Source: Hydrogenophaga sp. (GTDB taxonomy: Bacteria; Pseudomonadota; Gammaproteobacteria; Burkholderiales; Burkholderiaceae_C). From it: a stretch of 64,000 nt of DNA. The notes below the pieces were generated by a model. That model worked only from the letters and a program-made list of their open reading frames with translations, was not told the DNA's origin and did no database searches. The DNA lies in the NCBI RefSeq assembly GCF_018780385.1, contig NZ_JADMJO010000093.1:1-64000 (forward strand). The letters are read 5' to 3'. Made by a program: the position numbers and the translations under genes. The first letter of the stretch is position 1. Each line of letters starts with the position of its first letter. Of the stretch, positions 1 through 64,000 are shown piece after piece.

Positions 1-159
1 GAGCGACTGCGCATCGGTGTTGGCGCAGATGAACTCCACGCCCTGCACGCTGCGCGCGATCATGTGCTCGACCGCGTTGCCGCCGCCACCGCCCACGCCA
101 ATGACCTTGATCTGGGTGCCCAGGTTGAATTCTTCGACTTCAATCATTTCGATGCTCAT
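1..159 (-). CDS. ftsZ: Cell division protein FtsZ (N-terminal 53 codons, cut by window start)
   Basis: FtsZ is the tubulin-like GTPase that polymerises at midcell into the Z-ring and recruits the divisome. Only the N-terminus is in the window. It reads [20 protein letters not shown] and then [14 protein letters not shown], the first glycine-rich nucleotide-binding loop of FtsZ, followed by a segment ending CANTDAQSL that is typical of the family. The start was chosen because AAGGAG lies 6 bases upstream of this ATG; an internal ATG at codon 5 is less well placed. It is the last visible gene of the dcw run, about 230 bp downstream of ftsA. That spacer carries a palindromic repeat, so ftsZ may have its own promoter there. 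Identity is certain; the rest of the gene lies outside the window. Confidence 0.97.
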
Positions 160-310
160 GGTGTGCTCCTTGTGTGCCTGTTGATGGGCGCTTGTGATTC
201 AAAAACGTTCGGATTCGGATTCGGGTCGAGGTCGGGGTTATCCAGGCGGTCCGGTGTGTTCGGCACACCGTCCTCGTCGTCGCCTTCGAACGCCAGGGTC
301 CAGTCCAGAG

Positions 311-382
311 GCACCGAGGAACCGGCTTTGCCGGGCCTCAGGTGCCGCCCCCTTCAGGGGGTCACGCGCAGCGTGGCGGGGG
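311..382 (-). repeat. Palindromic repeat family A, copy 1 (3' of ftsA)
   Basis: A roughly 70-base element begins 7 bases after the ftsA stop codon. It shares a near-identical core (CACCGAGGAACCGGCTTTGC and onward, on the plus strand) with a second copy at 36698-36774, which lies just after the htpX stop codon in the same orientation to its gene. It contains nested hairpins: CCCCC/GGGGG around a short loop, and CCGGC-AAA-GCCGG. No T-run follows, so it is not a classical intrinsic terminator. A transcription-attenuating, mRNA-stabilising or REP-like role is inference. It occupies most of the ftsA-ftsZ spacer. Confidence 0.8.
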
Positions 383-389
383 TGTTTCA

Positions 390-1619
390 TTAAAAGGTCC
401 CCACAAACCAGTTTTTCATGCGTTCCAGTGCGCCTTGCACGGAACCTGCCTTTTGTGAAACCTTGTGCCCGCGCACACGCGCCAGGCGCGCTTCTTCGAG
501 CAGACCCATCACCGTGGCCGCGCGGGTCTGCGCCACCATGTCGGACAGTGCGCTCGCGTAGTTGGGGATGCCACGGCGCACGGGTTTCAGAAAGATGTCT
601 TCGCCGAGTTCCACCATGCCGGGCATGACGGCGCTGCCGCCGGTGAGCACGATGCCCGAGGACAACATTTCCTCATGGCCCGAATCGCGCAGCACCTGTT
701 GCACCAGCGAGAAGATCTCTTCCACGCGCGGCTCGATCACGCCGGCCAGGGCCTGGCGACTGAGCATGCGCGGGGCGCGGTCGCCCAGACCGGGCACTTC
801 CACCTGCGTGTCCGGGTCGGCCAGCAACTGCTTGGCGCAACCGCTTTCCACCTTGATGTCTTCGGCGTCTTTGGTAGGCGTGCGCAGCGCCATGGCGATG
901 TCGCTGGTGATCAGGTCGCCCGCGATCGGGATCACCGCGGTGTGGCGGATCGCACCGCCCGAAAAGATCGCCACGTCGGTGGTGCCGGCGCCGATGTCGA
1001 CCAGCGCCACGCCGAGTTCCTTTTCGTCGTCGGTCAGCACCGCTTGGCTGGAAGCCAGCGGATTGAGCATGAGCTGGTCCACCTCGAGGCCGCAGCGGCG
1101 CACGCACTTGATGATGTTTTCCGCTGCGCTCTGCGCACCGGTCACGATGTGCACCTTGGCTTCCAGCCGGATGCCGCTCATGCCGATCGGCTCCTTCACC
1201 TCCTGGCCGTCGATCACGAACTCCTGCGGCTCCACCAGCAGCAGGCGCTGGTCGGTGGAGATGTTGATCGCCTTGGCGGTCTCGATCACGCGCGCCACGT
1301 CGGTGGCGCTGACTTCGCGGTCCTTGATCGCCACCATGCCGCTGGAGTTGATGCCGCGGATGTGGCTGCCGGTGATGCCGGTGTAGACGCGTGCGATGCG
1401 GCAGTCGGCCATCAGCTCCGCCTCTTTGAGCGCTTGCTGGATGCTCTGCACGGTGGCGTCGATGTTGACCACCACGCCACGTTTCAAACCGTGGCTGGCG
1501 GCCACACCGAGGCCCGCGAGCTTGAGTTCGCCGTTGGACTGGACCTCGGCGACCACCACCATGATCTTGGCGGTGCCGATGTCGAGTCCGACCACCAAAT
1601 CCTTGTATTCCTTGGCCAT
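390..1619 (-). CDS. ftsA: Cell division protein FtsA
   Basis: FtsA is the actin-like ATPase that tethers FtsZ to the inner membrane and recruits later divisome proteins. The 409-residue product has the actin-fold phosphate motifs GLDIGTAKI (residues 11-19) and DIGAGTTDVAIF (near residue 210), a GGSAVMPG adenosine-type motif, and a C-terminal amphipathic helix ending MKNWFVGTF for membrane attachment. The length is normal (about 410-420). It lies between ftsQ (13-bp gap) and ftsZ, the standard order. The ATG start gives the canonical N-terminus MAKEYKDLVVGLDIG. Identity is secure. Confidence 0.98.
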   Translation of the reverse strand: MAKEYKDLVVGLDIGTAKIMVVVAEVQSNGELKLAGLGVAASHGLKRGVVVNIDATVQSIQQALKEAELMADCRIARVYTGITGSHIRGINSSGMVAIKDREVSATDVARVIETAKAINISTDQRLLLVEPQEFVIDGQEVKEPIGMSGIRLEAKVHIVTGAQSAAENIIKCVRRCGLEVDQLMLNPLASSQAVLTDDEKELGVALVDIGAGTTDVAIFSGGAIRHTAVIPIAGDLITSDIAMALRTPTKDAEDIKVESGCAKQLLADPDTQVEVPGLGDRAPRMLSRQALAGVIEPRVEEIFSLVQQVLRDSGHEEMLSSGIVLTGGSAVMPGMVELGEDIFLKPVRRGIPNYASALSDMVAQTRAATVMGLLEEARLARVRGHKVSQKAGSVQGALERMKNWFVGTF

Positions 1620-1632
1620 GATTGCTTCTTGA

Positions 1633-2427
1633 TTACCGTGTGGGTTGCGTTGTGGTGGGGGCGATGTCGGTGACGGTGGTCACGCCGCGCAAGCGCAGGG
1701 CGTAACCGTTGGGGTAGCGCAGATCGACCGACTGCAGCGCGCCGGCGTAGCGCTCGGTGAGCTGGGACAGGGTGGCGCTGAAGCGGCGCGTGCGCGCCAG
1801 CAGTTCGTCCGGCGTGCCCCGGCCCAGTTCGACCTGCGCACCGTTGTCCAGCTGTGCGCGCCAGCCGCCGCGCTCGGTGAGTTCCAGCCGCTCCAGGCCG
1901 AGTTCGAGCGGTGCGAGTTCGGCTTGCAGCCGCTGGTACAGCGCCCACACCTGGGCCGACTGTTCAGCAGGCCCAGCGAGTTCGGGCAGGTTGTCGCTGT
2001 CGTCGGGGCTGGCTTCAAACACTTCACCGAGCTGGCTGACCAGCCGGCCCGAACCCGACTCGCCCCACCACGCCACGGCCTGGTGCTCCTGCAGCGTCAC
2101 GCGCAGGCGGTTGGGAAACTCGCGCTGCACCACGGCCTGGCGCACCCAGGGCACGCCCTCGAACAGCTCGCGCACCTGCTGCAGATCCACCGTGAGGAAG
2201 CTGCTGGACAGGCGTGTCTTCATCTGCGTGGCCAGTTGGGCGCGAAAGCTCACCGCGTTCTGGTGCGTCACGTCACCCTGCACCGTGATGGCCTTCACCG
2301 TCCACACCGGGTGGCGCACCAGCCAGGTGCCTAAAGCGCCCAGGCACAGCACGGCAAACAGCACGACCAGCGCGTGCGTGAGCGCGGTCATGAGCTTGAC
2401 GTCCAGGGGCATGGGTGTGGTGGCCAT
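1633..2427 (-). CDS. ftsQ: Cell division protein FtsQ
   Basis: FtsQ is a bitopic inner-membrane divisome protein that links early and late division proteins through FtsB and FtsL. The 264-residue product has a short cytoplasmic tail, one transmembrane helix at about residues 14-37, then a POTRA domain starting near WTVKAITVQGDV and the FtsQ/DivIB beta domain containing VPWVRQAVVQREFPNRLRV. It ends in a polar tail. It sits 15 bp after ddl and 13 bp before ftsA, as in other proteobacterial dcw clusters. Function rests on family and synteny, both clear. Confidence 0.96.
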   Translation of the reverse strand: MATTPMPLDVKLMTALTHALVVLFAVLCLGALGTWLVRHPVWTVKAITVQGDVTHQNAVSFRAQLATQMKTRLSSSFLTVDLQQVRELFEGVPWVRQAVVQREFPNRLRVTLQEHQAVAWWGESGSGRLVSQLGEVFEASPDDSDNLPELAGPAEQSAQVWALYQRLQAELAPLELGLERLELTERGGWRAQLDNGAQVELGRGTPDELLARTRRFSATLSQLTERYAGALQSVDLRYPNGYALRLRGVTTVTDIAPTTTQPTR

Positions 2428-2442
2428 GGGGTGGTGCGGCGA

Positions 2443-3408
2443 TCAGGCCGGGTTGTCCAGCGCGGCGCTGGCCAGCAGCGAGAAGCACAGGTCTTCGTAC
2501 GACAGACCGGCCGCCTTGGCCGACATCGGCACCAGCGAATGACCGGTCATGCCGGGCGAGGTGTTGATCTCCAGCAGGTACGGCTTGCGCGTCTTCGCGT
2601 CGATCATCACGTCGGCACGCGCCCAGCCACGGCAGTCGAGCGTGCGGAAGGCCTTGAGCACCAGCGCCTGGATCACCGCCTCCTCACCTTCGGGCAGACC
2701 GCAGGGCACGAGGTATTTCGTGTCGTCGGTGAAGTACTTGTTCTGGTAGTCGTAGTTGCCTTCGGGCGCCACGATGCGGATCACGGGCAAGGCCTGCGCG
2801 GTGTCGCCCGTGCCCAGCACCGGGCAGGTGACCTCGTCCCCGGCGATGAACTGCTCGCACATGACCAGCGGGTCCTGCTTCGCGGCCAGCTCGTAGGCGG
2901 CAGCGCACTGTGCTTCGCTGGTGACCTTGGTCAGGCCAATGGTCGAGCCCTCGCGCACGGGCTTGACGATCATGGGCGAGCCCAGGGCGCGGTACGCGGC
3001 CACGGTTTGCTCGGCGCTGTGCACCTGGCGCCAGGCCGGCGTGGCCAGGCCTTCGGCCATCCAGATGCGCTTGGTCATGAGCTTGTCCATCGCCACGGCC
3101 GAGGCCATCACGCCGGGTCCGGTGTAGGGAATGCCCAGCAACTCAAGCGCGCCCTGCACCGTGCCGTCTTCGCCGAAGCGGCCATGCAGCGCGATGAAGC
3201 AGCGGCTGAAACCTTCGCGCTGGAGCTCGTCCATGCTGCGCTCGGCCGGGTCGAAGGCGTGGGCGTCAACGCCCTTGGACTTCAGCGCGGCCAGCACGCC
3301 GGTGCCCGACATCATCGAGACCTCGCGCTCGGCCGAACGCCCGCCCATCAAGACCGCCACCTTGCCCAGCGCCTTCGGATCGATCACCGTGTTGTCCTTT
3401 GTGTTCAT
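2443..3408 (-). CDS. ddl: D-alanine--D-alanine ligase
   Basis: This ATP-grasp enzyme joins two D-alanines to make the dipeptide MurF adds to the muramyl tripeptide; it is cytosolic. The 321-residue product starts [20 protein letters not shown] and carries [14 protein letters not shown] (substrate loop), [26 protein letters not shown] and the metal/ATP-binding [17 protein letters not shown] near the C-terminus. The reading frame stays open upstream, but the chosen ATG overlaps the murC stop as ATGA and gives the family N-terminus. The gene is the ddlB type embedded in dcw. Confidence 0.96.
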
Positions 3409-4814
3409 GCTGCAGCTCCATCCGCCAGTTCCATCACGCGGCCAGCCACCGCGCCCACGGTTCCCGCGCCCATGCACAGGATCACGTCACCGTCCTGCGC
3501 GTTGTCCAGCACCGCCTGGGGCATGGCGTTGATGTCGTCCACGAAGACCGGCTCCAGCTTGCCGGCCACGCGCAGCGCCCGCGCCAGCGAACGGCCATCA
3601 GCCGCCACGATGGGGCTCTCGCCCGCGGCGTAGACCTCAGCCAGCAGCACCGCGTCGGCGTGGTTGATCACCTTCACGAAGTCTTCAAAACAGTCGCGCG
3701 TGCGGGTGTAGCGGTGCGGCTGGAAGGCCAGCACGAGCCGGCGGCCCGGGTAGGCGCCGCGCGCCGCCGCCAGCGTGGCCGCCATCTCCACCGGGTGGTG
3801 GCCGTAGTCGTCCACCACGGTGCAGTGGCCGCCGCGGGGCAGCGCGGCTTCGCCGTAGCGCTGGAAGCGCCGGCCCACGCCCTTGAACTCGGCGAGTGCC
3901 TTCACCACGGCGGCGTCGTCCACACCGAGCTCCACCGCGATGCCGATGGCGGCCAGTGAGTTGAGCACGTTGTGATCGCCCGGCAGGTTCAGCACCACGT
4001 CGAGATCGGGGAGCTCCACGCCGTTGCGCCGCTGCACCGTGAAGTGCATCTGCGTGCCCACCGCACGCACGTTGATGGCGCGCACCTGTGCGTCTTCAGA
4101 AAAGCCGTAGCTGGTGATGGGCCGTGCGATCAGCGGCAGGATTTCGCGGATGGCCGCGTCGTCCACACAGACCACGGCCGCGCCGTAGAACGGCATCTTG
4201 TGCAGGAACTCCACGAACGCGGCCTTGAGCTTGCCGAAGTCGTGGCCGTAGGTGTCCATGTGGTCAGCGTCGATGTTGGTGACGACCGAGAGCACCGGCA
4301 GCAGGTTCAGAAACGAGGCGTCGGACTCGTCGGCCTCGACCACGATGTACTCGCCCGAGCCCAGCGCGGCATTGACGCCCGCGCTGTTCAGGCGCCCGCC
4401 GATCACGTAGGTCGGGTCCAGTTCGGCGGCGGCCAGCACACTGGCCACCAGGCTGGTGGTGGTGGTCTTGCCGTGCGTGCCCGCGATGGCCACGCCCTTC
4501 TTCATGCGCATGAGTTCGGCCAGCATCACGGCGCGCGGCACCACCGGCACCAGCTTGGCGTGGGCGGCCACCACCTCGGGGTTGTCTTCCTTCACCGCGG
4601 TGGACGTGACGATGGCATCAGCCCCTTCGATGTGCGCGGCGTCGTGGCCGATGAACACCTCGGCACCCAGGGCCACCAGGCGGCGCGTGACCGTGCTCTC
4701 ACCCAGGTCGCTGCCGGAGATGCGGTAGCCCTGGTTCAGCAGCACCTCGGCAATGCCGTTCATGCCGGCGCCGCCGATGCCGACGAAGTGGATGTGTCGA
4801 ATGGCGTGTTTCAT
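3405..4814 (-). CDS. murC: UDP-N-acetylmuramate--L-alanine ligase MurC
   Basis: MurC adds L-alanine to UDP-MurNAc, the first peptide step of peptidoglycan precursor synthesis, in the cytosol. The 469-residue protein shows the Mur ligase layout: N-terminal UDP-binding GIGGAGMNG (residues 12-20), ATP P-loop GTHGKTTTT (112-120), central [12 protein letters not shown] and [11 protein letters not shown], and a C-terminal domain with DDYGHHPVE and FQPHRYTRT. It overlaps murG upstream and ddl downstream by ATGA junctions, so translation is probably coupled along the run. Confidence 0.98.
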
Positions 4815-5884
4815 GTTGTCTGGACTTTCGCGAGTTGCTCGCAGGCGGACACCACGGCCGCCACGGCTTCTGTTTTCTGCATCTGTTTGGCCTTCTCGGC
4901 CATCGCCACCAGTTGTTCGCGCTGCACGCTTTGCAAGCGCAGAGCGAGTTGTTGGGGGCTGAGTTCGGTTTGTGGCACCAGCCAGGCCGCGCCCGCGTCC
5001 ACCAGGAAGCGCGCGTTGGTGGTCTGGTGGTCGTCCACCGCCGACGGGAACGGCACGAACAGCGCGGCCGCGCCCACGGCGGCGATCTCGGTCACGGTGC
5101 TGGCGCCGCTGCGACAGACGATGAGGTCGGCATCCGCGAAGGCCTGGGCCGTGTTGTCGATGAAGGGCGTGAGTTCGGCGTGCACGCCGGCGGCGATGTA
5201 GTTGGCGCGCAGGGCGTCGATCTGCTTCTCACCGCTCTGGTGGACCACCGTGGGGCGTTGCGGCTCGGGGATCAGCGCCAGCGCCTGCGGCACCACGTCG
5301 TTGAGCGCCTTGGCGCCCAGGCTGCCGCCCACCACCAGCAGACGCAGCGGACCGCTGCGGCCGGTGAAGCGGTCGGCAGGTGGAGGCTGGTGCAGGAACG
5401 GCGCGCGCAGCGGGTTGCCGACCCACTGAGCCTTCTTGAACACGTTGGGGAAGGCGGTGAACACCCGGTCGGCCACACCGGCCAGCACCTTGTTGGCCAT
5501 GCCGGCCACCGAGTTCTGCTCGTGCAGCACCAGCGGTTTGCCGGCGAGCACGCCCATCATGCCGCCAGGGAAACTGATGTAGCCACCCAGGCCCACGACC
5601 ACGTCGGGCTTCACGCGGCGCACCACCTGCAGGGCCTGCCAGAAGGCGCGCAACAGGCGCAGTGGCAGCAGGGCCAGCGTGATCACGCCCTTGCCGCGCA
5701 CACCACCGAAGTCGATGGTCTCCAGCACAAAGCCGCGCGGCGGTACGAGCCGGCTTTCCATGCTGGCGGGCGCGCCCAGCCAGTGCACGCGCCAGCCGCG
5801 CTCGCGCAGGGCTTCGGCCACGGCCAGACCGGGGAAGATGTGGCCGCCGGTGCCACCGGCCATGATCAACGCGCAAGGGGTCAT
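4811..5884 (-). CDS. murG: UDP-GlcNAc:lipid I N-acetylglucosaminyltransferase MurG
   Basis: MurG is the membrane-associated GT-B glycosyltransferase that converts lipid I to lipid II. The 357-residue protein starts [20 protein letters not shown] with the GGTGGH loop, followed by [36 protein letters not shown] and the donor-binding [12 protein letters not shown] and [14 protein letters not shown]. The open frame extends far upstream, but the start was set at the ATG overlapping the ftsW stop (ATGA), which gives the usual length and N-terminus. It ends in another ATGA overlap with murC. Confidence 0.97.
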
Positions 5885-7200
5885 GAACGGCCCCCCTTCA
5901 TCATCTGGCGGTTTTCGTAATCGACTCTGAGAACAATGGCGATGGCGACGAGGTTCAACAAGATGGCCGAACCGCCGTAACTCATCAAAGGCAACGTCAG
6001 ACCCTTGGTCGGCAAGGCACCCAGGTTCACCCCGATGTTGATGAAGGCCTGGAAGCCCATCCACAGGCCCACGCCCTGAGCCACCAGACCGGAAAACACC
6101 TGATCGAGCGCAATCGCCTGGCGACCGATGTGCATGATGCGGCGCGTGAGCCACAGGAACAGGGCGATCAACACCACCACGCCGAGCAGGCCGAACTCTT
6201 CGCCGATCACGGCCAGCAGGAAGTCGGTGTGGGCCTCGGGCAGCCAGTGCAGCTTCTCCACGCTGCCACCCAAGCCCACGCCAAAGATCTCGCCGCGGCC
6301 GAACGCGATCAACGAGTGCGAGAGCTGGTAGCCCTTGCCCAGCGCGTGCTCCACGCTCCAGGGGTCGAGGTAGGCAAACACCCGCTGGCGTCGGAACTCG
6401 CTGGTCATGACCATGAGCGCGAACGCACCCACGACGACCAGCGCCATGAGGAAGAACATGCGCGCGTTCACGCCCCCCAGGAACAGGATGCCCATGGCGA
6501 TCACCACGATCACCATGAAGGCGCCCATGTCGGGCTCTGCCAGCAGCAACATGCCGACCACGGCCACGGCCACGGCCATCGGCGCCACGGCCTGGAAGAA
6601 GCGCTGCTTCACATCCATCTTGCGCACCATGTAGTCGGCGGCGTAAATCAGCACGGCCAGCTTGGCCAGCTCGGACGGCTGGAAGTTCATGATGCCCAGC
6701 GAGATCCAGCGGCGGGCACCATTCACACCCTTGCCGATGAAGGGCAGCAGCACCAGCGCCAGCAGCACCAGCGCGATGGCAAACAGGAAAGGCGCCATCT
6801 TTTCCCAGCTGCGCAAAGGGAACTGGAACGCCACCACGCCGGCCACCAACCCGATGGCCATCGAAATCGCGTGGCGCAGCACAAAATGGGTGTGGGCGTA
6901 GTTGGCAAAGCGCGGGTTGTCGGGCAGTGCGATCGAGGCCGAATACACCATCACCAGACCCCAGGCGAGCAAGGCCACCACCACCCACAGCAGGGGCTGA
7001 TCGAAGCCGAGCTCGCGCACAGCGACGTTGCGCGTGCCGGCGTAGGTGCGGTTGGACAAGCGCACCGGCAGTCCATCGCGCGACGAGCCGCCCGCGAGCG
7101 CGCCTGCAAGGTCTCGACCCAACAAGCGCGGATTGAGCGCGGCCAGTCCTTCGCGCAGGCGCTGCGACCAGGTCAGCGTGGGCACGGTTCTCTTTTTCAC
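5881..7200 (-). CDS. ftsW: Peptidoglycan polymerase FtsW (SEDS family)
   Basis: FtsW is the polytopic SEDS glycosyltransferase that, paired with FtsI, polymerises lipid II at the division septum. The 439-residue protein has a longish polar N-terminus (about 65 residues), then around ten hydrophobic helices beginning near residue 70. It contains the family marks [30 protein letters not shown] and [15 protein letters not shown]. The extended basic N-terminal tail with a Gly/Ser stretch is somewhat longer than in E. coli FtsW. The gene sits between murD and murG with ATGA overlaps on both sides. Confidence 0.96.
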
Positions 7201-8975
7201 AGCCCCCCCTCCAGGCTCATGCCCCGCTCCGCGGCCAAAGCGGCGACCGCGTCAACGAACACGCGGGCGCGGTGCTCGTAGTTGTCGAACATGTCCAGGC
7301 TGGCGCAGGCGGGCGACATGAGCACCGCGTCGCCCGAGCGGGCCTGCTCTGCGGCGAGCCCGACGGCCTCGGGCAGCGTGGCGGCATCGAGTTGGGGCAC
7401 ATGGTCCTCGTCCAGCGTATCGCCCACCGCTGCGCGGATGCGCGCGGCGTCGCGGCCGATGTAGACCACGGCGCGCGCAAAGCGCGCCAGCGGCTCGGCC
7501 AGCGGCGCGAAGTCCTGTCCCTTGCCGTCGCCACCCAGGATCACGACCAGCCGGCGCTCGGCGCCCAGACCGTTCACCGCCGCCAGCGTGGCGCCCACGT
7601 TGGTGCCCTTGCTGTCGTCGAAGTACTCGACCTCGTCGATGATGGCCACGGGTTCGACGCGGTGCGGTTCACCCCGGTACTCGCGCAGGCCGTGCAGCAT
7701 GGGGCCGAGGGCAGCGCCGGTGGAGGTGGCCAGGGCCAGCGCGGCGAGCGCGTTGGCCGCGTTGTGGCGGCCGCGGATGCGCAGCGCGTCGACGGGCATC
7801 AAACGCTGGAAATAGATTTCCTCGGCGTCATCGGAGGCACGACCCCGTTTGCGCGTTTCGTCCAACGCCAGGGCACGCACCAGCCAGGCCATGCCGTTGA
7901 GCGACTCGATGCCCCAGTCGCCGGCGCGCGTGGGTGCGTCCAGCCCGAAGCTGGCCCAGGGCCGTGCGCTCTGCTGGCGGTTGCGGTTGCCCACCTTCAC
8001 CGTCACCAGGCCAGGTTGCAGCGCCATGACCTGCGGGTCGTCGCGGTTGAGCAGCATGAGGGCCTGGGTACCGAACACGGCGGCCTTGGCCTGCGTGTAG
8101 GCGGCCATGCTGCCGTGCCAGTCCAGGTGGTCTTCGGTGATGTTGAGCACGCTGGCGGCGGTGGGTACGCGATCCCAGTCGGTCCCGGCCGTGCCGTCGA
8201 GCTGGAAGCTGGAGAGTTCAAGCACCCACACGCGGGGCAGGTGCACCGGCTGCGGTGGCTCGATGGGGGGCGGCACGAGCATGACCGGGCCCTCTTCATC
8301 GGCTTCGGCAGCAGGCGCTGGTGCTTCGTCATCAGCGGGTTCAGACTCGTCGACATCACCTGGTTCCGCGTCCATCACCGCGTCTGCCAACGGTGCAACG
8401 GCCAATGGTGCTTCGACCAAAACCTCGGCGGCTGCGCGCTCGTCGTCGGCCTGCTGGGCCACGGCTTCCGCGTCGAGCGCGGCGGACAACACGTCCAGCA
8501 GCGCCGGTCCGATGTTGCCGGCCATGGCCACGTGCACACCTGCGCGCTGCAGCAGCAGGGTGGTGAGCGAGGTGACGGTGGTCTTGCCGTTGGTGCCGGT
8601 GATGGCCAGCACCTTGGGGCGGTAGGGCAGGCGCTCGCGCTCGGCGAGGGCCTTCAAGGCGCGTGCAAACAGGCCCAGCTCGCCGAGCACGGCCACGTTG
8701 TGGGTCTGTGCCCAGCCGAACACCGCCCGCAGCGAGGCCGGGGCCAGGCCGGGGCTGCGCGCGATCAGCGTCCAGTCCTGGCGCGCCAGGAGCGAATCGT
8801 CGAAGGCGCCGCTCACGAAGTTGGCCCCCGGGCATTCGGTGCGCAGAGCAGCCAGCTGCGGCGGCTGTTCGCGTGTGTCGGCCACGGTCACGCTCGCACC
8901 CTGGCGCACGCACCAGCGCGCCATGGCCAGGCCGGAGGCGCCCAGGCCGAGGATGAGGACGTGTTGGTCGTGCAT
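7197..8975 (-). CDS. murD: UDP-N-acetylmuramoylalanine--D-glutamate ligase MurD with acidic insert
   Basis: MurD adds D-glutamate to UDP-MurNAc-L-Ala. The start [17 protein letters not shown] gives 592 residues against about 440 in E. coli MurD. The conserved parts are present: the N-terminal Rossmann loop, P-loop [12 protein letters not shown] (126-136), [20 protein letters not shown] (251-260), [11 protein letters not shown] and [11 protein letters not shown]. The extra length is largely an Ala/Glu/Asp/Pro-rich low-complexity stretch at about residues 165-247 (8235-8483), between the AGNIGPALL and ELSSFQLD motifs, plus a smaller insertion in the central domain. Core catalytic motifs are intact, so activity is expected. 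ATGA overlap with ftsW upstream in the window, 2-bp gap to mraY. Confidence 0.96.
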
Positions 8976-8977
8976 GT

Positions 8978-10156
8978 TCAGCGCAGCTTCAGCGTGGACA
9001 GGCCCACGAGGCACAACAGCATGGTGATGATCCAGAAGCGCACGACGACCTGCGTCTCCTTCCAGCCCTTTTTCTCGAAGTGGTGGTGCAGCGGTGCCAT
9101 CTGGAACAACCGGCGACCAGTGCCATGGCGGCGCTTGGTGTACTTGAACCAGGTCACCTGCAGCATCACCGAGAGCGCTTCCACCACGAAGATGCCGCCC
9201 ATGATGGCCAGCACGATTTCCTGGCGCACGATGACGGCGATGGTGCCCAGGGCGCCGCCGAGCGCGAGCGCGCCCACGTCACCCATGAAGACCTGGGCCG
9301 GGTGGGTGTTGAACCACAGGAAGGCCAGGCCCGCGCCGGCCATGGCGGCGCAGAAGATCAACAGCTCACCGGCGCCCGGGATGTGCGGCAGCAGCAGGTA
9401 CTTGGCGAACACCGCGTTGCCGGTGACGTAGGCGAACACGCCCAGGGCCGAGCCCACCATCACCACCGGCATGATGGCCAGGCCATCGAGACCATCGGTG
9501 AGGTTGACCGCGTTGCTCGACCCGACGATGACGAGATACGTCATGACCACGAAGCCGAACACGCCCAGCGGGTAGCTGATCTCTTTGAAGAAGGGCACGA
9601 GCAAACCGGCTTGTGGCGGCAGGTCGAGCGTGAAGCCGGACGAGACCCAGGCAAAGAACAACTGCAGCACCCGCAGGTTGCTGGTCTCGGACACGCTGAA
9701 CACCAGATAGAACGCAGCGACCAGACCGATGATCGACTGCCACATGTACTTCTCGCGCGAGCGCATGCCCTCCGGGTCCTTGTTCACCACCTTGCGCCAG
9801 TCGTCCACCCAGCCGATGGCGCCAAAACCCAGCGTGACCAGCAGCACGATCCACACGAAGCGGTTGGACAGGTCGAACCACAGGATGGTGGAGAGCGCAA
9901 TGGAAAACAGGATCAGCACACCGCCCATCGTGGGCGTGCCGCCCTTGCTGATGTGCGTCTGCATCGCGTATTCGCGGATCGGTTGGCCGATCTTGAGCGC
10001 CGCGAGACGACGGATGAAGTAAGGGCCGACCGCCAGACCCACGAGCAGCGCGGTGAGCGCGGCCATGACGGCTCGGAACGTGAGGTACTGGAACACCCGC
10101 AGGAAACCGAAATCGGGCGACAGGCCTTGCAGCCACAGGGCCAGGCTAGGCAGCAT
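8978..10156 (-). CDS. mraY: Phospho-N-acetylmuramoyl-pentapeptide-transferase MraY
   Basis: MraY transfers phospho-MurNAc-pentapeptide to undecaprenyl phosphate, giving lipid I. It is an integral inner-membrane enzyme. The 392-residue protein has about ten hydrophobic segments and the family motifs [40 protein letters not shown] and [11 protein letters not shown]. Length and order match E. coli MraY (360) with a slightly longer loop near residues 185-200. It overlaps murF by 11 bases, a coupling typical of this cluster. Confidence 0.98.
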
Positions 10157-11564
10157 GGGCGTTGTCCTTCTTGTTGTTGTGTTGTGCGGGATCGAGCGCC
10201 AGCAAAGCCTGCACCACGCGCTCGGTGCGCATGAAGCGCGAGCCCTTGACCAGCACGCTCTGGAACACGGGGCGGTCGTCGCTCACGGCGGCGCACACCG
10301 CGCCGGCCATGGCGGGCACTTCGTTCCAGTGCGTGACGGCGGGCCACACCTTGGCGGCCTGGCCCATCCAGTCACCAGCCACGTGCACAGCTTCTATGCC
10401 GCGTTGGCGCGCGTGAAGCAGCACCTCTTCGTGGAACGCGAGGCCTTGTTCACCCACTTCGCCCATGTCGCCCAGCACCAGCAGGCGCGGCGCGGGCAAC
10501 TCGGCCAGCACATCGATGGCGGCGCGCACCGAGTCGGGGTTCGCGTTGTAGGTGTCGTCGATCAAGGTGAGGGTGCGGCCGTCGAGATGCAGCGCCAGCG
10601 CGCGCGAGCGTCCGCCCACCGGCTCGAACGCGTCGAGCCCGCGCACCACGGCATCCAGCGTCACGCCAGCGGCCAGCGCGCAGGCGGTGGCGGCCAGAGC
10701 GTTGCGCACGTTGTGCCGGCCGGCGATCTTCAGGTGCACCGTGCCCTTGCCGGCGGGCGAAGTGAAGCACAGCGTCCAGGCGCCGTCCTGCCACTCGGTC
10801 TTGAGCGCCATCACGTCGGCTGCCGGATCGGTGTCGCTGAAGGTCATCACGCGGCGGCCCGCGGCAAGGCCGCGCCACAGTGGCGTGTAGGTGTCGTCAG
10901 AGGGGAACACGGCCACGCCCTCGCCCGCCAGCGCCTGGATGACCTGCCCGTTTTCGAGCGCCACGGCTTCCACCGTGGCCATGAATTCCTGATGCTCGCG
11001 CTGCGCGTTGTTGACCAAGGCCACCGTGGGCAGCGTGAGTGCAGCGAGTTCGGCGATCTCACCGGGGTGGTTCATGCCCAGCTCAACCACCGAGAGCTTG
11101 TGCGTGGCGCTCAGGCGCAGCAAGGTGAGCGGCACACCGATGTCGTTGTTGAAATTGCCCTGCGTTGCGTGAGCCGCATCGCCCACCGCCGCACGCAGGA
11201 TGAACGCGATCATCTGCGTCACCGTGGTCTTGCCGTTGCTGCCGGTCACGGCGATCAGCGGCAGATTGAACTGGGCGCGCCACAGACGGCCGAGCTCGCC
11301 GAGGGCGCGGCGCGTGTCGGGCACTTCCACACCGGGCAGGCCGGCCTGCGCCAGGCCGCTGTGCGCGATGGCCGCCACGGCGCCCTGCGCTGCTGCCTGT
11401 GGCAGGAAGTCGTGCGCATCGAAACGCTCACCCTTGAGCGCGACGAACAGATCGCCCGGCTGCAGACTGCGGGTGTCGGTGTGCACGCGGGTGATGGCCA
11501 CATCGGGCTGGCCCACAACGCGGGCGCCGCTGAGTTGGGTGAGCAACTGACCGAGCGTCTTCAT
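10146..11564 (-). CDS. murF: UDP-MurNAc-tripeptide--D-Ala-D-Ala ligase MurF
   Basis: MurF adds the D-Ala-D-Ala dipeptide to complete the cytosolic pentapeptide precursor. The 472-residue protein has the substrate motif [17 protein letters not shown], the P-loop [12 protein letters not shown] (107-118), [17 protein letters not shown] and [10 protein letters not shown]. It ends in a Lys/Asn/Ala tail. The ATG overlaps the murE stop as ATGA, and its own end overlaps mraY by 11 bases. All catalytic motifs are present. Confidence 0.98.
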
Positions 11565-13072
11565 GCGTGGACTCCCTGCGCTGCGCGATCGGCCAGCGCC
11601 TGGCGTGCGTGAACCAGATCGGAGAACGGTTTCTTCACACCCATCACCTCCTGGTAGTCCTCGTGACCCTTGCCGGCGATCAGCACGACGTCAGCTGCCT
11701 GGGCACGCGCCACGGCCATCGCGATGGCCCCAGCACGGTCGGGCTCAACCAGCGCAGCACCGGGGTGGGCGAGGCCTGCGACCATCTGGCCCAGGATGCG
11801 GATCGGGTCTTCGCTGCGCGGGTTGTCGCTGGTGAGCACGGCATGCGCCGCTTCGCGTTCGGCCACGGCGGCCATGATCGGGCGCTTGCCGGCATCGCGG
11901 TCGCCGCCGCAGCCCACCACCACCCACAGTGCACCGCCCCGTTGGGCCGCCAGGGGCTGCAGGGCCTGCAGCGCTTTTTCCAGCGCATCGGGCGTGTGCG
12001 CGTAGTCCACCAGCACCAGCGGCTGATCGATGGCGGCGGCTTCGGCCTGCTCCATGCGCCCGGGCACTGGTGTAAGCGCGCCGCAGGCCTTCACGGCTTG
12101 TTGCAGCGAGATACCCAAGCTGCGGGCCGCCGCGAGCACGCACAACAAGTTGGACACGTTGTAGCGACCCACCAAAGGCACTTGCAAGGTGTGGCGTTCG
12201 AGCTCGACGCCCTGCAGATCCCGCTCCACAACGCCGAAGGCCATGCCGGCGCGGGTGAAGGTGATGTCCACGGCGTTCAGCCGGGCCGTTGAATCGATGC
12301 CCACGGTCCACAGGTCCAGCCCGTGTCCATTCGCACGAGACGCCAGTTGCTCGCTTCGGGCATCGTCGGTATTGACCACCGCTGCGCCCAGACCAGGCCA
12401 GTCGAACAGCGCGGCCTTGGCCTCCCAGTAGGCGTCCATGCTGCCGTGGAAGTCGAGGTGGTCCTGGGTGAAATTGGTGAACACGGCCACGCGCACCTGC
12501 GTGGCGTTCAGGCGTCCTTCGATCAAGCCGATGGACGAGGCTTCGATCGCACAGGCTTTCATGCCTTCGTCCACGAACCGGCGCAACTGCTGCTGCAGCA
12601 TCACCGGGTCGGGCGTGGTGAGACCAGTGGGCACCAGCGTCGAGCCCGGCTGACCCATGCCCAGGGTACCGACCACGGCGCAGGGCCGCGCGCAGACCGA
12701 GAGCAACTGCGCGGTCCACCATGCGCACGAGGTCTTGCCGTTGGTGCCGGTGATGGCCACCACATCGAGCGCTGCGCTCGGGTGGTCGCAAAACCCGCTG
12801 GCAATGGCGCCGGCCTGCGCCTTGAGACCACGCACAGCCAGCACGCGTTCATCGTCCAGCGCAAAGGCCTCGACACCATCCCGCTCGACCAACGCCGCCA
12901 CGGCGCCAGACGCCAGGGCACCGCCCACGTAGCGGCGCCCGTCGGTGGCCGCACCGGGCCAGGCGACGAAACCATCACCTGCCTGCAAGCGGCGGCTGTC
13001 GCAATGCAGCGCGCCGGTCACGCTCGCACGCAGCCAGGCGGCGACGTCAAGGGGTTGGTCCTGCGTCTTCAT
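11561..13072 (-). CDS. murE: UDP-MurNAc-Ala-Glu--meso-diaminopimelate ligase MurE
   Basis: MurE adds the third residue of the stem peptide. The 503-residue product starts MKTQDQPLDVAAWLRASV and shows TCDSR-like CDSRRLQAGDGFVA, P-loop TGTNGKTSCAWW (108-119), AIEASSIGL, FTNFTQDHLDFHG and the specificity motif DNPRSEDP. The DNPR signature is the known mark of meso-diaminopimelate (rather than lysine) use, consistent with a Gram-negative wall. The start overlaps the ftsI stop by one base (TGATG), and the end overlaps murF as ATGA. Confidence 0.97.
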   Translation of the reverse strand: MKTQDQPLDVAAWLRASVTGALHCDSRRLQAGDGFVAWPGAATDGRRYVGGALASGAVAALVERDGVEAFALDDERVLAVRGLKAQAGAIASGFCDHPSAALDVVAITGTNGKTSCAWWTAQLLSVCARPCAVVGTLGMGQPGSTLVPTGLTTPDPVMLQQQLRRFVDEGMKACAIEASSIGLIEGRLNATQVRVAVFTNFTQDHLDFHGSMDAYWEAKAALFDWPGLGAAVVNTDDARSEQLASRANGHGLDLWTVGIDSTARLNAVDITFTRAGMAFGVVERDLQGVELERHTLQVPLVGRYNVSNLLCVLAAARSLGISLQQAVKACGALTPVPGRMEQAEAAAIDQPLVLVDYAHTPDALEKALQALQPLAAQRGGALWVVVGCGGDRDAGKRPIMAAVAEREAAHAVLTSDNPRSEDPIRILGQMVAGLAHPGAALVEPDRAGAIAMAVARAQAADVVLIAGKGHEDYQEVMGVKKPFSDLVHARQALADRAAQGVHA

Positions 13073-14805
13073 CAAAACGACTCCTCGACCACTTCGGTGA
13101 CGATCTGCGGCTTCACGCTCATGTCGGGTTGCACACCGAGGATGCGCAAGGTCTGCTGCACCGTTTCGCTGAACACGGGCGCCGCCACCAGACCACCGTA
13201 GTACTGACCGTTGGTGGGTTCGTCGACCATCACGGCCACCACGATGCGTGGCGCCTCCACCGGCGCCAGCCCCACGAAGAAGCTGCGGTACTTCTTGTCG
13301 GCGTAGCCCTTGCCTTCCTGTTTTCGCGCGGTGCCCGACTTGCCACCCACCGAGTAGCCCATGGTCTGTGCACGCGAGCCCGTGCCGCCGGGGCCGGCCG
13401 CGAGTTGCAGCATGGCGCGCACGGCGACCGCGTTCTTCTCGCTGAACACGCGAACGCCACCCACCGGCTCCTCGGCCTTCTGCAGCGTGACCGGGATCAA
13501 CTCGCCGTCGCGCGCGAAGATGGTGTAGGCCTGCGCGAGCTGGAACAACGAGGCCGAGAGGCCGTAGCCGTAGCTCATGGTGGCCTGCTCGATCGGACGC
13601 CAGGACTTGTAGGGACGCAGGCGGCCGGTCACGGCACCGGGGAAAGGCACCTGGGGCTTCTGCCCGAAGCCGGCCTGGGCGTAGGTCTCCCACATCTCGC
13701 GCGGGCTCATCTGCATGGCCAGCTTGACGGTGCCCACGTTGCTCGACTTCTGGATGACCTGGGCCACGGTCAACACATCGTTGGGATGTGAATCGCTGAT
13801 GGTGGAGCCACCGATCGTGATGCGGCCGGGCGCCGTGTTGATGGGTGTGGTGGGCTTGACCAGCCCCTTGTCCAGCGCGAGTGCGGTGATGAAGGGCTTC
13901 ATTGTCGAGCCGGGCTCGAAGCTGTCGGTGAGCACGCGGTTGCGCAACTGCTCGCCGCTGAGGTTCATGCGCCGGTTGGGGTTGTAGCTGGGGTAGTTGG
14001 CCAAGGCGAGCACCTCGCCGGTCTGGGTGTCGAGCACCACCACGCTGCCCGCGCGCGCCTTGTGGGTCAGCACCGCTTCCTTGAGCTTCTGGTAGGCGAA
14101 GTACTGCACCTTGCTGTCGATCGAGAGCTGCAGGTCCGGGCCGTCCACCGGCGGCACCACGTCGCGCACGTCTTCGACCACGCGGCCCAGTCGGTCCTTG
14201 ATGACGCGGCGCGAACCGTTCTTGCCCGAGAGTTGCTGGTTGAACGCCAGCTCCACGCCTTCCTGACCCCGGTCTTCCACGTTGGTGAAACCGACCACGT
14301 GCGCGGCCGCTTCACCTTCGGGGTATTGGCGCTTGTACTCGCGGCGCTGGTAGACGCCCTTGATGCCCAGCGCGGCGATCTCCTTGGCCACCGGCTCGTC
14401 CACCTGGCGCTTGACCCACACAAAGGTCTTGTCGTCCACCAGCAGGCGCTTGCGCAGCTCGGCCAGGGGCATGTCCAGCAGCTTGGCCAGCTGCTTCAGC
14501 TTGGGATCGGCGCGGTCCACGTCTTCGGGGATGGCCCAGATGCTTTGCGCCACCACGCTGGAGGCAAGGATCAGACCATTGCGATCGAGCACACGGCCCC
14601 GGTTGGCCGGCAGCTCCAGGGTGCGCGCAAAACGCACCTCACCCTGGCGCTGGAAAAAGTCGTTGCCGAACACCTGCACATACGCCGCACGGCCGCCAAG
14701 GCCTGCGAACGCCACCGCCAGCGCAGCGACGATGAACTTGCTGCGCCACACCGGCGTCTTGCTGGCCAGCAACGGGCTGGCGCTGTAGTTGATGCTGCGG
14801 CTCAT
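13072..14805 (-). CDS. ftsI: Septal peptidoglycan transpeptidase FtsI (PBP3)
   Basis: FtsI is the class B penicillin-binding protein that crosslinks septal peptidoglycan together with FtsW. The 577-residue protein has one N-terminal transmembrane anchor (about residues 23-40), a PBP dimerisation domain (RGRVLDRNG at 69-77), and a transpeptidase domain. The three active-site motifs are STMK (300-303, catalytic Ser300), SSN (354-356) and KSGT (489-492). The length is typical. It is followed by a one-base overlap with murE and preceded by an ATGA overlap with ftsL. Confidence 0.98.
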   Translation of the reverse strand: MSRSINYSASPLLASKTPVWRSKFIVAALAVAFAGLGGRAAYVQVFGNDFFQRQGEVRFARTLELPANRGRVLDRNGLILASSVVAQSIWAIPEDVDRADPKLKQLAKLLDMPLAELRKRLLVDDKTFVWVKRQVDEPVAKEIAALGIKGVYQRREYKRQYPEGEAAAHVVGFTNVEDRGQEGVELAFNQQLSGKNGSRRVIKDRLGRVVEDVRDVVPPVDGPDLQLSIDSKVQYFAYQKLKEAVLTHKARAGSVVVLDTQTGEVLALANYPSYNPNRRMNLSGEQLRNRVLTDSFEPGSTMKPFITALALDKGLVKPTTPINTAPGRITIGGSTISDSHPNDVLTVAQVIQKSSNVGTVKLAMQMSPREMWETYAQAGFGQKPQVPFPGAVTGRLRPYKSWRPIEQATMSYGYGLSASLFQLAQAYTIFARDGELIPVTLQKAEEPVGGVRVFSEKNAVAVRAMLQLAAGPGGTGSRAQTMGYSVGGKSGTARKQEGKGYADKKYRSFFVGLAPVEAPRIVVAVMVDEPTNGQYYGGLVAAPVFSETVQQTLRILGVQPDMSVKPQIVTEVVEESF

Positions 14806-15095
14806 TTCGCCACCTCCGCAGGTGCTGCGGGCTCGAACACCGTCACGTACTGCGTGATGCCCGGTGTAACCGGGCGCATCTGCAACTGGCGAGTGGCGAG
14901 CTGCTGCACCCGCGCCGGCGTGGCCTGCGCGCGCTTTTGCACCTGCAGCTGTTCGTGCTCGGATTCCAGCTTGCGCGACTGCGCCTGCGCCTTGTCGAGC
15001 GCGGCGTACAGCCGGCGCGACTCGTACTGGGTGTGCACGAGGTAGAAGGCGCTGGCGACCACGGCCAGCAGCAGGACGAGGTTGAGGCGAATCAC
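14802..15095 (-). CDS. ftsL: Cell division protein FtsL
   Basis: FtsL is a small bitopic divisome protein that forms a complex with FtsB and FtsQ and activates FtsWI. The 97-residue product has a hydrophobic helix at residues 3-20 and a periplasmic coiled-coil segment (ALDKAQAQSRKLESEHEQLQ, 32-51) with heptad-like spacing. Sequence conservation of FtsL is always low; the call rests on size, topology and position between rsmH and ftsI (ATGA overlap with ftsI). A palindromic repeat fills the gap between rsmH and ftsL. Confidence 0.93.
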   Translation of the reverse strand: MIRLNLVLLLAVVASAFYLVHTQYESRRLYAALDKAQAQSRKLESEHEQLQVQKRAQATPARVQQLATRQLQMRPVTPGITQYVTVFEPAAPAEVAK

Positions 15096-15102
15096 GGCAA
15101 AG

Positions 15103-15184
15103 CCCCCACGCTTGTCACTGCGTGGACTACGCTGCCCCCCGAGGGGGCGCGAGCTTGCTTGGGGCGGCCCTGCGCTGCGCTCAT
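15103..15184 (-). repeat. Palindromic repeat family B, copy 1 (between rsmH and ftsL)
   Basis: An 82-base element runs from CCCCCACGC at 15103 to the CTCATG at 15184 and is about 90% identical to 18192-18274 between hslV and hslU, in the same orientation. It has a strong central hairpin GCCCCC-CGA-GGGGGC and a second GC-rich arm. The rsmH stop codon (15181-15183) lies inside the element edge, so the repeat supplies the end of the reading frame. It lies 7 bp before the ftsL start and breaks what is otherwise a tightly packed operon. Confidence 0.85.
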
Positions 15185-16107
15185 GCCTGCGCCTCCGTGC
15201 GCTCAGCCACTCGCATCACTGCACTGCGGGATCGCGCGTTGGCCTTGACCTCTTCATCCGACGGCATCACACGCTTGAGCCCCCGAAGCGCCATGGGCGC
15301 GGGCTCGGCAAACGGCACGCGACGGTCCACCACGGCGCGCGAATGGCGCGCCATGAACTGCTTGACCATGCGGTCTTCGAGCGAGTGGAAGCTGATCACC
15401 ACCAGATTTCCTCCGGGACGCAACACCTGCAGGCTGGCCTCTAGCGCTTGTTGCAGCTCTTCAAGCTCGGCGTTGATGAAAATCCGAAAAGCCTGAAATG
15501 TGCGCGTTGCAGGGTCCTTGCCCGGCTCGCGGGTTTTGACCGCGCCAGCCACGACTTCGGCCAGCTCGCGGGTGGTTCGAAAAGGGCCCCGTTCCTGTCG
15601 GCGACGATCAATCGCCTTTGCAACCTGTTGAGCAAACCGTTCTTCGCCATATTCACGGATGACCTCCGACAGGGTGGATACATCGGCCGTTTCCAGCCAC
15701 TGAGCCACGCTCTGGCCGCGCGTGGTATCCATGCGCATGTCCAGAGGACCATCGTGGCGAAAAGAAAAACCCCTCTCGGGGTCGTCGATCTGCGGCGAAC
15801 TCACGCCGAGGTCCATGAGCACACCATCCACACTGGTCGCCCCCAGTTCGCCCAGGTGGGAAAAGCCCTCGTGGCGGATGGAAAGGCGTGCATCGCTGGC
15901 GGCGAGCGCCTGCGCCGCTTCCACGGCTTGAGGATCCTTGTCGAAGACAGTCAGCCGCCCTTGACGGGACAGCTGCTCGAGAATCAATCGAGAGTGGCCG
16001 CCGCGCCCGAAGGTGGCGTCCACATAGTGACCGTCCGGGTTGATCGCCAGTGCTTGCACGGCTTCGTTCAACAGGACGGTGTGGTGAATCCATGTGCCTT
16101 GCACCAT
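15181..16107 (-). CDS. rsmH: 16S rRNA (cytosine1402-N4)-methyltransferase RsmH
   Basis: RsmH (MraW) methylates N4 of C1402 in 16S rRNA, tuning the ribosomal P site. The 308-residue protein starts [20 protein letters not shown] and contains the SAM-binding [61 protein letters not shown] and [14 protein letters not shown]. The frame extends upstream without a stop, but that part is the mraZ shadow and the ATG 5 bp after the mraZ stop gives the family N-terminus. Its stop codon lies within a family B repeat. Confidence 0.97.
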
Positions 16108-16112
16108 CACCC

Positions 16113-16538
16113 TTAGAAAGAGAAGTCCTTGAAGACATCGGGCATGTCGGCCTTCATGGCTTCGGCTTCCTGGGCGGCGTAGACCTGCGCGTCCCACAGT
16201 TCGAAATAGGCGCCCATGCCGAGCAGCACCACGTCCTTGCTGATGCCGGCGGCCGCGCGCAGCTCGGGCGAGACAAGCACGCGACCGGTGCCGTCCATCT
16301 CCACGTCCATGGCATTGCCCAGGAAGATGCGCTTCCACCACTGGGCCTGCATGGGCAAGGAGGCGATACGTTCGCGGAACTGCTCCCACGCGGTGCGCGG
16401 GAAAATCATCAGACAGCCGTGGGGGTGTTTGGTGATGGTGAGCTGACTCGCGCCCGCGCTCAGGACGTCACGGTGCCGGGTTGGCACCGAGAGCCGACCC
16501 TTGGCGTCGAGACTGAGAGAAGAAGCACCCTGAAACAC
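16113..16538 (-). CDS. mraZ: Transcriptional regulator MraZ (GTG start)
   Basis: MraZ is the AbrB-fold DNA-binding protein that opens the dcw cluster and represses it by binding direct repeats upstream of its own gene. I place the start at GTG 16538 (protein [22 protein letters not shown]), giving 141 residues. An AAGGA Shine-Dalgarno lies 9 bases upstream, and this is the family N-terminus. A longer GTG start at 16571 would add 11 residues and run through the operator repeats. Both MraZ halves are visible ([35 protein letters not shown]). Confidence 0.95.
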
Positions 16539-16555
16539 CGCGATCAATCCTTGGA

Positions 16556-16593
16556 AAACACTTTTCACCACTTAAATGCACTTTTTTCCACTT
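16556..16593 (-). promoter_or_regulatory. MraZ operator: four AAGTG boxes at exact 10-bp spacing
   Basis: Read on the minus strand, GTGG, GTGC, GTGG and GTGT begin at 16591, 16581, 16571 and 16561, each preceded by AA or TAA, so an AAGTG box recurs four times every 10 bp. MraZ is known to bind direct repeats (TGGGA in E. coli, AAAGTG-type in mollicutes) with 10-bp periodicity. The boxes lie 20-55 bases upstream of the GTG start and overlap the suggested -10 region. This supports autorepression; binding itself is inference. Confidence 0.8.
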
Positions 16594-16617
16594 TATCAGG
16601 AAAACCAAGGCGTGCAA
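16590..16617 (-). promoter_or_regulatory. Candidate promoter of the dcw cluster
   Basis: On the minus strand TTGCAC (16617-16612) is followed after 16 bases by TAAAGT (16595-16590), a weak sigma-70 pair. The first MraZ box overlaps the -10 hexamer, which fits repression. The rest of the 314-bp mraZ-hslU gap (16618-16852) holds no gene or clear terminator that I can see. Confidence 0.4.
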
Positions 16618-16852
16618 CTCAGCGGAGACAAATTTTTTCCAATGAAATCAACCACTTAGGATCGATTTTGAAGATCGCGACGAGTCAAAACTGCATTAAA
16701 AGCAAGCACTTACAACCGGCTTTGCATGTGAAGCTTCAAAACCCTGTCGGGTCCGGGGTCGTCCGAACGGGCCCAGGGATCGGCATGGGCCGACCAACGG
16801 CTTGCGTCGGTGGCCGTCGGCGTCAATGGACCGGCGTGCAGCCCCGTGACGG

Positions 16853-18187
16853 TCAGAGGATGTAGCGCGAGAGGTCTTCGTTGCGGCTGAGCGCGGCCAG
16901 GCGCCCGTTCACGTAGGCCGCATCGATGGTGATGGTCTGGCCTTGCAGCTTCGTGGCGTCGAAACTCACCTCATCCAGCAGGTGCTCCATCACGGTGGCC
17001 AGGCGGCGCGCGCCAATGTTCTCGGTCCGCTCGTTCACGTCGCAGGCGATCTGTGCCAGCTGACGGATCCCCTCGGGTGAAAACTCGAGCGTGACGCCTT
17101 CGGTGGCCAGCAACGCCTGGTACTGGCGCACCAGCGACGCATGGGTCTGCGTGAGAATCGCCTCGAAGTCGTCAACCGAGAGCGACTGCAGTTCGACGCG
17201 GATAGGAAAGCGCCCCTGCAGTTCAGGAATCAAATCGCTCGGCTTGCTCAGGTGGAACGCGCCGCTGGCGATGAAGAGAATGTGGTCGGTCTTGATCACG
17301 CCGTACTTGGTGGACACGGTCGTGCCTTCCACCAGGGGCAGCAGGTCGCGCTGCACACCCTGACGCGACACCTCGGCACTGCCGGAGTCGTTGCGCGAGG
17401 TCACCTTGTCGATCTCGTCAATGAACACGATGCCGTTCTGCTCCGCGTTGTGAAGCGCACGTGTCTTGATCTCGTCGTCGTTGACCAGCTTGCCCGCCTC
17501 TTCGTCGATGAGGAGCCTCATCGCCTCTGCGATCTTGAGTTTGCGGGTCTGGCGCTTGCCGGCACCGATCTGACTGAACATGCCGCGCAATTGCTCGGCC
17601 ATGTCCTCCATACCGGCCGGACCCATGATCTCCATGGTCGGGCGGGGCTCCAGCAAATCGATCTCGATCTCGCGGTCGTTCAAGTCGCCTTCGCGCAGCT
17701 TCTTGCGGAAGTTCTGCCGGGCCGTGCTCTCGGGCAGCGGGACCACATTGGTCACTGGCTCGGCACTGCGGGCCGGGGGGATCAGGATGTCGAGAATGCG
17801 GTCTTCGGCAGCGTCTTCGGCACGCACGCGCTGCTTGCGCATTTCCACCTCGCGCGTCTGCTTGATCGCGATCTCGGCGAGGTCGCGGATGATGCTGTCC
17901 ACATCCTTGCCCACGTAGCCCACTTCGGTGAACTTGGTGGCCTCGACCTTGATGAAGGGCGCATCAGCCAAACGCGCCAGGCGGCGCGCAATCTCGGTCT
18001 TGCCCACGCCGGTGGGGCCGATCATTAGGATGTTCTTGGGCGTGATCTCGGGGCGCAACTTTTCGTCGACCTGCTGGCGCCGCCAGCGGTTGCGCAGCGC
18101 AATGGCCACGGCGCGCTTGGCGCCCTTCTGGCCAATGATGAAACGGTCGAGTTCGGAAACGATTTCCTGAGGGGTCATTGAGGACAT
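16853..18187 (-). CDS. hslU: ATP-dependent protease ATPase subunit HslU
   Basis: HslU (ClpY) is the AAA+ hexamer that unfolds substrates and feeds them to the HslV peptidase in the cytosol. The 444-residue protein has Walker [14 protein letters not shown] (about 53-65), the inserted I-domain with [20 protein letters not shown], Walker [10 protein letters not shown], and the C-terminal [19 protein letters not shown] ending in a hydrophobic SRYIL tail that docks into HslV. Length equals the E. coli protein (443). A second ATG three codons in is an alternative start. It is downstream of hslV in one operon, interrupted by a repeat. Confidence 0.98.
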
Positions 18188-18191
18188 GGAA

Positions 18192-18274
18192 CCCCCACGC
18201 TCGTCACTGCGTGTACTTCGCTGCCCCCCGAGGGGGCGCGAGCTTGCTTGGGACGGCCCGGCGCTGCGCTCATG
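18192..18274 (-). repeat. Palindromic repeat family B, copy 2 (between hslV and hslU)
   Basis: This is the second copy of the 82-83-base element seen at 15103-15184, same orientation, differing at only a few bases. It starts 4 bases after the hslV stop and ends 4 bases before the hslU start, so it fills the intercistronic gap exactly. The central hairpin GCCCCC/GGGGGC is intact. In this position it could set mRNA stability or the HslV:HslU ratio (inference). Confidence 0.85.
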
Positions 18275-18278
18275 GTGT

Positions 18279-18827
18279 TCATTCCAATGTTTCGATGGTG
18301 TGGTTCATGTTGGTGTAAATGCACAATTCACCCGCAATGCCGAGGGAGCGCCGCACGATGTCTTCTGCGCTGAGTTCGGTGTGATCGAGCAGGGCCTTGG
18401 CCGCAGCCTGCGCATAGGCGCCACCCGATCCGATGGCCACAATGCCGTGCTCGGGCTCCAGCACATCACCGTTGCCGGTGATGATCAGCGAGGCACTGTG
18501 GTCGGCCACGGCGAGCATGGCCTCCAGACGGCGCAGCACGCGGTCGGTGCGCCAGTCGCGCGTGAGTTCGATGGCCGCGCGCACCAAGTGGCCCTGGTGC
18601 TTCTCCAGCTTGGCTTCGAAACGCTCGAACAGCGTGAAGGCATCTGCCGTGGCGCCGGCGAAGCCGGCCAGCACCTTGTCGTGGTGCAGCTTGCGCACCT
18701 TGCGGGCCGTGCCCTTGACGATGATGTTGCCCAGCGTGACTTGGCCATCCCCACCGATGGCGACCTGCACCCCGGCGGGTGTCTGGCGGCGCACGCAGAT
18801 GATGGTGGTTCCGTGAAATGATTCCAT
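18279..18827 (-). CDS. hslV: ATP-dependent protease peptidase subunit HslV
   Basis: HslV (ClpQ) is the threonine peptidase of the HslUV protease, a dodecamer with N-terminal Thr active sites. From the start [15 protein letters not shown] the product has 182 residues. The catalytic threonine would be the first of the TT pair, exposed after removal of the MESFHG propeptide; E. coli HslV lacks such a propeptide. [26 protein letters not shown] and the C-terminal [19 protein letters not shown] are conserved. An in-frame ATG ten codons upstream (18857) is possible, but neither start has a clear Shine-Dalgarno sequence. Confidence 0.96.
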
Positions 18828-18874
18828 GGCGTTCAATTGGGGTTGATCGGGAGCCATGCAACAGCACCCGGCAT

Positions 18875-18891
18875 CGTTGTTTGAAACAACG
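18875..18891. promoter_or_regulatory. Perfect 17-bp palindrome upstream of hslV
   Basis: CGTTGTTT-G-AAACAACG is a perfect inverted repeat with 8-bp arms around one base, in the 86-bp gap between the stop of the STAS-like gene (18914) and the hslV start. No T-run follows on either strand, so it does not look like a terminator. It may be an operator for hslVU; no known motif that I can name matches it. Confidence 0.5.
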
Positions 18892-18913
18892 TGTAGGACC
18901 CGCTCAGCGCAGA

Positions 18914-20758
18914 TCAGTCGTTGCGGACCACGACCTTGGCGTATTCGGTGATGCCGATCACGTGAAAGAACGCCGACACCAGGCGGTGGGCGTCCACGAA
19001 CTGCACCAGCCGACGTTCAGCGTGGTGCTGAGACACCCAGTTGAGCAAGGTGCCCGCCGCAGAAAAGTCCACCCGAATCAGGTTGCGACAGGAGATGATC
19101 AGCACGTCTGCGCCCATCAGGCGGCGCTCAAGCATGTCCAGTGTGGCTTGCGGGTCGCCCCGGATCTCCCCCGAGAGTTCAACCAGGCCGAGCTGGTTGA
19201 ACTCGGAGGTCTGACCTTCAAGCACCGATTCGCTCGGATAGGCCGAAGGCACCGACTCCAGCACAGCTTCGCTCAGGACGGACTGCCCCGCGTCTTCGGG
19301 CCGATCGGCCGCGATGGACGTGACGTGGCAGCGTGGACGCTCCCAACCCGGTGGTGACACTTCGTAGGTCACGCAAAAATCCAGAGCTGTCAGCTCGAAT
19401 TCGTCCGGCCGGTTCATGACCCGAAGCACGGCCATGCGCAGTTCCCACCAGAGCTGCTCGACATCCCGCCGACCCGATGGGGTGAAGTGCTTGAGCAGAT
19501 CGCGGAACACGGCCGAACCCAGAAATCGCAGTTCCACGTCCTGGTCGCCCCAGAGCGTGAAGATGCCGAGCAACGCCCGTGCCGCCTTGAGGTCCATGGA
19601 CTCCATGGGCGTCCAGTCGAGCACCCAGGGTTGTTTGGCACGCAGCAAGACGTTTTGCAAGGTGCCCACCGCATGGGCATCGAGTTCGGCCTCGCTGACC
19701 CAGACCGCCCGGTTGTTGCTGGTCGTGGGCGTGAAGGTCTTGCCGGTCATGGACGACACCGTTTCGGGCATGTCGTACCACTGGGGGGCAGACCGGTTGA
19801 AGCGGTTGGCAAAGTCGACCGCGCGGCTCTCGAAGGGAGCCAGCTGACCGGTGGCCCGGTACAGATCGAAGAGGGCGAGCCAGTCGTCGATCTGGTCGAC
19901 TTTCGAACCGCCTTCACCCAACACCTCCATGAGGCCTTGCTCGGCACCGGCATCATCGCCATTGGCAAACCGGATGGCGGCTTCTTCGACATCCGGATCC
20001 TGAACGATTTCCTGCACGTCGAGCGAGAAAAAATGGGATGCGGAAAAACCGCCTCCGCGAGAATTCGAACTGGAGAGTTCGCTGGGCTGTGTCGGCGCCA
20101 TCAAGCCGGTGCGGGACGGGCTGGCAGGCGTGGTCTTGCCGAACTCCACGATGTCCCTCGCATTGACAGCCGGATTGCGTGTGTCCAGCGGATTGATCGC
20201 AGCCAGTGAGGGCGTTGCGTTCGCTGCAACGGGCAGCGGAGCGGGCTCGGTCTCGTCGTACTGCGCCTTGCGCTGACGGGCCACGGCATCTGGCGCAGCG
20301 CCCATCACCGGAACGTCTTCCTTGTTCTTGAGCGGCGTGCCCCCCGTGCTGTGCGCACCGGTATTGAGGCTGGATCCGGTGCTGACCAGAGAATCCGGGC
20401 CCTTGGTTTTCCACCACTGCATCGACATCTGGGCTTCGATTTCGTCGATCTTCTTCAGCGTCTCGGCGCGATCGTCCGGCTTGGAGGGCAGGCTGCTCTG
20501 GAAGAAAGAAGGCCGCATGCCCGGACCCTCGGGGCTCGTGCCCTCGCGGCTGCGAATCTTGCGCAGCATGTCGAACTCGCGCTTGCGCACGAAGTCGTTG
20601 CGCCGCTTGCGCTCGATCATCTCCTTGAGCGCGGCCTTGCTGTACTCACTTTCGCGATCGGCCTGACGGGTGTCCAGATCGGCCCAGCTCGTGGTCGGAT
20701 GACGCACGAACTTCACCACCTTGGAGAGGAAGCCGCCGTTGGAATCGTCCTTGGACAT
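18914..20758 (-). CDS. Uncharacterised protein with two STAS-like domains
   Basis: The 614-residue protein is not a recognised enzyme. Residues 1-115 are highly charged and helical ([19 protein letters not shown]), residues 120-245 are a disordered Ser/Pro/Thr linker, and residues 245-330 look helical. Residues 350-425 ([47 protein letters not shown]) and 523-610 ([52 protein letters not shown]) each show the strand-helix order of STAS/anti-sigma antagonist folds. The usual phosphorylatable DxS segment reads MDLKAA and VDFSAA; only the second keeps a Ser. It lies between dksA and hslV on the same strand. A scaffold or regulatory role is inference. Confidence 0.75.
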
Positions 20759-20807
20759 GGGTCAGTGGTTGCCGAAAATGAGTCGGATCGGGATCGATGG
20801 AGGTCGT

Positions 20808-21953
20808 TCAGTCCCCGAACATTTTCTGCTTGAGCTCGCGCCGCTGCTGGGCTTCGAGCGAAAGGCTGGCGGTCGGCCGGGCCATCAGGCGGCCAACGCC
20901 GATGGGCTCACCGGTTTCTTCGCAATAACCGTAGTCACCGGAGTCGATGCGCACGATCGCCTGTTCGATCTTCTTGAGCAGCTTGCGCTCGCGGTCACGG
21001 GTGCGCAACTCCAGGGCGTGCTCTTCTTCGATGGTGGCGCGGTCTGCTGGATCGGGCACCACCACGGTATCTTCACGCAGATGCTCGGTGGTCTCGCCCG
21101 CGTTGGCGAGCATGTCGGCCTTGAGCTGCGACAGCTTGCGGCGGAAATAGGCCAGCTGCAGGTCGCTCATGTATTCGCTGTCAGGCATGGCCTGAACATC
21201 CTGATCGGTCAATTGATCGGCAGGCAGGGTTTTCCAGTTGTTGGCCCGCTTGGGGTCCTTCTGGACGGATGAGGGGACGGGAGGGGTCATGACGGCACGT
21301 TCGTTCATATGAGAAAAAGTCGCCTTGGCGGCATCGGGTGCATGGGTCGGCACCACCGCAGCCTGGGTCATCTGCTCCATCATGACTTTTTTCGCGGCCC
21401 GCTTGCCCAATGGGCGAGGGGTGGGCTCAACAACCACGGGAGCAGACGCCGGGGCGCGCTTGGCGCTGGCAGCTTTGGAGACAGGAGCGGCGGACGCCGC
21501 CCGGGGAGCAGAAGAAGTCACGGTGGGGACAGCCGCCTTGGCGGCGGGCTGTGCCTTGGATTTGGCGGTACTCGCCGGAATGGGCTTGACCGCGGGTGTG
21601 CGGGAAGGCGTGGGCTTGCTCGCAACAGTGGGCTTGCCCACTGGCTTGGATGCGGCTTTCGCGGGAGGCGAAGCGGTTTTCTTGGACGGCGCGGGTACTT
21701 TCGATGGGGCAGGTGCCTTGGCCACTGGTTTGGCCGCGGCTTTCACTGGCAGCTTGGCCGCGGTTTTCATGACGGGCTTGGATGACGCCTTGGTGGCTGC
21801 TTTCGCTGGCACCCGGGCAGCCGGCTTCGCGGCGCTCTTGGCTGCGGGCTTGCGCGCCGCAGACACCACGGCCTTGGCCGCCGACGTGCGCCCCTTCGTG
21901 GCCGAAGCGGCGGGCTTGGCTGATTTTGCTGACTTGGTAGCCGGGGCTTTCAC
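20808..21953 (-). CDS. dksA: RNA polymerase-binding protein DksA with long H1-like N-terminus (GTG start)
   Basis: DksA binds the RNA polymerase secondary channel and, with ppGpp, controls rRNA and amino-acid promoters. Residues 240-381 are a full DksA: NNWKTLPADQLTDQDVQ, coiled-coil tip DPADRAT (301-307) and the C-terminal GYCEETGEPIGVGRLMARP. Only one (Cys344) of the four zinc-binding cysteines of E. coli DksA remains, so this is a zinc-independent form. Residues 1-190 are an Ala/Lys/Pro-rich tail resembling histone H1, which makes the protein 381 residues against 151 in E. coli. The GTG start has GAGGAGA 6 bases upstream. CobW-type GTPase is the next gene upstream. Confidence 0.94.
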   Translation of the reverse strand: MKAPATKSAKSAKPAASATKGRTSAAKAVVSAARKPAAKSAAKPAARVPAKAATKASSKPVMKTAAKLPVKAAAKPVAKAPAPSKVPAPSKKTASPPAKAASKPVGKPTVASKPTPSRTPAVKPIPASTAKSKAQPAAKAAVPTVTSSAPRAASAAPVSKAASAKRAPASAPVVVEPTPRPLGKRAAKKVMMEQMTQAAVVPTHAPDAAKATFSHMNERAVMTPPVPSSVQKDPKRANNWKTLPADQLTDQDVQAMPDSEYMSDLQLAYFRRKLSQLKADMLANAGETTEHLREDTVVVPDPADRATIEEEHALELRTRDRERKLLKKIEQAIVRIDSGDYGYCEETGEPIGVGRLMARPTASLSLEAQQRRELKQKMFGD

Positions 21954-22225
21954 AACGGGTCTCCTCTCAGTGCCTGACGGTGCTTGATCTGGGTCCGGTG
22001 TGCGGGTTTGGCCGCATCAACCTGTGTCGGCGTGGCCGACGGATGCGTGGTTATACCCTTACCGGAACCGAGATTCAGCCGTGGGCGAACACCAGTTATG
22101 GAAGACCGCCGGGCCACCGGCATGGGGCGCGATTGTAACGAGATGGCGGCGGCACTCCCGGAATCCGGTCGGATGGGAAAACCCATGCGTTGGAGAAGCG
22201 AGACAAACAGCACGGCGCGCCGGCT

Positions 22226-23302
22226 TCAGACCAGGCTCTGGTCCAGCCCCTGCACCAGGATGTCGCGCGGCAGGTCGATGCCGATGAACACCATCTTGCT
22301 GGTGCGCTGCTCGCCCTCGGCCCACGGTGGACCGAGATCGCTGCCCATCAGCTGGTGCACGCCCTGGAAAATCACCTTGCGGTCGGTGCCCTCCATATCG
22401 AGCACGCCCTTGTAGCGCAGCATGCGCGGGCCGTACACCTGCACGATGGCGCCCAGGAAGTCCTCGAGCTTGGCGGGGTTGAACGGACGGGTAGCACGGT
22501 AGACGAAGCTCTTCACATCGTCGTCATGGTGATGGTGGTGACCCTGCCCTTCGTGGCCATGGTCGTGATCGGGTTGGTGCGAAGGGTGGTCGCAGTGCTC
22601 GCCGTGCTCGTGCTCATGGTGTTCGTGACCATGGTCGTGCTCGTCGGTCTTGAGGAAATCGGGGTCGATGTCGAGCTTGGCGTTGAGATTGAAACCCCGC
22701 AGGTCGAACACCTCCTTGAGCGCCACTTCGCCGAAATGCACCGGGCGCATGGGTGCGCGCGGATTCATGTGTTTGAGTCGGTGCGTCAGCGCGTCGAGGT
22801 CTTCGGCGCTCACCAGGTCGGCCTTGCTGATGAAGATCTGGTCGGCAAAGCCCACCTGGCGGCGCGCTTCCTGGCGGTCATTGAGCTGCTCGGCCGCGTG
22901 CTTGGCGTCCACCAGCGTGAGGATGGAGTCCAGCAGGTACTGCTCGGCCACCTCGTCGTCCATGAAGAAGGTCTGAGCCACCGGGCCAGGATCGGCCAGG
23001 CCGGTGGTCTCGATCACCACACGATCAAAGTCCAGCTCGCCCTTGCGCTTCTTCTCGGCCAGGTCGTGCAGCGTGGCGCGCAGGTCGTCACGGATGGTGC
23101 AGCAGATGCAGCCATTGCTCATCTGGATGATGTTTTCGGTGGTGTCGGCCACCAGAATCTCGTTGTCGATGTTCTCTTCACCGAACTCGTTTTCGATCAC
23201 CGCGATCTTCTGTCCATGCGCCTCGCTGAGCACGCGTTTGAGCAGCGTGGTTTTGCCCGAGCCGAGGAAACCGGTGAGGATGGTGGCAGGGATGAGGGAC
23301 AT
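22226..23302 (-). CDS. CobW/COG0523-family metallochaperone GTPase with His-rich loop
   Basis: COG0523 proteins are GTPases that insert or traffic metals, often zinc. The 358-residue product has Walker A GFLGSGKTT (11-19), the family metal-binding CxCC motif as GCICC (64-68), the GTPase motifs ETTGLADPGP and SKADLV, and a C-terminal CobW domain. Between the two domains (about 222-268) is a dense His/Asp/Glu stretch with more than twenty histidines, a likely metal reservoir. It is a YjiA/ZigA-like type; substrate metal cannot be told from sequence. It sits upstream of dksA with a 272-bp gap. Confidence 0.9.
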   Translation of the reverse strand: MSLIPATILTGFLGSGKTTLLKRVLSEAHGQKIAVIENEFGEENIDNEILVADTTENIIQMSNGCICCTIRDDLRATLHDLAEKKRKGELDFDRVVIETTGLADPGPVAQTFFMDDEVAEQYLLDSILTLVDAKHAAEQLNDRQEARRQVGFADQIFISKADLVSAEDLDALTHRLKHMNPRAPMRPVHFGEVALKEVFDLRGFNLNAKLDIDPDFLKTDEHDHGHEHHEHEHGEHCDHPSHQPDHDHGHEGQGHHHHHDDDVKSFVYRATRPFNPAKLEDFLGAIVQVYGPRMLRYKGVLDMEGTDRKVIFQGVHQLMGSDLGPPWAEGEQRTSKMVFIGIDLPRDILVQGLDQSLV

Positions 23303-23391
23303 GGCGGGCGCGACGGTGTCGGAGGTGGACAGAAGGTGGGCAATCGAAAGAAGCGCGCAAGTGTATGCGAGCCCTCCAAGGTCTGCACACC

Positions 23392-24576
23392 CTACTGTTT
23401 TTTCATGACGATCAGGCCCTTGAGGTACTCGCCCTCAGGGAAATTCACGGTCATGGGGTGGTCGCTGGCGCCCCCCAGGCGCTGCAGGATGGCACCATCC
23501 ACACCAGCATCTAGTCCGGCAGAAGCAACGATCTTGTGGAACAGCTCCACCCCGATGCCGCCCGAGCAGGAAAAAGTGAACAGCACGCCGCCGGGTGTGA
23601 GCAGTTTGAAGGCCAGGCGGTTGATGTCCTTGTAGGCGCGGGCGGCGCGTTCGGCGTGCGCCACGGTGGGGGCGAGCTTGGGCGGGTCGAGCACGATGGC
23701 GTCGAACTGGCGCCCCTCAGTCACGAACTGGCGCAGCGAGGCGTTCACATCGGCGTCCATGAAGGTGGCACGCGCGGCGTCGAAGCCGTTGAGCGCCACA
23801 TTGGCCGCCGCCTGCTGCAAGGCGGGCGCCGACGAATCGATGGAAGTGACGTGCCCCGCCCCGCCCGCCAGCGCGGCCACGGTGAAACCGCCGGTGTAGC
23901 TGTAGCAGTTGAGAACCTGCTCAAAGTTCAGACGGCGGGCGTACTGGCTGCAGGCCAACCGGCTGTCGCGCTGGTCCAGATAGAAGCCGGTCTTGTGGCC
24001 CTGGGCGATGTCCAGGCCGAGTTGCCAGCCGTGTTCTCGCACGACCAGCGCGGTGGGGCCGGTGCCGCGCAGCCAACCGGTGACCTCGGGCAGGCCTTCG
24101 AGCTTGCGGCTGCTGGTGTCGGAGCGCTCGTACAGGCGCGGACAGCCGGTGAGTTCGATCAAGGCGTCGGCGATCACTGCCTTGTGGCGCTCCACGCCGC
24201 AGGCGGTGAACTGGGCCACCAGCGTGTCGCCATAGCGGTCGACGATGAGTCCGGGCACGCCGTCGGACTCGCCGTGCACCAACCGCACACCGTCGCTCTC
24301 GATGCCCAGACGCGTGCGCAGCGCAATGGCGCGCGCCAGGGTGGCGCGCAGGAAGTCGGCATCGATGCGTTGGGTTTCGTCAAAACTCCAGGCACGCACG
24401 CGGATGCGTGATTCGGGCGAGAAAGCACCCCAGGCGAGAAACTGCCCCTCGGCACTCTCCACGCGCACGGTTTCACCGGCATCGCCACCGCCTTTGGCAA
24501 TGGCGCCGTCGAACACCCAGGGGTGGCGTCGCAGGAGAGAACGGTCTTTGCCGGGCTTGAGGCGGATGGTTTTCAT
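23392..24576 (-). CDS. rlmI: 23S rRNA (cytosine1962-C5)-methyltransferase RlmI-type
   Basis: The 394-residue protein matches RlmI in length (E. coli 396) and layout: an N-terminal PUA domain (KTIRLKPGKDRSLLRRHPWV), a central EEHGV-like region, and a Rossmann methyltransferase with NCYSYTGGFTVAALAGG, IDSSAPAL, FDAIVLDPPKLAP and the catalytic-cysteine motif FTFSCSGGI. RlmI methylates C1962 of 23S rRNA. The start at 24576 gives the family N-terminus; the open frame further upstream overlaps xerC. Assignment to RlmI rather than a close paralogue is probable, not proven. Confidence 0.88.
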   Translation of the reverse strand: MKTIRLKPGKDRSLLRRHPWVFDGAIAKGGGDAGETVRVESAEGQFLAWGAFSPESRIRVRAWSFDETQRIDADFLRATLARAIALRTRLGIESDGVRLVHGESDGVPGLIVDRYGDTLVAQFTACGVERHKAVIADALIELTGCPRLYERSDTSSRKLEGLPEVTGWLRGTGPTALVVREHGWQLGLDIAQGHKTGFYLDQRDSRLACSQYARRLNFEQVLNCYSYTGGFTVAALAGGAGHVTSIDSSAPALQQAAANVALNGFDAARATFMDADVNASLRQFVTEGRQFDAIVLDPPKLAPTVAHAERAARAYKDINRLAFKLLTPGGVLFTFSCSGGIGVELFHKIVASAGLDAGVDGAILQRLGGASDHPMTVNFPEGEYLKGLIVMKKQ

Positions 24577-24607
24577 GCGGGTATTGTCGGCCCCGCCTTC
24601 AAGCTCC

Positions 24608-25582
24608 TCAGCCCTTGGGCGGTTTGCCCTTGGCGTGCGCACGCGGGTGCGCCGCGTCGTACACCTTGGCCAGGTGCTGGAAATCCAGCCGGGTATACAC
24701 CTGCGTCGTGCTGATGCTGGCGTGGCCCAGCAATTCCTGCACTGCTCGCAAATCGCCGCTGGACTGCAGCACGTGACTGGCGAACGAGTGGCGCAACATG
24801 TGCGGATGCACCGGTGTGGCGAGACCCGCCAGGCGCGAGCGCCGCTTGAGGCGCACGCGGATGTGCTGCGGCGTGAGGCGCTGCCCGCGCGAGCCGATGA
24901 ACAGGGCGGCGTCGGATCCCGCCCAGGTGGCGCGTTGTTCAAGCCAACGCGCCAGCGCCGCCAGAGCGGCCTTGCCCACCGGCACGCTGCGCCGCTTCGA
25001 GCCCTTGCCCAGCACGTGCGCTTCGCCGTCCTGCACATCGATCCAGCCGCGGGCGCCCCCGCTGGCCACCACGTCCAGGCCCACGAGCTCGCCAATGCGC
25101 AGGCCGCAGCCGTACAGCAGTTCGGTGATACAGGCGTCGCGCGCTTCCAGCGCGGGGTGGTCGGCCTCTTCCACGTGGGAGGCGAGTTGCACCGACTCGT
25201 CCACGCCCAGCGCCTTGGGCAGTGGCTTGCCGGCCTTGGGGGCGCGCACGTCCTGCACCGGGTTGTGAGCGATCAGACCTTGTCGTCCGAGCCAGACATA
25301 GAAACCGCGCCACCCGGAGAGGATGAGCGCAATGCCGCGCGCGCTGCGCCCGGCGCTGTGCATCTGCGCAATCCAGCGCCGGATGTGCGCGTTCTGGATG
25401 TCCTTGAGGCCGACACGGGCCTCTGCGGCGTGTGAGCAAAGCCGCTGCAGATCGAGTGTGTAGAGCACCACCGTGCGCTCGGCCAGGCGCTTTTCCACCT
25501 TGACGTGGTTCAGATACGCCTGCACCAGCGCGCCATCGTCACCCGTCGGGGCGTCGATGGCGGCTGGCACAGGCAGGTCCAT
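24608..25582 (-). CDS. xerC: Tyrosine recombinase XerC
   Basis: XerC resolves chromosome dimers at dif with XerD. The 324-residue protein has the N-terminal SAM-like DNA-binding domain (LNHVKVEKRLAERTVVLY) and the catalytic domain with the R-K-HxxR-H-Y set: ELLYGCGLRIGELVGL, GKGSKRRSVPVG, HMLRHSFASHVL, LLGHASISTTQVYTRL. All catalytic residues are visible. The dapF-DUF484-xerC order matches the E. coli dapF-yigA-xerC operon and argues for XerC, not XerD. The start at ATG 25582 lies 7 bp after the DUF484 stop. Confidence 0.95.
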   Translation of the reverse strand: MDLPVPAAIDAPTGDDGALVQAYLNHVKVEKRLAERTVVLYTLDLQRLCSHAAEARVGLKDIQNAHIRRWIAQMHSAGRSARGIALILSGWRGFYVWLGRQGLIAHNPVQDVRAPKAGKPLPKALGVDESVQLASHVEEADHPALEARDACITELLYGCGLRIGELVGLDVVASGGARGWIDVQDGEAHVLGKGSKRRSVPVGKAALAALARWLEQRATWAGSDAALFIGSRGQRLTPQHIRVRLKRRSRLAGLATPVHPHMLRHSFASHVLQSSGDLRAVQELLGHASISTTQVYTRLDFQHLAKVYDAAHPRAHAKGKPPKG

Positions 25583-25589
25583 TGAGAAC

Positions 25590-26273
25590 TTACTCGGGGC
25601 GCAGGCGCGAGAGTGCCGCGCTGGTGATCTCGCCGATGCGCTCCAGGAAGTCGGTGCCCATGTCGCTGGCGAAACGCTGTTGGTCAGCCGAGGCCAGCAC
25701 CAGCAGGCCAAAAGCCTGTGGCGAAATGCCGGCGCGCAGCGGAATGAGCGCGAGCGACACGGCGCTTGAGGGATCGTCCAACCAGCCTGCGGCTTCCAGC
25801 CCCGGGTTGGCGCCGCAGTAGGGTCGGGTGAGCGACGAGGCAAAGGCTTTCACGTCATCGCTGGCCCCTTGAGCAAACGGCTGGTCTTCGAACGCCGGTG
25901 CCACGCCCCAGACTTTGATGGCGACCTGCGGCACCATGAACTGGTTGGCGATCTCGCGCACCGCCACCACAGGCAGCGCGGCAGGCTCGCGGGTCAGCAG
26001 CAGCGCGCGGGTCCAGAGCTGCAGTTTGTCGGCGATGGTGGTGTTTTCGTGACCGTTGCGGATCATCTCGGCCGCCTTGAGCTCCAGCCCCTTGATCTTT
26101 TCGCGCAGCATTTCGGCCTGGCGCTCCTGCAGGCTCACCGCGCGGTGTCCGTGCGGGCTGGTGAGCTGCACGGCGGCCAGCAGGCTGGCGTGGCGCTCGA
26201 AGAAGTCGGGCGTGTTGGCCAGGTAGTTGGCAATGTCGTCTTCGGTGATGGGTGGGATGCTGTTGGTGTTCAT
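25590..26273 (-). CDS. DUF484 family protein (YigA-like)
   Basis: A 227-residue GAF-fold-like protein of the DUF484 family, which is conserved between dapF and xerC in proteobacteria; its biochemical role is not known. Visible marks are the N-terminal ITEDDIANYLANTPDFFERH, a coiled segment QERQAEMLREKIKGLELK, and the C-terminal LLVLASADQQRFASDMGTDFLERIGEI. Spacing to dapF (24 bp) and xerC (7 bp) supports one transcript. Family call from the N-terminal motif and position. Confidence 0.88.
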   Translation of the reverse strand: MNTNSIPPITEDDIANYLANTPDFFERHASLLAAVQLTSPHGHRAVSLQERQAEMLREKIKGLELKAAEMIRNGHENTTIADKLQLWTRALLLTREPAALPVVAVREIANQFMVPQVAIKVWGVAPAFEDQPFAQGASDDVKAFASSLTRPYCGANPGLEAAGWLDDPSSAVSLALIPLRAGISPQAFGLLVLASADQQRFASDMGTDFLERIGEITSAALSRLRPE

Positions 26274-26297
26274 GGGTCTTTGGATTCGGAGCTGGGT

Positions 26298-27173
26298 TCA
26301 GCCGATGTCGGGAATGTCGATCTCGCCTTCGAACACGGTGGTGGCCGGTCCGGTCATGAAGACGGCGTTGTCGTGGCGGCGGCTGTCCTGCCATTCGATG
26401 GTGAGCACGCCGCCCTGGGTGTGAACGTGGACGCGTGCATCGAGCAGACCCAGCCGGATGCCGGCCACCACCGCCGCGCAGGCCCCGGTGCCGCAGGCCA
26501 GGGTTTCGCCGGCACCGCGCTCGAACACACGCAGCTTCACCTCGGTGCGGCTCACCACCTGCAAAAAGCCGGCGTTGACGCGCTGGGGAAAACGATCATG
26601 CCGCTCGATCATGGGCCCCCAAGCCTGCACCGGTGCGCTCTTGACATCGTCCACCATCAGCACCGCGTGCGGGTTGCCCATGGACAACACGGCTACCGGC
26701 ACATCGCCCGCATAGGGCAGCGCCAGTGGCCAGCGCTCGAAGTTGCCCATTGCCTGGGGTTGCAGGTCGTGGGCCAGGAAGGGCACGCGGTCCAGGGCAA
26801 ACACCGGCGGCCCCATGTCCACGGTCACCCCACCGTCCTGGTGGGCATGCAGCTCCAGCTCGCCATTGGCGACCTTCACCCGCAGGGGATTGCGCTGGCT
26901 CAGGCCCTTGTCGTGCACGAAGCGCACGAAGCAGCGCGCGCCGTTGCCGCAGTGCTCCACCTCGCCGCCATCGGCGTTGTGGATCACGTACTCGAAGTCC
27001 AGCTCGGGCTCCATGGAGGCCCGTACGCTGAGGATCTGGTCGGCGCCCACGCCGAAGTGCCGGTCGGCGAGGAAGCGGTATTGGGCCGCGGAGAGGCCCA
27101 ATCGGCCGCGCGTCTCGTCGAGCACCACGAAGTCGTTGCCCGCGCCCTGCATCTTGGTGAATCGAATGTGCAT
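26298..27173 (-). CDS. dapF: Diaminopimelate epimerase DapF
   Basis: DapF converts LL- to meso-diaminopimelate for lysine and the peptidoglycan crosslink made by MurE in the same window. The 291-residue product has both catalytic cysteines in their motifs: Cys75 in [15 protein letters not shown] and Cys227 in [27 protein letters not shown] opens the protein as in the family. It is slightly longer than E. coli DapF (274). It is first of the dapF-DUF484-xerC run, divergent from the Nudix/MBL gene (67-bp gap). Confidence 0.98.
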
Positions 27174-27240
27174 CGTTCAATTATCGGCGCAGGTCTGCAG
27201 CCGAGACCACAAGTACCCTGGCTTCCCGCAAAATGCTTCC

Positions 27241-28962
27241 ATGGTCAGACCCACCCAACTCCTGCATTCACAACGCCCACCCGCACCGCTGCGTGCGGCC
27301 GCCACCGTCCTGCTGCTGCGTGACAGCTCCGATCCCACCCACCCGGGCATTGAAGTTTTGATGACACGCCGCTCCCTGACGGCGAGCTTCGCGCCAGGGG
27401 CTTACGTGTTTCCGGGCGGTGGCATCGACGCGGCAGATGCCCAGTCGCACGGCATTGCCACGCGCCGCGCCACGCAGAGCGACCTGCACCTCACGCAGGC
27501 CATTGCGGCCATCCGCGAGAGTTTTGAAGAGCTGGGGGTGCTGCTGGCCCACCGGGCCGATGGTTCGCCGGTGGACGACAGCGACATCGCCACGCTGGAC
27601 CGCCAAGCCCCGTTTGCCGCGCAATGCCAGGCCAAGGGTCTCACGCTCGACGGCGCAGGCGTGTTCGTGCTGGCCCACTGGATCACCGACCGCGACCTGC
27701 CGCGCCGCTTCGACGTGCCTTTTCTCGTGGCCCGCATGCCCGAGGGTCAGGCTCCCGTGGCCGATGAGGCGGAGCAGTTCGAGGCGGTGTGGGTGCGTGC
27801 GGCCGATGCGCTGGCGCGCCACGAGGCCGGCGACTTCTTCATCATCTTTCCCACCATCCGCACGCTGGAGCGCCTGAAGGCCTACGCAACGGTGCAGGAC
27901 GTGCTGGAGGCGTGCGCCGTGAACGATCAACCGCTTTGGACGAGCTGTCCCAGAGCAGGCATGCTGGCCGGGCGCGAATCTCGCCACATGGAACACGAGC
28001 CGCCGTTCGGCGAACTCGCGATGGTGTGCCCAGACGGGCTCATCGCGCACAGCCTGGACTGGCAGCACGAACAGCCCGTGCAGTTGCTCAAAAACGTGCA
28101 ACGCCTGACCGCGCCCAACCCCGGCTTCATGACCGGTCCGGGCACCAACAGCTACGTGGTGGGTGACCCCGCCAGTGGCCACATCGTGATCGATCCGGGC
28201 CCGGACGATCCGGCTCACATCGAGCGGCTGTGGCGCGCCGCGGGTGGCCGCATCCAGGCGATTGTTTGCACCCACTCGCATCCCGACCATTCGCCGGGGG
28301 CACCCAGGCTGCAAGCCCTGTGTGTGTCCGCCGGGTTGGAACGGCCGCCCATCCTGGGACTGCCCAGTCAGCCGACCGCACGCGAAAACAGCCGCTTCGT
28401 GCCCGAACGCTCGCTGGCCGATGGCGAACAACTCGTGTTGCTCGGCCCGTCGGGCGAATCGACCATCGCCCACACGCTGGAAGTGGTGCACACCCCCGGC
28501 CATGCGGCCAACCACCTGTGCCTGCTGCTGGTCGAAGACGGCCTGCTGTTCACCGGCGATCACATCCTCAACGGCAGCACCACGGTGATCGACCCGCCCG
28601 ACGGCAGCATGGGTGCCTACCTCGATTCACTCGACAAGCTGGCCGAGCGTTGCCGGACGCATGGGGTTGAGTTCATCCTGCCCGCGCACGGCTACGTGCT
28701 GGGGGATCTGCGGGCCAGCGCCGAGAACACCAGCGCACCGGCCGAGGGTGGCGCGCTGGTGGCCATTGCGCATCTCAAGGCCCACCGGCTGCAGCGCGAA
28801 GCCAAGGTGGCGCGCGCGTTGCAAAAGGCACCCGAAGGTACGCCCGACGACTGGGTGAGGCTGGCCTACGACGACGTGCCCGAGCGGCTCTGGCCGGTGG
28901 CCAAACGCTCCCTGATGGCGCATGTGGAGCGCCTGCAAAGCTTGAGTGGCTTCAATCTGTAG
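27241..28962 (+). CDS. Nudix hydrolase-metallo-beta-lactamase fusion protein
   Basis: The 573-residue protein joins two hydrolase domains. Residues 15-230 are Nudix-like: GAYVFPGGGIDAAD begins the Nudix box, but about 20 residues separate it from the metal-binding RESFEELGV (92-100), like the interrupted box of the NUDT19/CoA-diphosphatase group. Residues 285-540 are a metallo-beta-lactamase domain of LACTB2 type: TGPGTNSYVVGD, THSHPDH (344-350), HTPGHAANHLCL, FTGDHIL and PAHGYVLGD give all zinc ligands. A C-terminal helical tail (residues 530-573) resembles the LACTB2 winged tail. Substrates are unknown. The stop is 11 bp before the next gene. Confidence 0.88.
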   Translation: MVRPTQLLHSQRPPAPLRAAATVLLLRDSSDPTHPGIEVLMTRRSLTASFAPGAYVFPGGGIDAADAQSHGIATRRATQSDLHLTQAIAAIRESFEELGVLLAHRADGSPVDDSDIATLDRQAPFAAQCQAKGLTLDGAGVFVLAHWITDRDLPRRFDVPFLVARMPEGQAPVADEAEQFEAVWVRAADALARHEAGDFFIIFPTIRTLERLKAYATVQDVLEACAVNDQPLWTSCPRAGMLAGRESRHMEHEPPFGELAMVCPDGLIAHSLDWQHEQPVQLLKNVQRLTAPNPGFMTGPGTNSYVVGDPASGHIVIDPGPDDPAHIERLWRAAGGRIQAIVCTHSHPDHSPGAPRLQALCVSAGLERPPILGLPSQPTARENSRFVPERSLADGEQLVLLGPSGESTIAHTLEVVHTPGHAANHLCLLLVEDGLLFTGDHILNGSTTVIDPPDGSMGAYLDSLDKLAERCRTHGVEFILPAHGYVLGDLRASAENTSAPAEGGALVAIAHLKAHRLQREAKVARALQKAPEGTPDDWVRLAYDDVPERLWPVAKRSLMAHVERLQSLSGFNL

Positions 28963-28973
28963 AGGCCGAACGA

Positions 28974-29780
28974 ATGAAGATCGCGATCCTCTCCGACGTC
29001 CACGGGAATTTCTCGGCTCTTGAAGCCGTGATCGCCGACATGGACCGGCGCGGCGGCGTGGACGAGGTGATCAACCTGGGCAACATGGTCAGCGGGCCTT
29101 TGATGCCCTTGCAGACCGCGCACTTCCTGATGCGGCAGAACTGGCTGCAGATTGCCGGCAACCACGATCCCCAGGTGCTGCATGAGACCACGGGCGTGCG
29201 CAGCGCATCAGACGCTTTTGCCGCCGGTGAGCTCGACGATCCGTCCCGGTGGTGGCTCACCTCGCTGAATGACTCTCTGGATGCACGCCTGCACACGGGC
29301 GAACTGTGGGCGGATCGTCTGGGCGGAGATGTGGCGGTGTGCCATGGCACCCCCCGCAGCCCGGTTGAATACCTGCTTGAGACAGCTGAAGGAGAGGGCA
29401 TCCGTCTGGCGCTGGCGCCAGAGATTGCCGAGCGGCTGGGTGAACACGTGCCCGACAACATCCGGCTGCTGGCCTGCGGTCACAGCCACATCCAGCGAGC
29501 CTTGCGCCTGCCGGGCGGCATGCTGGTCGTGAACCCGGGTGCCGTGGGCATGCCCGCCTACGATGTCAGCCGCGCTCACCCGCTTTCCAATTACCACCGG
29601 GTCGAAAACGGCAGTCCCGATGCACGGTATGCGATCGCAGAGACCCTGGACGGCCAATGGCAGGTCGACCTGATCTCGGTGCCCTACGATTTCGAATCCA
29701 CCGCTCAGCTCGCGATCAAAAACGGCCGGCCCGATTGGGCCCACGCCCTGCGCACAGGCTACATGCCACGCTTGCTCTGA
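28974..29780 (+). CDS. Calcineurin-like metallophosphoesterase (YfcE/MJ0936-like), D-to-N at motif II
   Basis: The 268-residue protein has the phosphoesterase motifs SDVHGN (7-12), GNHD (62-65), CHGTP and GHSH, with a C-terminal VNPGAVGMPAY loop as in small YfcE-like enzymes. The second motif, normally LGDxxxxGP, reads LGNMVSGP, so the bridging aspartate that binds both metals is asparagine (residue 37). This would alter metal binding and may reduce or change activity. It follows the Nudix/MBL gene by 11 bp in the same direction. Its last 22 bases overlap the convergent Crp-like gene. Confidence 0.85.
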   Translation: MKIAILSDVHGNFSALEAVIADMDRRGGVDEVINLGNMVSGPLMPLQTAHFLMRQNWLQIAGNHDPQVLHETTGVRSASDAFAAGELDDPSRWWLTSLNDSLDARLHTGELWADRLGGDVAVCHGTPRSPVEYLLETAEGEGIRLALAPEIAERLGEHVPDNIRLLACGHSHIQRALRLPGGMLVVNPGAVGMPAYDVSRAHPLSNYHRVENGSPDARYAIAETLDGQWQVDLISVPYDFESTAQLAIKNGRPDWAHALRTGYMPRLL

Positions 29781-30448
29781 GACAGAGCGTGGCAGTCGCA
29801 CGCCTGCGCCTGCAGCACCGCGCGGTCCAGGAGCCGCAACCGACCTGGCTCGCATGCCAGCGCCCCCAGGCGGACCAACTGCTCTGCCGCGCCAGCCAGC
29901 GCATCGAGCGGCGCATCGAGTTGCGCCGTCAGGTCGCTCAAGTCGATGGCCAGCGCATCGTCGGGCAGGCGGTTGAAGGCCATCAGCAACCAGCGGCACA
30001 GGCGCTGTTCAACGCTGTGGGTCCGTTGGCACAGGGCCGTTTGCGACATCTGGTCCGTGAGCGCCTGCAGGTAGCCGAGCACTGCCTGGGTCACCCGTAC
30101 CGAATCGGGTCCGTGGGCTGTCAAGGCGCTGACGGGCAGTGTCCAGGCAGCGCCGGGGTGCAGCACCACCGCCCGGCCGGATTCGAAAAAATCGCCCATG
30201 AATGCCGCCAAACCCAACATGCCATCGTTGCCGACCAAGGCCACCGACACATCGCCTCCACCCGGCATGGGCTGCATCAAGGCGACGAGCGCCGTCGTGG
30301 GGAAATACACGTGGGCGGTTGCGGTGCCAGGCGCATGCACCTCGTGTCCGGCCGGCAGGTTCACCCACTGAAGATGTTCACTCCAGGGCACTTGGCCATC
30401 ACCGGACAGCGCGGCAAGTATCCGGTTGGAAGGGTGATCTTCTGACAA
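29759..30448 (-). CDS. Crp/Fnr-like regulator with degenerate helix-turn-helix (TTG start)
   Basis: The 229-residue product resembles Crp/Fnr regulators: an N-terminal cyclic-nucleotide-binding-like beta barrel (VNLPAGHEVHAPGTATAHVYFP, VGNDGMLGLAAFM) and a C-terminal region ending LLDRAVLQAQACDCHAL. The HTH segment (IDLSDLTAQLDAPLDALAGA) lacks the usual RRxxVT recognition helix. No arginine or phosphate-binding cNMP residues are evident, so the effector is unknown. TTG at 30448 was chosen because GGGAG lies 8 bases upstream; no ATG or GTG suits the conserved start. It is divergent from a second Crp-like gene and overlaps the phosphoesterase 3' end. Confidence 0.72.
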   Translation of the reverse strand: MSEDHPSNRILAALSGDGQVPWSEHLQWVNLPAGHEVHAPGTATAHVYFPTTALVALMQPMPGGGDVSVALVGNDGMLGLAAFMGDFFESGRAVVLHPGAAWTLPVSALTAHGPDSVRVTQAVLGYLQALTDQMSQTALCQRTHSVEQRLCRWLLMAFNRLPDDALAIDLSDLTAQLDAPLDALAGAAEQLVRLGALACEPGRLRLLDRAVLQAQACDCHALSQSKRGM

Positions 30449-30753
30449 TGTCGGAACTCCCGCCCGGAGGCGATCGAGGGTGCGTGGCCGGCAGTTCCGG
30501 GGGGTGCGCCAGTGTAGGTGCAAAGACGATTCAATATGTTCGATATCGAACACATCCACCCCGAACGAACCGGAAATGCTTTCCCCTCCAACTGGAACGT
30601 CGGTGCGCACCGGCTTTCGAAAGCCACGACAAGATTGGCGTTTGGGGGCCCCTGCCCCGTACACTTGCCTGTAACAGACCTTCGCTCGCCCCGGCCATTC
30701 CGCCATGGACCTCTCGTCGCAGTGTCGTTCTTCGACCATCCTCGGGAGCCCCA
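30449..30753. promoter_or_regulatory. Divergent promoter region of two Crp-like genes with 16-bp palindrome
   Basis: This 305-bp gap separates two divergent Crp-like regulators. At 30537-30552 it holds TGTTCGATATCGAACA, a perfect palindrome, with further AT/AT pairing one base outside each arm. Dyads of this size are typical binding sites for Crp-like dimers, so it is a candidate operator for one or both flanking proteins (inference). Short open frames in the gap look like chance. Confidence 0.6.
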
Positions 30754-31440
30754 TTGACCCTGATGCACAACGGCCTCGTGGCCCAGTTGTCCAATGACGA
30801 CCAGCGCTTGCTTGAGAGCCGCTGCAAGCCCGTGGAGCTGGGCACAGGCGACATCCTGGCGGCCCCCCACCAGCCCAACGGACACATTCACTTCCTGACC
30901 AGTGCCAGCGTGGCGCTGGTGGTTCGCCACACCGACGGCAGTGGCTTGGCCGTGGGGCTGACAGGCCAGGAAGGCGCCGTGGGCCTGCAGCATGCGCTGG
31001 GGCTCGGCGCGGGCAACCTGACACTGCATGTCCAGCGCGGCGGCACGGCTTTTCGCGCCGAGGGCGAGGCCCTGCGGCGGCTGGTGGCGCGACGCGGCAG
31101 CATGCTGCGGGTGTTCGCCATCTACATGTGGGTGTTCTCGCAGGAAGTGGCGTCCATGGCCGCTGCATCCCAGTCGCACGACATCAAGGCACGGCTTGCG
31201 AACTGGATCCTGCTGAGCCACGCCCGCAACGGACAAACGGATCTCTACCTGACCCACGCGCATCTGGCCGACATGCTGGGCGTGCGCCGTGCGGGCGTGA
31301 CGCTGGCCGCCGTCGAACTCAAGGAGATGGGTCTGGTGGATTACCAGCGAGGGCGCATCCACATCCTCGATATGGATGGGCTGCGCGCCGTGGCCAAGCG
31401 ACCCGCCTTGAACAATGGCCTGCCGCAAGCAAAAGTGTGA
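30754..31440 (+). CDS. Crp/Fnr family transcriptional regulator
   Basis: A 228-residue Crp/Fnr-type protein with an N-terminal effector domain (VELGTGDILAAPHQPNGHIH, VGLTGQEGAVGLQHALG) and an intact C-terminal HTH: YLTHAHLADMLGVRRAGVTL, then ELKEMGLVDYQRGRIHI. No Fnr-type cysteine cluster is present and the canonical cAMP-binding arginine is not evident. The TTG start at 30754 has GGGAG 5 bases upstream; ATG 30763 is the alternative. Its stop codon is at the 3' border of the RNase P RNA gene on the other strand. It is paired with the divergent regulator at 29759-30448. Confidence 0.85.
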   Translation: MTLMHNGLVAQLSNDDQRLLESRCKPVELGTGDILAAPHQPNGHIHFLTSASVALVVRHTDGSGLAVGLTGQEGAVGLQHALGLGAGNLTLHVQRGGTAFRAEGEALRRLVARRGSMLRVFAIYMWVFSQEVASMAAASQSHDIKARLANWILLSHARNGQTDLYLTHAHLADMLGVRRAGVTLAAVELKEMGLVDYQRGRIHILDMDGLRAVAKRPALNNGLPQAKV

Positions 31441-31842
31441 AGCGCGCCGTTACGCCGGATTCTGTGCATCCGGAACCCTCTTGCGAAGGCCCGGATGTGA
31501 CCGCCATTCATCTGGGCCGGGGGTTGCCCACCCGGCTCGGTGCTACCTACCCGCCAGCTCTCCTCGCGGAACCACGAGGATCGTCAACACGGCGAACCAT
31601 GTCGCCTCAGGCTGGCCTATTTGGTATTGCTGCGCGTAGAGATTGCCCGTTTCACCCGAACTGAATCGGCTCGTCTCTGTTGCTCTGATCCTCACCTTAG
31701 GGCCCGTCGAGCGAACTCGCCGGGCTTGTCGGTGGAGAGGTGTTACCTCCTACGCTGTCCTGTGCAGTCCGGACGTTCCTCCAGCACCCCCTTTCGGGTC
31801 CTCTTGCGAGGCAGTGCCAGCGACGGCCTGGCGCGCTTCACC
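31439..31842 (-). ncRNA. rnpB: RNase P RNA (class A)
   Basis: Read on the minus strand the region folds as bacterial type A RNase P RNA. The 5' GAAGCGCGCC (31839-31830) pairs perfectly with 3' GGCGCGCTTC (31448-31439) as helix P1. The conserved GAGGAACGTCCGGACTGCAC and the 3' ACAGAATCCGGCGTAA pieces of the P4/catalytic core are present, as is GGTGAAACGGGCAATCTC. The expected length is about 400 nt. A -10 box GATAAT at 31853-31848 would start transcription near 31841, matching the P1 end. Open frames across it are spurious. Confidence 0.95.
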
Positions 31843-31847
31843 GGGCG

Positions 31848-31853
31848 ATTATC
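31848..31853 (-). promoter_or_regulatory. -10 element of rnpB
   Basis: GATAAT on the minus strand lies 7 bases before the predicted 5' end of RNase P RNA, in the 18-bp gap after the MATE stop codon. The -35 would fall inside the MATE coding region; no strong hexamer is seen there. Confidence 0.5.
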
Positions 31854-31860
31854 CCCCGCC

Positions 31861-33216
31861 TCAGACAAGCCGCTCGATCTTGCGGTGGCGCCAGACCAGC
31901 CGGTAGTAGGCGGTCTGCAGCGCCAGCATGGCGATGTAGGCGATGGGGAAGGCCACCCACACGCCGGGCAGGCCCAGATGTGCATCGAGCACATAAGCCG
32001 CCGGCAGCTGGATGCCGAGGATGCAGAAGACGGAGATCGCCATCGGCACCAGCACCACGCCGCTGGCGCGCATGAGACCGCCCACCACCGCCTGGAAACC
32101 GAACACCAGGATGCTCCACAACATGATGTGCAACAACTGCTCGGCCTGCACGCGCACCTCGGGCTGCGTCAGGAACAGGCCCAGCAGGCGGTGCGAGAGC
32201 GCGTAACCCAGCAGCACCAGGGCGCCGGTGAGCGCGGCATTGAGCCACAGGCCGGTGCGCAGGATCGCACCCAGGCGGTCAACGCGGCCCGCGCCGATGG
32301 ATTGCGCCGCGAGGATGGAGGCGGTGATCGCGATCGAGAGCGCGGGGAACTGCACGTAGTTCACGATCTGCGTGACCGCGCCATACGCGGCCGTGGCCTG
32401 CGAACCGTGGCCGTTCACCAGCGCCAGGATCACGAGCTCGGACAGCGAGATCACCACCATCTGCAGGCCGGTCGGCAGGCCGATGCGCATCACCTTGGCC
32501 AGGATGGCGCGGTCCAGCCGCAGCGCGTGCAGCAGTTCGCGGTCAAAGGCCAGCACATGTTTACGGCGGCCCAGCCGCCAGACCAGGAAACCCAGCGCCG
32601 CCGCGTAGGACACCAGCCCCGCGTAGGCCGCGCTCTGGATGCCCAGGCGCGGCAGGCCGAGCCAGCCCTGGATCAGCGCCGGCGTGAGCACCAGGCCGAG
32701 CGCGGTGGACAGCAGCAGGGCCACCAGCGGCGAGACCGTGTCGCTCACGCCGCGCAGCAGCTGCGTGAACAGGATGAACACCAGCAGCAGAGGCATGATG
32801 AGCAGCATCACGCGCGCATACGCCACCGCGTCGTCGATCACGTCCACGGGGGTGCCCAGCGCCTGCATCGCTGGCCGTGCGAACACCACGCCCAGCACGG
32901 CGGCCACGAGGCCGATCAAGGCGCCCAGCATCAGCGCCGTGCCCGCGATGGCTTTGACCTTGTGCGGCTCGCGCGCGCCCCAGGCCTGGCCGATCAGCAC
33001 CGAAGCGCCTGCGCCGATGCCGATCACCAGCGAGATGAAGAAGAAGACGATGGGGAACATGCCCGAGACCGCCGCCAGCGCGTGGGTGCCCAGCATCTGG
33101 CCGATGTAGATGCCGTTGAGCGTGCCCGACAGTCCTTGCAGGATGTTGGACAGCACCATGGGCACGAGGAACACGAGGTAGACGCGCCAGAGCGGGCCTT
33201 GGGGAGCGTTGGGCAT
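31861..33216 (-). CDS. MATE family efflux transporter
   Basis: A 451-residue polytopic protein with about twelve hydrophobic helices in two MatE repeats: residues 10-190 (LVPMVLSNILQGLSGTLNGI, FFISLVIGIGAGASVLIGQA) and 235-440 (GLPTGLQMVVISLSELVILA, SIAITASILAAQSIGAG). The family exports drugs or metabolites in exchange for Na+ or H+ across the inner membrane. Nothing here tells the substrate. It is probably transcribed with the DUF2239 gene 30 bp upstream, and its 3' end carries the rnpB promoter region. Confidence 0.92.
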   Translation of the reverse strand: MPNAPQGPLWRVYLVFLVPMVLSNILQGLSGTLNGIYIGQMLGTHALAAVSGMFPIVFFFISLVIGIGAGASVLIGQAWGAREPHKVKAIAGTALMLGALIGLVAAVLGVVFARPAMQALGTPVDVIDDAVAYARVMLLIMPLLLVFILFTQLLRGVSDTVSPLVALLLSTALGLVLTPALIQGWLGLPRLGIQSAAYAGLVSYAAALGFLVWRLGRRKHVLAFDRELLHALRLDRAILAKVMRIGLPTGLQMVVISLSELVILALVNGHGSQATAAYGAVTQIVNYVQFPALSIAITASILAAQSIGAGRVDRLGAILRTGLWLNAALTGALVLLGYALSHRLLGLFLTQPEVRVQAEQLLHIMLWSILVFGFQAVVGGLMRASGVVLVPMAISVFCILGIQLPAAYVLDAHLGLPGVWVAFPIAYIAMLALQTAYYRLVWRHRKIERLV

Positions 33217-33246
33217 ACGGATTCCGTGGAAAGAAGAAGCGAAGGG

Positions 33247-33837
33247 TCAGGCAGATGGTGGGGCGGCTTCGGGCGCGAAGGCGTCCCGTGCCAGCCAGGC
33301 CAGGTGGGCCTGCACATCCGGTGGCCAACCGGCGATGCAGCGCGCGAACGCGTCGGCGTCGTGCGCAAACAGCGCGCGCGAGGCTTCCTCGAAGCCCGCG
33401 AAGCCGCCCGCGATGGCGCTCATGAAACGGTAGGTGCGCTCCTTGGCCTGACGCCAGCCATCGCGCCCGGCGTGGCTGCGGCGGGCTTCCTCGACCAGGC
33501 GCCGCAAGGCCGCCGACGCACCGCCGGGCTGCTGCGCCAGCCACTCCCAGTGGCGCGGCAACAGCGTCACCTCGCGCGCCACCACGCCCATGCGCGGCCG
33601 GCCCACCTGAGGCGCGGCGGCCGGGGCCGCGCGGGTGGCTGCCGCTGCGGGCGCGGAGGGATGGCCCGCAGGCCAAGGGTGATCGACCAACGCGCCGGTA
33701 GCGTCGTCGAACACCAGCAGGCCACCGGCCGAGAGGTCGAGCGCGGCCAGCGCCCGTGCCACCTCGTCGTAAGTGCCGAAAGCCACACGCCGGGCACCCA
33801 GAAACGCGGTGCAGGCAGGGGAAGATGGAGAAGACAT
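33247..33837 (-). CDS. DUF2239 family protein
   Basis: A 196-residue protein of the DUF2239 family, with the conserved blocks LLVFDDATGALVD, GRPRMGVVAREVTLLPRHWE, LAQQPGGASAALRRLVEEAR and AIAGGFAGFEEASRALFA. An Ala/Pro-rich linker lies at about residues 60-80. The family has no known activity; it is often next to regulators or transporters. The start at ATG 33837 is favoured over 33846 because it gives the family N-terminus MSSPSSPACTAFLG. It may be cotranscribed with the MATE gene. Confidence 0.82.
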   Translation of the reverse strand: MSSPSSPACTAFLGARRVAFGTYDEVARALAALDLSAGGLLVFDDATGALVDHPWPAGHPSAPAAAATRAAPAAAPQVGRPRMGVVAREVTLLPRHWEWLAQQPGGASAALRRLVEEARRSHAGRDGWRQAKERTYRFMSAIAGGFAGFEEASRALFAHDADAFARCIAGWPPDVQAHLAWLARDAFAPEAAPPSA

Positions 33838-33843
33838 GTGGCG

Positions 33844-33890
33844 CATTTTACCCGGATTTAATAGTTTTACCCGGGTTATTTAAATCCACC
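33844..33890. promoter_or_regulatory. AT-rich divergent control region with repeated TTTTACCCGG
   Basis: Between DUF2239 (minus) and the FAD dehydrogenase (plus), TTTTACCCGG occurs at 33846-33855 and again at 33865-33874, 19 bp apart. The second copy runs into TTACCCGGGTTA, a near-perfect dyad. GGATTTAA (33854-33861) and TTAAATCC (33880-33887) flank it as an inverted pair. The region is strikingly AT-rich against its surroundings. It looks like an operator/promoter region; the regulator is unknown. Confidence 0.55.
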
Positions 33891-33968
33891 ACCGTTCGCC
33901 CCCGCCGCGCATTGACGACAATACGCGGGCTCCGTCTTCTGCTTGATCAACACAAGCCCCCACGACAC

Positions 33969-35828
33969 ATGATCCGCCTCTCCGAACTCAAACTTCCCTT
34001 GGCCGAGGTGCCGGCCGAACACCGCCGTGCCGCCGACGCGCCCACCGAAACGGACATCGACCGGCAACCGCCGCCGCATCCGGTTGACGCCCTCACCCGC
34101 CTCGCGGCGGCGGCTCTGGGCATCGAGCCTCGGCAGATCGCCCACTTGCACGTCTTCAAGCGCAGCTTTGACGCGCGCAAGGCCGATCTGCTCGCGGTCT
34201 ACATCGTCGACGTCACATTGGCCGACCCGACACACGAAGCCGACCTGCTCGCGCAGCACGCCGGCAAGCCGCACACCCAGCCCACGCCCGACATGGCCTG
34301 GCACCCACCCGGCCATGCCCCGACCGACTGGCCCGCCGACGAGCGAGAGCGCCCGGTGGTGGTGGGGCTGGGTCCGTGCGGCCTGTTCACCGCACTGGCG
34401 CTGGCGCAGATGGGTTTCAAGCCCATCGTGCTCGAGCGCGGCAAGCCGGTGCGCGAGCGCACCAAGGACACCTGGGGCCTGTGGCGCAAACACGTTCTCA
34501 ACCCCGAGAGCAACGTGCAATACGGCGAGGGCGGTGCGGGCCTGTTCTCCGACGGCAAGCTCTACAGCCAGATCAAGGACCCGCGCTTCCTCGGCCGCAA
34601 GGTCATGCAGGAGTTTGTCGATGCAGGCGCACCGGCTGAAATCCTCTACACCGCGCACCCGCACATCGGCACCTTCAAGCTGGTGCGTGTGGTGGAGGCC
34701 ATGCGCGAGAAGATCACCGCGCTCGGCGGCGAGATCCGCTTTCAGCACCTGGTGTGTGGCCTCACCCTCTCCAGCGAAGGTGGCGAGCAACGCATCGCAT
34801 CGCTGAAGGTGCGACGACTGGACGTCGGAGACACCATCGACATGCCGGTGCAGCGCGTGGTGTTCGCGCTGGGCCACAGTTCGCGCGACACCTTCGCGCA
34901 GCTGTGGGACGCGGGCGTTTTCATGGAAGCCAAACCGTTCTCCATCGGCTTTCGCATCGAGCACCCGCAGGGCGTGATCGACCGTGCGCGCTGGGGCCGC
35001 CACACCGGTCACCCGCTGCTGGGCGCGGCCGACTACAAGCTGGTGCACCACGCGAAGAACGGCCGCGCGGTCTACAGCTTCTGCATGTGCCCGGGCGGCA
35101 CCGTGGTGGCCGCCACCTGCGAGCCCGGCCGCGTGGTCACCAACGGCATGAGCCAGTACTCGCGCAACGAGCGCAACGCCAACGCCGGTCTGGTGGTGGG
35201 CATCGAGCCAGCCGATTTCCCACAAACCTTCCCGCGCGATGCGCCGCTGTGGACTGCAGCCTTCGGCGAATCGGACGGCCCGCGCTACGCCACACAGGCC
35301 GCACAACTCGCCGCCACGGGCCAGAACCATCCGTTGGCGGGCATCGTGCTGCAGCGCGAACTCGAAGCCCGCGCTTACCAGCTCGGTGGCGGCACTTACG
35401 AGGCACCAGGGCAACTGGTGGGGGATTTTCTGGCGCAGCGCCCGTCCAGCGCACTGGGCGAGGTGGTGCCTTCGTACCAGCCGGGCGTGAAGCTGGGCGA
35501 TCTGGCGCCGGCCCTGCCCGCCTACGCCATTGAAGCCATGCGCGAAGCGCTGCCGGTGTTCGGCCGCAAACTCAAGGGCTACGACATGGCCGACGCTGTG
35601 CTCACCGGCGTGGAGACCCGCACCTCCGCACCCCTGCGCATCACCCGCGGCGACGACTTTCAGAGTCTGAACACACGCGGGCTGTACCCGGCCGGTGAAG
35701 GCGCTGGCTACGCGGGGGGCATCCTTTCTGCAGGGGTCGACGGTTTGAAAGTCGCCGAAGCGCTGGTGCTGGATCTGCTCCGGGACGCGACCACGTCAAC
35801 AATCGCTGCAGAACTTCCGGCGTTGTGA
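33969..35828 (+). CDS. NAD(P)/FAD-dependent dehydrogenase (COG2509 type)
   Basis: The 619-residue protein has an N-terminal alpha/beta domain (residues 1-105, IAHLHVFKRSFDARKADL) of the type found in uncharacterised FAD-dependent dehydrogenases, followed by a flavin-binding Rossmann fold: VVVGLGPCGLFTALALAQMG and LERGKPVRERTKDTWGLW. GEGGAGLFSDGKL and the C-terminal LYPAGEGAGYAGGILSAGVD complete the FAD site. No signal peptide is present, so it is cytosolic. The substrate is unknown. No clear Shine-Dalgarno is seen; the ATG gives the family N-terminus MIRLSELKLPL. Confidence 0.85.
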   Translation: MIRLSELKLPLAEVPAEHRRAADAPTETDIDRQPPPHPVDALTRLAAAALGIEPRQIAHLHVFKRSFDARKADLLAVYIVDVTLADPTHEADLLAQHAGKPHTQPTPDMAWHPPGHAPTDWPADERERPVVVGLGPCGLFTALALAQMGFKPIVLERGKPVRERTKDTWGLWRKHVLNPESNVQYGEGGAGLFSDGKLYSQIKDPRFLGRKVMQEFVDAGAPAEILYTAHPHIGTFKLVRVVEAMREKITALGGEIRFQHLVCGLTLSSEGGEQRIASLKVRRLDVGDTIDMPVQRVVFALGHSSRDTFAQLWDAGVFMEAKPFSIGFRIEHPQGVIDRARWGRHTGHPLLGAADYKLVHHAKNGRAVYSFCMCPGGTVVAATCEPGRVVTNGMSQYSRNERNANAGLVVGIEPADFPQTFPRDAPLWTAAFGESDGPRYATQAAQLAATGQNHPLAGIVLQRELEARAYQLGGGTYEAPGQLVGDFLAQRPSSALGEVVPSYQPGVKLGDLAPALPAYAIEAMREALPVFGRKLKGYDMADAVLTGVETRTSAPLRITRGDDFQSLNTRGLYPAGEGAGYAGGILSAGVDGLKVAEALVLDLLRDATTSTIAAELPAL

Positions 35829-35904
35829 CGATTCTTTACACACGGTGCATCATGGGTTGACAGCGCCGGAGCACACTTCAAGCTACCCTCATCAGGAGTT
35901 GTCC

Positions 35905-36621
35905 ATGAAGACCCCAGCCCTCATTCCCTTCGCGGCCGGCCTGCTTGCCCTGGCCGGTAGCGGCGTGGCGCACGCGCAGGAAGAACAAGGCCGCGTGATC
36001 AGCAGCACGCCAGTGGTGCAACAGGTGGCCGTGCCGCGCGAAGTGTGCAGCGACGAGCGCGTGACCTACCAAGGGCAACCATCGGGCGCGGGCGCCCTGC
36101 TCGGTGGCATCGCTGGCGGTGCCGCGGGCAACGCCATCGGCAACGGCAGCGGCCGCGCCGCCGCCACGGTGATCGGCCTCATCGGCGGAGCCATGATCGG
36201 CAACCGCGTTGAAGGCCCTGGCCAGCCCTACACCGAAACCTATCGGCAGTGCGGCACGCAGACGTTTTACGAAAACCGCACTGTGGCCTACAACGTGGTC
36301 TATGAATACGCCGGGCGCCAGTACAACGTGCAGACGCCCCAAGACCCGGGCCGCTACATTCGCCTGAACGTGTCACCGGTGGATGTGCTGCCACCGCCCG
36401 TCTACAACAACGCACCCGTGTACCAGCCGCAGGTCGAGTACTACCCACAAAACACCCGCATCACCATCGGCACGCAGTACTACCCGCGTTACCAGGTCTC
36501 ACCGGGCGTGATCTACATCAATGGCATCCGCTCTGGTCACCACCGCCATGACGACCGCCGCTACAGGGACGGTCATCGCGATGGTCATCGAGGCAACGAC
36601 GGCTGGGACCGCAACCGCTGA
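35905..36621 (+). CDS. Exported glycine-zipper 2TM domain protein
   Basis: A 238-residue protein with a signal peptide cleaved after AHA at residue 24, a glycine zipper at about 62-105 (GALLGGIAGGAAGNAIGNG, VIGLIGGAMIGNRVEG) as in SlyB/YmgG-like envelope proteins, then a Tyr/Pro/Asn-rich region and a basic His/Arg/Asp tail (HHRHDDRRYRDGHRDGHRG). It is probably an outer-membrane or periplasmic lipid-associated protein; there is no lipobox. AGGAG lies 6 bases before the ATG. A bidirectional terminator follows. Confidence 0.85.
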   Translation: MKTPALIPFAAGLLALAGSGVAHAQEEQGRVISSTPVVQQVAVPREVCSDERVTYQGQPSGAGALLGGIAGGAAGNAIGNGSGRAAATVIGLIGGAMIGNRVEGPGQPYTETYRQCGTQTFYENRTVAYNVVYEYAGRQYNVQTPQDPGRYIRLNVSPVDVLPPPVYNNAPVYQPQVEYYPQNTRITIGTQYYPRYQVSPGVIYINGIRSGHHRHDDRRYRDGHRDGHRGNDGWDRNR

Positions 36622-36638
36622 TTCCAGTGCACACCAAC

Positions 36639-36668
36639 AAAAAAGCGACCAGAAGGTCGCTTTTTTTT
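36639..36668. terminator. Bidirectional intrinsic terminator
   Basis: A-run (36639-36644), stem GCGACC (36645-36650), loop AGAA, stem GGTCGC (36655-36660), then eight T (36661-36668). It works for the glycine-zipper gene on plus and, through the A-run, for htpX on minus. Confidence 0.92.
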
Positions 36669-36697
36669 CGTGTCGGAGACCGTGCTCTGACCCAGGG

Positions 36698-36774
36698 ACA
36701 CCGAGGAACCGGCTTTGCCGGGCCTCAGGTGTCGCCCCCCTCAGGGGGGTGGCGCCGAAGGCGACGCGGGGGGC
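36698..36774 (-). repeat. Palindromic repeat family A, copy 2 (3' of htpX)
   Basis: Second copy of the element at 311-382, sharing the CACCGAGGAACCGGCTTTGC core and the CCCCC-TCA-GGGGG and CCGGC-AAA-GCCGG hairpins. It lies 18 bases after the htpX stop codon, in the same orientation to its gene as copy 1 is to ftsA. A true terminator (36639-36668) follows it. Confidence 0.8.
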
Positions 36775-36792
36775 AACCCAACCTGTGGGGGG

Positions 36793-37662
36793 TTAGTTCT
36801 TCTGCAGCGCCGCGATACGCTCTTCAATAGGCGGGTGGGTCGAGAACAACTTGCCCAGGCTGCCCGTGATGCCGAGTGCCTGCATGGTCTTGGGCAGCTC
36901 TCCGGGTGTAAGGCCACCCAGGCGGGCCAGCGCGTTGATCATGGGCTGCTTGCGGCCCATGAGGCCAGCAGCACCGGCGTCGGCACGGAACTCGCGCTGG
37001 CGGCTGAACCAGGCCACGATGATGGCCGCCACGAAGCCCAGCACGATGTCCATCACGATGGTCGTGATCATGTAGCCGATGCCGGGACCGCTGCTGTTGC
37101 TGTCGCCCTTGCGCAGGAAGCCGTCCACCGCGTAGCCGATCACGCGGCTGAGGAACACCACGAAGGTGTTCATCACGCCCTGGATCAGCGTCATGGTGAC
37201 CATGTCGCCGTTGGCCACGTGGGCCACCTCGTGGCCGATCACGGCCTCGACTTCTTCCTTCGTCATGTTCTGCAGCAAGCCGGTGGACACCGCCACCAGC
37301 GCCGAGTTCTTGAAGGCACCGGTGGCAAACGCGTTGGGCGCGCCTTCAAAGATGGCGACCTCGGGCATGCCGATGCCGGCCTTCTCAGCGAAGCGGCGCA
37401 CGGTCTCCACGATCCAGGCTTCGTCCGATGTCTGCGGCTGGTTGATCACGCGCGCACCCGTGCTGAACTTGGCCATGGGCTTGCTGATCAGCAACGAGAT
37501 GATGGCGCCGCCAAAGCCGATGACGAGCGAGAACCCGGCCAGCGCCGTCATGTTCAGGCCGTTGGCGGTGAGAAAGCGGTCCACGCCCAGGATGCGGGTG
37601 GTGATCAACAGCACCGCCATCACGGCGAAGTTGGTCAGGACGAACAGCAGGATGCGTTTCAT
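36793..37662 (-). CDS. htpX: Zinc metalloprotease HtpX
   Basis: HtpX is an inner-membrane M48 protease that degrades misfolded membrane proteins, working beside FtsH. The 289-residue protein has two N-terminal membrane helices (5-22, 36-58), the zinc site HEVAH (144-148), and two further hydrophobic segments (about 158-180 and 190-215) before the third-ligand region [10 protein letters not shown]. Length matches E. coli (293). The start at ATG 37662 has CGGAG 5 bases upstream; the longer frame begins 27 bases earlier. Confidence 0.96.
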
Positions 37663-37756
37663 GGGGACTCCGGGTAGTGTCAAAGACAACGGGATGATAA
37701 GTGGGGCTCGCTGTGCGGTTCTTCAAGCCACGCAAGCTTCAGGCAATCACCAATGA

Positions 37757-39142
37757 TCAGACTTGCGGCAGCAGAAACCGCCGTTCCCAGGCACTGATCT
37801 CGTTCAGGAAGCTGTCGTGCTCCATCGCCTTGACCGCGAGATAGGCCCGCACGAAGCGCTCACCCAACAGGCGTGGCGCGTGTTCACTCTGGGCCATTTG
37901 TTCGTGGGCGGTTGAAAAAGTTCGCGGCAGACCGCGCGGCAGGTCGTAGCCGTTGCCTTGCACCGGATCGCCCGGCAGACAGCGCGTTTGCAGCCCCGCC
38001 AGGCCGGCGGCCAGCGTGGCGGCCATGGCCAGGTAGGGGTTGGCATCGGCGCCGGCCAGACGGTTCTCCACCCGGCGCGCCGCAGCGGGGCTCACGGGCA
38101 CGCGCAGGCCGGCGGTGCGGTTGTCGTAGCCCCAGGCCACATTGGTGGGCGCCTGACTGCCGCTCACATAGCGGCGGTACGAATTGACCGTGGGCGCATA
38201 GATGAGGGTGAGGTCGGGCGTGAAGGCCTGCAAGCCGCCGATGTAGTGCAGGAAAGCGTCGCTGGCGGAGCCATCGGGCTGGCTGAAGATGTTGCGACCT
38301 TCGGCATCCACCACGCTCTGGTGCAGGTGCATGGAGCTGCCCGCCTCGCCCGCGATGGGCTTGGCCATGAACACCGCGTTCAAACCGTGCTGCAGGGCGA
38401 TCTCGCGCGCCGCCGTCTTGAACAGAAAAGCCTGATCGGCCACCACCACCGGGTCGCCGTGCAGAAGGTTGATCTCGTACTGGCACGGCCCCACCTCGTG
38501 CAGCCAGGTATCGGCCCGGATGCCCAGCGCATCGATGGCGGCGTGGAACGCGTCCCAGAACGGCGCCAACTCATTGAGCGCGTTCAGGCTGAAAGCCGAT
38601 TGCCCCACCTCGGGCCGGCCACCGCGCCCCAGCGGCGCGGTCAGCGGCAGGGCCGGGTCGGTCATGGCGGCGGTCAGGTAGAACTCGATCTCGGGCGCCA
38701 CCACGGGTGTGAGGCCCATGGTTTGGTAACGCGCGACCACGTTCTTGAGCACCGAGCGCGGGGCAAATTCACACAGGCTGCCGTCGAGCTCCACGCAGTC
38801 GTGCACCGCCAGGTAGCGCGGCACGCTGGCCCAGGGTGCAAGCTTGAGCGTGGCCAGGTCGGGCACCAGTCGCACGTCGGGGTCGCTGTCGGGAAAGATC
38901 GGGTCGTAGGAGTACTCCCCCGTCACGCATTGCATGGGGATGGCCTGGCAGATGCGCAGTTCGCCACCCACCGCGAAGCTGCCCGCGGGCATGAGCTTGC
39001 CGCGCGGGTAACCGGTGACGTCGGCAAAGAGGCACTCGACGTCGCGCACGCCGCTGGCCCGGAAATGGGCGGCGAGTTCGGCGCGGTCGGCGTCCAGTGC
39101 CAGATTCAGGTGGGACCAGGAGGGCGATGTCGGCAGGGTCAT
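37757..39142 (-). CDS. Glutamine synthetase family protein (gamma-glutamylpolyamine synthetase-like)
   Basis: The 461-residue protein has the glutamine synthetase beta-grasp N-terminus (VECLFADVTGYPRGKLMPAG) and the catalytic barrel: APEIEFYL, GPCQYEINLLHGDP, FMAKPIAGEAGSSMHLHQS (metal and ammonia sites), NSYRRYVSG and RVENRLAGADANPYLAMAA. The pattern GKLMP in place of the typical GlnA start and the length favour the PuuA-like group that glutamylates amines, rather than the housekeeping GlnA. It overlaps the DUF3025 gene by ATGA and ends the pyrC run. The substrate is unproven. Confidence 0.85.
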   Translation of the reverse strand: MTLPTSPSWSHLNLALDADRAELAAHFRASGVRDVECLFADVTGYPRGKLMPAGSFAVGGELRICQAIPMQCVTGEYSYDPIFPDSDPDVRLVPDLATLKLAPWASVPRYLAVHDCVELDGSLCEFAPRSVLKNVVARYQTMGLTPVVAPEIEFYLTAAMTDPALPLTAPLGRGGRPEVGQSAFSLNALNELAPFWDAFHAAIDALGIRADTWLHEVGPCQYEINLLHGDPVVVADQAFLFKTAAREIALQHGLNAVFMAKPIAGEAGSSMHLHQSVVDAEGRNIFSQPDGSASDAFLHYIGGLQAFTPDLTLIYAPTVNSYRRYVSGSQAPTNVAWGYDNRTAGLRVPVSPAAARRVENRLAGADANPYLAMAATLAAGLAGLQTRCLPGDPVQGNGYDLPRGLPRTFSTAHEQMAQSEHAPRLLGERFVRAYLAVKAMEHDSFLNEISAWERRFLLPQV

Positions 39143-39900
39143 GGGTTGTCCAATGGAACATCAGGACGCCGGGGGCGGAACACGCCGGCGTCGGCATAGT
39201 AAGTGGGATCGTCGTTGGCGGGCCACCAGCCCGGCACACCCAGCACCGGCAAGGGCGTGAACGGCTTGGCCGCCAACACCGGCGCGCTCAGGCCCTGGGC
39301 CAGCCAGGCGTCCCAGGCAGCGAGGTCGTCACCCAAGTCCATGGGCACAGGCTCACGCAACACATGGGCGGTGATGGATTTGTAGGGCGTGACCAGTTTT
39401 TCGAGCAGCGCGTGGCCGAACAGCACCAGCCGCGCCTGGGTCCACAGCGGGCGCAGCGTGACGAACAGCCGCTGCCAGTCGCGCCCCGTCAAAGCATCCC
39501 ACAGCGGCTCGGGTGCTTGCAGCAGCGCCGCGTTTTCGTCGAACAGTGTGAGCGCATCGCGCACCGGACCGCGCACCTCGCGCACGCCAGCCCGTGCGAT
39601 TTCGGTCGCCTGCAGCTGGTTGAGGCGCTGCTTGGTGAGTGGAAAACGCAACCAGCACAAGCCGTTGAAAAAATCGTGCAGGTTCTCGCGTGTGGGAACC
39701 TGGCCGGTGTCGAAGATGAACTGCTCGTACGCCGTGCCGGGGGACAAATCGGCTTGCGGCACGAAGCGCACCGGACACTGGCCTCTGAGTTGCAGCGCTT
39801 GCGGCAAAGTCTCGCCACGCGCGAGTGCCTGGGCCACCGCCCTCCCCTCGGGCGCCACGGGCGCAAACCAGGGTTCGTTCCAGTCGGGTGACAAGCCCAA
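39139..39900 (-). CDS. DUF3025 domain-containing protein
   Basis: A 253-residue soluble protein of the DUF3025 family, recognised by the blocks YEQFIFDTGQVPTRENLHDF, FNGLCWLRFPLTKQRLNQLQ and LTLFDENAALL. No catalytic motif or membrane segment is visible, and the family has no known activity. It is tightly placed: 4 bp after pyrC and overlapping the glutamine-synthetase-like gene by ATGA, so all three are probably cotranscribed and translationally coupled. Confidence 0.85.
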   Translation of the reverse strand: MGLSPDWNEPWFAPVAPEGRAVAQALARGETLPQALQLRGQCPVRFVPQADLSPGTAYEQFIFDTGQVPTRENLHDFFNGLCWLRFPLTKQRLNQLQATEIARAGVREVRGPVRDALTLFDENAALLQAPEPLWDALTGRDWQRLFVTLRPLWTQARLVLFGHALLEKLVTPYKSITAHVLREPVPMDLGDDLAAWDAWLAQGLSAPVLAAKPFTPLPVLGVPGWWPANDDPTYYADAGVFRPRRPDVPLDNP

Positions 39901-39904
39901 TGGC

Positions 39905-40960
39905 TCAGGCCTGCAACCGCCAGGGCAAGGCCTCGCCGCCGCGCAGTGGCTTGAGATCGGCCTCGCCGAAGCGGAAGCTCTCGGGTGTGGTCCAGCTCTC
40001 TCTCAACAGCGTCACGGTGCCGCTGTTGCGCGGCAGGCCGTAGAAGGCCGGGCCGTTGAAGCTGGCAAAAGCTTCGAGCTTGTCGAGCGCGCCCACCGTG
40101 TCAAAGGCCTCGGCGTACATCTCGATCGCAGCGTGCGCGGTGTAGCAACCGGCGCAGCCCATGGCGTGTTCCTTCAGGTGCGCGGGGTGCGGTGCGCTGT
40201 CGGTGCCGAGGAAGAAGCGGTCGCTGCCGCTGGTGGCCGCGGCCAGCAGGGCCTGGCGGTGCGTTTCGCGCTTGAGCACCGGGAGGCAGTAATAGTGCGG
40301 GCGCACGCCACCAGTGAAGATGGCGTTGCGGTTGTAGAGCAGGTGGTGCGCCGTGAGCGTGGCTGCGGTGAACGGGCTGGCCTCGGCCACGTACTGCGCG
40401 GCTTCCTTGGTGGTGATGTGCTCGAACACCACCTTCAGCTCGGGGAAGTCGCGCCGCAGCGGGATCATCTGCTGGTCAATGAACGCGGCTTCGCGGTCGA
40501 ACAGGTCAATGTCGGGCGAGGTGACCTCGCCATGCACCAGCAGCAGCAGGCCGGCGCGCTGCATGGCCTCCAGCGTCTTGTAGGTCTTGCGGATGTCGGT
40601 CACGCCGGCGTCGCTGTTGGTGGTGGCGCCGGCAGGGTAGAGCTTGAGGGCCACCACGCCGGCGTCCCTGGCGCGCGCGATTTCGTCGGCGGGCAGGTTG
40701 TCGGTGAGGTAGAGCGTCATCAGCGGTTCGAAAGTCACGCCCTCGGGCACGGCAGCCCGGATGCGGTCGCGGTAGGCCACGGCCTGCGCCGCGGTGGTCA
40801 CCGGCGGCTTGAGGTTGGGCATGATGATGGCGCGGCCAAACTGGGCAGCGGTGTGCGGCACCACCGTGCGCAGCGCATCGCCGTCGCGCACGTGCAGGTG
40901 CCAGTCGTCCGGCCGGGTGATGGTGAGGATGTTGGTGGGGGTGACAGTCGCAGCGTTCAT
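39905..40960 (-). CDS. pyrC: Dihydroorotase PyrC (type II)
   Basis: PyrC cyclises carbamoyl-aspartate to dihydroorotate in pyrimidine synthesis. The 351-residue product fits the E. coli-like type II enzyme: [12 protein letters not shown] (metal-binding HxH), [21 protein letters not shown] with the metal-bridging lysine, [30 protein letters not shown] and [10 protein letters not shown]. Length is normal (348 in E. coli). It leads a three-gene run with DUF3025 and a glutamine-synthetase-like gene. Confidence 0.97.
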
Positions 40961-40986
40961 GCCCCGATTGTCGCAAACCGCCTGGC

Positions 40987-41886
40987 CTACAGCGGCACCT
41001 TGTCCGTGGGGTACTTCCAGAAGTCGCGCAACAGGTAGCTGATGGGCAGGTTCAGCGGCACGCCCTTGGGCGGAATCGGTTTTTCGAACCAGGTGGCGTA
41101 GATGGCATGGATCTCGCCGCTGTAGATGAGGCGGCGCATTTCTTCGTCAATGATCTTCTTGAAAGCGGGGTCGTCCTTGGGCAACATGATGGCCAGGGCC
41201 TCGGTGGTGAAGAAGCGACCCACCACCTTGAGCGCCTTGGGATCGGGGCGCCCCGCGGCCAGGCCAAAGAGCAGCACGTCGTCCATGGCAAAGGCGTCGG
41301 CTTCGCCGTTCTCGACCATGGTCACCGCCTGTTGGTGGTCCTCGGCTTCCAGAATCCGCAACTTGAGGAAACGCTCCAGATCCAGGCGCCTCAAGGCCGC
41401 CAGCGGCGTGGTGTTGCGGGTGGACACCACGGTCTTGAGGGCGGGATGGTCCACCCGGTCCACGGGGCTGTCGGCCTTGACCAGCAGGCGCGCACCGGTG
41501 ATGAAGTGTGGAATGGTGAAGGCCACTTTGTCGCGGCGGGCAGCGTTGTTGGTGGTGGAGCCGCACTCCATGTGGACCTTGCCCTGCGCCACCATGTCGA
41601 TGCGGTTGGCCGGCGTGACCTGCACATACTCCACTGCCAACTGGGTCAGACCGATCTTCTGCTGCACCGCCAGAGCCAGCCGACGGCAGATGTCCAGTGC
41701 ATAGCCCACCGGCTTCTTCTGGTCGTCCACGTAGGAGAACGGCACCGCCGACTCCCGATGGGCCAGCACCAGTTTTCCCTGAGAACGAATCTGGTCCAGC
41801 ACCGGACCCGACTGCGCCTGGGCCAGACCTGTCAGGCCAATGACTGACGCAAGAACATACCGCGCCAATGAAGACACATGTGCCAT
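40987..41886 (-). CDS. Second amino-acid ABC periplasmic binding protein (GltI-like)
   Basis: A 299-residue solute-binding protein with a signal peptide cleaved after AQA at residue 24. It is a paralogue of GltI in the same cluster: both carry ECGSTTNNA followed by a VAF segment, and both end with a WF-x-KPIPP-type block ([12 protein letters not shown] here). It lies about 140 bp downstream of gltL on the same strand, so it may give the same transporter a second specificity, or be a stand-alone sensor-type protein. Substrate is unknown; acidic or related amino acids are likely. Confidence 0.85.
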
Positions 41887-42027
41887 GAGAAGCCCCCAAG
41901 TCGATCAATGCCCTGTCGGCACAAGAAGGTGTGTGCGTCCTCTCATCCACGACTGCATGAAGCATAAGCACGTCTTGCGACGGCGTATCTAAGCTTCCAG
42001 CCGTATTTGAAGAGGATCGCGGGCGCT

Positions 42028-42765
42028 TCAGTGCGCCAGGATCTTGTTGAGGAAGTCCTTGGTGCGCGGTTGGCGGTCTTCGGGCTTGCCGAAGAAATCG
42101 TCTTTGGAGCAGTCTTCCAGGATCTTGCCACCCACGTCCATGAAGATCACACGGTTGCTGACCTTGCGCGCAAAACCCATTTCATGCGTCACGCACATCA
42201 TGGTCATGCCTTCGTTGGCCAGACCGACCATCACGTCGAGCACCTCGCCGACCATCTCGGGGTCGAGCGCCGAGGTGGGTTCGTCGAACAGCATCACGAT
42301 CGGGTCCATCGACAGCGCGCGCGCAATCGCCACACGCTGCTGCTGGCCGCCCGAGAGCTGGCCCGGGAACTTGTCCTTGTGCAGCGACAGGCCCACGCGG
42401 TCGAGCATCTTGAGGCCGCGCTTCTTGGCCTCGTCCGGGTTGCGGCCGAGCACCTTGATCTGCGCGATGGTGAGGTTCTCGGTCACCGACAGGTGCGGGA
42501 ACAGCTCGAAGTGCTGGAACACCATGCCCACGCGGCTGCGCAGCTTGGGCAGGTCGGTCTTGGGGTCGTGCACCGGCACGCCATCGACCGTGATCTCGCC
42601 CTTCTGGAAGGGCTCGAGCGCGTTGATGGTCTTGATGAGCGTCGACTTGCCCGAGCCGGACGGGCCGCAGACCACGACGACTTCACCCTTCTGGATGTCG
42701 GTGGAGCAATCGGTCAGCACCTGGACGCTGCCGTACCACTTGGAGACGTTCTTGAGTTCAATCAT
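42028..42765 (-). CDS. gltL: Glutamate/aspartate ABC transporter ATP-binding protein
   Basis: A 245-residue polar-amino-acid ABC ATPase. It has Walker [10 protein letters not shown] (34-42), signature [15 protein letters not shown], Walker [17 protein letters not shown] and H-loop [10 protein letters not shown]. The start [17 protein letters not shown] is typical of GltL/GlnQ. It is the last of the gltIJKL run, 24 bp after gltK. It powers uptake through the GltJK channel. Confidence 0.93.
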
Positions 42766-42789
42766 GGCAATTCCTGGTTTTCGGTTGCA

Positions 42790-43461
42790 TCAACGGATGA
42801 TGGCGATCTTCTTGTGCAGCTGCTTGACGGACCACGACAGCGCGTAACACATGACGAAATAGACCACGGCGGCGGCGAGGTAGGCCTCGATCGGACGACC
42901 GAAGTTCTTGCCCGCGACCTCGAAGCCCTTGAGCATGTCGTAGGCGCCGATGGCGTACACGAGCGAGGTGTCCTGGAACAGGATGATGGTCTGTGTGAGC
43001 AGCACCGGCAGCATGTTTCGGAAGGCCTGTGGCAACACCACCAGCTTCATGTTCTGCCCGTAGCTCATGCCCAGCGCCTGCCCCGCGTGCACCTGGCCAC
43101 GCGGGATCGACTGGATGCCCGCGCGCATGATCTCGCTGAAGTAGGCCGCCTCGAAGGCAATGAACGTGACCACCGCCGACACCTCGGCACCGATCGGCCG
43201 CCCGATCAACAGCGGCACCAGCAGGAAAAACCACAGGATCACCATCACCAGCGGAATGCTGCGCATGCCGTTGACGTAGATCGTGGCCGGCGTGTCGAGC
43301 CACTTCTTGCCCGACAGGCGCATGAGCGCGAGCACGGTGCCGAAGATGATGCCGCCGATGGTGGCCACGATGGTCAGCATCAGGCTGAAGTAGAGGCCCT
43401 TCAGCACGAAGTTGCTGATGAGGTCCCAGTTGTAGAAGGAAAAGTCGAGATTGAGGTTCAT
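42790..43461 (-). CDS. gltK: Glutamate/aspartate ABC transporter permease
   Basis: A 223-residue inner-membrane permease with about five hydrophobic helices and the permease EAA loop around EAAYFSEIMRAGIQSIPRGQ. It resembles GltK of E. coli (224) in length and start (MNLNLDFSFYNWD). It starts one base after the gltJ stop (TGACATG), so the two subunits are probably made in a coupled manner. Confidence 0.93.
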   Translation of the reverse strand: MNLNLDFSFYNWDLISNFVLKGLYFSLMLTIVATIGGIIFGTVLALMRLSGKKWLDTPATIYVNGMRSIPLVMVILWFFLLVPLLIGRPIGAEVSAVVTFIAFEAAYFSEIMRAGIQSIPRGQVHAGQALGMSYGQNMKLVVLPQAFRNMLPVLLTQTIILFQDTSLVYAIGAYDMLKGFEVAGKNFGRPIEAYLAAAVVYFVMCYALSWSVKQLHKKIAIIR

Positions 43462-43462
43462 G

Positions 43463-44218
43463 TCAGTGACCTCCCGTCCCGCCGGCCACGACGAAGCCCG
43501 GTATGCGCGCGCGCTTCTCGATGACCGCCATGATGCGGTTGATCGCGAAGGCCGAGATGATGTACAGGCCGGTCACCGCCAGGTACACCTCGACGCCGCG
43601 CGAAGTCTCTTCCTGCGCCTGCATCGCGAACATGGTGAGCTCGGACACCGACACCGCGAACGCCACCGAGGAGTTCTTGAAGATGTTCATGGTCTCGCTG
43701 GTCAGCGGCGGGATGATGATGCGAAAGGCCATGGGCAGCAGCACATAGCGGTAGTACTGGAAGGTGGTGAAGCCCATCGCCATGCCCGCGTAGCGCTGGC
43801 CGCGCGGCAGGGCCTGGATGCCCGAGCGCACCTGCTCGGCAATGCGGGCCGAGGTGAAGAAACCGAGGGCGAACACCACGAGCACGAAGCCGGGAATGCC
43901 CTGCAACACCGGAAACATCGAGGGCAGCACGTGGTACCAGAGGAATATCTGCACCAACAACGGGATGTTGCGGAACAGTTCGACCCAGGCATTGCCCAGG
44001 CGCACCACCATGGGCCGGTCGGGCAGCGTGCGCAGCGTGCCGATCACGATGCCCAGCACCAGCGCCAGCAGCAAGGCCAGCAACGACACGGACACCGTCC
44101 AGCCCCAAGCCGACAGCATCCAGTCGAGGTAGGTGATGTCGCCCCCCTTGCCAAAGCAGCTCTGTGCAGGCTGCCGTTCGATGGTGTCCTCGCAGAACAC
44201 CTGCCAATCCCACGCCAT
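43463..44218 (-). CDS. gltJ: Glutamate/aspartate ABC transporter permease
   Basis: A 251-residue permease, the partner of gltK. It has hydrophobic helices from about residue 28 and the motif SARIAEQVRSGIQALPRGQR (EAA-like loop). The N-terminal MAWDWQVFCEDTI with a cysteine-bearing periplasmic segment is typical of GltJ (246 in E. coli). AAGGGG precedes the ATG by 5 bases. It is separated from gltI by a strong hairpin at 44279-44309. Confidence 0.93.
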   Translation of the reverse strand: MAWDWQVFCEDTIERQPAQSCFGKGGDITYLDWMLSAWGWTVSVSLLALLLALVLGIVIGTLRTLPDRPMVVRLGNAWVELFRNIPLLVQIFLWYHVLPSMFPVLQGIPGFVLVVFALGFFTSARIAEQVRSGIQALPRGQRYAGMAMGFTTFQYYRYVLLPMAFRIIIPPLTSETMNIFKNSSVAFAVSVSELTMFAMQAQEETSRGVEVYLAVTGLYIISAFAINRIMAVIEKRARIPGFVVAGGTGGH

Positions 44219-44274
44219 AAAAACCCCTTCTTGTTATCGCCTCGCCACCGCATGGCGGTTCACGGGCGTCTACG

Positions 44275-44309
44275 AAAACGCCCCTTCAAATGGTCCACTT
44301 GAAGGGGCG
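44275..44309 (-). terminator. Hairpin with T-run between gltI and gltJ (attenuator)
   Basis: On the minus strand CGCCCCTTCAA pairs with TTGAAGGGGCG across a 9-base loop and is followed by TTTT (44278-44275). This 11-bp stem is an intrinsic terminator or attenuator, and probably lets the binding protein gene be expressed above the permease and ATPase genes, as is common in such operons. Confidence 0.85.
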
Positions 44310-44328
44310 TGCCGGAAGCGCCTGCAGC

Positions 44329-45231
44329 TTACTTCTTGACGTAGTCTTCCATCGGCTTGTCGTTCGGGCTGGCCCAGGCGGCCTTGGTGGCGTCGGAGAT
44401 CGGCAGGCCGATCTTCACGTTCGCCGGCGGGATCGGCTGCATGAACCACTTGTCGTACAGCTTGGCGAGCGAACCGTCAGCGATCTGGCGCTTGATGCTG
44501 TCGTCCACGGCTTTCTTGAACGCCGGGTCGTCCTTGCGCAACATGCAGGCGATGGGCTCGACCGACAGCACTTCACCGACGATCTTGTAGTCGGCCGGAT
44601 TCTTGGACTTGGAGATGTTGCCGGCCAGGATCTGGCCGTCCATCACGAAGGCATCGGCGCGGCCCGATTCCAGCAGCAGGAAGCTGTCGGCGTGGTCCTT
44701 GCCCATGACTTCCTTGAAGTCGATGCCGCCGGCGCGCTCGTTTTTGCGCAGGGTCTGCACCGAGGTGGTGCCGGTGGTGGTGGCCACGGACTTGCCGTTC
44801 AGGTCCTTGATGGCGTTGATGCCCGAGCTCGCCTTGACGGCGATGCGCACTTCTTCCACGTAGGTGGTCATGGCAAAGGCCACGTCCTTCTGGCGCGTGG
44901 CGTTGTTGGTGGTGGAGCCGCATTCCAGATCAACCGTGCCGTTCTGCACCAGGGGGATGCGGTTCTGCGAGGTGACCGGCTGGTACTTCACTTCCAGCGA
45001 GGTCAGACCCAACTGCTTGCGAATGTCGGACAGGATGATCTCGCCCATCTCGGTGTGAAAGCCGACGTACTTGCCGCCACCCAGGGTGAAGCCCAGGCCA
45101 CCCGAGGACTCGCGCACGCCCAGGGACACACTGCCGGACGCCTTGATCTTGGCCAGCGTATCGCCGGTCTGGGCCAAGGCGCTGCTGGCGGCCAATGCGG
45201 TCACGGCCCATGCGAGCAGGTGCTTCTTCAT
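44329..45231 (-). CDS. gltI: Glutamate/aspartate ABC transporter periplasmic binding protein
   Basis: The 300-residue product has a signal peptide cleaved after SALA at residue 20. It captures acidic amino acids in the periplasm for Glt[38 protein letters not shown] and DDSIKRQIADGSLAKLYDKW are typical of GltI/DEBP. The start at ATG 45231 has AAGGAG 6 bases upstream; a longer frame to 45309 lacks one. The 283 bp upstream to the LysR gene must hold the promoter. Confidence 0.94.
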   Translation of the reverse strand: MKKHLLAWAVTALAASSALAQTGDTLAKIKASGSVSLGVRESSGGLGFTLGGGKYVGFHTEMGEIILSDIRKQLGLTSLEVKYQPVTSQNRIPLVQNGTVDLECGSTTNNATRQKDVAFAMTTYVEEVRIAVKASSGINAIKDLNGKSVATTTGTTSVQTLRKNERAGGIDFKEVMGKDHADSFLLLESGRADAFVMDGQILAGNISKSKNPADYKIVGEVLSVEPIACMLRKDDPAFKKAVDDSIKRQIADGSLAKLYDKWFMQPIPPANVKIGLPISDATKAAWASPNDKPMEDYVKK

Positions 45232-45514
45232 AACTATCTCCTTGTTTGTGAATAAAACGATAAACCCAACGATTTTCAGCTTGATGTGCGTCTCTTCAGG
45301 CCTGCGCACATGAATCGCATGATGCTACGCACGCAAACTCCGTTCCACCCGGGAATTCCCACCCTGTGTGGAGCGAAGCCCGTGAATGTAACGAGCGCCC
45401 CGAACAAACGCCAATGCTGATTCCAGCGCCGATCATGCAAACCGTTCATGTCCGAATTTACCCCAATGGTTCCGACCGACGATCCACGCTAGCAATCACC
45501 TGCAAACGAAAAAA
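45232..45514 (-). other. Upstream region of gltI
   Basis: This 283-bp non-coding stretch separates the lysR-type gene from gltI. It presumably holds the gltI promoter and any LysR binding site. I see no strong sigma-70 pair or long dyad that I would defend. Confidence 0.4.
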
Positions 45515-46432
45515 TCAGGCGGTCTCCAAGCGCTGGCGCAGGTCGTTCCAGAACTTCTCGACCGGTCCTTTGGCCTTGCGTGCCAACGGCCGCTCACGGT
45601 AGATGCGGATGTCCAGGGCCGTCTCCAACCCGCCGCCGGCCGACACCAGCTTGCGTGCGGCGACTTCGTTGCGCACCGCGCTGGCGGGCAGGAAAGCGAT
45701 GCCGTGGCCTTCCAGGGCCATGGCTTTGAGGCCTTCGGCCATGTCGGTCTCATAGATGCGGTCCAGGTGCACGGGCACGCTGCTTTGTTTGAGCATCTGG
45801 TCCACCGCCCGGCCCAGGTAGGCACCAGGAGCATAGGCCAGGTAAGGCTGCGGCTGGCCGGCCAGTCCGGGCAACGCGTAAGTGGGCGCACCGGCGGCGG
45901 TGGGCTTCACATAGGGCGCCAGCAGCTCGCGGCCCAGGGGCAGCATCTCGTAGCGGTTGGCATCGAGCTGGATCGGTTGCGACTCGTGGTGATAGGCGAT
46001 GAGCAGGTCGCAGCTGCCTTCGACCAGACGCAACACCGCGTCGTGCACGTTCAGGGCGATGAGTCGGCTCTTGATCGGTCCGCAGGTCTCGCGCAGGCTG
46101 GAGAGCCAGGAGGGGAAAAACGTGAACGCCAGCGTGTGCGGCACGGCGAACTCGATCACGTCCTGCGCCGCCGCCGTGTGGGCCCTGAGCATGGCCCGCG
46201 TGCTTTGCATCGCCTGCAGCATTTCCAGCGCTTGGTCGTACAAGGTCTGGCCCGCCGGCGTGAGACGCGTGGGATACGAGGAGCGATCGACCAGGTCCGT
46301 GCCGGCCCAGGCCTCCAGCGACTGGATGCGGCGCGAGAACGCAGGCTGCGTCACGTGGCGCAGTTGGGCCGAGCGGCTGAAGCTGCGGGTCTCAGCCAGA
46401 CTGACAAAATCTTCGAGCCACTTGGTTTCCAT
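45515..46432 (-). CDS. LysR family transcriptional regulator
   Basis: A 305-residue LysR-type protein. The N-terminal winged HTH is clear (MKW-type start METKWLEDFVSLAETRSFSR, then SAQLRHVTQPAFSRRIQSLE). The C-terminal effector domain is PBP2-like (IEFAVPHTLAFTFFPSWL, MALEGHGIAFLPASAV). It lies directly upstream of the gltIJKL genes on the same strand, so it may regulate them, though LysR genes are more often divergent from their target. The ligand is unknown. Confidence 0.9.
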   Translation of the reverse strand: METKWLEDFVSLAETRSFSRSAQLRHVTQPAFSRRIQSLEAWAGTDLVDRSSYPTRLTPAGQTLYDQALEMLQAMQSTRAMLRAHTAAAQDVIEFAVPHTLAFTFFPSWLSSLRETCGPIKSRLIALNVHDAVLRLVEGSCDLLIAYHHESQPIQLDANRYEMLPLGRELLAPYVKPTAAGAPTYALPGLAGQPQPYLAYAPGAYLGRAVDQMLKQSSVPVHLDRIYETDMAEGLKAMALEGHGIAFLPASAVRNEVAARKLVSAGGGLETALDIRIYRERPLARKAKGPVEKFWNDLRQRLETA

Positions 46433-46454
46433 GGGGCGCGATTATGGCTTGACC

Positions 46455-47228
46455 CTAACCCTCAAGCACCAACCGCACGGAGGCAACGTACAGCCGCTCC
46501 ATGGCATCAAGCGGTTGCACCGCCGCGGCGCGATCCTGGAGGTGGCGCGCCTCTTCCATCCGTTTGTGCCCCTCCAGCATGAGCAGTCCATTGGCGTGCT
46601 CCGACAAGGTGATGGCCGAGTCGGGGTTGAGGGCGAGTGCCTTCTGGTACAGCGCCAGACCGGCTTCCTTGCTGGCGCCGTGCGTCATGCCGCCCACCAA
46701 CGCACCCACCTTGTCGATCACTTCGGCGTGGTAGCCGGCCAACGCGAGATGGGCATCGGCATGGCGTGGCGACAGCGCGATGGTGGTCTCCAGCGCCTGG
46801 CGGATCTTCCCACCCAGGCCTTGTGTGAGCGCCTTGGCCACGCTGATGCACTGGCTGTAGCGAGCCAGGGCATAAGCCTGCCAGTACCAGGCACCGGCGT
46901 TGTTCGGCTCTCGCTTCTGCAGGGCTTCGGCGCGCGCCGCAGCCTCCAGCAACAGTTGCTGGCGCACGTGTTCGCGTGGTTCGAGGTAGTTGGCGTAGAT
47001 GCAGGCGGCCTTGTTGGCCACATTCAAGCCCGCATCGCCCAGCGCGATGCCACTGAGGGCAGCACGCTGGAACTCGCCGTTGTGAAACTGAACCCAGGCC
47101 TCCAGCACATCGGAGCGCTCGGGCCAGGGCTCTGCGTCGCCCATGTGCAGTCGGTTCCACTGGTGCTGCAGGTGGGTGCGGTCCCACCGGGGTGTCACGG
47201 TCCAGGGAAAAGGGGTCCATGTGTCCAT
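46455..47228 (-). CDS. TPR-like helical repeat protein, unknown function
   Basis: A 257-residue protein, not a recognised enzyme. It is mostly alpha-helical with TPR-like units: AACIYANYLEPREHVRQQLL, NNAGAWYWQAYALARYSQC, KIRQALETTIALSPRHADAH, and AGLALYQKALALNPDSAITL. The last two match the spacing of TPR helices, and LSPRHADAHLALAGYHAE is a typical TPR turn. No signal peptide or membrane segment. It lies 17 bp after the PhaD-like TetR gene on the same strand and probably shares its transcript. A protein-binding role is inference. Confidence 0.75.
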   Translation of the reverse strand: MDTWTPFPWTVTPRWDRTHLQHQWNRLHMGDAEPWPERSDVLEAWVQFHNGEFQRAALSGIALGDAGLNVANKAACIYANYLEPREHVRQQLLLEAAARAEALQKREPNNAGAWYWQAYALARYSQCISVAKALTQGLGGKIRQALETTIALSPRHADAHLALAGYHAEVIDKVGALVGGMTHGASKEAGLALYQKALALNPDSAITLSEHANGLLMLEGHKRMEEARHLQDRAAAVQPLDAMERLYVASVRLVLEG

Positions 47229-47245
47229 CGTTGTCTCCTCGTGCG

Positions 47246-47905
47246 TCAGGCGCTGGGGCTGTAAGCCGCGGTGAGATGGATCAGGTGCTGTCGCTGCGAG
47301 CTCTCAAGGTAGGGAGCCAGCAGGTTGAGCACATGGTAGGCGCCGCGCATCAAAGCCTGTTGCGCGTTGTCCGGCTCCAGCGCGTGACGCGGGTCGCGCA
47401 CGTACTCGAAGCTCAGCCAGTAGGTGAGCACCACCACCATGCTGTCCGCGGTGGGCTCCATTTCGCGCGCGTCCATCGTCACCGCGCTGTTGCGGCTGAG
47501 GGCCGCGAGCAGGTTGCGGATGGCGCGCGTCTTGTCTTTCAACACGGTCTGAAAATGGGTCTCCAGCATGCGGTTCTTCGACAGCAGGTCGTTGAGGTCG
47601 CGGTACAGGAAACGGTACTCCCAGATGATCTCGAACAGCGAGTGCAGGAAGAACCAGGCGTCTTCCACGTTGCGCACGCCTTCGCTGGCACCCAGCAACT
47701 CACCCAGGGCTTTTTCATAGCGCTCGAACAACGAGTTGATCAGCTCGTCCTTGGCCGGGTAGTGGTAATACAGGTTGCCCGGGCTGATGCCCAGCTCGGC
47801 CGAGATCAGCGTGGTGGACACGTTGGGCTCGCCGAACCGGTTGAAGAGTTCGAGCGTGACCTCGAGGATGCGCTCGGCGGTGCGGCGCGGGGCTTTTTTG
47901 GCCAT
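47246..47905 (-). CDS. TetR family regulator, PhaD-like
   Basis: The 219-residue protein has the TetR HTH (RILEVTLELFNRFGEPNVST, ELGISPGNLYYHYPAKDELI). The run NRFGEPNVST...ELGISPGNLYYHY and the following FERYEKAL...WFFLHSLFEIIWEYRFLYRDL resemble Pseudomonas PhaD, the TetR protein that controls PHA genes, by recall; the best assignment is therefore PhaD-like. It lies between the patatin-like lipase gene (5-bp gap upstream) and the TPR gene. The phasin and acyl-CoA reductase genes nearby fit a role in storage-lipid control. The ligand is probably an acyl-CoA (inference). Confidence 0.85.
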   Translation of the reverse strand: MAKKAPRRTAERILEVTLELFNRFGEPNVSTTLISAELGISPGNLYYHYPAKDELINSLFERYEKALGELLGASEGVRNVEDAWFFLHSLFEIIWEYRFLYRDLNDLLSKNRMLETHFQTVLKDKTRAIRNLLAALSRNSAVTMDAREMEPTADSMVVVLTYWLSFEYVRDPRHALEPDNAQQALMRGAYHVLNLLAPYLESSQRQHLIHLTAAYSPSA

Positions 47906-47910
47906 GGCGC

Positions 47911-49173
47911 TCAGCGGCCCGCAGCCGCGGTGCCAAGCTGGCGTTGCAGATCGTCCAGCGTGGCGTGCAACTGCCGGCCCAAGGTGGTTTGCGCCGGCAC
48001 CGACGGCTCGTTCACCAGGCGGAGGTCGGGGTTGCGAAGCGAGGCCAAGTTCAGCGTCACGCCGTGGCGTGCCAGCTTGGGCGCCAGTTCGGCCTGTCGT
48101 TCGAGCAGCAGCTTGCGCGTCTGCTGGTAGGCGTGCTCGGCCAGTTCGCGCCGCTGGCGGTAGCTGAAGGTGTTGGCCGTGAAGAGCTTGGCGTCGCGCT
48201 GATCGGGCTCGATGAGCACGATGTCGCTGCCCGGATACAGGCGCTCGTAGTTCTTCATGCCGAGCTCAAGCCGTGAATGGATCATGGAGCGGAACGTCTG
48301 GCTCATCACCGCCGGGAAGCCGCCCTCGACCAGCGAAGGAATGTGGTCGGTGTGTTCGCCCAAAGCATGGGCCCTGAATGGCACGAGGGGGTTCAGGCAC
48401 AGCAGCAGCGCCGCGCCGTCGTCGAGCGCCACGGTCGCGTGCAAGGTTTTCTTCAGCGCACCGTCCACGTAGTGCTCTCCGTCGATCTCCACCGGCGGGA
48501 ACAGCCCGGGCAAGGCGGCGCTGGCCTGGATCGCCCGTGAAATCGGCACGTGGTCCCAGCCCGGTTGGCCAAACGGTGCCGCCTCGCCGGAGTCGAGCTG
48601 CGTGGCCACCAGCGTGAGGCGGGCGCGCAGCTGGCGGAAGTCGTTGGTGCGCCCGGGCTGGCTGAACAGCCGTTCGATCTGGTGGTGGATGCCTTCGTTG
48701 TCCAGCACGCCGGTGGGCAGCGCCGCACCGAGCCGCTCGAACGCGTTGGTGAACGCCCTGCCCTGCACGCCCCACGCCCACAGGGCACTGCCCAACAGAC
48801 CGGGCAGGCGTTGCAGCCGACCAGCGAATTCGGTCCACGCGGGCTTGAGCAGCCAGGCGGGATCAAAGTTGTCGTTGCCCTTGTCCTTGCCGTCTTCGAT
48901 GAAGGCTTCGCACAGCTCGCGCGGGCTGATGCCGTTGGCCAGGCCCGCGGCGATGAAACCGCCGGCCGAGACACCCACGTAGTGATCACAGTGGTTGAGG
49001 TCCAGGCCGCGGAGGCTGTCGGCCAACGCGCACAACGCACCGATTTCGTAGATCGCGCCGAGCGGCCCACCACCGGCCAGGGCCAGTGCGATGCGGGGGC
49101 GTTGCGACTTGAGCGAGCGGCTCTTCGCTGGCCTTGGGGAGGGCACGGGTCGGGCTTCGCGCGGTGTCGTCAT
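47911..49173 (-). CDS. Patatin-like phospholipase/lipid acyl hydrolase
   Basis: A 420-residue cytosolic serine hydrolase of the patatin family. The oxyanion motif is LALAGGGPLGAIYEIG (residues 30-45), the nucleophile elbow GVSAGG has Ser69, and the catalytic Asp is in VDGALKK. The N-terminus is basic and Pro/Arg-rich. Its substrate could be phospholipid, wax ester or a PHA granule component; the family includes intracellular PHA depolymerase-like members. It begins the patatin-TetR-TPR run, downstream of the phasin terminator. Confidence 0.88.
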   Translation of the reverse strand: MTTPREARPVPSPRPAKSRSLKSQRPRIALALAGGGPLGAIYEIGALCALADSLRGLDLNHCDHYVGVSAGGFIAAGLANGISPRELCEAFIEDGKDKGNDNFDPAWLLKPAWTEFAGRLQRLPGLLGSALWAWGVQGRAFTNAFERLGAALPTGVLDNEGIHHQIERLFSQPGRTNDFRQLRARLTLVATQLDSGEAAPFGQPGWDHVPISRAIQASAALPGLFPPVEIDGEHYVDGALKKTLHATVALDDGAALLLCLNPLVPFRAHALGEHTDHIPSLVEGGFPAVMSQTFRSMIHSRLELGMKNYERLYPGSDIVLIEPDQRDAKLFTANTFSYRQRRELAEHAYQQTRKLLLERQAELAPKLARHGVTLNLASLRNPDLRLVNEPSVPAQTTLGRQLHATLDDLQRQLGTAAAGR

Positions 49174-49236
49174 GCGTTTGAGTGTAGACCGCTGGTGTGG
49201 CCGAACTTGCTGCGTTGCAGCATGGGCAACAGGCGC

Positions 49237-49260
49237 AAAAAAGGGGCGCGATCGCCCCTG
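49237..49260 (-). terminator. Intrinsic terminator after the phasin gene
   Basis: On the minus strand GGGGCG-ATCG-CGCCCC is followed by six T (49242-49237). It ends the phasin transcript and isolates it from the patatin-TetR-TPR genes downstream on the same strand. Confidence 0.88.
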
Positions 49261-49291
49261 TTTCGTGTGATGCCCTCAGGCCTCACGGTGC

Positions 49292-49846
49292 TTACGCGGT
49301 GGCCGCCTTGCGGGCGGTCTTGCGGGCAGCGGGCCTGGCTGCAACATTCTTGGCGGCAGGCTTGCTGGCGGATTTCTTTGCGGGCGCGGCCTTGCGGGCT
49401 GCGGTCTTGGCGGGGGCCTTGCCACCGAGCTCCTGCACATGCTGGTTGAGTGCATCGATGCGCTTGATCAGTGCGTCCACATCGCGCGCTGAAGGCACGC
49501 CCAGTTTGTTCAGGGCCTTGGCCACACGCTCTTCGAAGATCGACTCGAGCTTGTCCCACTGGCCGGAGGCTTTGGAGGAGATGTCGGTGGCCATGCTGCT
49601 GACCTTGTTGGTGGCTTCGGAGATGCGCTCTTCGGCCACAGCCTGGGTCTTGCGCTGAATCGACAGGCCTTCCTTCACCAGAGATTCGAAGGCCTTGCCG
49701 CCTTCTTCCTGTGCCTTGGAAAAGGCGCCGAGGCCAGCCAGCCAGATCTGCTGTGCCGAGTCCTTGATGGCGCCGGACAGCGGGGAGTTGAACGCCTGCG
49801 CAGCGGCTTTCTTGTCGCTGCCGTTTTTCTGGATCTTCTTGACCAT
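49292..49846 (-). CDS. Phasin / PHA granule-associated protein with H1-like tail (PhaF-like)
   Basis: The 184-residue product has a phasin domain of the polyhydroxyalkanoate granule-associated type (residues 20-140): DSAQQIWLAGLGAFSKAQEE, FESLVKEG, QWDKLESIFEERVAKALNKLG. A Lys/Ala/Pro tail follows from residue 145 (PAKTAARKAAPAKKSASKPA), like the histone-H1-like half of Pseudomonas PhaF. Phasins coat PHA granules and the tail binds DNA, which helps segregate granules. The start at ATG 49846 has AGGAG 6 bases upstream. It is divergent from the fatty acyl-CoA reductase gene (208-bp gap) and ends at a strong terminator. Confidence 0.9.
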   Translation of the reverse strand: MVKKIQKNGSDKKAAAQAFNSPLSGAIKDSAQQIWLAGLGAFSKAQEEGGKAFESLVKEGLSIQRKTQAVAEERISEATNKVSSMATDISSKASGQWDKLESIFEERVAKALNKLGVPSARDVDALIKRIDALNQHVQELGGKAPAKTAARKAAPAKKSASKPAAKNVAARPAARKTARKAATA

Positions 49847-49910
49847 GGGGTGCTCCTGTTGATTGAAATGGATGGACAGGCTTGTGGCCCGAGTGCAGCC
49901 ACTGTACGGG

Positions 49911-49926
49911 CAGGGCGCATGCCCTG
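49911..49926. promoter_or_regulatory. Inverted repeat in the phasin-reductase promoter region
   Basis: CAGGGC-GCAT-GCCCTG has 6-bp arms around 4 bases and lies in the 208-bp gap between the divergent phasin and acyl-CoA reductase genes. It is a candidate operator for the nearby TetR protein, but GC-rich DNA yields such dyads by chance, so support is modest. Confidence 0.4.
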
Positions 49927-50054
49927 TGTAGGGGCGCAAGACTAATGCCGGCGCGGCGTACGCGGGTTTTTGCGGAATGGGCCGCGCCGCTTCGTGGACA
50001 AGAATGGAAGGCGTTTCGCATCGCTCACACCACCATCTGTTTCAGGAGACCTTC

Positions 50055-52040
50055 ATGCATTACTTCGTCACCGGTGCCACCGGCTTCATCGGCAAGCGCC
50101 TGGTGGGCAAGCTGCTCCAGCGCAAGGGCGCGGTGGTGCACTTCCTCATTCGCAAGGAAAGCGAAGGCAAGGTGGCGGGGCTGCGGGAGACCTGGGGTGT
50201 GAGCGCGGCGCGCGCCGTGCCGGTGTTTGGCGACCTCACCTCCAAGAAGCTGGGCGTCTCGGCCGACGAGACCAAATCGCTCAAGGGCCAGATCGATCAC
50301 TTCTACCATCTGGCTGCTGTGTATGACCTCGAAGCCGATGCCGAAAGCCAGATCGCGGTGAACGTCGACGGCACGCGCAACACGGTGGAGTTCGCGAAGG
50401 CCATTGGCGCAGGCCACTTCCACCACGTGTCGTCGATTGCCGCGGCCGGCCTCTATGAAGGTGTGTTCCGCGAAGACATGTTCGACGAGGCCGAGGGCCT
50501 GGACCACCCCTACTTCATGACCAAGCACGAGAGCGAGAAGATCGTGCGCGAAGAATGCAAGGTGCCTTGGAGCGTGTACCGCCCGGCCGCCGTGGTGGGC
50601 GACAGCCAGACCGGCGAGATGGACAAGATCGACGGGCCTTACTACTTCTTCAAACTGATCCAGCGCCTGCGCCAGATCCTGCCGCCCTGGATGCCCAGCG
50701 TGGGCCTGGAGGGTGGTCGCATCAACATCGTGCCGGTGGATTTCGTGGTCGACGCGCTCGACCACATCAGCCACCAGAAGCGCAACAGCGGCGCCTGCTT
50801 CCACCTGGTGGACCCGATGGGCTACCGCGTCGGCGACGTGCTCGACATCCTGAGCAAGGCCGCGCACGCGCCCAAGATGAACCTGTTCATCAACGCCGCG
50901 CTGATGGGCTTCATTCCCAAGAGCGTCAAAAAGGGACTCATGGCGCTGGCACCGGTGCGCCGCGTCTACAAGGCCATCATGCAGGACCTCGGCTTGCCCG
51001 AGGACATGATGACCTTCGTCAACTACCCGACGCGCTTCGACTGCCGCGAGACGCTGGCTGCGCTCAAGGGCAGCGGCATCGCCTGCCCCAACTTCAAGGA
51101 CTACGCTTGGCGCCTGTGGGACTACTGGGAGCGCCACCTCGACCCGGACCTGCACATCGACCGCAGCCTCAAGGGCACGGTGGCCGGCAAGGTGGTGCTG
51201 GTCACTGGCGGCAGCTCGGGCATCGGCCTGGCCGCGGCGCACAAGTTCGCCGAGGCGGGTGCCACCACCCTCATCTGTGGGCGGGACCAGGACAAGCTGG
51301 ATGAAGCCTGCAAGGAGGCGAAAGACAAGGGTTACCAGTTCATCGCCTACCCGGCCGACATCGCCGACATGGCGGACGCCGACCGCTTCGTGCAACTGCT
51401 GGTGGCCAACCATGGCGGCGTGGACTTCCTGATCAACAACGCGGGCCGCTCGATCCGCCGCGCGATTGAAGGCAGCTACGACCGCTTCCACGACTTCGAG
51501 CGCACCATGCAGCTCAACTACTTCGGCTGCCTGCGCGTGACCATGGGCCTGCTGCCCGGCATGGTGGCCAAACGCAAGGGGCATGTGGTCAACATCAGTT
51601 CCATCGGTGTGCTCACCAACGCGCCGCGCTTCAGCGCCTACGTGGCGAGCAAGGCCGCGCTGGACGCGTGGACGCGCTGCGCTTCCAGCGAGTTCGCCGA
51701 CCAGGGCATCAGCTTCACGACCATCAACATGCCGCTGGTGCGCACACCCATGATCGCGCCGACCCAGATCTACAAGAACGTGCCGACGCTGGCGCCCGAA
51801 GAAGCGGCCGACATGATTGCCCAGGCCTGCATCTTCAAGCCGGTGCGCATCGCCACGCGCCTGGGCGTGACGGGCCAGATGATGCATGCGATGGTGCCGC
51901 GGGTTGCGCAGATCGTGATGAACACGAGCTTCCGGATGTTCCCGGATTCATCGGCGGCGAAGGGGGACAAGGGGGCGAAGTCGCAGTTGTCGGCTGAGGC
52001 TGTGGCGATGCAGCAGATGATGCGGGGGATTCACTTCTGA
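50055..52040 (+). CDS. Alcohol-forming fatty acyl-CoA reductase, two SDR domains
   Basis: The 661-residue protein has an extended SDR domain (TGATGFIG at 6-13, HVSS at 124-127, YxxxK at 153-157) fused to a classical SDR domain (TGGSSGIG at 384-391, NNAG at 461-464, SS at 515-516, YxxxK at 529-533). Length and many blocks (REDMFDEAEGLDHPY, VREECKVP, YYFFKLIQ, INIVPVDFVVDALDHI, NYPTRFDCRE, GVLTNAPRFSAYVASK) match my recall of Marinobacter Maqu_2507, which reduces fatty acyl-CoA to fatty alcohol through the aldehyde for wax-ester synthesis. NADPH use is expected from the family. AGGAG lies 6 bases before the ATG. It is divergent from the phasin gene. Confidence 0.9.
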   Translation: MHYFVTGATGFIGKRLVGKLLQRKGAVVHFLIRKESEGKVAGLRETWGVSAARAVPVFGDLTSKKLGVSADETKSLKGQIDHFYHLAAVYDLEADAESQIAVNVDGTRNTVEFAKAIGAGHFHHVSSIAAAGLYEGVFREDMFDEAEGLDHPYFMTKHESEKIVREECKVPWSVYRPAAVVGDSQTGEMDKIDGPYYFFKLIQRLRQILPPWMPSVGLEGGRINIVPVDFVVDALDHISHQKRNSGACFHLVDPMGYRVGDVLDILSKAAHAPKMNLFINAALMGFIPKSVKKGLMALAPVRRVYKAIMQDLGLPEDMMTFVNYPTRFDCRETLAALKGSGIACPNFKDYAWRLWDYWERHLDPDLHIDRSLKGTVAGKVVLVTGGSSGIGLAAAHKFAEAGATTLICGRDQDKLDEACKEAKDKGYQFIAYPADIADMADADRFVQLLVANHGGVDFLINNAGRSIRRAIEGSYDRFHDFERTMQLNYFGCLRVTMGLLPGMVAKRKGHVVNISSIGVLTNAPRFSAYVASKAALDAWTRCASSEFADQGISFTTINMPLVRTPMIAPTQIYKNVPTLAPEEAADMIAQACIFKPVRIATRLGVTGQMMHAMVPRVAQIVMNTSFRMFPDSSAAKGDKGAKSQLSAEAVAMQQMMRGIHF

Positions 52041-52060
52041 TTTTGGTTTCTTTGTCGTGA

Positions 52061-52235
52061 GGTTTTTTCTTTCGTGGCGAGCCGGGTCTCGGCCCGGCGG
52101 CCGAGCTACTTTTCTTTGCTTCGCCAAAGAAAAGTAGCCAAAAGAAAGGCGAGCCGAAGTCCGGGGCCCTTCGGGCTTCCTTGCGCTGCTCGTGTCGCGG
52201 GGGATGTCCGCAAACTTGTCCGCTTCGCGGCCTTC
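52061..52235 (+). repeat. Repeat family C, left arm (3' of the acyl-CoA reductase gene)
   Basis: This begins 20 bases after the reductase stop codon. Its first 100 bases are almost identical to the reverse complement of 52513-52610, and a weaker match continues to about 52235. It contains the 11-bp hairpin ACTTTTCTTTG-CTTCGC-CAAAGAAAAGT (52108-52135). In orientation to its gene it matches the right arm, which follows the ABC transporter gene. Confidence 0.85.
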
Positions 52236-52340
52236 GGACATGCGGACCTCTGATCCCCGCGCCCCTGCGCTGCTCAGCCCGGCCACACGGCAACAAGCGG
52301 GATCGGGATCGGACTTCCCCTCCGGCGTGCGTGTCTTGCT

Positions 52341-52374
52341 CCCTCTCCCTCTGGGAGAGGGCCGGGGTGAGGGC
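52341..52374. repeat. REP-like palindrome at the centre of the family C structure
   Basis: CCCTCTCCC-TCT-GGGAGAGGG is a perfect 9-bp stem with a 3-base loop (52341-52361), followed by CCGGGGTGAGGG. Similar short GC palindromes are common intergenic repeats in proteobacteria. Here it lies between the two arms at 52061 and 52610. No gene is supported anywhere from 52041 to 52625. Confidence 0.75.
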
Positions 52375-52419
52375 TCCCCCGCCGTCATTCGCTGGCGAGT
52401 AGCGCAGGAGCGCCCGGAC

Positions 52420-52610
52420 AAGGGGCGCACATGTCCGAAGGCTGCGTAGCAGACAAGTTTGTGCGCACCCCGGGCGATCCGAGCAACGCAGCGTGCCCGA
52501 AGGGCCAGCGAATTCGGCTCGCCTTTCTTTTGCTTACTTTTCTTTGGCGAAGCAAAGAAAAGTGAGTCGGCCGCCGGGCCGAGACCCGGCTAACCACGAC
52601 AGAAAAACCA
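52420..52610 (-). repeat. Repeat family C, right arm (3' of the ABC transporter gene)
   Basis: The reverse-complement partner of 52061-52235. It begins 15 bases after the transporter stop codon on the minus strand. It has the same 11-bp CTTTTCTTTG/CAAAGAAAAG hairpin. The 100 bases nearest the gene are nearly identical to the left arm; the inner part (AAACTTGTC, CCTTCGGACATG) is diverged but recognisable. Confidence 0.85.
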
Positions 52611-52625
52611 TCACATCAAGAGAAC

Positions 52626-54497
52626 TCAATCCGAACCACTCTGCTGCAAAGCCCACATCCCCGAATAAACCCCACCCCTCGATACAAGCTCCGAATGCGT
52701 CCCCCGTTCAACAATCTCCCCATTCACCAAAACGAGGATTTCGTGAGCATCCACCACCGTGGACAACCGGTGCGCAATCACCAGCGTGGTCTTGTTGCGG
52801 GCCGCCGACTTCAGCTCCGCTTGAATGGCCCGCTCATTGGCCGAATCCAGCGCTGAGGTGGCCTCATCAAAAATCACGATGGGTGGGTTCTTCAGCAGAG
52901 TGCGGGCAATCGCCACGCGCTGCTTTTCACCGCCCGACAGCTTGAGGCCACGTTCGCCCACCATCGTGCGGTAGCCCAGCGGCAGCCGCTCGATGAAGCT
53001 GTGGATGTGCGCCGCCTGCGCGGCCTGCACCGCTGCGTCGTGCCCGGCCTCGGGGCGGCCGTAGAGGATGTTGTATTCGATGGTGTCGTTGAACAGCACC
53101 GTGTCTTGCGGCACGATGCCGATGGCCTGGCGCACGCTGGACTGCGTCACCGCCTTGATGTCCTGGCCGTCGATGGTGATGTGACCAAATCCGTGCGGTC
53201 CCGCCTCATCGCCACTCGACGCATTCGTCACGTCATAGAAGCGGTACAGCAACCGCGCCAGCGTGCTCTTGCCAGAACCCGAAGGCCCCACCACCGCCAC
53301 CGTCTTGCCGGGCGGTATTTCAAAGCTGATGCCGTGCAGGATCTCGCGTGCTGGCTCGTATGAGAAACGCACGTTCTCGAACTTCACCGCCGGCGGACCG
53401 TCCAGCAGCAACGGCTGGGCGCCGGGCTCATCGGCGATCTCGCGTTCTTTCTCGAGCAACACGAACATCTTGTCCAGATCGGTCAGGCTCTGCTTGATCT
53501 CGCGGTACAGCACGCCCAGGAAACCCAGCGGAATGTAGAGCTGGATCATGAAGGCGTTGACCATCACCAGATCGCCCAGCGTCATCTCGCCGCTCACCAC
53601 GCCCTGCGTGGCGCGGTAGAGCATGAGCACCAGCGCCACCGCAATCACCACCTGTTGCCCGGCGTTGAGCATGGACAACGTGGTCTGGCTCTTGATGCGG
53701 GCGCGGCGCAGTTTCTCCAGCGCCTCGTCGTAGCGGCGGCCTTCAAACGCTTCGTTGTTGAAGTACTTCACCGTCTCGTAGTTCAGCAGCGAGTCCATGG
53801 CGCGCGTCTGGCTGGTGGACTCCAGCTCGTTCATCTCGCGGCGGAACTTGGTGCGCCACTCGGTCACGACCACGGTGAAGGTGATGTAGAGCACCAGCGC
53901 CACCAGGGTGATCCACACGTAGCCCATGTCGAACTTGGTGCCCAGCAGCGTGAGCACCATGGCCACCTCGATCAGCGTGGGGAAGATGCTGTAGAGCGAG
54001 TAGGAGATGAGCGACTGCACGCCGCGCGTGCCGCGTTCGATGTCGCGCGTCATGCCCCCGGTCTGGCGCTCCAGGTGAAAACGCAGGCTGAGCGCGTGCA
54101 AATGGCCGAACACCTGCAGCGCAATGCTGCGGGTGGCGCCCTCGGTGGCCTTGGCAAACACCAACTCGCGCAGCTCGGTGAAGATGCTGGTGGACAAGCG
54201 CAGACCGCCGTAAGCCAGGAGCAACCCCAGCGGAACCACAAGCATGGCTTCGACGCTGCCGGGCTTGATGCTCATGGCGTCGACCAGTTCCTTCAGCAGC
54301 AGCGGCACGCTCACGTTGGCCATCTTGGCCCCCACCATGAAGGCCAGCGCCAACACCACGCGCACCTTGTATTGCCAGAGGTAGGGCAACAGACGTTTGA
54401 GCGTGGCCCAGTCGGAGCGCTGGGCGGGTTTGCCGCCCGCTGCACCAGGGGTGGCGGGCAGGGTGATGGAGGCTTGGGAAGGGTTGTCGGGGCGCAT
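52626..54497 (-). CDS. Atm1/ABCB7-like ABC exporter (fused permease-ATPase)
   Basis: The 623-residue half-transporter has about six N-terminal membrane helices (residues 60-330) and an ATPase with Walker [10 protein letters not shown], signature LSGGEKQRVAIARTLL, Walker B IVIFDEATSALDS and H-loop AHRLSTV. The NYETVKYFNNEAFE and LNFGQ-like LNAGQQVVIAVAL motifs are typical of the Atm1/HMT1 branch, which exports glutathione-linked sulfur or metal species, rather than MsbA. The start at ATG 54497 is favoured by homology; no Shine-Dalgarno is clear. It is divergent from the thioesterase gene with a 38-bp gap. Confidence 0.88.
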   Translation of the reverse strand: MRPDNPSQASITLPATPGAAGGKPAQRSDWATLKRLLPYLWQYKVRVVLALAFMVGAKMANVSVPLLLKELVDAMSIKPGSVEAMLVVPLGLLLAYGGLRLSTSIFTELRELVFAKATEGATRSIALQVFGHLHALSLRFHLERQTGGMTRDIERGTRGVQSLISYSLYSIFPTLIEVAMVLTLLGTKFDMGYVWITLVALVLYITFTVVVTEWRTKFRREMNELESTSQTRAMDSLLNYETVKYFNNEAFEGRRYDEALEKLRRARIKSQTTLSMLNAGQQVVIAVALVLMLYRATQGVVSGEMTLGDLVMVNAFMIQLYIPLGFLGVLYREIKQSLTDLDKMFVLLEKEREIADEPGAQPLLLDGPPAVKFENVRFSYEPAREILHGISFEIPPGKTVAVVGPSGSGKSTLARLLYRFYDVTNASSGDEAGPHGFGHITIDGQDIKAVTQSSVRQAIGIVPQDTVLFNDTIEYNILYGRPEAGHDAAVQAAQAAHIHSFIERLPLGYRTMVGERGLKLSGGEKQRVAIARTLLKNPPIVIFDEATSALDSANERAIQAELKSAARNKTTLVIAHRLSTVVDAHEILVLVNGEIVERGTHSELVSRGGVYSGMWALQQSGSD

Positions 54498-54535
54498 GCG
54501 GGAGAATGGACGGCTACTGTCCTGAGATTGTGACC

Positions 54536-54967
54536 ATGTCAAACAAAACAAGCCCGAACCCCGAAACCACCCTGCCCCGCGACAGGGAACTGGTCATGAA
54601 GGTCATTCCCATGCCCGCTGACTGCAATGCCAACGGCGACATCTTCGGCGGCTGGGTCATGGCGCAGGTCGACCTGGCCGGTGCCGTGCTCCCGGCGCGC
54701 CACGTGCGCGGGCGCATGGTCACGGTGGCGGTGAACCAGTTCGTCTTCAAGCAGCCGGTGCGCGTGGGCGACATCCTGAGCTTCTTCTCGCATGTCACGC
54801 GCGTGGGAAACACCTCGATCACGGTGGAAGTCGAGGTGTTTGCCGAGCGCATCCTGGCCCAGGGCGAGTACCTGAAGGTGACCGAAGCCAGCCTGACCTA
54901 CGTGGCCATTGACGCGGAAGGTCGACCCCAGCCGATCCCGCGCGAGGATGTGAAGTCGCCCAGCTGA
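54536..54967 (+). CDS. Acyl-CoA thioesterase (YciA-like hotdog protein)
   Basis: A 143-residue single hotdog-fold thioesterase resembling YciA, which hydrolyses a broad range of acyl-CoAs. Visible marks are NANGDIFGGWVMAQVDLAGA (the catalytic loop with Asn/Asp and GGW), VTVAVNQFVFKQPVRVGD and VTEASLTYVAID. The start at ATG 54536 gives the usual N-terminus after a short leader. It is followed by the IclR gene in the same direction (69-bp gap). Confidence 0.9.
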   Translation: MSNKTSPNPETTLPRDRELVMKVIPMPADCNANGDIFGGWVMAQVDLAGAVLPARHVRGRMVTVAVNQFVFKQPVRVGDILSFFSHVTRVGNTSITVEVEVFAERILAQGEYLKVTEASLTYVAIDAEGRPQPIPREDVKSPS

Positions 54968-54998
54968 TCGCGGGCGGGCGTCTTGCGGCGCGCTAACA

Positions 54999-55012
54999 TT
55001 GTCCCTGGACAA
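54999..55012. promoter_or_regulatory. Candidate IclR operator upstream of iclR (TTGTCCCTGGACAA)
   Basis: TTGTC-CCTG-GACAA is a perfect inverted repeat 24 bases upstream of the IclR start. The same TTGTMC-N3-GACAA 14-mer with identical spacing occurs at 60915-60928 and 61550-61563. Position suggests autoregulation (inference). Confidence 0.65.
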
Positions 55013-55036
55013 AACGTCCGAGGAGTCTCGCGTCCC

Positions 55037-55849
55037 ATGCCCGCCGAATCCAGAATACCCAGACAGCCTGCTCCAGCCGCAAAGAAGGGCGTGCGCGTGC
55101 GCGACGTGCCCGCCGTGACCCGGTCGATTGCCATCCTGCGTTTGCTCGGACGGACCAAGCAGGCACTGGGGGTCAAGGCCATCGCCGACGAACTCGGTTT
55201 GGTCCCGAGCACCTGCCTGCACATCCTGCGCGTGTTGGTGAGCGAAGAACTCGTGAAGGTGGAGCCCGGCACCAAACACTACGCGCTGGGCAGCGGCATG
55301 ATCAGCCTGGCCCGCAGCGTGCTCAAGGGCGGCAGCTTTGCCCAGCTCGCCCAACCAGGGCTGGACCGCCTGGCGTCTTCGTTTGGTGTTACGGCGATGG
55401 GCGTGGAGGTGACGCCCAAGCAGACCGTGGTGGTGCTCGCCCTGTCCCGTTCGGACCAGCCGTTTCGCATGCACACCGACGTGGGCAGCCAGTTTTCTTC
55501 ACTGGTGAGCGCCACCGGGCGCCTGATCGCCGCCTACAGCGGTGACAACTGGACCGTGCTGCGCCAGAAGTTTGCCGCCATCGAATGGGACAAGGCGCCG
55601 AGCTTTGCGCAGTGGAAGAAGGAAATCGAAGAGACCCGGGCCCGCGGCTGGAGTTCGGATCGCGACAACTTCATGAGCGGGATCACGGTCGTTGCCGTGC
55701 CGATCTTCGAGCCGTCCGGCCGACTCATGCACACACTGGTGGCCGTCGGTCTCTCCAGTCAGCTCCACGCCACGGCCATGGTGCAACTGGCAGCCGCCAT
55801 GCGGCAGGAAGCTGAATCGATTTCGGACCTGCTGCTCGATCGCCACTGA
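55037..55849 (+). CDS. IclR family transcriptional regulator
   Basis: A 270-residue IclR protein. The N-terminal winged HTH is SIAILRLLGRTKQALGVKAI and LGLVPSTCLHILRVL; the C-terminal effector domain has SFGVTAMGVEV, GSQFSSLVSATGRLIAAYSG and GWSSDRDNFMSGITVVAVPIF. IclR proteins typically bind small acids or acyl compounds. It converges with the Bug receptor gene, the last member of the operon from the ligase, with only 24 bp between stops. The shared 14-mer operator ties it to that operon. The 20-residue Pro/Ala/Arg-rich N-terminal leader is unusual but modest. Confidence 0.92.
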   Translation: MPAESRIPRQPAPAAKKGVRVRDVPAVTRSIAILRLLGRTKQALGVKAIADELGLVPSTCLHILRVLVSEELVKVEPGTKHYALGSGMISLARSVLKGGSFAQLAQPGLDRLASSFGVTAMGVEVTPKQTVVVLALSRSDQPFRMHTDVGSQFSSLVSATGRLIAAYSGDNWTVLRQKFAAIEWDKAPSFAQWKKEIEETRARGWSSDRDNFMSGITVVAVPIFEPSGRLMHTLVAVGLSSQLHATAMVQLAAAMRQEAESISDLLLDRH

Positions 55850-55873
55850 ACCGGGCAGCTGCCGCAGCCCCGC

Positions 55874-56836
55874 TCAATCAACCTGGATGCCGGCACGTTT
55901 GATGACCGGCTCCCACTTCCTGCGCTCGTTGACCGCGAAGGCGGCCAGTCGGGCCGGTGTGCCGCCCGCCGGGTCAAACCCCAGATCGAGCAGGCGCTGA
56001 CGGCTTTCGGGCTGCGCCAGCACCTTGTTGAGGGCCGCGTTCAGTGTATTGATGATCGCTGGTGGCGTGCCTTTGGGGGCGTACAGAGCATTCCAGGCCA
56101 CCACCTCGAAGTCTTTGAAACCCTGCTCAGCCACGGTCTTGACGCCGGGCATCAGGCCGCTGGGCTGAGCGGACGTGACCGCCAGCGCGCGCAACTTGCC
56201 CGAGGCCAGCATCGGCCGCAGCGCGGTCGGGGTGTCGACAATCGCCGGCACCTGACCGCCCAACAAGTCCGACATGGCATTGGCAGACCCTTTGTAGGGA
56301 ATGCCGAAGAGCGGCACCGACGTGCGGTCTTTCAGCAGTTCGACCACGAGCCGTGCGGTGGTGCTCGGCATGGCAATGTCGGCGCTGCGGGGATTGCGCT
56401 GCGCCAGGCTCACGAGTTCGGCAGCGGATGTCAGCGGCGACGCGGCGTTCACCGCCATCACCATGGGAAAGGTGCCCACGAGTGCAATGGGCTCAAAATC
56501 CTGCGCCGGGTCGAACGGGAGTTTGGCGTAGAGAAACTGGTTGAGCACATGGGTGGCGTTGGTGCCCATGGTCAGGGTGTAGCCGTCCGGCGCGGCCTGT
56601 TTGGCCAGATCGGTGCCCAGGTTGCCGCCGGCCCCCGCCTTGTTCTCGATGACGATGGGCTGGCCCAGATCGACCGCCATCTGGGCGGCGAGGTAGCGAG
56701 TGGCGATGTCGGTGCCCTGCCCCGCGGCATAGGCCACGATGATCTTGATGGGCCGTTGCGGATAGGTCTGCGCGTTGGCGGCCATCGAGGTCGTCAGCGT
56801 GAAGGCGGCGGTGATGATGAGGTTCAGAAATCGCAT
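55874..56836 (-). CDS. Tripartite tricarboxylate-type (Bug) periplasmic binding receptor
   Basis: A 320-residue Bug receptor with a signal peptide cleaved after ANA at residue 22. YPQRPIKIIVAYAAGQGTDIATR is the family start; GAGGNLGTDLAKQAAPDGYTL and GIPYKGSANAMSDLLGGQV are typical. Such receptors deliver organic acids to TctAB-type membrane proteins, but no tctA/tctB lies here, as for many orphan Bug genes in Burkholderiales. It is the last gene of the ligase-MaoC-CoA-transferase run. AAGGAG lies 6 bases before the ATG. Confidence 0.92.
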   Translation of the reverse strand: MRFLNLIITAAFTLTTSMAANAQTYPQRPIKIIVAYAAGQGTDIATRYLAAQMAVDLGQPIVIENKAGAGGNLGTDLAKQAAPDGYTLTMGTNATHVLNQFLYAKLPFDPAQDFEPIALVGTFPMVMAVNAASPLTSAAELVSLAQRNPRSADIAMPSTTARLVVELLKDRTSVPLFGIPYKGSANAMSDLLGGQVPAIVDTPTALRPMLASGKLRALAVTSAQPSGLMPGVKTVAEQGFKDFEVVAWNALYAPKGTPPAIINTLNAALNKVLAQPESRQRLLDLGFDPAGGTPARLAAFAVNERRKWEPVIKRAGIQVD

Positions 56837-56871
56837 GTTTGTCTCCTTTTATTGTGATGGCCAGTTGGCCA

Positions 56872-58074
56872 CTAGGTTCTGGGTCCGGGGGCGGCACCCG
56901 TTTCTCGCAATCGTTGACGGTCGTTCTCCGAATAGCCCAGGCCCACCAGAATGGCTTCCGTGTCTTGAGCAAAGCCCGGCGGTCTGGCGCCCGGTGAGCC
57001 CGGCGTGCCCAGCAGCCGCATGGGCGAGCGCAGGCCGGTGTAGTTCGAACGGCGCACGACGATGTCGCGGTGTTCGCAGTGGGCATGCGCCAACGCCTGG
57101 GGCACCGAATTCACGGCACCAGCCGGCACTCCCGATCGCATCAAGGCTTCGCACAAGGGCTCGCAGTCCCGGTCTGCTATTGCCCCTTCGATCAACGCCT
57201 TGAGCGCGGCGCGGTTGACCACCCGCAGACTGTTGCTGGAAAAACGCTCGTCATCCAGCAGGTTCTCCAACCCCAGGCAAGCACCCAGTCGACGGAACTG
57301 CGCATCGTTCAGGATGCCGATGAACAACTCGCCATCATGGGCCTTGAACTTGTCGTACGGCGCAATGTTCGGGTGCGCGCTGCCGAGCAAGCGTGGTGAA
57401 TCCTTCGACGCGAACCAGTTCGACGCATGCGGCAACAGCAGGCTCAGCGCCGTGTCGTACAAGGTGGCCTCCACCCGTTGCCCCCTTCCGCTGGCCTGGC
57501 GCGCCAGCAGCGCCATGAGGATGCTGCTCATGGCCACGTAGCCGGTGAGGTGGTCCACGATCGGCATGCCCACCCGCGTGGTTCCGCTGCACTCGTCGCC
57601 GTTGATGCTCATCAGTCCGCACAGCGCCTGCAGCACGGCGTCGTAGCCCGGCAAGCCGCCCAGCGGCCCATCGTTGCCAAAACCGGTGATGCTGCAGTGG
57701 ACCAGGCGCGGGTAGCGCTCGGCCAGGGTCTGCTCGTAGCCCAGACCCCAGCGTTCCAGGGTGCCGGGGAGAAAGTTCTCCACCAGCACATCCGCGTCGG
57801 CCAGCAAACGGTGAAGCACCTCCTGCGCCTCGGGCCGGGACAGGTCGAGGCTGATGGCCTGCTTGCCCCGGTTGAGCGCCAGAAAGTACGCCGCGTCGCC
57901 ATCACCATCGAAGGGCGGTCCCAGGCTGCGCGTCTCGTCGCCCGAAGGCGGCTCGACCTTGATCACCTGGGCACCGTGATCCGCCAGCATCTGAGTGCAC
58001 AGCGGCCCCGCCAGCACCCGGGTGAGGTCAACGACCTTCACGCCTTTCAGTGCGCCACCGGCGGTCGTGGACAT
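56872..58074 (-). CDS. CaiB/BaiF family CoA transferase (class III)
   Basis: A 400-residue class III CoA-transferase. The family start is GVKVVDLTRVLAGPLCTQML; VENFLPGTLERWGLGYEQ, CSITGFGNDGP and GLPGYDAVLQALCGL contain the catalytic Asp region. These enzymes swap CoA between an organic acid and an acyl-CoA. The start ATG 58074 was chosen over the upstream in-frame GTG by homology. It lies 5 bp after the MaoC-like gene and 35 bp before the Bug gene, so it belongs to their operon. The substrate cannot be named. Confidence 0.92.
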   Translation of the reverse strand: MSTTAGGALKGVKVVDLTRVLAGPLCTQMLADHGAQVIKVEPPSGDETRSLGPPFDGDGDAAYFLALNRGKQAISLDLSRPEAQEVLHRLLADADVLVENFLPGTLERWGLGYEQTLAERYPRLVHCSITGFGNDGPLGGLPGYDAVLQALCGLMSINGDECSGTTRVGMPIVDHLTGYVAMSSILMALLARQASGRGQRVEATLYDTALSLLLPHASNWFASKDSPRLLGSAHPNIAPYDKFKAHDGELFIGILNDAQFRRLGACLGLENLLDDERFSSNSLRVVNRAALKALIEGAIADRDCEPLCEALMRSGVPAGAVNSVPQALAHAHCEHRDIVVRRSNYTGLRSPMRLLGTPGSPGARPPGFAQDTEAILVGLGYSENDRQRLRETGAAPGPRT

Positions 58075-58079
58075 CGGAT

Positions 58080-59219
58080 TCACCCCCTGGACGGCAAGAC
58101 GACGATGCCGCTGCCCACCACCGACAGCTCGTCGTTCTGGTTGCGGGCTTCCTGGTCGATTTCGACCATGTGCTTGCCGTTTTCGACGAACTTGCGCTTG
58201 ACCTTGGCCTTGATGAACAGCATGTCGCCTTCGGGGTTGTGGCGGCGGATCTTGCAGCTGGCCTTGTGAAGGAAGCCTGCATCGCCCATCCAGTTGGTGA
58301 GCTGGTGCGTGAGCCACGAGGTGCGCTCCGGGCCGTAGTCGTAGGCACCCGGGGCGCCCACTTCGAGTGCGAAGTCTTCTTCCCAGTGAACACGCTCGGG
58401 GCAATCGGGGATGCCGAAACGGTTCTTGATGCCCACACCAGGATGCTGGTCGATCAGCTTCCAGGCCAGTTTGTTGGCCCGGATGTACAGACCGCCCCAA
58501 CCCTGCGCGTAGGCGATGAAGCCAGTCACGGTCATCGGACCCTTGAACATCACAGGCAGTTCTTCGCCCTCCTTCACGTCCTCCCAGTAGCGCGGGGTGG
58601 CACCACGGATCTCCTCGTCGCGGTACAGCTTGTAGGCTTCGGCCAGCTCTTCATCGGTGTAGCGGCGCGGCGCGCTCGCGCGCACCTCGCTGTACTTGGT
58701 GCCCTGCTCGCGAGCGTGATCGCGCTCGGTGCGGAAGCACCAGCTGTCGGCCTCGGCCACCTTGTCACCGCTCTGGTTGAAGAAGTCCACGTGGTAGGTC
58801 TGCTGCACGGCGCGGCCGGCAAAACGGGTCTGGTGCTCGACCAGTTCCTTCAGACTGGCCTCGGTGTGGATCTCGTCGTTGCGGCGCACGGGCTTGTGCC
58901 AGGTCCAGTCCGCGCCCGACCACATGGCGTGCACGCCCGGCAGACCGCCGACGTAGCCGGACACGATGCGGCTGGTCGAGAACAGGAAGCTGGGCAAGGC
59001 AATGATGCCGCCGTGCTGGCTCTTGGCCGCGTACTCGGGGTCGCACCACAGCGGGTTGTCGTCACCGATGCCGTGGGCGTAGTGGCGGATGTTGTCGCGC
59101 GTGGCCTCGTGGCACCAGGGTTCGACCGTGTGGCCGATCTTGACGCCGATGCGCTGGCGAAGCTCGTCAAGACCTTGCTCGGTGATCTTGGGAAAGTTGC
59201 GGGTTTCGGTGGTGGACAA
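58080..59219 (-). CDS. MaoC-like acyl-CoA dehydratase with two hotdog domains (TTG start)
   Basis: The 379-residue protein has two hotdog halves. The first has YAHGIGDDNPLWCDPEYA, the hydratase-2 motif with the catalytic His replaced by Trp; the second, around residues 230-375, has WGGLYIRANKLAW and MVEIDQEARNQNDELSVVG. This is the organisation of FAS1-like and other two-domain MaoC proteins. The TTG start at 59219 (L/M-STTETRNFPKITEQG) is preferred, since AAGGAG lies 6 bases upstream; the longer ATG frame begins at 59294. It follows the ligase gene by 61 bp. Role: hydration of an enoyl-CoA made from the ligase product (inference). Confidence 0.85.
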   Translation of the reverse strand: MSTTETRNFPKITEQGLDELRQRIGVKIGHTVEPWCHEATRDNIRHYAHGIGDDNPLWCDPEYAAKSQHGGIIALPSFLFSTSRIVSGYVGGLPGVHAMWSGADWTWHKPVRRNDEIHTEASLKELVEHQTRFAGRAVQQTYHVDFFNQSGDKVAEADSWCFRTERDHAREQGTKYSEVRASAPRRYTDEELAEAYKLYRDEEIRGATPRYWEDVKEGEELPVMFKGPMTVTGFIAYAQGWGGLYIRANKLAWKLIDQHPGVGIKNRFGIPDCPERVHWEEDFALEVGAPGAYDYGPERTSWLTHQLTNWMGDAGFLHKASCKIRRHNPEGDMLFIKAKVKRKFVENGKHMVEIDQEARNQNDELSVVGSGIVVLPSRG

Positions 59220-59280
59220 ACGTGTCTCCTTGGTTGGGTGAATCGAGAGTGGGTGGGTGTTTGAATCGAAGCCGGTTCGA

Positions 59281-60843
59281 TCAGGTCGAAGCAACGGCCA
59301 GGGCCGCGATCTCCTGTTCGCGAAGCTTCTTGCGGTGCACTTTTCCGGCCGGGGTCTTGGGCAGTTCAGCGACCACCGCCACGTGGCGCGGGTACTCGTG
59401 CTGACTCAGCTTGTTGCGCACGAGGTTCTGGATTTCTTCGGTGAAGGTGTCGGAGCCGGGCCTGTTGCTGACAACAAAGGCCTTGACCACCTGCCCGCGC
59501 AATTCGTCGGGCACACCAATGGCCGCGGCTTCCAGCACGTCGGGGTGCATGAGGATCACGTTCTCGATCTCGACCGCGCTCATGGTCCAGCCGGCCGAGA
59601 TGATCACGTCGTCGGCCCGGCCCCCGTGATGGAAGTAGCCCTCGCTGTCGATGCGACCCAGGTCCTTGGTCGGGATCCACTGCCCCCGGCGCAGCACCAT
59701 GAGTTGTCCCGAGGTGCCCACCGGGCACGGTTGGCCCTCGGCGTCCTGCACCACCACCTGGGTGCCGGGCACCGGTTTGCCCAGGGAGCCCCGGTGCACC
59801 GGGAAATCGGGCGCACCGGGGTAGCTGACCAGCACCACACCGATCTCGGTCGTGCCGTACATGCTGCACACCTCGAGTCCGAAGGTCTGGTGCACGAAGT
59901 TCGCGGTCTCGTCGTCGATCGGCTCGCCGGTGAACGACAGCTTCTTGAGCGCATAGGTGTAGCGACCCGCCGCACCGCTGTTGCGCATCATGCGGTAGTG
60001 CGTGGCCGCTGCCGACATGTTGGTGAAGCAGTGTTCGGACAACGCATGCAGCAAGCGCTCAGGGTTGAAACGGCCGGCGTAGGCACCGATCGTCAAACCC
60101 AGGGCAAGCGGCGCGAGCGTGCCATGCCAGAGCCCGTGTCCCCAGGCCGGCGAAGAGGGGCAGAAGAAGCGGTCTCCCGGGCGCAGACCCGTGCCGTACA
60201 ACGCGGCCACCATCAAGGTGACCAGCGCACGGTGCGAATGTTTGACCGCGTCGGGCAGTTCGCGCGTGGTGCCCGACGTGTACTGAAACACCGCCAGGTC
60301 ATCGGCCCGCGTCTTCACCTCGAACGTTGACGGCAACGGCTGGATGGAGGCCAGAAAGTCGCGATCGAAGACCAGCACACCGTCCCCGACGATGGACCGC
60401 GCCACTTCCTGTTTTTCTTCGTTCGTGACCAGCAAGGCAGGCTGGCAGTCCTTGACGCGCAGTCGAATGCCGTCGGGGCCGAACAGCGTGAACAACGGCA
60501 CCGCAATCGCGCCGCTCTTGATCACGCCGAACATGGCGACATAGAACGCCCGTGAGGGCTCCAACATGATCGCCACGCGCTGGCCCGGCTGGATGCCACG
60601 CGACACCAGGTGGTTGGCGAAGCGCGATGAATCGGCCGCCAGCTCCGCGTAGGTGATCGTCTCGTCGGCACCTTCGGCACGCACCACGATCACCGCGTCG
60701 CGCCCGGAAGCGGCGTGACGGTCCACGCACTCATGACCGATGTTCAGGACCTCGCGGTTGCCATCGAACAGCTCCCACAACTTGTCGTTGGAGAAGTGCG
60801 CCTGCGCATCGGCGTAGCTCGTGTAGTCGGTCAGTTTTTTCAT
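59281..60843 (-). CDS. AMP-dependent acyl-CoA synthetase/ligase
   Basis: The 520-residue protein is an ANL-family adenylating ligase that activates an organic acid to its CoA ester. The core P-loop reads YTSGTTRELPDAVKHSH, with Arg where most family members have Gly. SMYGTTEIG, GYFHHGGRADDVI and the C-terminal catalytic-lysine region LPKTPAGKVHRKKL are present. It leads the ligase-MaoC-CoA-transferase-Bug operon and has a candidate IclR operator upstream. The acid substrate is unknown. Confidence 0.92.
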   Translation of the reverse strand: MKKLTDYTSYADAQAHFSNDKLWELFDGNREVLNIGHECVDRHAASGRDAVIVVRAEGADETITYAELAADSSRFANHLVSRGIQPGQRVAIMLEPSRAFYVAMFGVIKSGAIAVPLFTLFGPDGIRLRVKDCQPALLVTNEEKQEVARSIVGDGVLVFDRDFLASIQPLPSTFEVKTRADDLAVFQYTSGTTRELPDAVKHSHRALVTLMVAALYGTGLRPGDRFFCPSSPAWGHGLWHGTLAPLALGLTIGAYAGRFNPERLLHALSEHCFTNMSAAATHYRMMRNSGAAGRYTYALKKLSFTGEPIDDETANFVHQTFGLEVCSMYGTTEIGVVLVSYPGAPDFPVHRGSLGKPVPGTQVVVQDAEGQPCPVGTSGQLMVLRRGQWIPTKDLGRIDSEGYFHHGGRADDVIISAGWTMSAVEIENVILMHPDVLEAAAIGVPDELRGQVVKAFVVSNRPGSDTFTEEIQNLVRNKLSQHEYPRHVAVVAELPKTPAGKVHRKKLREQEIAALAVAST

Positions 60844-60914
60844 GGTCTTCGTTGCTTGTCTCGTTGGGATGAATTCTTTCTGCGTTTTGTTTTTTTGTCA
60901 AATAGCATTGTGTT

Positions 60915-60928
60915 TTGTACATAGACAA
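60915..60928. promoter_or_regulatory. Candidate IclR operator upstream of the ligase operon (TTGTACATAGACAA)
   Basis: TTGTA-CATA-GACAA lies about 70 bases upstream of the ligase ATG (minus strand), at the head of the four-gene operon. It matches the iclR and thioesterase sites in spacing, with one arm base changed (A for C). Confidence 0.6.
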
Positions 60929-61046
60929 TCATGAAAAGAACGCAAGAAGACGTCAAACCTTGTGATCTCAGGACACGATCACAGCAACATCGCAGGGTGT
61001 GAGACTGACGGTTTCCGCCACGCCGCGGTGGCGATGGATGTGGTGC

Positions 61047-61490
61047 TCAGGGCATGCGAGCGGGCCGCAGCATCTTCATGACACCGCGCGCCGTGAGCAC
61101 GGCCTGGCCTTCCACCTGCACCAGGCCATCCACGAAGACCAGGCTGCCGGTGCGCGCCGTGATGCTCGCCCGCGCCAGCGCAAAATCGCCTGCGCGAACC
61201 TCGGCCAGAAAGTGCGTATCCAGCTGCACGGTCACGCAGGGCGTCCGGCCGCAGGCCTCCCAGGCCACCGTGCTGACCACGTGATCGATCAGCGTGGCAA
61301 GGGCACCGCCATGCACCACGCCGGCGGGGTTCAGATGTTTGTCCTCGGCGAGCAGTCCGTACACCCATCCATCGCCCTCACGGCGCGTCCACAACGGACC
61401 GGAATGCCCCATGAAACCGTCCAGTTGGCGCGACTTCCAGCCCTGAGCATGCAATCGATCGATAGCCTCGGAATTCAACATGTGACCCAT
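61047..61490 (-). CDS. PaaI-type hotdog acyl-CoA thioesterase
   Basis: A 147-residue hotdog thioesterase with the PaaI/DUF4442-like motif LNPAGVVHGGALATLIDHVV and the strand block VTVQLDTHFLAEVRAGD. It would hydrolyse acyl- or aryl-CoA, releasing CoA. A second ATG three codons in is an alternative start. It is upstream of the ligase operon on the same strand (203-bp gap) and has its own copy of the 14-mer operator (61550-61563) about 60 bases before its start. Confidence 0.88.
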   Translation of the reverse strand: MGHMLNSEAIDRLHAQGWKSRQLDGFMGHSGPLWTRREGDGWVYGLLAEDKHLNPAGVVHGGALATLIDHVVSTVAWEACGRTPCVTVQLDTHFLAEVRAGDFALARASITARTGSLVFVDGLVQVEGQAVLTARGVMKMLRPARMP

Positions 61491-61549
61491 TTCATGACGC
61501 CGATGAAGCGGCGACGGTCACACATTCTGACCACCTTTGCACAAATGGT

Positions 61550-61563
61550 TTGTCCAAAGACAA
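61550..61563. promoter_or_regulatory. Candidate IclR operator upstream of the PaaI-type thioesterase
   Basis: TTGTCCAAAGACAA, extended by T and A to a perfect 6-bp-arm repeat (TTTGTC-CAAA-GACAAA, 61549-61564). It lies about 60 bases upstream of the thioesterase start and 7 bases after the amidotransferase stop. Third copy of the shared 14-mer. Confidence 0.65.
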
Positions 61564-61570
61564 ATCGATG

Positions 61571-62311
61571 TCAGGCTTTCCAGCGCGCTTTCCAGGCCCG
61601 ATAGATGCCATCGGCCATGGCTTCGCTGCCCGACTGGTGGCGCAGCGTGGCAGCGTTCATCGAGGCCGGGTCCTGCACGCTGTTGCGGTGCAGCAGCACG
61701 TGGACCGGGTAAGCCTCGCCCGGCTTTTCCATCCAGTCCTTGATCTTGGCCGGCGTGATCTCGATGTGGAATTGCATCGCCAGGTGCTGGCGCAATGAAA
61801 ACGCCTGGTGCGCGCAGGTGCTGCTTGAGGCGAGCAGCTCGGCGCCGGGCGGCAGCTCGGTGAAGCTGTCCTGGTGCCATTGGTAAACCGTGGGCTGCAC
61901 CGCGTCGCCCAGCCACTCGCGCGACGCGGCGCTGTCCAGACGGGTGATGGGAAGCCACCCCACTTCCGGCTGCGGCAGGCGATCCACCTTTCCGCCAAAA
62001 GCGCGCGCCATGAGTTGGCCGCCCAGGCAATGGCCGATGACGGGAATGCCGAGCGCGTCGGCCTCGCGGATCAGGGCCTCGGCATGGCGCAGCGTCAGGC
62101 GGTCGTCGTTGGCGCTCCAGGCGCCGCCCAGCACGGCCAGGCCCCGGTAGCCGCGCACCGAAGCGGGATAGTCCTCACCGGCTTCGGCGCAGCGCAGGTG
62201 CCAGCTCACACCCTGGGCATCGAGCCACTCGCCCAGGAAACCCGGTCCGTCTTCGAACAGGTGTTGCAGCACCAGCACGTCGGCTGGCGCGGTGGAATCA
62301 GAAGGGCTCAT
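61571..62311 (-). CDS. Class I glutamine amidotransferase-like protein (GMP synthase-type)
   Basis: A 246-residue protein with the class I glutamine amidotransferase fold: GLAVLGGAWSANDD, the nucleophile elbow GHCLGGQ with Cys95, and the C-terminal FHIEITP bearing the catalytic His-Glu pair. It belongs to the group often annotated as GMP synthase glutaminase domain, acting alone on unknown amino compounds such as gamma-glutamyl conjugates. No synthetase partner is nearby. No clear Shine-Dalgarno sequence at the ATG. Confidence 0.88.
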   Translation of the reverse strand: MSPSDSTAPADVLVLQHLFEDGPGFLGEWLDAQGVSWHLRCAEAGEDYPASVRGYRGLAVLGGAWSANDDRLTLRHAEALIREADALGIPVIGHCLGGQLMARAFGGKVDRLPQPEVGWLPITRLDSAASREWLGDAVQPTVYQWHQDSFTELPPGAELLASSSTCAHQAFSLRQHLAMQFHIEITPAKIKDWMEKPGEAYPVHVLLHRNSVQDPASMNAATLRHQSGSEAMADGIYRAWKARWKA

Positions 62312-62338
62312 GCCGCCATCATAGGAAAGGGTCGGGCT

Positions 62339-63184
62339 CTAGTACGTGCTGCCGCGCACAAAGCGCGCGATGCCGGCCGCGACCTCGGCTTCCTGGTCTA
62401 CAAAGCCGTGCGGCGTGCGCCCCTCGCAGGCGTCCAGACCCGCAGGCGGCGGCTTTGCCGGACCTCCGCTCACAGTCACCACCTGCTGGCGCGCGCTGCG
62501 CGTGCGCGCCGCGACACGCTCCATCAAGCCGGCCGGCGATCGCACGCAGGTGTCTGCGGCGTGGCCCACCAACAACAGAGGCACGCGCATGTCTTCCAGC
62601 GGCAGATCGAAGACCGACTGCGCGACCCACGGTTTCCTGGCGCTGCTCTGGCCCGCCATGAGGGCCGAGGTCAACACCAGCCCGTCGGGCGCGGCCGGGC
62701 CGAGCAGGCGCGACGCCGCATTGGCGGCGGAGATGGCGCCACGGCTGGTGCCGACCACCCACACGGCACCCCGCGTGCGTGCGCGCAGGTCAGCGATCAC
62801 CTGTCCGAGCTCCTTCGCATGCCGGGGATCGGCGCGAAAGCCGCCCAGGCCGTCTTCGCCGTGGAAGTCGGTGGGCGCATCCACCACAGCGGTGGCGAAA
62901 CCCGCCGCGTTGAAGAGCGGCACCGAGCGCACGAGCGAGTTGCCCTTGAGCTTTCGAGCGCAGCCCTGCGCGTCCAGGTCCACATGCCCGGCGCCGCCCG
63001 CCAGCAGCACCAGCGTCACCACCCCAACGGCCTGCGCACCCGGTGGTGGCATGAACGCGTAGCGCAAGGTATTGCGTTCCTGTGTCTCGATCGCCACCAC
63101 CTCGCCGCAGCGCTCGCTGGCTTGCACCGGTGTCAAGAAAGCCACCAGTCCCCCGAGCACGCCGATAGCGAGGGCGCTCCTCAT
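62339..63184 (-). CDS. Exported alpha/beta hydrolase
   Basis: A 281-residue protein with a signal peptide cleaved after VQA at residue 22. The alpha/beta hydrolase fold is seen in LVLLAGGAGHVDLD (oxyanion-like), the nucleophile elbow VVGTSRGAIS, a central VLLLVGHAADTCV (acid region) and a C-terminal TPHGFVDQE, which places a catalytic His. Cysteines at 26, 75, 214 and 253 could form periplasmic disulfides. It overlaps the TIR-domain gene by ATGA, so the two are translationally coupled. The substrate is unknown. Confidence 0.82.
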   Translation of the reverse strand: MRSALAIGVLGGLVAFLTPVQASERCGEVVAIETQERNTLRYAFMPPPGAQAVGVVTLVLLAGGAGHVDLDAQGCARKLKGNSLVRSVPLFNAAGFATAVVDAPTDFHGEDGLGGFRADPRHAKELGQVIADLRARTRGAVWVVGTSRGAISAANAASRLLGPAAPDGLVLTSALMAGQSSARKPWVAQSVFDLPLEDMRVPLLLVGHAADTCVRSPAGLMERVAARTRSARQQVVTVSGGPAKPPPAGLDACEGRTPHGFVDQEAEVAAGIARFVRGSTY

Positions 63185-64000
63185 GGCCGCCGGGTCCCCC
63201 GGTAGGCGAGTTCGCTGCGGGGGTCGAACACCAGGGTCGGCGGCGAACGGTCCAGGTCCACGATGAAGGGCGTGCTGCCATCGGCGGCAAATATCTGGTT
63301 GCCGTTGCGGGTCAGGTTGACCTCGACGGCTTCGATGCGGCGGTAGTCTGAACTCACGCGCACAGTGGCGCGGTCAACGCGGGTGATGGTCACCTGGATG
63401 TCGCTGCGCGAGGGGCCTTTGGAATCCGCGATCACGTCTCCGCTGTACGTGCCCACCACCAGATCGGCCAGGCCTGGCGCGTCGGCTGCGGCGGGTGCAG
63501 ACGCGGTGGTTGGCGGGTTCGCGGCGGGCGGCTGGACGGTGGGCGGTGGGACGGCGACCACTTCGCGGGCGGGCGCGGGCGTGGCGGTCACCGGGGCTGG
63601 CGTTTCGGCGGGCGGGGCGCGCCATGAGCTCACGGCGTACAGCCCCAGGCCCAACACCAGGGCCAGCATGGCCACCCCCGGCACCACCCAACGGGGACGG
63701 CTGGCTGCAGGTTGCACCACGCGGCGCGAGCGGGGCGACGGCGCCGCGCTGCGCATGGCGTGGGCCACACCCTGGCACAGCGCCTGAAAGCCGGGATGAA
63801 GTTCGTTGCCTTGCCAGCCCAGCAGATCTGCGGCCTGCTTGCGGCGGAATTCCAGCGGCAGTTTCACGTTGTCCATCAGCGCGGGCACGAGCACACCGCG
63901 TTCGGCAGCCGCGGCCGCCTCGTTCTTCACCCACTCCGATGCAATGGAATTCACCGACCACAGCACCACCACGCAGCGGGCGTTGTCCAGCGCGCGCTCG
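63181..64000 (-). CDS. TIR-domain membrane protein (5' end beyond window)
   Basis: The visible 272 residues begin inside a TIR domain: ERALDNARCVVVLWSVNSIASEWVKNEAA, then RGVLVPALMDNVKLPLEF and QAADLLGW. The Glu in WVKNE is at the place of the NADase glutamate of catalytic TIR domains. A membrane helix (WVVPGVAMLALVLGLGLYAV) follows at about residues 103-122, then a Pro/Ala-rich linker and a C-terminal domain of about 100 residues that looks beta-rich (LVVGTYSGDVIADSKGPS, VTITRVDRATVRVSSDYR), probably periplasmic. The gene continues past the window end, so the start is unknown. Confidence 0.85.
   Translation of the reverse strand, partial: ERALDNARCVVVLWSVNSIASEWVKNEAAAAAERGVLVPALMDNVKLPLEFRRKQAADLLGWQGNELHPGFQALCQGVAHAMRSAAPSPRSRRVVQPAASRPRWVVPGVAMLALVLGLGLYAVSSWRAPPAETPAPVTATPAPAREVVAVPPPTVQPPAANPPTTASAPAAADAPGLADLVVGTYSGDVIADSKGPSRSDIQVTITRVDRATVRVSSDYRRIEAVEVNLTRNGNQIFAADGSTPFIVDLDRSPPTLVFDPRSELAYRGTRRP

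Follow-up and report, generated by a model that had tools for sequence, protein, structure and literature searches.

A predicted local IclR regulon with a short palindromic operator in an acyl-CoA gene cluster of Hydrogenophaga and its relatives

Introduction

In their survey of IclR-family regulation, Suvorova and Gelfand 2021 describe two main motif types, TGT-11-ACA and relatives or TGRAACAN1-2TGTTYCA, along with three-box sites and tandem sites that lie 18-22 nt apart (PMC8222616). The same survey assigns motifs of other types to IphR, PbaR and TsdR, states that an external direct half-site is required for PcaU binding, and names COG2030 and COG3181 among the genes associated in IclR regulons (PMC8222616).

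The locus reported here lies in a 64,000-nucleotide stretch of Hydrogenophaga sp. DNA, the whole of which was analysed and is called the window, and carries three predicted operators, O1 to O3, in a cluster of acyl-CoA genes that includes an IclR-family regulator. It may resemble the tandem sites of Suvorova and Gelfand 2021 in that the ligase promoter has, at a distance of about 20 bp, a second copy that is half degenerate, although the spacing is TGT-6-ACA here as opposed to that of their main types; the present group may be among the 181 groups of that survey. PcaU and PobR of Acinetobacter, as presented there, combine a palindrome with an external direct half-site repeat in the same way, and the PobR arms, TTGTCC/GGACAA, are identical to those of O1, but the PobR motif is 19 bp as compared to 14 bp here, where there are five fewer central bases (PMC8222616). 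The IclR of the window scores 62.2 against a cut-off of 284.75 for the PcaR/PcaU/PobR subfamily (TIGR02431), and the genes here are not recognisably those of the beta-ketoadipate pathway. IphR of Comamonas sp. E6, an IclR-family regulator concerned with isophthalate, is given in the same source a short palindrome, GTCTCATCAGAC, and a downstream half-site; four bases separate its GTCT and AGAC, as opposed to two here in the GTCTATAGAC form, and the regulated process is another (PMC8222616). Finally, BhcR of Paracoccus, which belongs to the beta-hydroxyaspartate cycle, is the top NCBIfam match of the window IclR, and is described as a divergent regulator with a possible palindrome upstream of a -35, as here (PMC11323563). 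The match reaches 82.8 bits against the equivalog cut-off of 350 (NF045644), and the enzymes are different.

Results

The regulator gene, iclR (55037..55849, + strand), encodes a protein of 270 aa that passes the family test on both Pfam domains, HTH_IclR (1.2e-08; 35.1 bits, cut-off 22) and IclR_C (3e-15; 56.7 bits, cut-off 24). The operon on the - strand starts with an acyl-CoA ligase of the AMP-binding type (59281..60843, ATG at 60843) and continues with a MaoC or FAS1-dehydratase-type hydratase of 379 aa, likely with a TTG start (58080..59219, 82-91% identity to 17 family relatives), a CaiB/BaiF (family III) CoA-transferase (56872..58074) and a Bug/TctC-type periplasmic receptor (55874..56836). 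MaoC and TctC are presumably COG2030 and COG3181. A PaaI-type hotdog thioesterase gene (61047..61490, - strand; Pfam 4HBT 1.9e-13) forms a separate unit, and its product falls under the cut-offs of both NCBIfam PaaD and TIGR00369. The top NCBIfam match of the CaiB protein is succinate-glutarate CoA-transferase, at 316 bits where the cut-off is 750, while comparison of the MaoC protein with solved structures returned weak relatives only, the best at 6.6e-05, and did not name the pathway. As a set, the CoA ligase, family III CoA-transferase, hydratase, thioesterase and TctC-type receptor suggest that the substrate of the cluster is a small, perhaps dicarboxylic, acid. A literature search, judged by titles and abstract openings, returned no paper describing this cluster; a further search gave just the general survey of IclR motifs and a paper on a phenanthrene regulator.

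The preliminary description had placed one 14-bp motif upstream of iclR, of the ligase operon and of the PaaI-type gene, and all three copies are present there and are the sole exact matches to TTGTMCNNNGACAA in the window. Predicted operator O1, TTGTCCCTGGACAA, lies 24 bp before the iclR ATG at 55037 (54999..55012, + strand); predicted operator O2 of the ligase operon, TTGTACATAGACAA on the forward strand and TTGTCTATGTACAA in the sense of the operon, lies 71 bp before the ligase ATG (60915..60928, - strand); and predicted operator O3, TTGTCCAAAGACAA, lies 59 bp before the PaaI-type gene, which begins at 61490 (61550..61563, - strand). The three copies do fit the consensus first proposed, but its C at position 6 and G at position 10 are accidental to these copies, and as an exact pattern it was rejected as too narrow in favour of the symmetric frame TTGT-N6-ACAA. 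Among the relatives, the central columns hold A or C at position 5, T or C at 6, mostly A at 7, mostly T at 8, A or G at 9 and T or G at 10, columns 1-4 and 11-14 of this alignment being fixed by the search pattern itself. Because of these central preferences in the relatives' sites, the predicted true operator is the 14-bp palindrome TTGTMYATRKACAA.

Comparison loci were gathered by their hydratase (MaoC), without reference to the motif. The window, 17 family relatives and the best 80 of 580 matches in a MaoC scan of genome contigs (Comamonadaceae, Alcaligenaceae, Bradyrhizobium and others) gave 98 loci, from which nine with duplicate ligase promoter regions were dropped to leave 89; L124 and L143 have too little upstream DNA for the ligase-promoter test, which leaves 87 testable loci. 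Within the family, an IclR orthologue (E<=1e-45) is found in 18 of 299 genomes, own genome included, and in none of the three genus mates; these 18, and no others of the 299, also have a MaoC orthologue (E<=1e-120). Gene order varies among the 17 family relatives, all of which have ligase and MaoC, and all but L042 have CaiB. At the level of the order, MaoC is found at E<=1e-90 in 11 of 399 genomes, where, own genome aside, only G433 exceeds 66% MaoC identity and has an IclR at 53% beside its cluster.

TTGT-N6-ACAA occurs within 300 bp of the ligase start in 86 of the 87 testable loci, where first-order shuffles give a mean of 0.34, and the exception, L110, has TTATATATATACAA, with one mismatch, and TTGACAA at the usual distance. 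The 1.66 Mb of the 89 loci, drawn in part from the best 80 of 580 matches, hold 125 such places, 118 of which lie near a ligase, IclR or PaaI start (within 420 bp before it or at most 40 bp inside); none falls inside the cluster genes and seven fall elsewhere. By its coordinates, one of the seven, in L125, precedes a Bug-iclR unit. All four near-relative loci (the window, L086, L087 and L088) have an exact iclR site in one and the same position, with CT or AT at its centre. The PaaI site is also found in its place in L086 and L087, with one mismatch each, and in L088, where it is exact. A strict site lies within 250 bp of iclR in 50 of 52 loci where iclR is divergent from the ligase, and before iclR or its PaaI-iclR unit in 14 of 19 where iclR is a separate unit (it is lacking in L113, L029, L030 and L031, and that of L125 lies outside the counted stretch), as against two of ten where iclR is downstream in the ligase direction. 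On these comparisons the case for a predicted site is supported most strongly at the ligase and well at iclR, and is weaker at PaaI because exact TTGT-N6-ACAA is found there in only one of three near relatives. No TTGT-N6-ACAA was found in 11 stretches that carry more distant clusters (nine genomes, MaoC identity 42-65%). Two of these stretches have an IclR-like gene, at 45% identity in L199 and 25% in L202. L199 was considered as a member and rejected; its stretch has four one-mismatch matches to TTGT-N6-ACAA, none exact.

The first account of the operators was right as to the three sites but missed a third half-site 20 bp downstream at the ligase promoter. Here TTGACAA (60895..60901, - strand) merges a half-site with the -35 hexamer TTGACA, its ACAA lying 20 bp from that of O2, and when the relatives are aligned on the operator TTGACAA forms a second near-invariant block 27 bp from the operator start. 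At the site closest to the ligase, a further ACAA follows the first at a distance of exactly 20 bp in 83 of 86 loci, and TTGACA is present in 81 of 86; the three loci that have no ACAA at the closer site (L141, L146 and L148) have two operators, the further one with TTGACAA and the closer one keeping CAA. Loss of TTGACA from three Bordetella petrii-type loci was considered and rejected, as each has two operators, the distal one with TTGACAA. The layout of the ligase promoters is PcaU-like, an inverted repeat with an external direct half-site, at 83 of 86 closest sites and, for the three remaining loci, at their second site. As a second copy of the operator the element is half degenerate, the right half being near invariant and the left mostly G/C then T/C.

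The seventh base of TTGACAA, an A outside the -35 hexamer, is invariant in 55 nonredundant promoters. The distal second sites of L144, L149, L152, L156, L159 and L164 have AGGACAA or GCAACAA exactly 20 bp on and no TTGACA. At PaaI-only places the third half-site is present in seven of 11, as TACAA 19 or 20 bp on in six and as TTGACAA in L108, and absent in four; it is absent from all 11 iclR-only places, from O1 and O3 of the window and from the distal site of L126. Because it is also present where TTGACA is absent, the third half-site looks to be a real part of many of these predicted operators and not merely a -35.

The probable -10 of the ligase operon is AAGAAT (60873..60878, - strand), 17 nt from the -35. 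TTGACA-17-AAGAAT at 60901-60873 matches ten of 12 consensus bases and is the better of two promoter-like sites in a scan of 54900-61700, for which shuffles give a mean of 0.7; the relatives have a weak -10 17 nt after TTGACA, in which the A in second and the T in sixth place are conserved. The centre of O2 would then be near -55 of the predicted ligase transcription start. For iclR, a possible -10, TAACAT (54994..54999, + strand), abuts O1, with no clear -35, and hexamers that resemble a -10 abut iclR-only sites in the window group (TAACAT or TAAGAT), in L154 (TATCAT) and in L144 (TATGCT).

The operator has neither of the two main IclR geometries. IclR group 1 has 11 or 12 bp between the outer triplets, whereas TGT and ACA lie 6 bp apart in 86 of 87 promoters, a figure that came from a search for that spacing; no conserved flank triplet was found at a spacing of 11 or 12 around the ligase operators. 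Relative to the TGT-11-ACA type the palindrome is 5 bp shorter. The order of group 2, TGRAACA-N1-2-TGTTYCA, is also absent, as the half-sites run TTGT then ACAA.

In the 5.38 Mb of the own genome the looser pattern TTGTMNNNNGACAA is not enriched as such, with six and five occurrences per strand as compared to six and seven for the reversed control, yet three of its seven places fall within this 6.6 kb. TTGT-N6-ACAA has 23 places as compared to 75 for its reversed control, three of them in this cluster, and the binomial chance of two or more among the other 22 landing in one fixed stretch of 6565 bp is 3.4e-4. A matrix built from the relatives' ligase sites, with the window left out, ranks O2 first, O3 second and O1 third among the 23, at 26.2, 22.4 and 17.0, and the next scores 12.9; the training sites range from 20.8 to 29.9, and O1 is below that range. 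Across the 299 family genomes the strict consensus has 30 places, spread over 28 genomes, and is found in 15 of the 18 with IclR as compared to 13 of the 281 without (Fisher 3.7e-15), and by coordinates all 16 places of those 15 genomes fall in this cluster. Against this, the 13 genomes without IclR hold 14 places, and three of the 18 IclR genomes hold none. The reversed control is found in 19 genomes (counted by eye). Given the gap in matrix scores and the confinement of the strict-consensus places to the cluster, the predicted regulon looks local, with IclR sites probably nowhere else in the genome.

Searches seeded with ORFs of at least 150 codons from seven loci, which would miss smaller regulators, found six conserved families in the 89 loci, which derive in part from the best 80 of 580 matches: ligase in 89, MaoC in 89, Bug in 85, CaiB in 83, IclR in 81 and PaaI in 57. 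Four more families with matches in 51 to 84 loci were set aside as paralogues of CaiB (two) or Bug (two). With these seeds, no conserved neighbouring regulator other than IclR was found in the 89 loci, and the own genome has no second IclR at E<=1e-12. No IclR was found in eight loci (L091, L093, L104, L120, L126, L138, L143 and L145). In six of these the sequence beyond the last cluster gene runs to less than 300 bp, and L104 offers 0.9 kb on the ligase side and 9.0 kb on the other. In L138 the operator is retained, and no IclR was found in the 8.4 kb ahead of the ligase or the 5.2 kb beyond the last cluster gene.

In the protein itself, 38 nonredundant homologues, whose pairwise identity starts at 41% and has a median of 51%, share V-x-STCLHILR almost without variation, and we take STCLHILR to be the recognition helix of this IclR, where usual IclR proteins read more like STxHRLL. 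Conservation is 0.76 over residues 45-62, 0.757 over the whole HTH and 0.63 over the C-terminal domain. It counts against the operator reading that the region of the helix is, on average, not more conserved than the HTH in full.

Discussion

We propose a model in which IclR would bind before the ligase-MaoC-CaiB-Bug operon, its own gene and the PaaI-type gene. The preliminary description had suggested that IclR controls itself and both metabolic units, and co-occurrence, conservation and placement support this at the level of sequence, where the arrangement is that of a local autoregulated regulon comprising the regulator's own gene and one or two adjacent operons. The local IclR regulon predicted from this pattern is very probably real, and it is highly likely that TTGTMYATRKACAA is the operator and that the cluster's own IclR is the protein that reads it. 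Occupying the palindrome together with the -35 half-site, a tetramer or two dimers would cover the -35, since the third half-site is fused with that box, and would block RNA polymerase until the acid of the pathway or its CoA ester releases IclR. The regulator gene would itself be autorepressed, as its own sites abut -10-like hexamers in three settings. The sign of control we infer: IclR would be a repressor on a moderate balance of probability, and otherwise an activator or dual.

The reading closest to this one has IclR bind the same sites but activate the ligase operon in the manner of PcaU and PobR, which are activators, and repress only itself. It draws on the position of O2, whose centre near -55 lies upstream of the -35, on the extra direct half-site that PcaU, PobR and HmgR are said to carry (PMC8222616), and on the dual role proposed for BhcR (PMC11323563). 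The ligase promoters argue otherwise, as 81 of 86 loci have a perfect consensus -35 at the closest site and the third half-site sits upon it. Such a -35 is unusual where an activator must replace it. In the window group, L154 and L144, iclR-only sites abut -10-like hexamers, a placement expected for a repressor, and we regard activation of the ligase operon as the less likely of the two signs, at around one chance in three.

Even if repression by the adjacent IclR is preferred, the palindrome might be bound by some regulator whose gene lies outside the cluster, such as a member of the GntR or TetR family, while IclR binds something else. TTGT..ACAA palindromes are not specific to one regulator family, the spacing lies outside the two main IclR consensus groups, and L138 has the operator without a nearby IclR. 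Such an outside regulator is nonetheless improbable, given that IclR is the sole conserved regulator beside the cluster (among seed ORFs of at least 150 codons from seven loci), that IclR and MaoC occur in the same 18 of 299 genomes, and that most loci with iclR as a unit of its own have an extra site ahead of that gene. The idea that AT-rich promoters in GC-rich DNA yield such palindromes by composition or chance has in its favour that the relaxed pattern occurs genome-wide no more often than its control. It is refuted by the ligase promoters, of which 86 of 87 carry the site where first-order shuffles give 0.34, and by the window-excluded matrix, which places the sites of the window as the top three of 23.

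Returning to binding by the cluster's own IclR, the locus might represent a distinct operator geometry in this IclR subfamily, with a changed recognition helix, a third half-site fused with the -35 and an undescribed acyl-CoA pathway, a combined reading that we advance tentatively and place somewhat short of an even chance. If it is true, STCLHILR would read a palindrome that falls short of the usual family type by half a helical turn, a half-site exactly 20 bp on would serve as both promoter element and operator at the ligase promoter, and the acyl-CoA pathway would be common to Burkholderiales and Bradyrhizobium. What began as a motif in three copies has become a well-supported, testable regulon across beta- and alphaproteobacteria, and an exact predicted operator is now given for one IclR subfamily. 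The acyl-CoA cluster is linked with a sensor of its own, so that a simple reporter assay can be used to look for the inducer, and the spacing of the operator, if IclR binds it in the way predicted, has implications for how dimers and tetramers of IclR are seated on DNA.

Immediately 5' of iclR in the window, and on the same strand, lies a gene for a YciA-like acyl-CoA thioesterase (54536-54967), which scores 124 bits against PRK10694 and so falls short of the 162-bit cut-off for that model. As the iclR genes of three related loci collected by MaoC similarity (L109, L113 and L125) are also adjoined by YciA-like genes, this thioesterase gene may be a member of the cluster.

The interval between iclR and the ligase gene contains two operators in some loci of the Bordetella petrii type and of Bradyrhizobium (L141, L146, L148, L149 and L152), perhaps one each for iclR and the ligase, with the pair separated by 121 bp in L141, 123 bp in L149 and 48 bp in L152. 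A strict-consensus scan of the family genomes also found TTGTCCATGGACAA in seven that lack this IclR, where either a different regulator may use it as an operator or the match may be due to chance.

More distant clusters, in which the best MaoC copy is 62-65% identical (L194-L198), retain ligase, MaoC, Bug-like and CaiB-like genes. Regulation of these clusters is likely to differ from that of the window cluster, as both this IclR and the operator are absent within the stretch retrieved for each.

The MaoC proteins of Bradyrhizobium (L149-L152, L156, L157 and L159-L162) are 83-84% identical to that of the window, and a search of the family genomes for the MaoC orthologue found the cluster absent from all three genus mates. 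The distribution of the cluster is patchy and looks like the outcome of horizontal transfer.
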